In this document: in pieces, positions 1 to 25,341 of the stretch
Position numbering within the stretch: the stretch's first letter is position 1
Layout of the letters: each line of letters begins with the position of its first letter
Virus record (IMG/VR): IMGVR_UViG_3300025684_000063
Location: 1-25,341 of that record
Reading direction: 5' to 3' (one strand)
Length of the DNA stretch: 25,341 bases
Source: a virus
Notes under the pieces: model-generated
Databases searched by the model: none
Told to the model about the DNA's origin: nothing
The model's input: the letters and a program-made list of their open reading frames with translations, nothing else
Made by a program: the position numbers and the translations under genes

Positions 1-13
1 TTTATGTTTATTT
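1..13. repeat. Left hairpin telomere half-site (terminal inverted repeat)
   Basis: The first 13 bases, TTTATGTTTATTT, are the exact reverse complement of the last 13 bases of the window. Joined end to end they form a perfect 26-bp palindrome with the axis at the junction and no extra central base. In N15-type phages the protelomerase cuts such a palindrome (telRL) and reseals each half as a hairpin, so a resolved linear plasmid would begin and end at the axis. The match stops at base 14, so the arms are shorter than the roughly 28-nt arms of N15. Related TTTATG and TGTTTATTTATT elements recur at 44-64. The sequence shows the repeat; telomere function is inferred from the linked protelomerase gene. 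Confidence 0.72.
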
Positions 14-141
14 CTGCCTTAATGTTTTAGTATCGCTTATGCGTTTATGTATTGTTTATTTATTTTTATATCTTATTACCTAGTAAAAGTGAGCATAAAG
101 TCAGATAATAATGTGGATTTAGGCAATATGAGGTATTACTA
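14..141. promoter_or_regulatory. AT-rich left subterminal region with vapD leader
   Basis: Non-coding, strongly AT-rich DNA between the left terminus and vapD. It repeats telomere-like words (TTTATG at 44-49, TGTTTATTTATT at 53-64) that resemble the inverted copies in the right subterminal region. It must hold the vapD promoter; a GATAAT near 104 is a possible -10, but no convincing -35 partner is visible. The ribosome binding site GAGG sits 8 nt before the vapD ATG and fixes that start. No antitoxin-like reading frame is seen here. Confidence 0.5.
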
Positions 142-429
142 ATGTATGCAATTACATTCGATTTGCAGGTAGCAGCTCTTGAGAGTCACTACCCTGGTGC
201 GAGCTATAACAACGCATATGGGGATATAAAACGTTTTCTAGCGAGTAAGGGATTTGAGAGGCAGCAGGGCTCTGTTTACTTCGGTAATGACGCAACAAAC
301 GCCGTTACAACTACCCTAGCAGTGGCAGCAATGGCGAGAGAGTTCCCTTGGCTTGAGCATTGCGTTACTGATATTAGAATGCTGCGTATAGAAGAGAATA
401 ACGATTTAAAACCAGTATTCACTATGTAA
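142..429 (+). CDS. vapD: VapD family endoribonuclease (toxin)
   Basis: A 95-residue protein recognisable as VapD along its whole length: the MYAITFDL start, a central NAYGDI.RFLASKGFERQQGS block, VYFG, and the C-terminal DIRMLRIEENNDLKP block. VapD proteins have a ferredoxin-like fold related to Cas2; the Haemophilus and Helicobacter members are ribonucleases acting as toxins, so this one probably cleaves mRNA in the cytoplasm. The length is normal for the family. The start is supported by GAGG 8 nt upstream. It is the only gene in the left arm, converges on the late operon and shares its terminator. The partner antitoxin VapX, when present, is encoded just upstream; here only 141 non-coding bases separate vapD from the hairpin end, so it looks orphan. 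It may act in plasmid stability, persistence or exclusion of other phages (inference). Confidence 0.93.
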   Translation: MYAITFDLQVAALESHYPGASYNNAYGDIKRFLASKGFERQQGSVYFGNDATNAVTTTLAVAAMAREFPWLEHCVTDIRMLRIEENNDLKPVFTM

Positions 430-432
430 TAA

Positions 433-456
433 AAAAGGCCGCTGTAGCGGCCTTTT
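433..456. terminator. Bidirectional intrinsic terminator between vapD and tail fibre gene
   Basis: A perfect 11-bp inverted repeat (AAAAGGCCGCT / AGCGGCCTTTT) with a 2-nt centre, in practice a GC-rich stem with a short loop. It lies between the vapD stop and the tail fibre stop. The minus strand has six U after the stem and the plus strand four, so it can end both convergent transcripts, best for the long late operon. Confidence 0.9.
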
Positions 457-459
457 CCT

Positions 460-2376
460 TTATTTGTCTTTTGTTTGTTTCGTCGTAGTTGTTAGCGGTC
501 TTAAATACTGAAACCCTATTGAGCCGCCATCAGTCCATTCGCCATCCTTATCTGTGTAGACTTTTATTTTGTCTCCCGAGTTAAGCTTAAGAACTCGACG
601 CATTCTTATAGAGTTTCTTTTATCTGTAGTTTCTTTTGGAACAAATCCATGCATGATTTGAATTGAGTTTTGCATCACGAAAGCATTGATACCATTACCT
701 GAAACTGTTGATGTGTCGTCTCTTAAAACCTCCACATCAACCAGGTAATAACCAGTATGATAAATATGCGTCTCGTACTGGCTAGGGTCGAAAGAAACAA
801 GGTCAAAGTCATCAGAACCATAATCATAAAACTCGATGTATGAATCGCTAACATCGTTGGCTTGAACGCTAGTGCCGACACAAGCCTTTCCAATATGACC
901 TAATCCTATTTCATCTAACGTCGGAGGATGTGCTTCTGTAAAAATTTCCTCCCAATCGCTTTGTGATGAACTATCCATATAAGCCCACCGAATAAAGCGG
1001 CGGTTTGTGTTATACGTCGTATATTCTTGCGTAACTCGACCTGAAGCATTGAACATCACTATGAGACATCCTGCCTCGTTGGTTGGATAATTATTCTCTA
1101 TCGTGGCGTTTGCCGTTTTGGTTTGCGCGTAAATTCCTCGATTGACTACGTTATCAAGGTTTTCGCTTGCTCCTAGATTAATAGGATTGTCATAAAAATA
1201 GCCTTCCTTACTTTTCAAGACTTCAACGGTCGGCGGGTTCTTGGATGTGTAGAGATCATAAAAATCAAATCCGCTACCGCTTGGGTTTTGTAACATGAGC
1301 CTTGGATTTCTTGTTGTAATGTCGCTCCAAAATCCAAAACCATAATACTTACCGCCGCTGCTACGAGGTATGAATAAACCAGCTCCGTATTCGCTTGGAT
1401 ATCCAGTGCTGCCACCTCCGTTCTCAAATGGCATTAGGTAAGATGATTTAAATTCATCATCGTCAGCATTGCGGCCAATAGTGACTAATTTTTCTGGGTA
1501 TTTACCTTGATGAAATAGCAATAATCTTTCAACAGGTTCACCAGAACCTGTTTCTGTGTAAGTGACGTAAACACCATCTCCAGACGAGTATCCTATGGCT
1601 ATTGAATCGCCTATATCTGAAATGTCGGTGAGCCTAATAATAGGCTCGTAACTTTCCAGATGAATCGTATCTTCTGTTAATTTGCTTGCTGCATTCTCAG
1701 TGGTTGATATAGACAAAGAGCCTGTCATTGTGTCACCGAGCTTAGAAACAGCATTAACATCAGACGAGGTAGGTGGGTTGTTGCTGTCATATATCGTCGA
1801 CCAACTAGACCATGTTCCTCCTGAAAATGTTCTTGTATACATTTTAGCCGTCTTATATAGCCAGTATATTTGAATGACGCTATCTGGTGTCGTTGTTCTC
1901 ATTACTAACAGGCAACCGGATTGCCCGTAAGGGTAATTATTTCCTACTGTGTTTGTATCTTTTGTTTGATAATAAAATCCGCAATCAGAAAGACTTGAAA
2001 GTGTATTCAAGTCTGTATCTGATAGATTTATACCTTGCTGTGGGGATGTGCCGCTAGTAATGTCTTTCCAGTATTCTGGGCTGGTGGCTGGGTTTTTATC
2101 AGTGCTTGCCTTTAAGCTTTCATAAAACTTACTGCCATAAAGAACGTCTATACCCGCTGGGTAACTTTCTTGTGAATCCCAAGGGAGTAAACCATTTCTC
2201 AATATATGTTGGATGTTTTGGTCAGCTCGATTCATCTCATAGTTATGATCCGAATGCTTTGGTGGCGTCGCTGTCGCGCCTGACTCGTTACCTTTTTCAA
2301 ATCGATTTAAATCCGGTTTATCTTTGTCACCGCCATGAGCCCACAGCTCGCTATCTGGAATATTAATTCTGCTCAT
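460..2376 (-). CDS. Tail fibre / receptor-binding protein with pyocin-knob domains
   Basis: A 638-residue protein, last gene of the late operon, following the DUF2612 baseplate gene by 0 nt; AGGAAA lies a few bases before its ATG. Residues about 1-60 are polar and probably attach to the baseplate. Residues about 65-115 (W...Y..G..V.YG.K.Y.S....NPA....YW) resemble the small aromatic carbohydrate-binding-like modules of fibres. Two pyocin-knob-like repeats follow, about 125-205 and 390-475, sharing the pattern L..L...G.Y.QTK.......NYP....GCL.VM and each ending in W..I/E, N/H-PPT. The last 140 residues, with HTGYYLVDVEVL and LNSGDKIKVYTD, look like a C1q/TNF-type jelly-roll head. It should form the trimeric host-recognition fibre. 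Domain names are my reading by eye. No separate fibre-assembly chaperone is seen nearby. Confidence 0.82.
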   Translation of the reverse strand: MSRINIPDSELWAHGGDKDKPDLNRFEKGNESGATATPPKHSDHNYEMNRADQNIQHILRNGLLPWDSQESYPAGIDVLYGSKFYESLKASTDKNPATSPEYWKDITSGTSPQQGINLSDTDLNTLSSLSDCGFYYQTKDTNTVGNNYPYGQSGCLLVMRTTTPDSVIQIYWLYKTAKMYTRTFSGGTWSSWSTIYDSNNPPTSSDVNAVSKLGDTMTGSLSISTTENAASKLTEDTIHLESYEPIIRLTDISDIGDSIAIGYSSGDGVYVTYTETGSGEPVERLLLFHQGKYPEKLVTIGRNADDDEFKSSYLMPFENGGGSTGYPSEYGAGLFIPRSSGGKYYGFGFWSDITTRNPRLMLQNPSGSGFDFYDLYTSKNPPTVEVLKSKEGYFYDNPINLGASENLDNVVNRGIYAQTKTANATIENNYPTNEAGCLIVMFNASGRVTQEYTTYNTNRRFIRWAYMDSSSQSDWEEIFTEAHPPTLDEIGLGHIGKACVGTSVQANDVSDSYIEFYDYGSDDFDLVSFDPSQYETHIYHTGYYLVDVEVLRDDTSTVSGNGINAFVMQNSIQIMHGFVPKETTDKRNSIRMRRVLKLNSGDKIKVYTDKDGEWTDGGSIGFQYLRPLTTTTKQTKDK

Positions 2377-2964
2377 TTAAATTTTTCCTATCAGATTTTT
2401 TGCACTGGTTTCGTAACCTAAAAACTTAACGCCAGCGGGTTTGATATAAAGCTTGTAAAGATTCAGCACATAGATGACCACGTCATCTAGTGGCTCATGG
2501 ACAACAATTTTGTATTGCATGTCCTCAGCATCGACGATTTCAACATCAGAAACAGCAAGTAGTGTTTTTGTTGCTTTGAGAACGCTGGCGCGAGTCCCAT
2601 CCGTGACGTTGTAAAAAACTTTGAATTGCAAAGCCATTCTATAAACGGCGTCTGGTACTGGCGTCGTCTCTGCTGGGTTCTCAAAATCAAAGTAAGGCGC
2701 TAACTCGTAACCTACGGCGAGCGGCGTCCCCTCGTAGCCAAAGAAAAGCAAATCGGTAGGCACTTCTAGGCGAGGTATGCCTAACACCGCGCCTATCACG
2801 TCCAGGGCAAAACCTTCGGCCTTGTCGATTGCGTATGTTAGCTTGCTGTAAAAATCAGACATCCCCTCTATTTGGATGCCTGTCGCGTTCACCCATTCGC
2901 GAGTTTTTCGCTTAGTGCGCCAGCGTCCCGACATCCAATAGTCGATCACATCATAGGATTTCAT
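2377..2964 (-). CDS. Baseplate wedge protein, DUF2612 / gp6-like tail protein
   Basis: A 195-residue protein beginning MKSYDVIDYWMSGRW, with an A.G.ALD.IG..LG.PR motif at about 50-65 (here GFALDVIGAVLGIPR), characteristic of DUF2612 and related tail proteins encoded after baseplate protein J. Its ATG overlaps the stop of the J gene by 4 nt (ATGA) and it directly precedes the fibre gene, the usual position of the protein that joins wedge and fibre. Cytoplasmic assembly as part of the contractile-tail baseplate is expected. The family call rests on motif, length and gene order. Confidence 0.8.
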   Translation of the reverse strand: MKSYDVIDYWMSGRWRTKRKTREWVNATGIQIEGMSDFYSKLTYAIDKAEGFALDVIGAVLGIPRLEVPTDLLFFGYEGTPLAVGYELAPYFDFENPAETTPVPDAVYRMALQFKVFYNVTDGTRASVLKATKTLLAVSDVEIVDAEDMQYKIVVHEPLDDVVIYVLNLYKLYIKPAGVKFLGYETSAKNLIGKI

Positions 2965-4157
2965 TTCATAACCACCTCGACGCGCTCGGCGTCAAATAAA
3001 GGCTCTTCTAAACGACTAATGTCGATTTTTGTTTCTACCCAGGTTGTGCCATCGCTCGATAATTCAATTTTGCTGGTGTATATCGATGAGTCTGCGGCGA
3101 TGTACTGGCCGACAGCCCAGTTTAAAGGCGTCGCCATCAGGCCAGTTGACGGACTTTGTCCCATACCAAAACCAGAGTTATTCGAATCGTGAGGTGAGGT
3201 AACTGCGCCTGTCGCATAGTCTTCTACATAACCAGGAACGCGAGCGACAGCGTCCTCGGGTAGCTTATCTCCGTTTACGATGGTGTAACGCACCCAAATA
3301 TTGACGTATGTCGGCCTATCAAATCGGCGAGGCATTCCATACGGGTCATCCTCAGTCGTTACTTGGTGCTCAATAGTGCCGACAGTTTTACAGCCTAGTG
3401 AGATTTTGCTGTCAATGGCTCGACATACTTCCATCTCATCGCCACCACTGACAATACAATGAATTGAATTACCATCTTGACCATCAACGACGGTTTGCTC
3501 ATCGTTCTCGATAACATTGGCTGAGTTAACGTTATCCACGGCGAGAATGGCAGCTCGTACAGATTCACGCATCGATGTCGAGCCCTTTGTAACCTGGTCT
3601 TTTCGTTTCTGCTCCAATTCGGCGCTGGTTTCATCCTCTCGACCGATAATAAAATCACTTTCGTTCTCTACTCCAGACCAGCCATCTGTGAGCGTCACAA
3701 TTTCAAAAGGGACGCCAGCGGTCACAAGGCCATAATCTAGAGCGGTAAAACTTCCCTGGTCTGGGATGGTGACATCTGCATCTAGTGACCACACGGTGAG
3801 CGTGTCGGTGTTTCGAATTTGACTACCCGCTTTGACTAACGTCCCCGCCGTACCTACACAATCAAATTTCACGGTGGATTGTCGCTTTGATTCACGGTGA
3901 ACGTCGAAAAGTGCAGCAAGGTCATCGACAGCGACGCCTGTAGCCGTCCTCGGGTCTCTGGCGTTAGATACTTCGACAGCTTGTTGCTCAAGTTCCCAAA
4001 GCATGCGACTCACCAAGATGACAAATTGTCCGTCTGGCGAGTTGCTATCGAGAATCCAGTCTTTATCGATGGTTCTGTAGATGGTTTTCAACTTCTCTAC
4101 ATACTCATCCTGGGTGATGACTTGAATGCCCGTATTAGTAATTATTGGCATCGACAT
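2961..4157 (-). CDS. Baseplate J-like protein
   Basis: A 398-residue protein of the gpJ/gp47-like family, the main wedge component linking hub and fibres in contractile tails. Visible family features: the N-terminal TQDEYVEKLKTIYR region, ARDPRTATGVAVDDLAALFDVHR at about 67-88 (the typical A.G..LD.LA...G..R block), a middle beta domain, and the LEQKRKDQ..K region followed by SMRESVRAAILAVDNVNSANVIEN and an N..T...G.....I.C.V.GG element. Two starts compete: ATG at 4157, or ATG at 4151 (MPIITNT), which has better spacing (9 nt) from the GGAG motif and is my preference. The gene overlaps its upstream neighbour by 17-23 nt and its downstream neighbour by 4 nt. Confidence 0.88.
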   Translation of the reverse strand: MSMPIITNTGIQVITQDEYVEKLKTIYRTIDKDWILDSNSPDGQFVILVSRMLWELEQQAVEVSNARDPRTATGVAVDDLAALFDVHRESKRQSTVKFDCVGTAGTLVKAGSQIRNTDTLTVWSLDADVTIPDQGSFTALDYGLVTAGVPFEIVTLTDGWSGVENESDFIIGREDETSAELEQKRKDQVTKGSTSMRESVRAAILAVDNVNSANVIENDEQTVVDGQDGNSIHCIVSGGDEMEVCRAIDSKISLGCKTVGTIEHQVTTEDDPYGMPRRFDRPTYVNIWVRYTIVNGDKLPEDAVARVPGYVEDYATGAVTSPHDSNNSGFGMGQSPSTGLMATPLNWAVGQYIAADSSIYTSKIELSSDGTTWVETKIDISRLEEPLFDAERVEVVMK

Positions 4158-4482
4158 TAACTCCTACTGATTGCACACCATATTCCGTTTCAACACTAAA
4201 AGAGATCCCCAAAACACGATTTGGCAATTGATTAAAAACCACTCGCTCGCTCACTTTCAGCACCTTGTCACATCCGAAAGCGATGTCTCGAATCTGACCA
4301 GCGAGTCGCCCCTCGCTTAAATCCCCGAATTCAGTTTTCCAGTCAATCCCCTCTTTAGGATTAAGCGGGTTTTCTTTAAACCAAAGTTGGATTTGAGTTG
4401 ATATATTTGCTCCGACTGCATCACGGCCACGCCAGAACGTACCCGATTTGATGTCGCCATCTTCGTCATACTCTCTAAACAT
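4135..4482 (-). CDS. Baseplate wedge protein, gp25-like / DUF2634 (XkdS) family
   Basis: A 115-residue protein with an acidic start (MFREYDEDGDIKSG), then ISTQIQLWFKENPLNPKEGIDW, the counterpart of the Q.....L....GEW..D...GI.W stretch of gp25/XkdS-type wedge proteins. These small proteins sit between hub and sheath and nucleate sheath assembly. It lies between the spike and J genes, the standard place for this family, and overlaps both. The canonical EWF triad is not intact (KENPLN), so this is a divergent member. The call combines length, motif and position. Confidence 0.75.
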   Translation of the reverse strand: MFREYDEDGDIKSGTFWRGRDAVGANISTQIQLWFKENPLNPKEGIDWKTEFGDLSEGRLAGQIRDIAFGCDKVLKVSERVVFNQLPNRVLGISFSVETEYGVQSVGVNVDANNY

Positions 4483-5068
4483 CTTGTTCTGCCTCGTCGG
4501 TGTCTGAATCTACTGGGGTAGCACTTGAGCCCTTAGAATCGATGTAAGGGTGAGTGTGTTTGATTGTTGTTACTAGTTCGCCTTTGCTGTAAAGGCGCTT
4601 TGAGAAATGACACTCATCAGAAAAATAAGACTTGCCGTCTCTTTTCATCCAGATATAACGCTCACCGTCAAAGCTCCGCAATTGGATACCGTCATTAACC
4701 AGGTTTGGAATGGCGTCCGACTTGCTTCGATAACCTGGAGAGAATGTCGTGTCAGTCAGTGAGAATTTGCGATTACTTTGCTTTTTCTGATTGAAAAGCC
4801 ATACACCCATATCTCTCATGCAGACTTGTAGCATTCCCGTTGTACCTGGTTTTATTTCCATCACAACCACAAAATCTTGAGAGCCAATGTGCTGCACTGG
4901 CACGGCGGGTATCGGATTTAGTTTCACGCCATCGATGTCAATCAATGGCTGTACCTTGGCAAATTGCGTCTTCTCGTCGTACTCCAAAACTTTCGCTGGG
5001 ATATGCTGATAAAGAGAATCAAACTGGTGCTGAAAAATGGTCAGCACTGCCTCTTCAAAATCGGTCAT
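4475..5068 (-). CDS. Baseplate central spike, Gp138-type membrane-puncturing protein
   Basis: A 197-residue protein. The N-terminal part (about 20-105) has the OB-fold pattern of Gp138-type spikes: PAKVLEYDEKTQFAKVQPLI, then PAVPVQHIGSQDFVVVMEIKPGTTGMLQVCMRDMGVWLF, equivalent to the family's P.v......g....f.l..GD.gll.....d...W. The C-terminal half (IQLRSFDGERYIWMKRDGKSYFSDE...TTIKHTHPYIDS) suggests a short beta-helix with a metal-binding-like HTH end. Such trimers form the tip that pierces the outer membrane during contraction. The gene overlaps its neighbours by 4 and 8 nt. Confidence 0.85.
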   Translation of the reverse strand: MTDFEEAVLTIFQHQFDSLYQHIPAKVLEYDEKTQFAKVQPLIDIDGVKLNPIPAVPVQHIGSQDFVVVMEIKPGTTGMLQVCMRDMGVWLFNQKKQSNRKFSLTDTTFSPGYRSKSDAIPNLVNDGIQLRSFDGERYIWMKRDGKSYFSDECHFSKRLYSKGELVTTIKHTHPYIDSKGSSATPVDSDTDEAEQDV

Positions 5069-5973
5069 TGGACTATTTCCCTAAATTCAATTTTGGTTTG
5101 CCATTCGTCGCCGTGGGTGTCTCCCTGGTGAACAATTTTCCAGACTTGATAAAGACCACTACCAGGTTGCGTAATGCTCTGATATTGACGCTCTGTTAAC
5201 ACCTTGCTCGTGGTGAATTGCTGCTCGTTCATCAGCTTGATGTAATGAGATTCCACGGTGATTTTGTCGTGTACGTCTAAAGAGGGAATAAGTCTGGCTG
5301 TCACGCGCCCCTGATAAGCGCTCTGGTCGTTTCTTGACTCATCTCGATAAATCACCTTAGCGAACTCTGGAACGCCAACCATGCCGTTTCTAGAGTCGAT
5401 TTTGACGGGTGATTTACTTGATTGACCAATACTGACTTTTGAACTGGTAAAGCGAGGCATAAACTCTCGACCTACCTCGTCGACGATAAAATCAGTTAAC
5501 AACTGGTAATACGTGTTGTTTTGTGGCGAATAGCCGCCCTCGAATACCAGCTCGTCAATGATGGCCTGAGCTTTTTCACTGATAACAAAGTCAATCGTAG
5601 GCATCGCGTCTTTAAAGAATTTAATGACGTCATTTCCTGTCGAGTTCTCTGTCATGGATAGGTTATAGCGGTTGCTGTAATCGCGTAGGTCGCTAAATAG
5701 ATTTAACTTACTCAGAGAACTACCGTCACGATTTTCTCTCTGCTTTAATCGAAAGCGGCCTGTATAAATCTGCTCCCAGCCTGTCTCACTCAGCACTTCA
5801 ACAATGGAAAGCGCGTCATATCTCAGCGCGTCAAAGCTTTCTTGTTTCATGTTGTAAACAATCAAAACCGCCTTATCGAAAAAGCCTGGGGTCGCATTGA
5901 TTTCGAATTCAGTGCGCAATCCCTCAAATGGCGGTAAATCTCCGATTGTTAGGCGTACAGCGTTATAAATCAT
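5065..5973 (-). CDS. Baseplate hub protein (gp27/gpD-like)
   Basis: A 302-residue protein encoded between the plug and spike genes. The N-terminal MIYNAVRLTIG and TEFEINATPGFFDKAVLIVYNM segments, the beta-rich IYTGRFRLKQRENRDGSS portion, and the C-terminal KITVESHYIKLM / GLYQVWKIVHQGDTHGDEWQT segment with a final beta strand match hub proteins of simple contractile tails, where GDTHG..W is a commonly recurring end motif. It should form the trimeric platform that carries the spike and docks to the tube. ATGA overlaps join it to both neighbours. The functional call depends partly on gene order. Confidence 0.8.
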   Translation of the reverse strand: MIYNAVRLTIGDLPPFEGLRTEFEINATPGFFDKAVLIVYNMKQESFDALRYDALSIVEVLSETGWEQIYTGRFRLKQRENRDGSSLSKLNLFSDLRDYSNRYNLSMTENSTGNDVIKFFKDAMPTIDFVISEKAQAIIDELVFEGGYSPQNNTYYQLLTDFIVDEVGREFMPRFTSSKVSIGQSSKSPVKIDSRNGMVGVPEFAKVIYRDESRNDQSAYQGRVTARLIPSLDVHDKITVESHYIKLMNEQQFTTSKVLTERQYQSITQPGSGLYQVWKIVHQGDTHGDEWQTKIEFREIVQ

Positions 5974-6263
5974 TCTTTAACCTCGCTGTAATAGAGAAAA
6001 CACTCTGTACCGATGTTATAAGCGGCTGGCGTCTCTCCACTAAAAAACAGCTTGCCGATGTCATGCACATTACCGAGCAAATCCTGGTCATTGACCACCA
6101 CGCGCCCCTGAGCTACATATGCGCCATTTCTTAGAATACTGGCTAACCAAAGCGCGGAAATATCCATCCAGTAAAGCTCGATGTCATAGTCGACCGATTC
6201 AAGCGTCACTGATAGATAATTGACCTTTGCGGTTGGGTCTGGGGTAAAAGTAAATTTCTTCAC
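5970..6263 (-). CDS. Baseplate plug protein (Pam3 gp18-like)
   Basis: A 97-residue, beta-rich protein with YLSVTLESVDYDIELYWMDISALWLASIL, the pattern Q.....L....Y...L.WN....W.L.I seen in baseplate plug proteins such as cyanophage Pam3 gp18, followed by a VVVNDQDLLG turn. In Pam3-type tails the plug closes the tube lumen near the hub before contraction. Its position between the Dit-like and hub genes agrees with that family. It is tied to both neighbours by 4-nt ATGA overlaps. The assignment rests on pattern and synteny. Confidence 0.72.
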   Translation of the reverse strand: MKKFTFTPDPTAKVNYLSVTLESVDYDIELYWMDISALWLASILRNGAYVAQGRVVVNDQDLLGNVHDIGKLFFSGETPAAYNIGTECFLYYSEVKE

Positions 6264-6883
6264 AGTTCCACCTCTTCGCCTTTAATGTTTCCGAGGTTGT
6301 TCTCTTTTTGAATGGCGTTTTGATTCGATGCGTTCTGGAGTATTTGCGATAGAGTGATCTTAAAAGTCACTTTGCCGCCGTCTTTCATTCCGCGCGTAGC
6401 ATTGATTTGTGTTACAGCCATGTTTCGCATAATTCCTAGTCCCTCGATAATCGGATTGACTAGTGTTCCCGTCATTCTGGCGGTATCCAGTATGCGCATG
6501 GCGTTAAAAGCACGGCTGTTCTCGTCAGATTGCGCAATACTCGAATTAGCTAAAGCGCCAATAAGAAACGAAAGCGTCCCAGAGTCGATAAAGTTGGAAG
6601 CAAAGCCGCCAAGCAAACCAGGCGCATTCGTCGTCAGGTTGTCGTTAAAATCCGTTGACAGTAATGGCGCGACTTTTCGTAGACCTACCGCCCAGGTAAA
6701 AACAATCTCAGCACCTTGCAGCACCAAAGAGCCAGCGATGTCGAATCCTTCCTCGACTGGGTACTTTGTCACGCCTGTTCGAGTGATTAGGGACATATCA
6801 GCCTCACCATCAAACTCAGCGATGAGGTCGTCACCAAAATCTAATGTAGGGTTATAAGATTGAGTAAAAGAGATCACACTCAT
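6260..6883 (-). CDS. Dit-like baseplate/tail hub protein
   Basis: A 207-residue protein directly after the tape measure gene. The segment at about 129-167 (MRILDTARMTGTLVNPIIEGLGIMRNMAVTQINATR in register) follows the L.....G..V.V.T.LG.Y.NM.I..I pattern of the Dit-like N-terminal domain in tail hub proteins. A middle hydrophobic and glycine-rich stretch (about 83-115, GLLGGFASNF, LSFLIGALANSS) is unusual for this domain and may insert into or line the tube. It probably links tail tube to baseplate hub. ATGA overlaps join it to its neighbours on both sides. Confidence 0.68.
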   Translation of the reverse strand: MSVISFTQSYNPTLDFGDDLIAEFDGEADMSLITRTGVTKYPVEEGFDIAGSLVLQGAEIVFTWAVGLRKVAPLLSTDFNDNLTTNAPGLLGGFASNFIDSGTLSFLIGALANSSIAQSDENSRAFNAMRILDTARMTGTLVNPIIEGLGIMRNMAVTQINATRGMKDGGKVTFKITLSQILQNASNQNAIQKENNLGNIKGEEVEL

Positions 6884-8412
6884 CGCTGGTACACCTCTTT
6901 GATTTTGTCTTTCTCTGTTCGCATTTGTTTGCCAAGCTCCTCTCTAACGGCCTGTGCGATGCTCTGAGCTTGTTCATTCGTAATTTGACCATCAGCATTA
7001 ACAGAAACGTTTACATTGATGTCGAGCACTCCAGAGCGCGATGTGCGCGCACTTTCGACGACTGCCTCTCCATTTTCTTTTGCGCCTTGTTTGAGTTGAG
7101 GCGGAGTTACCGATTTAGATAACGTGACATTGGGTGCAGTTGGGTCAATGCCTCTCGACAGCAACATCTTGTCCAACTCTTTTAACCTAACGGCTTTAAG
7201 CCCCATGTAATCGCCAGAATCACGGCGTTTAACAAGCTGTTGGCGCTCTTCTAAAATGTCTTGCGTTGACTGGTATCCCATCTTGTCTAGCAGATAAGAG
7301 ATGCCATTTGCCAAGTCACCAAAAAGAGCGGTTAGATTTGAAAAATCGGTGTCATCAAACCACGACAAGAATTTGTCTAGTCCCTCGTTGATGTCATCAA
7401 ACTTATCGATGAAAACATCCTCGAATTTATGCTTTAACGTCTCCAGCTTTTCAGAGAGTTCGACGGCTGACGTCGCTGCGCCTTGCATTGGCTTCGCTGC
7501 CATCACTGAGCCAAAATCGCCGCCAGTCATTAATGATGTGAACGCTGACGCTCCGAGTCGATTCATTAACTCGGTGAGGTCTTTGGTCTTGATGTCTCCA
7601 GCTTGATAAGAATCATTAATCGCTTTTAACACTCCCAGGGAGTCGCCCTGGAGCGCGCGGTTTTGAACTTCTCCTAGCGGTCGACTGATACCTAACGCCG
7701 CAAAGGGCTCTAGTAGCTTTTGATTCTCGCCCTTTTGCATTTGAGTGCTAAGTGACTGAATGGAGGCTATGCCATTTTGAAAGCCAGTGTTATCGACGCC
7801 AAACACCTCAGCGGCTCTCGTCATTGCGAGCATTTTGTCGGGGTCAATACCCGCCGTAGTCGCAAATCTCGCTGTTGCTGCACTGGAGTCGACCAGGTCG
7901 GTAAAGGTGTTAACAAGACCAGCAAGCGACAGAGGGATACCCACGGCGCTCGCACCAATCGCGATACCTTTCCAAAGTTGGTTTGCTGCTTGATTGGCCT
8001 TTGTGTTTTTCTTGTCTAGCTCTGTGCGGCGCTTTCCGTCCTTGTCGATGCTGTTCAGCACTCGCATGACTTGACGTTGCTCTCCGAGCTTTAGAGATGA
8101 AAAATCACCTTGAGGCATGAGACCAGTATCAGCGGCCACGCGCTGACGCCATTGTTTACCGTATTTGTGAATAGGGTTGCCTTGCGGCGTCGCGCCAAAC
8201 TTAGGCTGTGGTGCGCGTCTCGGCTTCGATTGAGCGGGTTTCTCTGGCCGTGCTGCTGGTCGTTTGTAACCGAGTTCGTCAGCGGCTTGGTTTATCGCGT
8301 CGATTTTGTCTTTGCTCATATTGCGCGGCGGTTGACCGCGCAATACTTTCGAGACAATCGACTGACTAACGCCAGCTCTTTCGGCTATTTGCTTTTGTGT
8401 GACTCTAGCCAT
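6880..8412 (-). CDS. Short tape measure protein with N-terminal LacI-type HTH domain
   Basis: A 510-residue protein in the exact place of the tape measure gene, between the tail-assembly chaperone and the baseplate genes. Residues about 130-340 (hydrophobic IGASAVGIPLSLAGLV, then the Ala-rich TARFATTAGIDPDKMLAMTRAAEVFG region) and the long helical C-terminus with IDVNVNVSVNADGQ fit tail tape measure proteins. At 510 residues it predicts a short tail. Unexpectedly, residues 3-50 form a textbook LacI-family HTH plus hinge: VTQKQIAERAGVSQSIVSKVL, then I..A...LGYKRPAA. A basic, Pro-rich linker (about 52-75) joins it to the rest. The reading frame is continuous, and no internal start with a good ribosome binding site is seen that would give an HTH-less form. 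DNA-binding by a tape measure is not part of the known role, so this is either a structural re-use or a regulator fused to a virion protein. Confidence 0.8.
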   Translation of the reverse strand: MARVTQKQIAERAGVSQSIVSKVLRGQPPRNMSKDKIDAINQAADELGYKRPAARPEKPAQSKPRRAPQPKFGATPQGNPIHKYGKQWRQRVAADTGLMPQGDFSSLKLGEQRQVMRVLNSIDKDGKRRTELDKKNTKANQAANQLWKGIAIGASAVGIPLSLAGLVNTFTDLVDSSAATARFATTAGIDPDKMLAMTRAAEVFGVDNTGFQNGIASIQSLSTQMQKGENQKLLEPFAALGISRPLGEVQNRALQGDSLGVLKAINDSYQAGDIKTKDLTELMNRLGASAFTSLMTGGDFGSVMAAKPMQGAATSAVELSEKLETLKHKFEDVFIDKFDDINEGLDKFLSWFDDTDFSNLTALFGDLANGISYLLDKMGYQSTQDILEERQQLVKRRDSGDYMGLKAVRLKELDKMLLSRGIDPTAPNVTLSKSVTPPQLKQGAKENGEAVVESARTSRSGVLDINVNVSVNADGQITNEQAQSIAQAVREELGKQMRTEKDKIKEVYQR

Positions 8413-8551
8413 TGCTCTCTCTGATTTCCTTAATAGCCAGGTGATACCTGGCTATCTCTGCGAGTGTTATCCCTGACGACGGGTCATCTAAATCTTTGCG
8501 GGTACAAAGCGGAGAGATGCCAATCAAAGGGACGCCGAACACGGGGAGCAT
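8405..8551 (-). CDS. Probable -1 frameshift extension of the tail-assembly chaperone (48 aa as a free ORF)
   Basis: Between the chaperone and the tape measure the minus strand encodes MLPVFGVPLIGISPLC...LAEIARYHLAIKEIRESNG, ending in a TAG that overlaps the tape measure start (ATGGCTAG). The same frame stays open upstream without a stop to about 8666, across the end of the chaperone gene, and lies in -1 relative to it. Many tailed phages make a long chaperone form by -1 frameshifting at exactly this place (lambda G/GT, P2 E/E'). I could not find a canonical XXXYYYZ heptamer in the overlap; the GAT-TTT-A stretch near 8640 is only a weak candidate. No ribosome binding site precedes the free ATG at 8551, which favours frameshifting over independent translation. 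Confidence 0.6.
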   Translation of the reverse strand: MLPVFGVPLIGISPLCTRKDLDDPSSGITLAEIARYHLAIKEIRESNG

Positions 8552-8562
8552 GAGATACCAGT

Positions 8563-8991
8563 TTATACTGGACTCATTTTGTCCTGTGCTGTTTCCTGTG
8601 GCGCTTCCTCCTCCGGCGACTGAAGGAACTGCATAAAATCCGAGAAGTTCACTTTCAGCGCTTCAACCTGGAGCAGCATGTAAAGCAGCATGTTGTTGTG
8701 AAAATCATCGATTGAGATTGGCTTTTCCGCTCCGACCTTAGTGCAGCCATTGAGCAGCATGGCCGTGACTTTGCGCTTTTCTTCTGTCGTCGCATGTTTG
8801 GAGAAATTACCCAGCAAAGCCGCCGCCACCAATTCGCGCTCACCCATTGCAATTCGATATAGAGCGTCATCAAGTCCATATTGAAAAAACAGCTCTATGA
8901 TTTCGTATTGCTGAGTCGCGCTGCAATTTTTGATGATGTACTCCTCATCACCTACCATCACCATTTGGATGTGATTTTCCAGTTCCACCAT
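8563..8991 (-). CDS. Tail assembly chaperone
   Basis: A 142-residue mostly helical, acidic protein starting MVELENHIQMVMVGDEEYIIKNCSATQQYEI, encoded between tail tube and tape measure, the invariant place of tail assembly chaperones (lambda gpG, P2 gpE equivalents). Such proteins coat the tape measure during tail assembly and are absent from virions. GGAG lies 8 nt before the ATG. Its C-terminus (PEEEAPQETAQDKMSPV) is acidic and low complexity, and the -1 frame under it is open, consistent with a frameshift-extended long form. Family identity rests on position, size and helix content rather than a specific motif. Confidence 0.75.
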   Translation of the reverse strand: MVELENHIQMVMVGDEEYIIKNCSATQQYEIIELFFQYGLDDALYRIAMGERELVAAALLGNFSKHATTEEKRKVTAMLLNGCTKVGAEKPISIDDFHNNMLLYMLLQVEALKVNFSDFMQFLQSPEEEAPQETAQDKMSPV

Positions 8992-8994
8992 CGC

Positions 8995-9393
8995 TTAGAC
9001 TCCGATGTGTTTCGTGAATTTGAAGATATAAACGTCAGCGGTTGGCTTAAAGCCACGGCCTACGCGGTCAAAGTTGACGCAAGCGCCACCGGACAAAACA
9101 AACTTTTCTGCTGTTCCGATGTTCGCGAAAGAGCCCTCGACGTCTGTCTTTCCGTACAACCAGCCGCGCACGGTGTTTGATTGCTCTGTACCTGGCTGCA
9201 AACTCACTCGCAGCTCTAACAAAGTGGCTTTGCGGTCTGTTCGAACACTGCCGCCGCCGTGCATGATTTCAAACTCGACAAAATCCTCTTCTGAGTTAAT
9301 TTCAATAGGGGTTTCATCTGCACTAAAGTCTGTGAATTGAAGTGCATTTAAAATTAAGACGCTCGTCGCCGCGCCATATTTGGTTTGTGCCAT
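8995..9393 (-). CDS. Tail tube protein, DUF3277-like
   Basis: A 132-residue beta-rich protein directly after the sheath gene, as tail tube genes are in contractile phages. Features such as VLILNALQFTDFS, FVEFEIMHGGGSVRTDRKATLLELRVSLQPGTEQSNTVRGWLYG and the strand-rich C-terminus fit the DUF3277 tube family, typically about 130-150 residues. It would polymerise into the inner tube through which DNA passes. GGGAG seven bases before the ATG supports this start. The short length agrees with the family. Confidence 0.82.
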   Translation of the reverse strand: MAQTKYGAATSVLILNALQFTDFSADETPIEINSEEDFVEFEIMHGGGSVRTDRKATLLELRVSLQPGTEQSNTVRGWLYGKTDVEGSFANIGTAEKFVLSGGACVNFDRVGRGFKPTADVYIFKFTKHIGV

Positions 9394-9406
9394 GATTATT
9401 CTCCCA

Positions 9407-10663
9407 TTACCAAACGTTGACTGTGGCTTTTACCGTCCAGGCGCTACCAGCTCGGTAAATGTATTGCTCGATTGGATAAAGTTGATGCTCTGCTCGCTCT
9501 TCGTCCGTCAGCTTGTAAATATCTTCTGGTTTAGTAACCGTGATATATCCGCGAGTGATGACCGTCTCCTTAGTGATTGGATGCGTAATTTGTCGCTCTC
9601 CAAGGAATCCGTTATCGATGTACATCTCGCCAATTTGGTCGGCCTTATCGATGGCAATGGACTGACCATCAGGCGTTTGAGGTAGGTTTAATTGCGATGT
9701 AACTGCATTAAGTAGCGCGGTTTGCAAGTTGATGAGATAGCTATCTGTCGCCATTACCTCGGCGATGGTCTCGCCATATTGAGACGTGCTCACCGTGTTC
9801 TGGAGCATCGCGCCAGTTTTTGATGCTTTTGACGCAATATCCGTATTGAAGTAATAGCCTTTGGTTTTCAGTGTCGCGATGGCCGTGCCGTTAATATCAT
9901 CAGCGGTTTGATTCACTGATTTGTATTCGGCGTCTTTGTATGAGCGGTCTTGGGTGTAATCCACCATGCTCATCATGCCAGCCATGCGAGCGCCCATGTA
10001 TTTATTTTCTTTGGTGTAACCAATGGCACAGCGGCGATAACCGAGACCAGTCACAAATGAGCCCAGGTCAGTCGTTTGAGTTGGGTCGATGGCCGCATCT
10101 TCCATCCCTGTCAAACTTAAGAAACGAGAATTCGCGTCGCACCATGAAACTGCATCTTCAATCTCTTCTTGAGATAGGTCTGCTGGTGTTTGAGTCGAGA
10201 ACGGGAAATAAAACCACGCTGAGTCAGCGGCTTTCATTAGCGCCTCTGTAAACGTTTCTGGCGCTGCAATCGATGCAATTTCTGCCAGACGGGTTGCCAT
10301 CGCATCCATGCGTGTTTGTTTCGGTGTCATTTCGACAGCCGTCTTTGCGGTTTTAGGCGCTGCTTTTGGTTTGGCTGCGGCTTTAGCTGGTGACGCTGCT
10401 GGCGCTACATACGCATAACCAATCGTAATCATGGTTGCGCCGCCTGACTCAAACCAGTTTTTTGCACAATCGAGTAAATCCGTGCGGGTTGGGTGACGTT
10501 CTGCTAGGTCTTCGTAGCTTGTCCATAAAGCCAAAACCTGATCTTCTGGGTCGGTGGCGTCGCCATAAGCAGCCAACGCCACGCCAAACGAAACAGCACC
10601 AATGCCGTTACGTTTAATATTCCAAGTTACCGGAATGATGTTATCAACGCTCTGACTCATCAT
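9407..10663 (-). CDS. Tail sheath protein, DUF3383-like
   Basis: A 418-residue protein with the order of a DUF3383 sheath: N-terminal IPVTWNIKRNGIGAVSFGVALA, a region on skipping and boundary values (DPEDQVLALWTSYEDLAERHPTRTDLLDCAKNWFESGG), a central AWFYFPFSTQTPADLSQEEIEDAVSWCDAN element, YKDAEYKSVNQTADDINGTAIATLKTKGYYFNTDI, and the C-terminal handshake region with INLQTALLNAV and EQYIYRAGSAWTVKATVNVW. It forms the contractile sheath. Residues about 87-113 are an Ala/Pro/Lys-rich linker inserted after the first domain (APAASPAKAAAKPKA...), which is low complexity and probably exposed. The start overlaps the previous stop by 1 nt (TAATG). Confidence 0.88.
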   Translation of the reverse strand: MMSQSVDNIIPVTWNIKRNGIGAVSFGVALAAYGDATDPEDQVLALWTSYEDLAERHPTRTDLLDCAKNWFESGGATMITIGYAYVAPAASPAKAAAKPKAAPKTAKTAVEMTPKQTRMDAMATRLAEIASIAAPETFTEALMKAADSAWFYFPFSTQTPADLSQEEIEDAVSWCDANSRFLSLTGMEDAAIDPTQTTDLGSFVTGLGYRRCAIGYTKENKYMGARMAGMMSMVDYTQDRSYKDAEYKSVNQTADDINGTAIATLKTKGYYFNTDIASKASKTGAMLQNTVSTSQYGETIAEVMATDSYLINLQTALLNAVTSQLNLPQTPDGQSIAIDKADQIGEMYIDNGFLGERQITHPITKETVITRGYITVTKPEDIYKLTDEERAEHQLYPIEQYIYRAGSAWTVKATVNVW

Positions 10664-11190
10664 TATTCCCCTTTGGTTGTTTCTGGGCTAACTTCTCCAG
10701 TTAGCTCATCGTTAACAATAAATTTCACTTTGTCAGCAAAGCCAGTTGTCTCGAACGTCGTCAATTCTGCGCCGATAATTAGAACCGGCACTGCCGAATC
10801 TTCGTAACTTTGATGAACTTCTTTAGGATCGCGTTTTAGTTCTTTCACTCCCCACACTGCGATGCTGTTCTCAATCAAAAAACGACGACACGCCTCATGA
10901 CGATTCAGCAATAAAACCAGGTAACTCAAATCCATCGCGCGACCTTTGTGGACGGTGAATTCGAAATACAACTCACAAGGCACTGTAATCGTCGATTCAA
11001 GCACCTCGCCGACTTTTGTGCGGCGAGTGGTTGGCATGGCTTGAGGTACGATTTCATGCAGAGAGAGAGTCGCATACTCCCCCTTTGGCCTGTCTTTGGC
11101 TTTGCGCCCGTCGTAGGCTTCTATGATGTGAATTGATGAGATAAGGCCAATCAACTCACGCACTTTTAGCCAGCACTCATTCGGGGTCAT
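10663..11190 (-). CDS. Tail terminator / neck completion protein
   Basis: A 175-residue alpha/beta protein lying between the head-tail connectors and the sheath gene. The pattern ATLSLHEIVPQAMPTTRRTKVG...ITVPCELYFEFTVHKGRAMD, then AVWGVKELKRDPKEVHQSYEDSAVPVLIIGAEL, resembles the neck/tail-terminator proteins encoded at this place in DUF3383-sheath phages (long beta strands followed by RD....E......V.V.I). It would cap the tube and sheath and join them to the head. Overlaps of 14 nt upstream and 1 nt downstream show translational coupling. The role is assigned mainly by order and fold pattern. Confidence 0.68.
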   Translation of the reverse strand: MTPNECWLKVRELIGLISSIHIIEAYDGRKAKDRPKGEYATLSLHEIVPQAMPTTRRTKVGEVLESTITVPCELYFEFTVHKGRAMDLSYLVLLLNRHEACRRFLIENSIAVWGVKELKRDPKEVHQSYEDSAVPVLIIGAELTTFETTGFADKVKFIVNDELTGEVSPETTKGE

Positions 11191-11539
11191 TGAATTCCCT
11201 CGCGACTAATAACTCGTGATAGATTCGGCTTTCTCTTTCGTCGGTGTCATAGACTCGATAAAACTCACCGCCAGTCTCTACCCAATCAGGTTTTTGTGAT
11301 GGCTCGGACGGCAAAAAGATTCGAGCCCAGCCCTCTCGACGCTCACCGCCACGATTGAAGCGTGCCACCTGAGAAGCTTGCGCTCTCTGGCGACATGCCT
11401 GGACGTTTTCGGCGATCATTTCTCGCTTGCTTATCCACTGGCCGTTGACCTCCTCACCGCCATCGATGTAGAGATTAACCGTGCAGTTTGCGAGCACTGC
11501 GACAGCGCCAACCGCTGTTATTTTCGCTGTGATTAACAT
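11177..11539 (-). CDS. Head closure / head-tail joining protein
   Basis: A 120-residue protein between a DUF4054-like connector and the tail terminator. It has strong beta patterning at the N-terminus (ITAKITAVGAVAVLANCTVNLYID), then WISKREMIAENVQACRQRAQ, and a basic arginine-rich middle (ARFNRGGERREGWARIFL) that could face DNA at the exit channel. The C-terminal VETGGEFYRVYDTDERESRIYHELLVAREFN is typical of small joining proteins. No specific family motif is recognised; the call is from gene order. It overlaps both neighbours (7 and 14 nt). Confidence 0.58.
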   Translation of the reverse strand: MLITAKITAVGAVAVLANCTVNLYIDGGEEVNGQWISKREMIAENVQACRQRAQASQVARFNRGGERREGWARIFLPSEPSQKPDWVETGGEFYRVYDTDERESRIYHELLVAREFNDPE

Positions 11540-11970
11540 GGCACGTACCCGATAAGACCTTTAGAAACGTAGTCACGACATTTCATGAATTGAACGCCGT
11601 ACCAACTTGAGGCGAGCTCATCGTCCCAAGGCTGCATTTGCAAAAACATTTGCGTACCAAAGACCGTGTGCTCGTCAGCGATGGTCACGCTATCGAGACC
11701 ACGCTTTGAACCTGGTAGGTTTCCGACAGCGACGTTTTGGTCAGCAATAGCCGAAACAAACAGCGTATGAGCGACAAGCGCAAACCACCCATCACGATAG
11801 AACGAATATTTTTTGTACTCGCCCCAGACACAAGGCTCGAAAAACTTGTCTGTCATTCCGATAGCTCGCTCGATTAACTCGTCAGCAAACAGCGGCGTAA
11901 AACCGCTGTAGTCTTCTTTGAAATCTGCAACAAGTTGAGCCATGTCATTATCAATGTTGGGTGTTGTCAT
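11533..11970 (-). CDS. Head-tail connector, DUF4054-like
   Basis: A 145-residue protein directly after the major capsid gene. The pattern FKEDYSGFTPLFADELIERAIGMTDKFF, then GWFALVAHTLFVSAI, SKRGLDSVTIADEHTVFG and a terminal SSWYGVQFMKCRDYVSKGLIG matches DUF4054-type adaptor proteins: helical N-terminus with FP..ad..I..A......, HLL.L, a SVGDVS-like strand, and a final TPYG..Y..L.R element. It would form the ring attached to the portal. GGGG and AAG motifs lie just before the start. The family call is reasonably strong from order plus motif. Confidence 0.74.
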   Translation of the reverse strand: MTTPNIDNDMAQLVADFKEDYSGFTPLFADELIERAIGMTDKFFEPCVWGEYKKYSFYRDGWFALVAHTLFVSAIADQNVAVGNLPGSKRGLDSVTIADEHTVFGTQMFLQMQPWDDELASSWYGVQFMKCRDYVSKGLIGYVPC

Positions 11971-11972
11971 GC

Positions 11973-13256
11973 TTACTTGTCCCCGTCTTTGTCAGCGTCG
12001 TATGCGCCTTCTTTGCCTTCTTTGGTTGTCTTAAAGAATGCGTTTTCGCTGTTCGCGTCATTAGCATCATGAATCAAACCAAGTTTCGCCATTTGAGCTT
12101 TAGTCACTGGCTTGCCAAACTCGACCACTTTTCCAGCGTCACGTTTAGCGTGAACCAATTTACCCGCCGTGTTGAATGCCAGACCTTGCTCTTCCAGTTT
12201 CTCGCCCATCGTAGGCGCTGGCGCTGCACTGCGGCTTGCTGATTTCGTGTCGGCTGGTAAATCCACGTAAAGCATGGCTTTCGGGATTTTGATTTCAGTG
12301 CCAGCGGTACGCATTCGAGCCACTTGCTTAAAGTTCTGGTCATCTTCTGGGAAAGGCTTGCCCCATGTCGTATCTTGAGGAAGCACGAAACGAGATACTT
12401 CTGGGTCACGGAAGCGACCGACCACCATGCGATTCGATGCCAACGCATCAAATTTAAGATCACCAATAGGAGCGTATTTACCCGCTGCCAAACCGAGCTC
12501 TGGCGTGAATTTCACGTTTAGTGCTTTTTCTAGTTTTGGCAGAATCGAATCCGCTGTTAGTGGCACAACAGCTTGAGAAAGCAGTCGGTAATCTTTCGGC
12601 GGTAGTGGAATGATGTTAGGCGAGTAAATCGTGTTGGTTTGGTCAAACTCAACCTGGTTGATGTATTCCGCAAAGTAGTTGATCACAAACTGGAGGCCGC
12701 TATCCAAAGTGATAAGGCTCACCAAGTCTTTAATTGACATCGATGCGGTCACAGTCGTGACTTGCTCTGAGTTAAATAGACCTTCCATCTTTTTCGTTTT
12801 GTCGCCATAAAGCGCAATCAGATTTTTCTCGCGTTCGAATAGGTCTTGAACGGCGGTCATCTTGTCGCCTTTAAGATTCAATCCACCGCCAGAATTAAAG
12901 TTGGCTGCGGCTTGTTGGATTTCAAACAAGTTCCAGCGAATCGGCTGCGAACGTTGGAAGATTTGTAGACCAATCGCGTCGTACATAACTTCTACTGGCG
13001 TGTGATGAGAGTTGTTACCCGTCGAGTCCCAACCGCCGCCGCCTGTGTAATCTTTCACACGGCGAGTTGCGTACTCAGCAAGACCAGAGATTGATGTATC
13101 TACATAAAGGAGATTTCGATAGCCATCACTCGATGGATAGCGTTTTTGGGTAATTCCCTGCTCTACTTGAGCTAGAGCTGGTACTAGAAAGCTTTGAAAA
13201 TCCATCATTGGAGATGAATCGTTCAAAATTACATTTGGGATGCGTGGTGCTGGCAT
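11973..13256 (-). CDS. Major capsid protein, DUF2184-like
   Basis: A 427-residue protein in the capsid position, after a cement gene and before the connector gene. The N-terminal half (FLVPALAQVEQGITQKRYPSS...LLYVDTSISGLAEYATRRVKDYTG, then RWNLFEIQQAA.NFNS, FEREKNLIALYGDKTKKMEGLFN) matches the HK97-fold DUF2184 capsid family; the DUF1073 portal and DUF2213 protease genes nearby commonly travel with it. After about residue 315 there is a Ser/Ala/Pro linker (SASRSAAPAPT) and a further 90-residue Lys-rich domain ending DKDGDK, an extension that may serve as decoration or be removed. AAGGAG eight bases before the ATG is a strong ribosome binding site, as expected for the most abundant protein. 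Confidence 0.85.
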   Translation of the reverse strand: MPAPRIPNVILNDSSPMMDFQSFLVPALAQVEQGITQKRYPSSDGYRNLLYVDTSISGLAEYATRRVKDYTGGGGWDSTGNNSHHTPVEVMYDAIGLQIFQRSQPIRWNLFEIQQAAANFNSGGGLNLKGDKMTAVQDLFEREKNLIALYGDKTKKMEGLFNSEQVTTVTASMSIKDLVSLITLDSGLQFVINYFAEYINQVEFDQTNTIYSPNIIPLPPKDYRLLSQAVVPLTADSILPKLEKALNVKFTPELGLAAGKYAPIGDLKFDALASNRMVVGRFRDPEVSRFVLPQDTTWGKPFPEDDQNFKQVARMRTAGTEIKIPKAMLYVDLPADTKSASRSAAPAPTMGEKLEEQGLAFNTAGKLVHAKRDAGKVVEFGKPVTKAQMAKLGLIHDANDANSENAFFKTTKEGKEGAYDADKDGDK

Positions 13257-13268
13257 GTTATTTACTCC

Positions 13269-13787
13269 TTAAGCCGCTGGCGCTTCGATTAGTGTTAATA
13301 GACGGCCACCAGTAAGGCGAACCCATACAAGTTCACCAGAGCCAGCCATAGACTCGTAAACTGCTCCTTGCACAGCATAAGCGCCGACTTTGGCCTCTAC
13401 CCATTTGCCGTTTTCATCCAGAGCGGCCTGGCCTTTTTTCGTGATGGCTTCGCCAGCGGTCACGCCCCAGAGACCAAAAATAGACAAGCTGACTGAGTCA
13501 GGATTGGTAAAATTAACGTTTGGTGCTTCATAAGGCGCATCATTAAGCATTGAGCGATTACCTTTGCGGAAAAATCGCGCGACGACGCCTTCAAAGAAAG
13601 CAGCACCAGCGGCCATATTTGCGCAGTAATGCTCACCATCAGCCGATGAGACTGATGGGTCTCCATACTCAAACGTTGAGCCGTCGGCGACGGTCAATGT
13701 CGCGTTAATCATTGGTGAGGTGTCACCAGATTGACCAGGGACAGCACCGCCTGGCTGAGTTGAAAAATCGTTTTGAGTGATTGCCAT
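13269..13787 (-). CDS. Capsid cement / decoration protein
   Basis: A 172-residue protein (MAITQNDFSTQPGGAVPGQSG...) encoded just before the major capsid gene. The beta-rich body (CANMAAGAAFFEGVVARFFRKGN..., VSLSIFGLWGVTAGEAITKKGQAALDENGKWV, EAKVGAYAVQGAVYESMAGSGELVWVRLTGGR) resembles structural cement proteins of the gp24/DUF2190 type, which stabilise expanded capsids. I chose the ATG at 13787 rather than an in-frame start at 13808: GAGGA lies nine bases upstream of 13787, and the upstream stop at 13790 leaves it two bases clear. Expected to be abundant in virions. Confidence 0.72.
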   Translation of the reverse strand: MAITQNDFSTQPGGAVPGQSGDTSPMINATLTVADGSTFEYGDPSVSSADGEHYCANMAAGAAFFEGVVARFFRKGNRSMLNDAPYEAPNVNFTNPDSVSLSIFGLWGVTAGEAITKKGQAALDENGKWVEAKVGAYAVQGAVYESMAGSGELVWVRLTGGRLLTLIEAPAA

Positions 13788-13789
13788 GA

Positions 13790-14182
13790 TTACTTGTCCT
13801 CTTCCCAAGCGTTATAAGACTGCTTGTTATCCGATTCTGAATCGTTAACCTTTGCAGTCGCGTTAGTGGTTTCGCTCGAAAGCTCTACTTTCGGCGGGTT
13901 GTGTGGGTTGGTTTTGGTCAGATTGTTAAACGCATAATCGACCAGCTCGCTAGGGCTATCGTTCGTGATGGCGCTGTCATTGATAAACGACACTTTCACT
14001 TGCTTGGTTGTGTCGCCCTCTTTGGCTTTAAAGTCGGGGTCAATTTTCAGTGCATCGTTAATCACTGAGGTACGCTCGATGTCGTCGAGGCGCTTTTCTA
14101 GTGATTCGATAGTTTTTGATTGAGCGTCGTTAACCTGAGTTAAACGGGTCACTTCGTCTTGGAGTTCTTTTTCCTTACTCAT
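13790..14182 (-). CDS. Nested in-frame scaffold protein
   Basis: An internal ATG at 14182, in the same frame as the protease, is preceded by GAGGA five bases upstream (GAGGATAACATG), a better ribosome binding site than chance would give inside a gene. Translation from it yields a 130-residue protein starting MSKEKELQDEVTRLTQVNDAQSK, a heptad-rich coiled coil (about 1-40) followed by a low-complexity Asn/Lys/Glu-rich tail. A scaffold made from an internal start of the protease gene is a well-known arrangement (lambda C/Nu3). Function is inferred from composition and architecture. Confidence 0.7.
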   Translation of the reverse strand: MSKEKELQDEVTRLTQVNDAQSKTIESLEKRLDDIERTSVINDALKIDPDFKAKEGDTTKQVKVSFINDSAITNDSPSELVDYAFNNLTKTNPHNPPKVELSSETTNATAKVNDSESDNKQSYNAWEEDK

Positions 14183-14737
14183 GTTATCCTCATCTAATAT
14201 CTGAGCATTACCAGCGCGGCCACGGCCAACGACTGATATGTGGTTGTAATTGATATTTTTGAAAGTATAGTCATACGGCTGGCCGTGTAGCTCCCCTGAC
14301 TGCTTATGCACTTCTGAGGCAGCGCCGATACTGACTTGATATTTCCCCCCATCAACAATGTTTACGGCTGCGCGGTCTTTGATAATCGCTGGTACATAAA
14401 CGTCGTGGTCATCGTGATAAGCGTCGCCTGTTACGTGTCCAGTGCTCTCACGTTTGAAGTTGTCCGAATTAACGACTCTCTCACCAGGATGCTCATCAGT
14501 GATTGATGCTGTTCTCATCGTGTCCAATGATGACTTGGCAAAAACATCTTCTGGTAAACGAGCAACATAGACATAACCGTCGCCGTGAATGTCTTCGACG
14601 TCCGCACCAGGCAAGTCGTTTACGTGGTAACGCATCACGCCTGTTCGAGTCGCACGAATGATGACTTTTAAAAAGCCCTCTTGTGTCTTCTCGCGCGTGG
14701 ATGCATCACAAATCAACGTCTGATTAATTGTCGGCAT
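13790..14737 (-). CDS. Head maturation protease, DUF2213 family
   Basis: A 315-residue protein. Residues about 10-180 match DUF2213 putative head proteases: GFLKVIIRATRTGVMRYH, ASITDEHPGERVVNSDNFKRESTGHVTGD, IKDRAAVNIVDGGKYQVSIGAASEVHKQSG, and the signature YNHISVVGRGRAGNAQIL. The C-terminal 130 residues are a coiled-coil, acidic scaffold-like segment with its own internal start. The start at 14737 (MPTINQTL) is preferred because AAGGAGGG lies upstream at good spacing and the protein then aligns from its first strand; a longer in-frame reading back to 14908 would only cover the portal gene. It overlaps the portal stop by 14 nt. It probably cleaves scaffold and capsid proteins during prohead maturation. 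Confidence 0.82.
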   Translation of the reverse strand: MPTINQTLICDASTREKTQEGFLKVIIRATRTGVMRYHVNDLPGADVEDIHGDGYVYVARLPEDVFAKSSLDTMRTASITDEHPGERVVNSDNFKRESTGHVTGDAYHDDHDVYVPAIIKDRAAVNIVDGGKYQVSIGAASEVHKQSGELHGQPYDYTFKNINYNHISVVGRGRAGNAQILDEDNMSKEKELQDEVTRLTQVNDAQSKTIESLEKRLDDIERTSVINDALKIDPDFKAKEGDTTKQVKVSFINDSAITNDSPSELVDYAFNNLTKTNPHNPPKVELSSETTNATAKVNDSESDNKQSYNAWEEDK

Positions 14738-16013
14738 TTGTTTCGCCCTCCTTGCCGTTGTTGTCAGAGCGACCTTTCTCGCGAGCACTTGCCTCGTGTT
14801 CTTTGGCTTGTGCTTTCTTGAGAACAATGTCGGCTTTCTCTGTCTCCGTGTGGATGCTGATTTCGCCCCACTCGGGAACGCAATCGCTAGGAAGTCGACC
14901 TGTTGCACTACGAATCAATGCATGCTCCAGAGGTTTCATTACCTCGATTTTTCGGTTGCGGTACTTTTGCAAAAAACCTTGATAGTTTCGGATGTCGCCG
15001 TCGTTCGTGTCGCCAGACATCCCCGCCTTAGCTTTACCAAACAAACGAGTAACAGCGATTTCGCCAGCACCAGACACGTTTTCTTGCTTTCGCTCGATGA
15101 GGTCTGACAAGCCGCTGACGCTGGTCGATATGCTGCCGATTTCGGCTTTAGAATCGCCATACAGCAAGCCGTGCAAGCCGATGTTTCTAGAGATGTTAAA
15201 AACGGCCTTGTTGATTTTGCTAAATGCCTTAGTGGTGCGAGCGTGGCTCACTCCTGGCTCTTTAACAAAGATGAGCGCTAGGCGCTTAAGGATTTTAGAA
15301 ACGACGTTGTCGGCTTCGATGTAGTCCTTTACCACCTCACGCATAGGATGTAGGCGAGAACGCCCCCAGAGCATTTGCGTGTTACCAATCAAACGACGTT
15401 TGATGCGTGGCAGTTCTAAGCCGTGAATCTCAATGCAGCGTGAATAATGAAATTCATTGTTTGAGACGCCGCCAACAATCTCGTATAGGTTTGGCTTGAG
15501 ATAGCGGTCTGAAAGCGGGTTGATTTCTTCGATGTCTTTTTTGTTCACCATCAGCATGTCAAAGACTTCAATCTTTAAGAGATCGCCTTTTTTAATCTGG
15601 TCGATGTTCAAAGGTGACGACATGTCCGGTTGATTGTTTACAAACATCACGATTAAAACGCCGCCGTCGACGTCTGCCGTTGTTAAGGCGTCAATAACCT
15701 TTACCTTGTAATCGAGTTTTTCCTCTTCGGATTCCATCGCTCGTTTGTACTTGTCAGGCCAAACGCGCCACTGGCCGAAAGCGTCCTCGATTGGAAAGTC
15801 GATGATATGGCGAGCCAGCCAGTTTTCCTCATAGAGCTCTTGATACTCGCTAATAATCCCCAGATTGTTTCCTGGTACGTAGTTAATCGAGTTTTCTGGG
15901 TAAAGCTCTGGATTCGCTGGAGAGTCAGCCCACTCACTTGCTGCGTCGTTAATAACGGCGACTGGCTCGTCTCTTTCGCTGGCGTTCCAAGGCAAATAAT
16001 CTTTCCAACTCAT
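14724..16013 (-). CDS. Portal protein, DUF1073-like
   Basis: A 429-residue portal protein. The N-terminal YVPGNNLGIISEYQELYEENWLARHIIDFPIEDAFGQWR region, DALTTADVDGGVLIVMFVNNQ, HYSRCIEIHGLELPRIKRRLIGNTQMLWGRS, and the later SVSGLSDLIERKQENVSGAGEIAVTRLFGKAKAGMSGDTNDGDIRNYQGFLQKYRNRKIEVMKPLEHALI segment follow the DUF1073 portal family in order. It forms the dodecameric DNA channel, docking terminase and later the connectors. The C-terminus is a charged Lys/Glu/Asn tail. ATGA overlap with the terminase stop indicates coupled translation. Length is typical. Confidence 0.88.
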   Translation of the reverse strand: MSWKDYLPWNASERDEPVAVINDAASEWADSPANPELYPENSINYVPGNNLGIISEYQELYEENWLARHIIDFPIEDAFGQWRVWPDKYKRAMESEEEKLDYKVKVIDALTTADVDGGVLIVMFVNNQPDMSSPLNIDQIKKGDLLKIEVFDMLMVNKKDIEEINPLSDRYLKPNLYEIVGGVSNNEFHYSRCIEIHGLELPRIKRRLIGNTQMLWGRSRLHPMREVVKDYIEADNVVSKILKRLALIFVKEPGVSHARTTKAFSKINKAVFNISRNIGLHGLLYGDSKAEIGSISTSVSGLSDLIERKQENVSGAGEIAVTRLFGKAKAGMSGDTNDGDIRNYQGFLQKYRNRKIEVMKPLEHALIRSATGRLPSDCVPEWGEISIHTETEKADIVLKKAQAKEHEASAREKGRSDNNGKEGETNADN

Positions 16014-17272
16014 AAGAATTTATGTCCTTGTATAAAGTCGTTCATCGCGAATCGAATCGCGTGGAAAGCCTGGTCAAAGTTCGTCTCTGACGGCTTGTCG
16101 AGAATGGCCTCTTTTTTCGGGTCATAATCCCAAAGATAGTTGGTAATCGCTTCGATGGTGCTTTCGCATGACGGGTGAATGTAGACTTGACGCAACTTGT
16201 TGCGCATGTAAATGATGGCGTCGATAACGTCCCCGCTCCACTTGTCAGCGACTACAGCGCTGCCACCAATCTCTGACAGCTCGTCCGAAAACTGGTCAGT
16301 CGCCGATGGCGTTCTCGGGTCGCTGTAAGTGATGCCGTCATCATTGCCAGGCATGTCAAACACGTTCTCTGCCAGGGACTTAATGCCTACATCGATTCCG
16401 GTGTATTCCTTATCGATATGTAAAGCCCCATTGAACACAAAGCAGCGCACAGCAAACGTCGGCTTTTGAGAAAAGCCCATAGCGACGCCAAACAAATATT
16501 CAATCTCTCCCTGGTATCCGGTTGCATTAGGATGCATTGGGAATCGAGTATCTGCGTCGGCGTAAAAGTCTTTCACTTCAAAGCAGCGATGTAATATCTG
16601 GAGCAAACTGGTTTGCTTAGGAACGCCTAGATATTCGTTTAGATACTTGTCGTAATCTCGCTTTTTCATGCGAGCCGCTGCCAGCTTTATCGACTCTGGA
16701 CAAAGTGGGTTATCCAGGTAATTCAGCAAGCGAGTGAAATGGCCGTTTTCGAGATCATCTTTTTCAGTGATGAGCGTTTTGTAAGTCGGTGAGTTAATCC
16801 AATCAGGGTTAAAAATTGAGATAATGCTCGCCATGTCTTCGCCCTCATCTCGAATCGTTGGCAGCACCTTGCGCCAGACGTAATCTGTCGCCTTTTCAGC
16901 TTCCTCATAAATCAAGATGTCACAGCCCTCTAGGGACTTGATTTTCTCGGGGTCTTCCAACAAACCAACTTTCTCGAACACAGTGCCAGTAACTAGACAA
17001 GTGATTCGCTCTGCCGTGATTTTGAAAAGCGATGTCAGCTCCAGCTCGTGTATGCGGTCAACAATGTTTTTCCAGATAGACTTCTCTGTCTCAGATTCAT
17101 AGTTTCGAGCTAACACGATGTAACGCTTACAAAGGAGTGAGAGAACAACGATGATTAATCCAGTGGTGCGGGACTTGCCCGAACCACGGCCACCGTGAGG
17201 CGTGATATAACGTCGCCAGCGGTTATAAAGTATTTCAAACATCCCGCTCAGCTTGAGCGGAATGTGAATCAC
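16010..17272 (-). CDS. terL: Terminase large subunit (DNA-packaging ATPase), atypical nuclease domain
   Basis: A 420-residue terminase motor. The ATPase domain shows Walker A GGRGSGKS at 27-34, Walker B DILIYEE at 118-124, and the coupling motif region SIFNP at about 151-155. The C-terminal nuclease domain retains an acidic HIDKEY (E288) and TYSDPRTPS (D317). Where related terminases carry the first catalytic Asp in a G.DFGF...P motif, this protein reads GVAMGFSQKP (261-270), so that Asp appears to be missing. Translation begins with GTG, overlapping the upstream stop (GTGA). It drives genome packaging at the portal. The function call is strong; the missing residue is judged by eye and listed separately. 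Confidence 0.9.
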   Translation of the reverse strand: MIHIPLKLSGMFEILYNRWRRYITPHGGRGSGKSRTTGLIIVVLSLLCKRYIVLARNYESETEKSIWKNIVDRIHELELTSLFKITAERITCLVTGTVFEKVGLLEDPEKIKSLEGCDILIYEEAEKATDYVWRKVLPTIRDEGEDMASIISIFNPDWINSPTYKTLITEKDDLENGHFTRLLNYLDNPLCPESIKLAAARMKKRDYDKYLNEYLGVPKQTSLLQILHRCFEVKDFYADADTRFPMHPNATGYQGEIEYLFGVAMGFSQKPTFAVRCFVFNGALHIDKEYTGIDVGIKSLAENVFDMPGNDDGITYSDPRTPSATDQFSDELSEIGGSAVVADKWSGDVIDAIIYMRNKLRQVYIHPSCESTIEAITNYLWDYDPKKEAILDKPSETNFDQAFHAIRFAMNDFIQGHKFL

Positions 17273-17781
17273 TTTTTTACGCCAGTTACCTCGTTAAGAA
17301 TCTCGATGCGGTCTAGCTGCTCGATTTCCTCTTTGGAGCGCATATCGCCACGAATAAACTCTATTCGGTAGTGTGGTATGTCTTCGGTTTTTTCGGCTTG
17401 CGCCAGCATAGCGGCGTGGCGTTTGGTGATTTGATTTTTGCGACAGCGTTTGACGGCTTCCTCAGTGCTAAGCGCCTCCAGGATGTCTCCAGCAAATTCG
17501 TGGATTTCCCCAGATAGCCCAGCAAACTCGATAAAGTCAGCCGAATACATTGCGTCTTGAATATGACGCTTTCCGAGATAGGTGGCACATTCGTCGATTA
17601 CTTTCCAAAGCTTTGCGGTTTCAATGACACGGCCTTTGAGCTCGTCCCATTCCAAAACCGTTAAACTGTCACAGTAATCTGGAGCGTTACTGCTAGTGAT
17701 TCCAGCCAGCTCGCAAAGTGCTTCGCGTTCGTAGCCAACCGTGGATAAATCGTCGTATCTTTTGCCACCTAATGCGCTCAT
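17269..17781 (-). CDS. Probable terminase small subunit
   Basis: A 170-residue, mostly helical, charged protein immediately upstream of the large terminase and translationally coupled to it by a GTGA overlap. The N-terminus (RYDDLSTVGYEREALCELAGITSSNAPDY) could be a helix-turn-helix-like DNA recognition part, followed by long helices (AKLWKVIDECATYLGKRHIQ, ALSTEEAVKRCRKNQITKRHAAMLAQ) suited to ring oligomerisation. No diagnostic family motif is recognised, so the assignment rests on position and composition. It would bind the packaging start site, probably in the nearby 18.2-18.8 kb control region. Confidence 0.6.
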   Translation of the reverse strand: MSALGGKRYDDLSTVGYEREALCELAGITSSNAPDYCDSLTVLEWDELKGRVIETAKLWKVIDECATYLGKRHIQDAMYSADFIEFAGLSGEIHEFAGDILEALSTEEAVKRCRKNQITKRHAAMLAQAEKTEDIPHYRIEFIRGDMRSKEEIEQLDRIEILNEVTGVKK

Positions 17782-17987
17782 TTTCGTTGATTCCTTTCGA
17801 CTTCTAAAACGCGGGATTCAACATTCGTAAGGCGCTTGTTTACCTCGATGTGATTTTTTTCTGTAGTCTCTTTCAACCAGCGCAAATCACTGCGTAAAGA
17901 CACAATGATGACAATAGCGGTAGTGATTCCGCTAACGATGGCCGTAACGATAGGGAGATAATCAGAGGCGATATTAACGTCTAGCAT
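17778..17987 (-). CDS. Small membrane protein with C-terminal coiled coil (lysis-type, function unknown)
   Basis: A 69-residue protein with one N-terminal membrane segment (about 12-31, IVTAIVSGITTAIVIIVSL) followed by a charged amphipathic region (LRWLKETTEKNHIEVNKRLTNVESRVLEVERNQRK) that can form a coiled coil. This layout is shared by inner-membrane spanins and by XhlA/DUF-type holin partners. It is coupled to its neighbours by TAATG and ATGA overlaps, placing it in a small membrane-protein cassette at the front of the late operon. A lysis role is plausible but not shown. Confidence 0.7.
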   Translation of the reverse strand: MLDVNIASDYLPIVTAIVSGITTAIVIIVSLRSDLRWLKETTEKNHIEVNKRLTNVESRVLEVERNQRK

Positions 17988-18217
17988 TATTCGCCCCCTC
18001 GTTTCTTGTCTTCGTCAAAGAAACCCAGAGCCAAACCAGCAAGACCTGAGATGAGAGTAAAAGCTGAACCAGCTAAACCAGAGACTTCGACTCCGGTATC
18101 TGTGAATGAAAAATTGATGAGGTCAACATTGCCAGTGAGCATTCCTGCTCCGACTGCCGCTGCCGTACCAATCAAACCAACGCCCAATTTGGTCGTTTTT
18201 TGATGGAACTTGAACAT
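17987..18217 (-). CDS. Holin-like small membrane protein
   Basis: A 76-residue protein from the ATG at 18217, favoured over an in-frame GTG at 18226 because GGTGA sits about six bases before the ATG and the GTG is itself part of that motif. It has two hydrophobic stretches (about 12-30, LGVGLIGTAAAVGAGMLTG, and about 47-65, GSAFTLISGLAGLALGFF) separated by a short polar loop, and a charged C-terminus DEDKKRGGE. Size, two membrane spans and charged tail are holin-like. It is followed by a second small membrane protein and then the terminases. Holin function is inferred. Confidence 0.7.
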   Translation of the reverse strand: MFKFHQKTTKLGVGLIGTAAAVGAGMLTGNVDLINFSFTDTGVEVSGLAGSAFTLISGLAGLALGFFDEDKKRGGE

Positions 18218-18228
18218 GTAGATCACCG

Positions 18229-18246
18229 CTTAAACGTTAATTTAAG
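18229..18246. promoter_or_regulatory. Inverted repeat before the holin-like gene
   Basis: An 18-bp imperfect palindrome with CTTAAA / TTTAAG arms around a 6-nt centre, overlapping the end of the 56-residue gene and the leader of the next gene. It contains a CG-centred AACGTT core. It could be an operator or a weak RNA hairpin; no function is shown. Confidence 0.35.
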
Positions 18247-18407
18247 TATGACTCAATTGCGATGTTTCGCGAATTTGGCCGCTCAGCGGGAAAGATGGGG
18301 AGGTATATCGAGAAAGGTGTCTGCCACTCCATCATGGGTCGAACATGCCGCACAAAGTAGGCAAACCATAATAAAAATGGCAGACAGAAAGACCACCAGA
18401 ACAACAT
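18237..18407 (-). CDS. Small membrane protein at the head of the late operon
   Basis: A 56-residue reading frame starting MLFWWSFCLPFLLWFAYFVRHVRP, with one aromatic-rich membrane segment (about 2-19) and a polar tail ending IAIESYLN. It ends 19 nt before the holin-like gene and begins downstream of the inferred late promoter. The ribosome binding site is poor: GGAAAG lies 12 nt upstream. The same frame is open for 24 more codons upstream, giving a protein-like stretch (SDYREVERPQHKDVNGKTIFA) but with no ATG, GTG or TTG before a TAG at 18480-18482. Either the true start is non-standard, or a base error or mutation hides it. No family is recognised. Confidence 0.5.
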   Translation of the reverse strand: MLFWWSFCLPFLLWFAYFVRHVRPMMEWQTPFSIYLPIFPAERPNSRNIAIESYLN

Positions 18408-18490
18408 TGCAAAGATGGTCTTTCCATTTACGTCTTTGTGCTGCGGGCGTTCGACTTCCCGGTAATCAGATTTTGCTGACTACACCGAGC

Positions 18491-18519
18491 ATTGTACTTA
18501 AAAATTTAATCTATTGAAA
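18491..18519 (-). promoter_or_regulatory. Candidate late-operon promoter (leftward)
   Basis: On the minus strand a TTTCAA box (18514-18519) and a TACAAT box (18491-18496) are separated by exactly 17 nt. The -10 is close to the sigma70 consensus and the -35 is weak, which would suit a promoter that needs activation. Transcription would start near 18484 and run through the 18-kb structural operon. It is the only promoter-like sequence I find upstream of that operon. Confidence 0.5.
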
Positions 18520-18521
18520 GC

Positions 18522-18549
18522 TTGTTGTGTGCCACCAAATTAGTATAAT
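18522..18549 (+). promoter_or_regulatory. Sigma70 promoter for leader RNA / replication gene (rightward)
   Basis: TTGTTG (18522-18527), a 16-nt spacer, and a perfect TATAAT (18544-18549). Transcription should start near 18556 and read into a short structured region that ends at an intrinsic terminator before vapE. It is back to back with the leftward late promoter, only about 3 nt between the two -35 boxes, so the two may compete. Confidence 0.7.
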
Positions 18550-18555
18550 AAAGGC

Positions 18556-18688
18556 AAGTCACACAGACTTATCACTCACCCAAAAACCTCGTGAGTGAAA
18601 CCAGATTTCAAGTGGTAGACCGCCAATCTATCGCGCCCAAATTGCCGGAAGTCCGATAAAGCAGCCTTGTTCCAGGGGCTGCTTTTTT
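18556..18688 (+). ncRNA. Putative structured small RNA or attenuated leader upstream of vapE
   Basis: About 130 nt between a consensus-like promoter and a strong intrinsic terminator, with no credible reading frame. It can form a perfect 8-bp hairpin (TCACTCAC 18572-18579 with GTGAGTGA 18591-18598), and ends in a terminator stem. It may be a free small RNA controlling replication or late genes, or a leader whose terminator is read through under some condition to express vapE. No known RNA family is recognised. Confidence 0.6.
18658..18688 (+). terminator. Intrinsic terminator of the vapE-upstream RNA
   Basis: AAAGCAGCC (18658-18666) pairs with GGCTGCTTT (18677-18685) around a 10-nt loop, followed by a run of six T (18683-18688). 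It lies about 90 nt before the vapE start, so it either ends a separate RNA or attenuates vapE transcription. Confidence 0.85.
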
Positions 18689-18730
18689 CGTTTTAGGATG
18701 GCGCAAAGCCATAAATGATCGTATTATAAA

Positions 18731-18740
18731 AAAACGTTTT
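18731..18740. promoter_or_regulatory. CG-centred palindrome upstream of vapE (LacI/PurR-type operator-like)
   Basis: AAAACGTTTT, followed by CG, lies about 40 nt upstream of the vapE ATG. CG-centred palindromes of this kind are bound by LacI-family repressors, and its right side looks like a PurR half-site. The same ten bases also occur inside vapD (228-237), so the match alone is weak. A vapE start-proximal GGA (7 nt before the ATG) is the only ribosome binding signal in this stretch. Confidence 0.3.
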
Positions 18741-18780
18741 CGCTTGGCCGCGATAAACAACAAAAAATACTGGAACAATT

Positions 18781-20772
18781 ATGTCAAAAGATAACGCAAA
18801 CAGCGCCCAAGTTGCGCCTAAAAAAAATGCGTCATGCTTCAACGCATGGAAAGCAAAGAGCGAAACTACATTGTTAGTATTCGTTGATGATAACCGAGCA
18901 TTTCCAAAAAACGCGAAAAAACTACTTCAAGACCAATACCGACTAGCTTGGTATAAAAAAGCAATTGGTAACATTCATATCGACGACAAAGTTGCTAACG
19001 AAATCCTAACCTGGGAACTGGCAACACAAGATAGATTCGAGATGCTGCTCGGATGGGGTAAAGACTGCATTGGCCTACCAAAATACGACCAACATTTTGA
19101 TAGTGATGATAATGAGGAATACAAAACACCTGTTTGTATTGGTCTTTCTGAAATAAGAGATCAATCAAAAAACTGGCTGAACATGAATCAAAAGTCAGTA
19201 AAGATAATTACTAGAACAAAAATAGATACTGATGACCAAAACCTTATCTTAAATGAACTCAAGAAATACCGAGTCCATGAGGCCGTCATAGTTAGAATTA
19301 TCACTGATGAATCAGACCCGAGCCATAACAGGGAAATCCACGTTGCAAATTTCACGACAGAGTTGGAGTTATGCAATAAAGATTTAGCAAGAGAAAAGCA
19401 TGGAATAGAGCTTTCGGATGAGGCCGAGAATATTCTTAGCGGTGAATCTGCTGATAGTGAAAAAAAATCCGTACTAAAAACTTACGAAATGTTTTCACCA
19501 TATGAATTCCCATATCCCAAAATAGACCGATACGGGCAATGTGTTGGCGGAATATCACATATGGTAAACCTCAAATACTTACTTGATAGGTATGGTATAA
19601 CTCTCAAATACAACGTAATTACTAAGAGAGGTGAGGCTCAGTATCCAAATAAACGCCGTATCTTATTGGATAATAAAGAGGGACAGATACTAGAAGAGAT
19701 TGCTGGCTTGTGTTCGATGAATGGATACCCAACAGAACGACTAGTTAACCAAATAAGCGCTATATCTAATGATAACCCGTACAATCCAATTCAAGATTTT
19801 TTCACAAGTAAACCTTGGGATGGTGTTGATAGATTACAAAGAATTATCGATACAGTAGTAGTCGATAATGATTTGAATGAATGGAAATCAGTAGCAATCA
19901 AAAAGTACATGATTGCTGCTGCTTGTGCGGCTATAAATGATGAAGATAAGAGATGGAAATTCAAATGTGTTCTGGTTTTTCAAGGAGCTCAAGGCGTAGG
20001 TAAGAGTCCTTGGATAAGGCTTCTTGTTGGCGATATGGTATCTTATTTCTTAGAGGGATATATTTTAGACCCGTCGAATAGGGATTCATGCATGGCAGCT
20101 CTGGAGACTTGGATAACAGAGTTGGCTGAGTTAGATGCAACAGTAGGTAAATCGGACGTTGCAGCACAAAAAGCGTTTCTAGATGCTGGTAAAGACAAGC
20201 ATCGACTTCCATTTGCTATTCGACATTCAGAGATGATTAGAAGGACTGTATTTTTCGGTACAGTAAACCCAGCTCAGTTTCTTGTGGATAATACTGGTAA
20301 TGATCGATTCTGGTGTCTTCCAGTTCTTGATTTAGATTTGGATGCTGTAGAAAGAATGGATACTCAGCAATTATGGGCTCAGATTTACGAAATTGCAGTT
20401 ATGGAACTAAGTAATGGAGTACCTAGACCTTGGGAGTTAACAGACGATGAACAGGGATTAATGAGTCAAATAAATGAGGCTTCTAGGGTAGTAAGTGCAA
20501 CAGAGGAAAGGTTAATGGATGTATTCGAGCCAGTAAGAGAGAACCCTGTAAAACTCTACGCAACGATAACTAACATCATGGATATGATAGGTTTAAACAC
20601 CAACAATATAAAAGACAAAACAATCGCTGAGAGTTACATCCAAAGAACATTTGGAAGTAAGAAAACCTATTATGGAAAACGAAATTCTTATCCAATCCCA
20701 GTTCCCTTAGGATTTGAAAACAGGCTAGAGCATTTGGTTATTGGCTTAAAAATGAAAGTAAAAAATAAATAA
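18781..20772 (+). CDS. VapE/VirE-family P-loop replication helicase
   Basis: A 663-residue protein. The C-terminal part is a VapE/VirE-family (PF05272-type) ATPase: Walker A GAQGVGKS at 402-409, a Walker B-like WITELAELDA near 443-452, an RLPFAIRHSEMIRRTVFFGTVN sensor region, and the NDRFWCLPV arginine motif. The N-terminal 270 residues are not recognised; they show no primase motifs that I can identify. Proteins of this family act as replicative helicases or initiators in phages, satellites and plasmids, so this is the likely replication protein, working with a host primase. It stands alone on the plus strand, downstream of a terminated leader RNA and directly upstream of iteron-rich DNA. 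Its base composition is more AT-rich than the structural genes, which suggests a different origin. Confidence 0.85.
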   Translation: MSKDNANSAQVAPKKNASCFNAWKAKSETTLLVFVDDNRAFPKNAKKLLQDQYRLAWYKKAIGNIHIDDKVANEILTWELATQDRFEMLLGWGKDCIGLPKYDQHFDSDDNEEYKTPVCIGLSEIRDQSKNWLNMNQKSVKIITRTKIDTDDQNLILNELKKYRVHEAVIVRIITDESDPSHNREIHVANFTTELELCNKDLAREKHGIELSDEAENILSGESADSEKKSVLKTYEMFSPYEFPYPKIDRYGQCVGGISHMVNLKYLLDRYGITLKYNVITKRGEAQYPNKRRILLDNKEGQILEEIAGLCSMNGYPTERLVNQISAISNDNPYNPIQDFFTSKPWDGVDRLQRIIDTVVVDNDLNEWKSVAIKKYMIAAACAAINDEDKRWKFKCVLVFQGAQGVGKSPWIRLLVGDMVSYFLEGYILDPSNRDSCMAALETWITELAELDATVGKSDVAAQKAFLDAGKDKHRLPFAIRHSEMIRRTVFFGTVNPAQFLVDNTGNDRFWCLPVLDLDLDAVERMDTQQLWAQIYEIAVMELSNGVPRPWELTDDEQGLMSQINEASRVVSATEERLMDVFEPVRENPVKLYATITNIMDMIGLNTNNIKDKTIAESYIQRTFGSKKTYYGKRNSYPIPVPLGFENRLEHLVIGLKMKVKNK

Positions 20773-20798
20773 GTGCACTTAAAGTGCATACTAAAGAG

Positions 20799-20830
20799 AA
20801 AGAGTGCAATGATGTTGCACTCTTTTTTTT
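20799..20830 (+). terminator. Intrinsic terminator after vapE
   Basis: An 11-bp perfect stem (AAAGAGTGCAA / TTGCACTCTTT, 20799-20809 and 20815-20825) with a 5-nt loop and a run of T to 20830. The stem itself contains the TGCAC core that is repeated through the following region. A second short inverted repeat of the same core (GTGCACTTAAAGTGCA, 20773-20788) lies just upstream. Confidence 0.92.
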
Positions 20831-20865
20831 ATTTGTTTTTCATGGAGTTAGACTGGATTTGAAAG

Positions 20866-20984
20866 TTTAAGTGCAATAAGTGCACTTTTTCTCTCCATTA
20901 TATGTAAATACTAAAATTTTCAGATTACGTTTTTTTTAGCCATGACTACAATCTTTAAATAAAAGTGCACTTATTGCACTTAAA
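20866..20984. repeat. Perfect 24-bp inverted repeat with 71-bp spacer
   Basis: Bases 20866-20889 are the exact reverse complement of 20961-20984. Each arm contains two TGCAC cores (AAGTGCAATAAGTGCACTT within the left arm). The match ends sharply on both sides. The 71-bp spacer is AT-rich, including a run of eight T near 20931. Such an arrangement could loop DNA between two bound protein dimers, or form a large cruciform. Confidence 0.85.
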
Positions 20985-21016
20985 TGTTTATGTGGTTGAT
21001 TTTTATAGCCTTTTAA

Positions 21017-21071
21017 CTGCACTTTAGCTGCACTTTAGCTGCACTTTAACTGCACTTTGGCTGCACTTAAC
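21017..21071. repeat. Five tandem 11-bp iterons
   Basis: Five direct repeats of 11 bp start at 21017, 21028, 21039, 21050 and 21061. The unit is CTGCACTTTAG, with changes only in the last three or four positions. The 11-bp period places every copy on the same face of the helix, as expected for cooperative binding by an initiator or regulator. Confidence 0.88.
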
Positions 21072-21139
21072 CATCAAGTTATCGTGCAGAAAATGCACAG
21101 ATGTGCTATCATCTATTTGATATATAAGGAGTTTTAAAC

Positions 21140-21667
21140 ATGAATTATGAACAGATACTAGAGTTTATCGTCCGACCAGCTTGTCATGAGCTAGGAGCGC
21201 ACTCAGTGGCCGCTGAGCAGCTTTTGATGGGAACTATGGCCGTAGAGTCAAATGGTGAGTACATCTCTCAAATTGGCAGCGGTATAGCGCGTGGATTGTT
21301 CCAAATGGAGCCAGCCACACATAAAGACATATACGAAAATTATCTTGTGTACCGTGAGAACTACATGGAAGTGGCAACAGGATTATTATCTTGTACTGAG
21401 TTTGACAAGATGCAAGAAACAAACGGCGACTCTGGTGCTATGGATGAGTTCTTTAAATATGTTGCTGACAACTCTCTAAGATGCAACTTGTTATACCAGG
21501 CCGTGATGTGTCGAATTCATTACCTGAGAGAGAAAAGCCCACTACCAGCAGCAAACGACATCGATGCAATGGCAGCGTACTGGAAAGCTCACTACAACAC
21601 ACCAGCGGGAGCTGGTACAGTAGAGAAGTTTATTGATGCCTTTCCTGGTGAACTTTGGGGTATTTGA
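21140..21667 (+). CDS. Lysozyme-like / lytic transglycosylase-fold protein, probable endolysin
   Basis: A 175-residue protein with the lysozyme-superfamily hallmarks of soluble lytic transglycosylases: MAVESNG near residue 34-40, where the Glu would be the catalytic acid, and a following SGIARGLFQMEPATH (about 48-62), the counterpart of the GLMQ..P.T motif. The remainder is helical and ends with a YWKAHYNTPAGAGTVEKFIDAFP stretch. It should cleave peptidoglycan, as endolysin or entry enzyme; with no signal peptide visible it would need a holin. AAGGAG eight bases upstream is an ideal ribosome binding site. It follows the iteron region and precedes a small membrane protein, which fits a lysis cassette. 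Enzyme specificity is not determinable here. Confidence 0.72.
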   Translation: MNYEQILEFIVRPACHELGAHSVAAEQLLMGTMAVESNGEYISQIGSGIARGLFQMEPATHKDIYENYLVYRENYMEVATGLLSCTEFDKMQETNGDSGAMDEFFKYVADNSLRCNLLYQAVMCRIHYLREKSPLPAANDIDAMAAYWKAHYNTPAGAGTVEKFIDAFPGELWGI

Positions 21668-21668
21668 A

Positions 21669-21839
21669 GTGTTTATTAAGATACTGCTAATGCTGATTGT
21701 AATCGGCCTTTTTATTATCGGCTTTAGGTTGAATGATCTCGTTCACTTACTTGTTAAGATAGAGAAGAACTCACGAGCTCTTCCAAAGTGTGACGAAAAG
21801 CTAGAGATAATCATGCTTAAAGGTATGAGCGACGAATAG
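21669..21839 (+). CDS. Small membrane protein of the lysis cassette (holin- or spanin-like)
   Basis: A 56-residue protein beginning at a GTG at 21669, one base after the stop of the lysozyme-like gene, with GGGG about eight bases upstream. A longer reading from the ATG at 21633 would overlap the previous gene and lacks such a site. Residues 2-19 (FIKILLMLIVIGLFIIGF) form one membrane span; the rest is charged (LVKIEKNSRALPKCDEKLEI), with one cysteine. One span plus a short helical cytoplasmic or periplasmic part suits a spanin or a pinholin-like partner. No specific family is recognised. Confidence 0.65.
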   Translation: MFIKILLMLIVIGLFIIGFRLNDLVHLLVKIEKNSRALPKCDEKLEIIMLKGMSDE

Positions 21840-22028
21840 AACCCGCTATACTAGTGATGAACTTAAAGGAGCTGCGTAAAACTAAACCTGGGCAGCTAGG
21901 GATTAGACTAGATGGTCATCAAAGGTCTATTCCTGAAAAGCAAAGTCGGCTTGTCGAGCCGTAGCTCTGGCGTTAGCAAGTGACCCGCCAACTAAAAGAC
22001 ACTAGCCCAGCATATTGCTGGGCTTTTT
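21840..22028 (+). ncRNA. Possible structured RNA / 3' region downstream of the lysis genes
   Basis: About 190 nt between the membrane-protein stop and an intrinsic terminator. TATACT at 21847-21852 is a possible -10, with no clear -35. Strong local hairpins are CGGCT/AGCCG (21947-21951 with 21957-21961) and TGGCG/CGCCA (21968-21972 with 21986-21990), then the terminator. A 35-codon frame (21857-21964, MNLKELRKTKPGQLGIRLDG...) exists but has no ribosome binding site. It may be a separate small RNA or only a structured untranslated end. Confidence 0.4.
22004..22028 (+). terminator. Intrinsic terminator ending the rightward lysis transcript
   Basis: AGCCCAGCA (22004-22012) pairs with TGCTGGGCT (22016-22024) around TAT, followed by TTTTT. 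It lies directly at the stop of the leftward accessory operon; on the minus strand the T-run is missing, so it serves mainly the plus strand. Confidence 0.9.
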
Positions 22029-22032
22029 ACTC

Positions 22033-22269
22033 TTAGTAATATTCTAATTCAATCCCCATATTATCAAATGCATCCCTCCAAACTTTAAGTTGGCTTTCGC
22101 AATTTACTTGTAATTTTGCGGTAACCACTTCATCGTTACGCTCAAAAACTAACTCCATTTCTGAAGAGTCGTAACCTACATACTCGAAATATATTTCGAT
22201 TCCATCTAGAGTTAAGATAAATAAATTTTCTACTAAAGGGTGATTTAGTATACCTGCATTATTAATCAT
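22033..22269 (-). CDS. Small hypothetical protein, last gene of accessory operon
   Basis: A 78-residue acidic protein (MINNAGILNHPLVENLFILTLDGIEIYFEYVGYD...). The pattern of alternating strands, DG.EI.FEYVGYD.SEMELVFE, followed by a helix (SQLKVWRDAFDNMGIELEYY), suggests a small alpha/beta fold. AGGATG lies seven to eight bases before the ATG (AGGATGTAAACATG), a leader shared with the 41-residue gene at 23090. A hairpin separates it from the upstream gene. No family is recognised. Confidence 0.65.
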   Translation of the reverse strand: MINNAGILNHPLVENLFILTLDGIEIYFEYVGYDSSEMELVFERNDEVVTAKLQVNCESQLKVWRDAFDNMGIELEYY

Positions 22270-22286
22270 GTTTACATCCTATGTTT

Positions 22287-22306
22287 ACGCCAGTTGCCGC
22301 TGGCGT
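22287..22306. repeat. Intercistronic hairpin, copy 1
   Basis: ACGCCAG / CTGGCGT stem with loop TTGCCG, seven bases after the stop of the 72-residue gene. Its 18-bp core is identical to the copy at 23251-23268. There is no T-run, so it is not a standard terminator; it may stabilise or process the mRNA. Confidence 0.75.
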
Positions 22307-22312
22307 ATTAAA

Positions 22313-22531
22313 TTAGTTCAAATCTAACTGGCCAAACCTAATGCCTTCAAACTCTAGCTTTCTTAGGAAAGAATCATCGAATCCTATAGCGATTAAATCG
22401 TCGTATGCCTTTTTGCATGCCATTTCTAGCGCCGTATCTCTCACCAGAACGCGAACACGTCTAAGGCAAAGGTAATCGCTTAGCTTAACGTGGTTAGCGA
22501 CTATCATGTCCATTGCTGGGTTATCTTCCAT
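22313..22531 (-). CDS. Small hypothetical protein
   Basis: A 72-residue mainly helical protein (MEDNPAMDMIVANHVKLSDYLCLRRVRVLVRDTALEMACKKAYDDLIAIG..., ending FEGIRFGQLDLN). A good ribosome binding site, AAAGGAG seven bases before the ATG, supports translation. It lies four bases after the zinc-ribbon gene's stop, in the accessory operon downstream of the protelomerase. No domain is recognised. Confidence 0.7.
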   Translation of the reverse strand: MEDNPAMDMIVANHVKLSDYLCLRRVRVLVRDTALEMACKKAYDDLIAIGFDDSFLRKLEFEGIRFGQLDLN

Positions 22532-22535
22532 AGTA

Positions 22536-22778
22536 TTACTCCTTTACTTCTTGCCCACAGAAAGGGCAAAAACTAACTTGAATAGAAATACTTTTCTTAG
22601 TTCTGTTTTTTGCTGGAGACTTATCTTTCTTAATCATTCTGTATTCATAGTTAACTGGAATAGTCAGTATGCTTCCATGTTCAAGGCTTAGCATTAGCCC
22701 TTCAATATTAGATTTATATTCAATGTGTTCAGGCAAGTCAGGGATAATTCTCTCATCAACCTTTTTTTGCAATTTCAT
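22536..22778 (-). CDS. Small protein with C-terminal CPFCG zinc-knuckle
   Basis: An 80-residue protein starting MKLQKKVDERIIPDLPEHIEY. An in-frame TTG one codon upstream is less likely as start. The C-terminus ends SFCPFCGQEVKE, a single CxxC pair. One such pair can bind zinc only as a dimer or with a partner; tails of this kind are common in small phage proteins. A basic middle (IKKDKSPAKNRTKK) could contact nucleic acid. The ribosome binding site is weak. Function unknown. Confidence 0.68.
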   Translation of the reverse strand: MKLQKKVDERIIPDLPEHIEYKSNIEGLMLSLEHGSILTIPVNYEYRMIKKDKSPAKNRTKKSISIQVSFCPFCGQEVKE

Positions 22779-22796
22779 CAATACACTTACATTTCA

Positions 22797-23087
22797 TTAT
22801 TTTAATCCCTCAATATCACCGCTAAATTTAAAACCATCAAATTCGAACGAATAAGTTAAATTAACGTTATCCCATTCGAAAAATCTGAACATTAAACTAA
22901 TTTGCTCATAGAATGGGTTGTCGGTATCTACAGATGCGCCTTTTGCAAATTCAAGTAATGAATCTTTTATTTCATCTTCGAACTGCTCAGATAGAGATTT
23001 GTAATAAAATGACTGCCTCGCCATTAGTGGTTTGTACCCGCTCCAAATTATTAAAATTTCTTCTGGATTTTTAAATTTATAACTCAT
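22797..23087 (-). CDS. Small hypothetical protein
   Basis: A 96-residue acidic protein (MSYKFKNPEEILIIWSGYKPLMARQ...), with a helical middle (LSEQFEDEIKDSLLEFAKGA) and a beta-rich end (VNLTYSFEFDGFKFSGDIEGLK). It begins two bases after the stop of a 41-residue gene. The alternating aromatic and acidic C-terminus is reminiscent of other proteins in this operon (FEFDG-like strands occur in three of them), which may point to a shared small fold. No family is recognised. Confidence 0.68.
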   Translation of the reverse strand: MSYKFKNPEEILIIWSGYKPLMARQSFYYKSLSEQFEDEIKDSLLEFAKGASVDTDNPFYEQISLMFRFFEWDNVNLTYSFEFDGFKFSGDIEGLK

Positions 23088-23089
23088 GA

Positions 23090-23215
23090 TTATTTACCTA
23101 ATTTCAAAATTGCCCAAACTTCGCGTAATTGCTTGCCAGATAGTGCTGGCATCTTAAAAGGTTGTCCGTACTTGAATGATGTCTCCAAGGCGGTTACTAT
23201 TTCAGCCGAATTCAT
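23090..23215 (-). CDS. Very small hypothetical protein (41 aa)
   Basis: A 41-residue reading frame (MNSAEIVTALETSFKYGQPF, then KMPALSGKQLREVWAILKLGK). AGGATG sits about seven bases before the ATG in AGGATGTAAATATG, almost identical to the leader of the 78-residue gene at 22269, which supports it as a real gene. The stop lies two bases before the next start. A conserved-looking hairpin precedes it. The C-terminal half could be one amphipathic helix. Function unknown. Confidence 0.6.
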   Translation of the reverse strand: MNSAEIVTALETSFKYGQPFKMPALSGKQLREVWAILKLGK

Positions 23216-23247
23216 ATTTACATCCTAAATTGAGTTCAAATCGTCTA

Positions 23248-23271
23248 GGTCGCCAGTTGCCGCTGGCGACC
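23248..23271. repeat. Intercistronic hairpin, copy 2
   Basis: A 9-bp perfect stem (GGTCGCCAG / CTGGCGACC) with loop TTGCCG, twelve bases after the stop of the 61-residue gene. The core at 23251-23268 equals that of copy 1. Flanking words (tttacatcct, gttcaaatc) are shared with copy 1, pointing to a duplicated spacer. Confidence 0.78.
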
Positions 23272-23282
23272 AACTTAGTTAC

Positions 23283-23468
23283 TTAGTTAGATTCACCGTC
23301 TTCAAAACCAAGATGCGGTTCTCCGTGAACGTTGTGGTAAATAATCACATCAACGCTGTCTGAGAATCCTTGCTCAATTGTCAATTCATCATCAAGTTGG
23401 GCGAGTGCTGCTTTAAGTTCTCCCACCGTACAAACATTAATGAAGTGCTTCCCATTATTAAATTTCAT
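23283..23468 (-). CDS. Small acidic hypothetical protein
   Basis: A 61-residue acidic protein, MKFNNGKHFINVCTVGELKAALAQLDDELTIEQGFSDSVDVII..., ending PHLGFEDGESN. The TVGEL..AL..L.D......G segment followed by a strand and P.L.FE is a pattern I have seen in many small phage proteins of unknown role. The ATG overlaps the upstream stop (ATGA), and GGGTGA lies about seven bases upstream, so it is translationally coupled to the gene before it. Confidence 0.7.
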   Translation of the reverse strand: MKFNNGKHFINVCTVGELKAALAQLDDELTIEQGFSDSVDVIIYHNVHGEPHLGFEDGESN

Positions 23469-23692
23469 TTCGTATCACCCATTTCAATTACATTATTCAT
23501 ATTTAAAAAACTTCTCCTTGTGTACCATTCCCTAAATGGCTCACTATCTCCAGTCCACCACATCACAGACGAATAGCTTCCATGCTCTAAATCTATATCC
23601 CTATAAAAAATAACGCTACGTTCACGTCTTTTATAATGAGTCGCACCTTTCGGAGCGTTTAGAATCATGTTTTCGAATTCAAATTTTTTCAT
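23465..23692 (-). CDS. Small hypothetical protein after the protelomerase gene
   Basis: A 75-residue protein, MKKFEFENMILNAPKGATHYKRRERSVIFYRDIDLEHGSY..., with a WWTGDSEPFREWY aromatic cluster. The layout AP.GATHY......FY......W is common in small phage proteins of unknown function. It starts eight bases after the protelomerase stop with AGGA six to seven bases before the ATG, so it is probably co-transcribed with the protelomerase gene. Confidence 0.7.
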   Translation of the reverse strand: MKKFEFENMILNAPKGATHYKRRERSVIFYRDIDLEHGSYSSVMWWTGDSEPFREWYTRRSFLNMNNVIEMGDTK

Positions 23693-23700
23693 AAGAAATC

Positions 23701-25194
23701 CTATTTAATATAATCTTTAACTGCGCTTATATATGCTGTAGCTATTGCATGACCAGCGCCCACACCTCCTAGTTTTTTTTGTTTTTGTAGCGTCCCTTGA
23801 GTAATCTTCTTAGTGTTCGGATTCTTTTTAAGGAAATTACATAGGCGCTCGTGAGTCGATAAAACCGTGTCCTCTTTAAACTGACCACTTGCAGCTAGTT
23901 TTAAGATCGCCTCATCCACTTCTGGAGAGTTGAGTTTTGCTAGTAATGTTTGTCCAGGTAGCTGAGCTGGTGCTTTTTCTTCTGCTTTGCTGCTTTCTGC
24001 TTTCTTGTCAAAGAACTTATAACCGATGTAGTGCTCTGTACTGCCAATGCTTTCATGCCCCAGGTATCGCTTAGCGTATGCCAGCGCATCCTCTCCAGCC
24101 TCGTCACTTGCTGACTTATCAAAGTAAAAAGCCGCTTGCCATGCCATTTTTCGAGTGTCAGAGAATTTCCAATCATCAGCACCTTTTTCGCTTGTTAGTG
24201 AAGACAAGATAACCTTTGCACGTCTATTCAATTGCACGGCCATAGCACGGCCATGAGTCGCTATCTCGCCACCAGCGGCGTTTATGGTATCCACTAGACC
24301 TTTTACCTTATCCATAGCTCTGAGGCGCGTCAGAGACGATTTTGCCTGGTATGGGTCAACAAGCGTAGTAATAACGACCTGATCACCACCAACTGACAAG
24401 CCTTGCTTTTGTCCACCTTTCAACAAGCCATCAATTAAGACGTCGAATTTTTCGCTGTCTGGTACTTCTATGCTCATGCTGTAAAGAACCTCGAACATAC
24501 GGCGACCTGTTGCCATTGCTAAGCCTATAGATAAATCATCCCATCGTTCAGAAAGCAATAATCTCTCAGATAGCTCCAGGTAGTTGTTTATATTGATTGG
24601 GATAACGTTATCGAGACCTGACTCTTTTTGAGTGCTGTACTTGTTGTTTCTTGCGTCTCGCTCCATTTTGCTCAATACAAGCTCATAGAAAGTCGCTGGG
24701 TAAAGATTGTTTAAAGCATGGCTCAAAGCCTCATGAACAGAACCAAGTGCTTTAGAGCGAGCTGGTGAACCATTTTCTTTTGAGCATGACTCATATTTAT
24801 CTGTAATGGCCTTTTGCCAGTGCTTAAGAGTCGCTTCGACCTCTTTTGATGTCAGGCCATCAAGTTTTTCGGCTCTGTATAGCGACTGTTCTGATTTAGT
24901 GATTGCCTCGTTCTCTAAGGTCTTTGTCATTTCACCCAATCGGCGGTGGAAAAGATGACCGATGACATTCATCTCTCGAATGCCATTGCGAATAGCTGTA
25001 AATGTCTTGTTGATGTCTTCCACGTCAGTAAATTGCTTTCTTGTCTCCTGGGCGAGCTTTTCTCCCAACTCGCTCAATTTTGCCGTTCTAGCATTTGAGT
25101 GCATCTCTACAGCCATAAGCTCGTTGATATTTAAAACCGCTGTCTCAACCAGTGATTTTCTAAAGCTGACCTTTGTCATTTTCTTCTCTTTCAT
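23701..25194 (-). CDS. tel: Protelomerase (telomere resolvase)
   Basis: A 497-residue tyrosine recombinase-type telomere resolvase. Catalytic elements (numbered from the ATG at 25194): ATGRRMFEVL with R231, LLKGGQK with K259, SDTRKMAWQA with R348, and YLGHESIGSTEHY with H380 and nucleophile Y389. The long N-terminal helical domain, GR.MFEVL box and DTR..AW motif (not the integrase HxLRH) fit the TelN/TelK family rather than an integrase. It cuts a palindromic site and reseals each end as a hairpin, keeping the prophage linear. An in-frame ATG at 25272 lies inside the telomeric repeats and upstream of a strong promoter, so 25194 with GAGG seven bases before it is the better start. It sits at the right terminus, next to its presumed target, as in N15-type phages. 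Confidence 0.9.
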   Translation of the reverse strand: MKEKKMTKVSFRKSLVETAVLNINELMAVEMHSNARTAKLSELGEKLAQETRKQFTDVEDINKTFTAIRNGIREMNVIGHLFHRRLGEMTKTLENEAITKSEQSLYRAEKLDGLTSKEVEATLKHWQKAITDKYESCSKENGSPARSKALGSVHEALSHALNNLYPATFYELVLSKMERDARNNKYSTQKESGLDNVIPININNYLELSERLLLSERWDDLSIGLAMATGRRMFEVLYSMSIEVPDSEKFDVLIDGLLKGGQKQGLSVGGDQVVITTLVDPYQAKSSLTRLRAMDKVKGLVDTINAAGGEIATHGRAMAVQLNRRAKVILSSLTSEKGADDWKFSDTRKMAWQAAFYFDKSASDEAGEDALAYAKRYLGHESIGSTEHYIGYKFFDKKAESSKAEEKAPAQLPGQTLLAKLNSPEVDEAILKLAASGQFKEDTVLSTHERLCNFLKKNPNTKKITQGTLQKQKKLGGVGAGHAIATAYISAVKDYIK

Positions 25195-25231
25195 GCCTCG
25201 ACCTCGTTCTAGTGCATTCAATTTCACATTC

Positions 25232-25260
25232 ACTATAAGCCAGAATTTATAAGTGGTCAA
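25232..25260 (-). promoter_or_regulatory. Sigma70 promoter of the protelomerase operon
   Basis: On the minus strand TTGACC (25255-25260) and TATAGT (25232-25237) are separated by exactly 17 nt, a near-consensus promoter starting about 30 nt before the 25194 ATG. An imperfect inverted repeat (CACTATAA ... TTATAAGTG, 25231-25255) overlaps spacer and -10 and could be an operator. Confidence 0.75.
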
Positions 25261-25262
25261 TA

Positions 25263-25285
25263 AAATAAACATAAATAAACATAAA
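25263..25285. repeat. Two overlapping subterminal copies of the telomere 13-mer
   Basis: AAATAAACATAAA occurs at 25263-25275 and again at 25273-25285, in the same orientation as the terminal copy at 25329-25341. They lie just upstream of the protelomerase promoter, so protelomerase binding here could also regulate its own gene. Confidence 0.75.
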
Positions 25286-25328
25286 AAATATAAGAAACAA
25301 ATTCAAATAAATAACTATAAAATAAATA

Positions 25329-25341
25329 AATAAACATAAAA
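25329..25341. repeat. Right hairpin telomere half-site (terminal inverted repeat)
   Basis: AAATAAACATAAA, the exact inverted copy of bases 1-13. The intervening DNA to 25286 is almost pure A/T and non-coding. See the left half-site for the interpretation. Confidence 0.72.

Follow-up and report, generated by a model that had tools for sequence, protein, structure and literature searches.

Does the cluster of short repeats directly downstream of the helicase gene rep represent the replication origin of this phage, and would it be recognised by the helicase encoded just upstream? The stretch of DNA analysed here, in the following called the window, is a viral contig of 25,341 bp. In the whole window, 18 exact TGCACTT/AAGTGCA sites were counted, 14 of which are located inside positions 20771–21068 and four elsewhere. 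The expected number is 4.6 ± 2.1, and none of 100 shuffles of the window reached a count of 18. The preliminary description had reported an iteron array and a perfect 24-bp inverted repeat, and both proved to be real. In 300 Markov sequences, for which the same repeat region was the training set, the maximal number of copies of one 7-mer was 10 (observed: 13), and the longest inverted repeat was 20 bp (observed: 24 bp).

The cluster starts with the outer left iterons (20771–20788), which consist of a AAGTGCACTT palindrome that overlaps the helicase stop codon (20770–20772) together with AAGTGCA. The intrinsic terminator of rep (20799–20825, plus strand) is situated within the putative origin region. 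The left arm of the inverted repeat (20866–20889, plus strand) contains AAGTGCA at 20869 and 20878 and TGCACTT at 20881, and the right arm (20961–20984, minus strand) contains AAGTGCA at 20963 and TGCACTT at 20966 and 20975. This is the longest inverted repeat within 400 bp in the entire window. Between the arms is a spacer of 71 bp (20890–20960) with an AT content of 76%, and the starts of the inner opposed iterons, 20878 and 20966, are 88 bp apart. The outer right set (21012–21068, plus strand) comprises five direct TGCACTT copies with a spacing of 11 bp, which start at 21018, 21029, 21040, 21051, and 21062. It had been proposed that one core is used in three arrangements, and this was verified for the direct repeats, the inverted repeat, and the AAGTGCACTT palindrome. 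It holds only approximately for the terminator stem (AAAGAGTGCAA/TTGCACTCTTT), which has the one-mismatch motif TTGCACTC. A second iteron cluster was not found in the window, a nucleotide search with the rep-array region against phage records yielded no match, and a search of Rfam gave nothing above the gathering scores.

The upstream gene, rep (18781–20772, plus strand), encodes a VapE-type helicase/initiator of 663 aa (Pfam VapE-like_dom, 1.3e-39). It is the only replication gene recognised in the window, which counts in favor of an origin that is served by a VapE helicase. The best solved relative of Rep is 7pds (SaPI PriRep1), with E values of 6.8e-17 for the sequence and 4.4e-41 for the profile. 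The title of this entry is "PriRep1 with dsDNA", the molecule is called "Similar to D. nodosus vapE", and we take it to originate from a staphylococcal pathogenicity island. Comparison of the Rep model with the 7pds structure gave a Z score of 25.4 and an rmsd of 4.3 for 375 residues; the pLDDT of the C-terminal half of the AlphaFold model is about 80. Sequence and model place Rep among the SaPI Rep-like AAA+ helicases, which are of the self-loading type. Its predicted domains are an orphan N-terminal domain (residues 1–224), the AAA+ helicase (about 245–570), and a C-terminal winged helix (about 573–640). In the AlphaFold model, the secondary structure of the latter is that of a winged helix, and it aligns with the same part of other VapE helicases, including iteron-bearing relatives. 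Searches in Pfam, PHROG, and phage and plasmid collections yielded no credible match for the N-terminal domain, and its model has a low confidence (pLDDT 43). The leader upstream of rep (18555–18700) has an unusually good predicted RNA fold (z −3.6) and is closed by an intrinsic terminator (18658–18685) that precedes the start of rep by about 95 bp; the leader might be an attenuator or a small RNA that controls rep.

The regions downstream of other VapE genes were also analysed. The sample comprised 80 viral loci from the VapE helicase alignment and 80 genomic loci from a larger alignment, 77 of which were testable. An array was scored when the best 7-mer had at least five copies within 450 bp downstream of the VapE gene, and stretches from the same loci (2242 viral and 2292 genomic) served as controls. 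Arrays were present at 19 of 80 viral loci versus 21 of 2242 controls (Fisher 1e-18) and at 13 of 77 genomic loci versus 13 of 2292 controls (Fisher 1e-13), p-values that overstate the strength because the loci are partly related. By the same test, 61 of the 80 viral and 64 of the 77 genomic loci are without an array, and this family must therefore also have other origins or iterons that are more degenerate. The 7-mers of the arrays are lineage-specific and include GGTGTCA, ATGACCA, AGGGACA, and CCTACAC, among others. Among the array loci, 26 have a gap of 60–140 bp, and in 23 of these, the iterons that flank the gap are opposite in orientation. The gap of this opposed layout has a length of 75–126 bp (median 89 bp, compared to 88 bp in the window) and is AT-enriched. 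In the relatives, the opposed iterons have unequal offsets on the two sides, and hence, they do not form a long perfect inverted repeat. The 24-bp inverted repeat of the window is best interpreted as the central part of this layout, namely as two opposed iteron clusters around a putative unwinding site, with the five 11-bp-spaced copies as an extra set on one side.

A further set of contigs was retrieved via the 11-bp TGCACTT pattern, and a common core is thus inherent in the design of this search. The pattern was found directly 3′ of a P4-type helicase gene (L018), 3′ of the gene for an AAA_25 protein (L016), and, judged by eye, upstream of replication-like genes (L006, L007, L010, and L019), while the arrays of the remaining contigs are located in coding or unrelated DNA. 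The TGCACTT core alone was rejected as evidence for kinship, because it had been imposed by the search and the contexts are mixed. The most similar array (phage contig L009) has the same offset as the window, 52 bp, between TGCACTT and the first copy of the 11-bp run. This partial contig contains no VapE or DUF5906 gene, and no other sign of kinship was detected.

Every search returned a single close relative, the record IMGVR_UViG_3300024581_002156 (L004), here called the sister phage. Its DNA shares long alignable blocks of about 94% identity with the window, and the protelomerase is 100% identical in the best tblastn segment. The identity is 90–99% from position 18497 to the rep start and 97–100% from about 21100 over the greater part of the next gene. 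The two phages diverge between about 18880 and 21080, and the identity is at background level from about 19450 to 21080. The N-terminal domains of the two proteins are 66% identical. The sister helicase in the same slot has matches to D5_N and DUF5906 and weak matches to Pox_D5, and NCBIfam places it weakly in the P4 family. The sister iterons are TTAGGGTT/AACCCTAA, and overall they are arranged as in the window, with seven oriented one way 5′ of the gap and six exact copies the opposite way 3′ of it. The gap between the nearest opposed iterons is not AT-rich (53%), and an AT-rich stretch is found one iteron further out. The gap of the putative sister origin also contains an alternating GC-rich, partly palindromic stretch of the GCGCACACATGCGCG type, which is repeated (L004 12366–12399).

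On the basis of this one phage pair, helicase and iterons appear to have been exchanged as one cassette. Helicase and iterons differ jointly between the two phages, whereas the downstream gene is constant along with its promoter. This indicates that the helicase would recognise the repeats and argues against a role of the repeats in regulation of the downstream gene. The palindrome GTGCA-N5-TGCAC in the promoter of this gene (21084–21098) is retained in the sister phage despite the replacement of the iterons, and therefore, it is probably not part of the origin. It may serve as an operator for some regulator of the lysozyme-like gene. The sister terminator stem, GAGACC/GGTCTC, does not contain an iteron. 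The earlier suggestion that protein binding at the terminator could affect termination or copy control was dropped for this reason.

The region 20771–21068 is thus very probably (we estimate the probability at roughly 0.87) the replication origin of the phage and the binding site of its own upstream-encoded VapE-type helicase. An external iteron origin that operates with a VapE helicase had already been envisaged in the preliminary description, and the comparisons strongly support it, both by the recurring position and layout at VapE loci and by the sister cassette. The best explanation for the region is an origin of the already known SaPI/PICI "rep-ori" type. By analogy, we infer a course of binding, loading, melting, and replication, including the direction of the forks and a role for the 11-bp array. 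The C-terminal winged helix of Rep would read TGCACTT, and the opposed iteron pairs that flank the 71-bp spacer would lead to the loading of two Rep hexamers face to face. The two hexamers would melt the AT-rich spacer and then unwind the DNA away from it on both sides, followed by proteins of the host replisome. The five copies with 11-bp spacing lie nearly on one face of the helix and would probably bring extra Rep to one side, which might lead to a higher occupancy or set the copy number.

The layout had been regarded as unusual, but it is known from PICIs and SaPIs. PICI origins always contain two iteron sets on either side of an AT-rich region, and a PICI rep-ori enabled plasmid replication in E. 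coli (PMC6092414). SaPI Rep uses its C-terminal domain to recognise the iterons that immediately follow rep (PMC7581432). As in the rep-ori regions of SaPIbov1, SaPI5, and EcCICFT073, the window contains the gene for an AAA+ helicase of the self-loading type with a predicted C-terminal DNA-binding domain, a putative origin directly 3′ of rep, and an AT-rich region between two iteron sets. Three differences are apparent. The carrier is not a satellite but a phage that has capsid, tail, terminase, and protelomerase genes of its own, whereas a PICI element lacks a full set of virion genes. The window has five additional iterons, with a spacing of 11 bp and on one side only, and the N-terminal 224 aa of Rep do not contain a recognised primase family.

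Two further systems are similar in part. SCCmec Cch2 uses its C-terminal domain to bind short direct repeats that are located 3′ of the Cch2 gene, and its iteron is AAGTG (PMC7581432). The repeats of the window are likewise located 3′ of the helicase gene, and AAGTG is contained in AAGTGCA. However, Cch2 belongs to the D5/Primase_Cterm type, like the helicase of the sister phage, whereas Rep of the window belongs to the VapE type. Phage P4 has an ori plus a separate crr. Its alpha protein is a helicase with a winged helix that binds iterons (PMC4234260), and a helicase with a (predicted) winged helix and a putative iteron ori are also present in the window. In contrast, alpha has a Toprim primase, and the window shows one iteron cluster.

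The genetic context identifies the source, by its gene content, as a small protelomerase-encoding (telomere) phage. Genes for the terminase, portal, major capsid, tail sheath, and baseplate are encoded on the minus strand, and a protelomerase gene is found at the right end of the window (ResT-TelK_cat, 1.3e-17). An N15-type RepA, an integrase, and a partition gene (ParA/ParB-like) were not recognised in the window. The right end of the sister record is formed by the perfect palindrome TTAGTCTCGCGAGACTAA (17529–17546), directly upstream of the protelomerase gene, as would be expected of a telomere resolution site. A telomere resolution palindrome is absent from the window record, which ends about 100 bp before the point that matches TTAGTCTCGCGAGACTAA of the sister; the two records, as metagenomic contigs, are possibly incomplete. 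The protelomerase gene and the telomere-like terminal palindrome of the sister record are shared with the telomere phages of the N15/PY54 type. These phages have a large RepA, and repA alone is the minimal replicon (PMC10612081); the telomere phage ST2-1pr, for example, has a PriCT-2 Rep of 1208 aa. The contrast to N15-type phages that had been drawn earlier was thus confirmed, because no large RepA with an origin inside its gene was recognised in the window; the one recognised replication protein has 663 aa and is of the VapE type, and the iteron cluster is located outside its gene.

Three other explanations of the repeats were considered. The array could be an operator through which the lysozyme-like gene at 21140 is controlled by a transcription factor of phage or host origin, in agreement with the position of the array directly upstream of this gene and with the GTGCA-N5-TGCAC palindrome at the promoter. 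This is improbable, because the promoter region and the gene are 97–100% identical in the sister phage, yet every TGCACTT iteron has been replaced, and the repeats track the type of helicase and not the downstream gene. Distant homologues of the lysozyme-like gene (L192–L194) are adjoined neither by rep nor by a comparable array. The inverted repeat could also form a hairpin or cruciform that is recognised by its shape, as has been proposed for pRN1-like replicons and phage BIP-1 with their stem-loop origins. The single-stranded 24-bp repeat has a strong predicted fold (z −6.7), and a stem-loop downstream of the SF3 replication gene is used by pRN1 (PMC4234260). Nevertheless, recognition by shape has a low probability, because the relatives have opposed iterons at differing offsets without a long perfect inverted repeat, and the perfect repeat of the window consists of two opposed iteron clusters. 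Centromeres, too, can consist of iteron arrays. A partition (centromere-like) or incompatibility site instead of an origin is very improbable, because, although telomere phages usually have ParAB/SopAB (PMC12042878; PMC11054321), such a gene was not recognised in the window, and the layout fits the rep-ori regions of VapE helicases.

The assignment of the repeats to a Rep-dependent origin leads to a wider proposal, for which the odds seem about even. The replicon would be a replaceable cassette, in which either a VapE or a P4/D5 helicase and the matching iteron origin occupy one slot, with a shared N-terminal domain and a constant protelomerase. If this is true, new incompatibility groups would be created, the opposed-iteron layout across VapE phages would be a general site for double-hexamer loading, and the code between winged helix and iteron would become readable. 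The natural swap in near-identical phages would represent a matched pair for helicase–iteron specificity and incompatibility. Compared with the open-access literature that was searched, two points are new: the putative satellite-type origin in a protelomerase phage, where it would replace the N15-like large RepA, and the joint difference of helicase family and iterons between two near-identical phages. In addition, the survey suggests that this layout, which a description from 2018 confined to PICIs, also occurs in other VapE phages.

Three minor observations concern other parts of the two phages. The region 21855–22032 is non-coding, contains a terminator (22004–22024), and is 97–99% conserved in the sister phage; its fold is weakly better than that of shuffles, and it might encode a small RNA. 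A small ORF at the left end (142–429) has a weak match to CRISPR_Cas2 that is below the cut-off (1.1e-4) and is possibly VapD/Cas2-like. The sister phage carries an ORF of 284 aa (L004 13514–14368), in the place of which the window has a small ORF (22033–22269).
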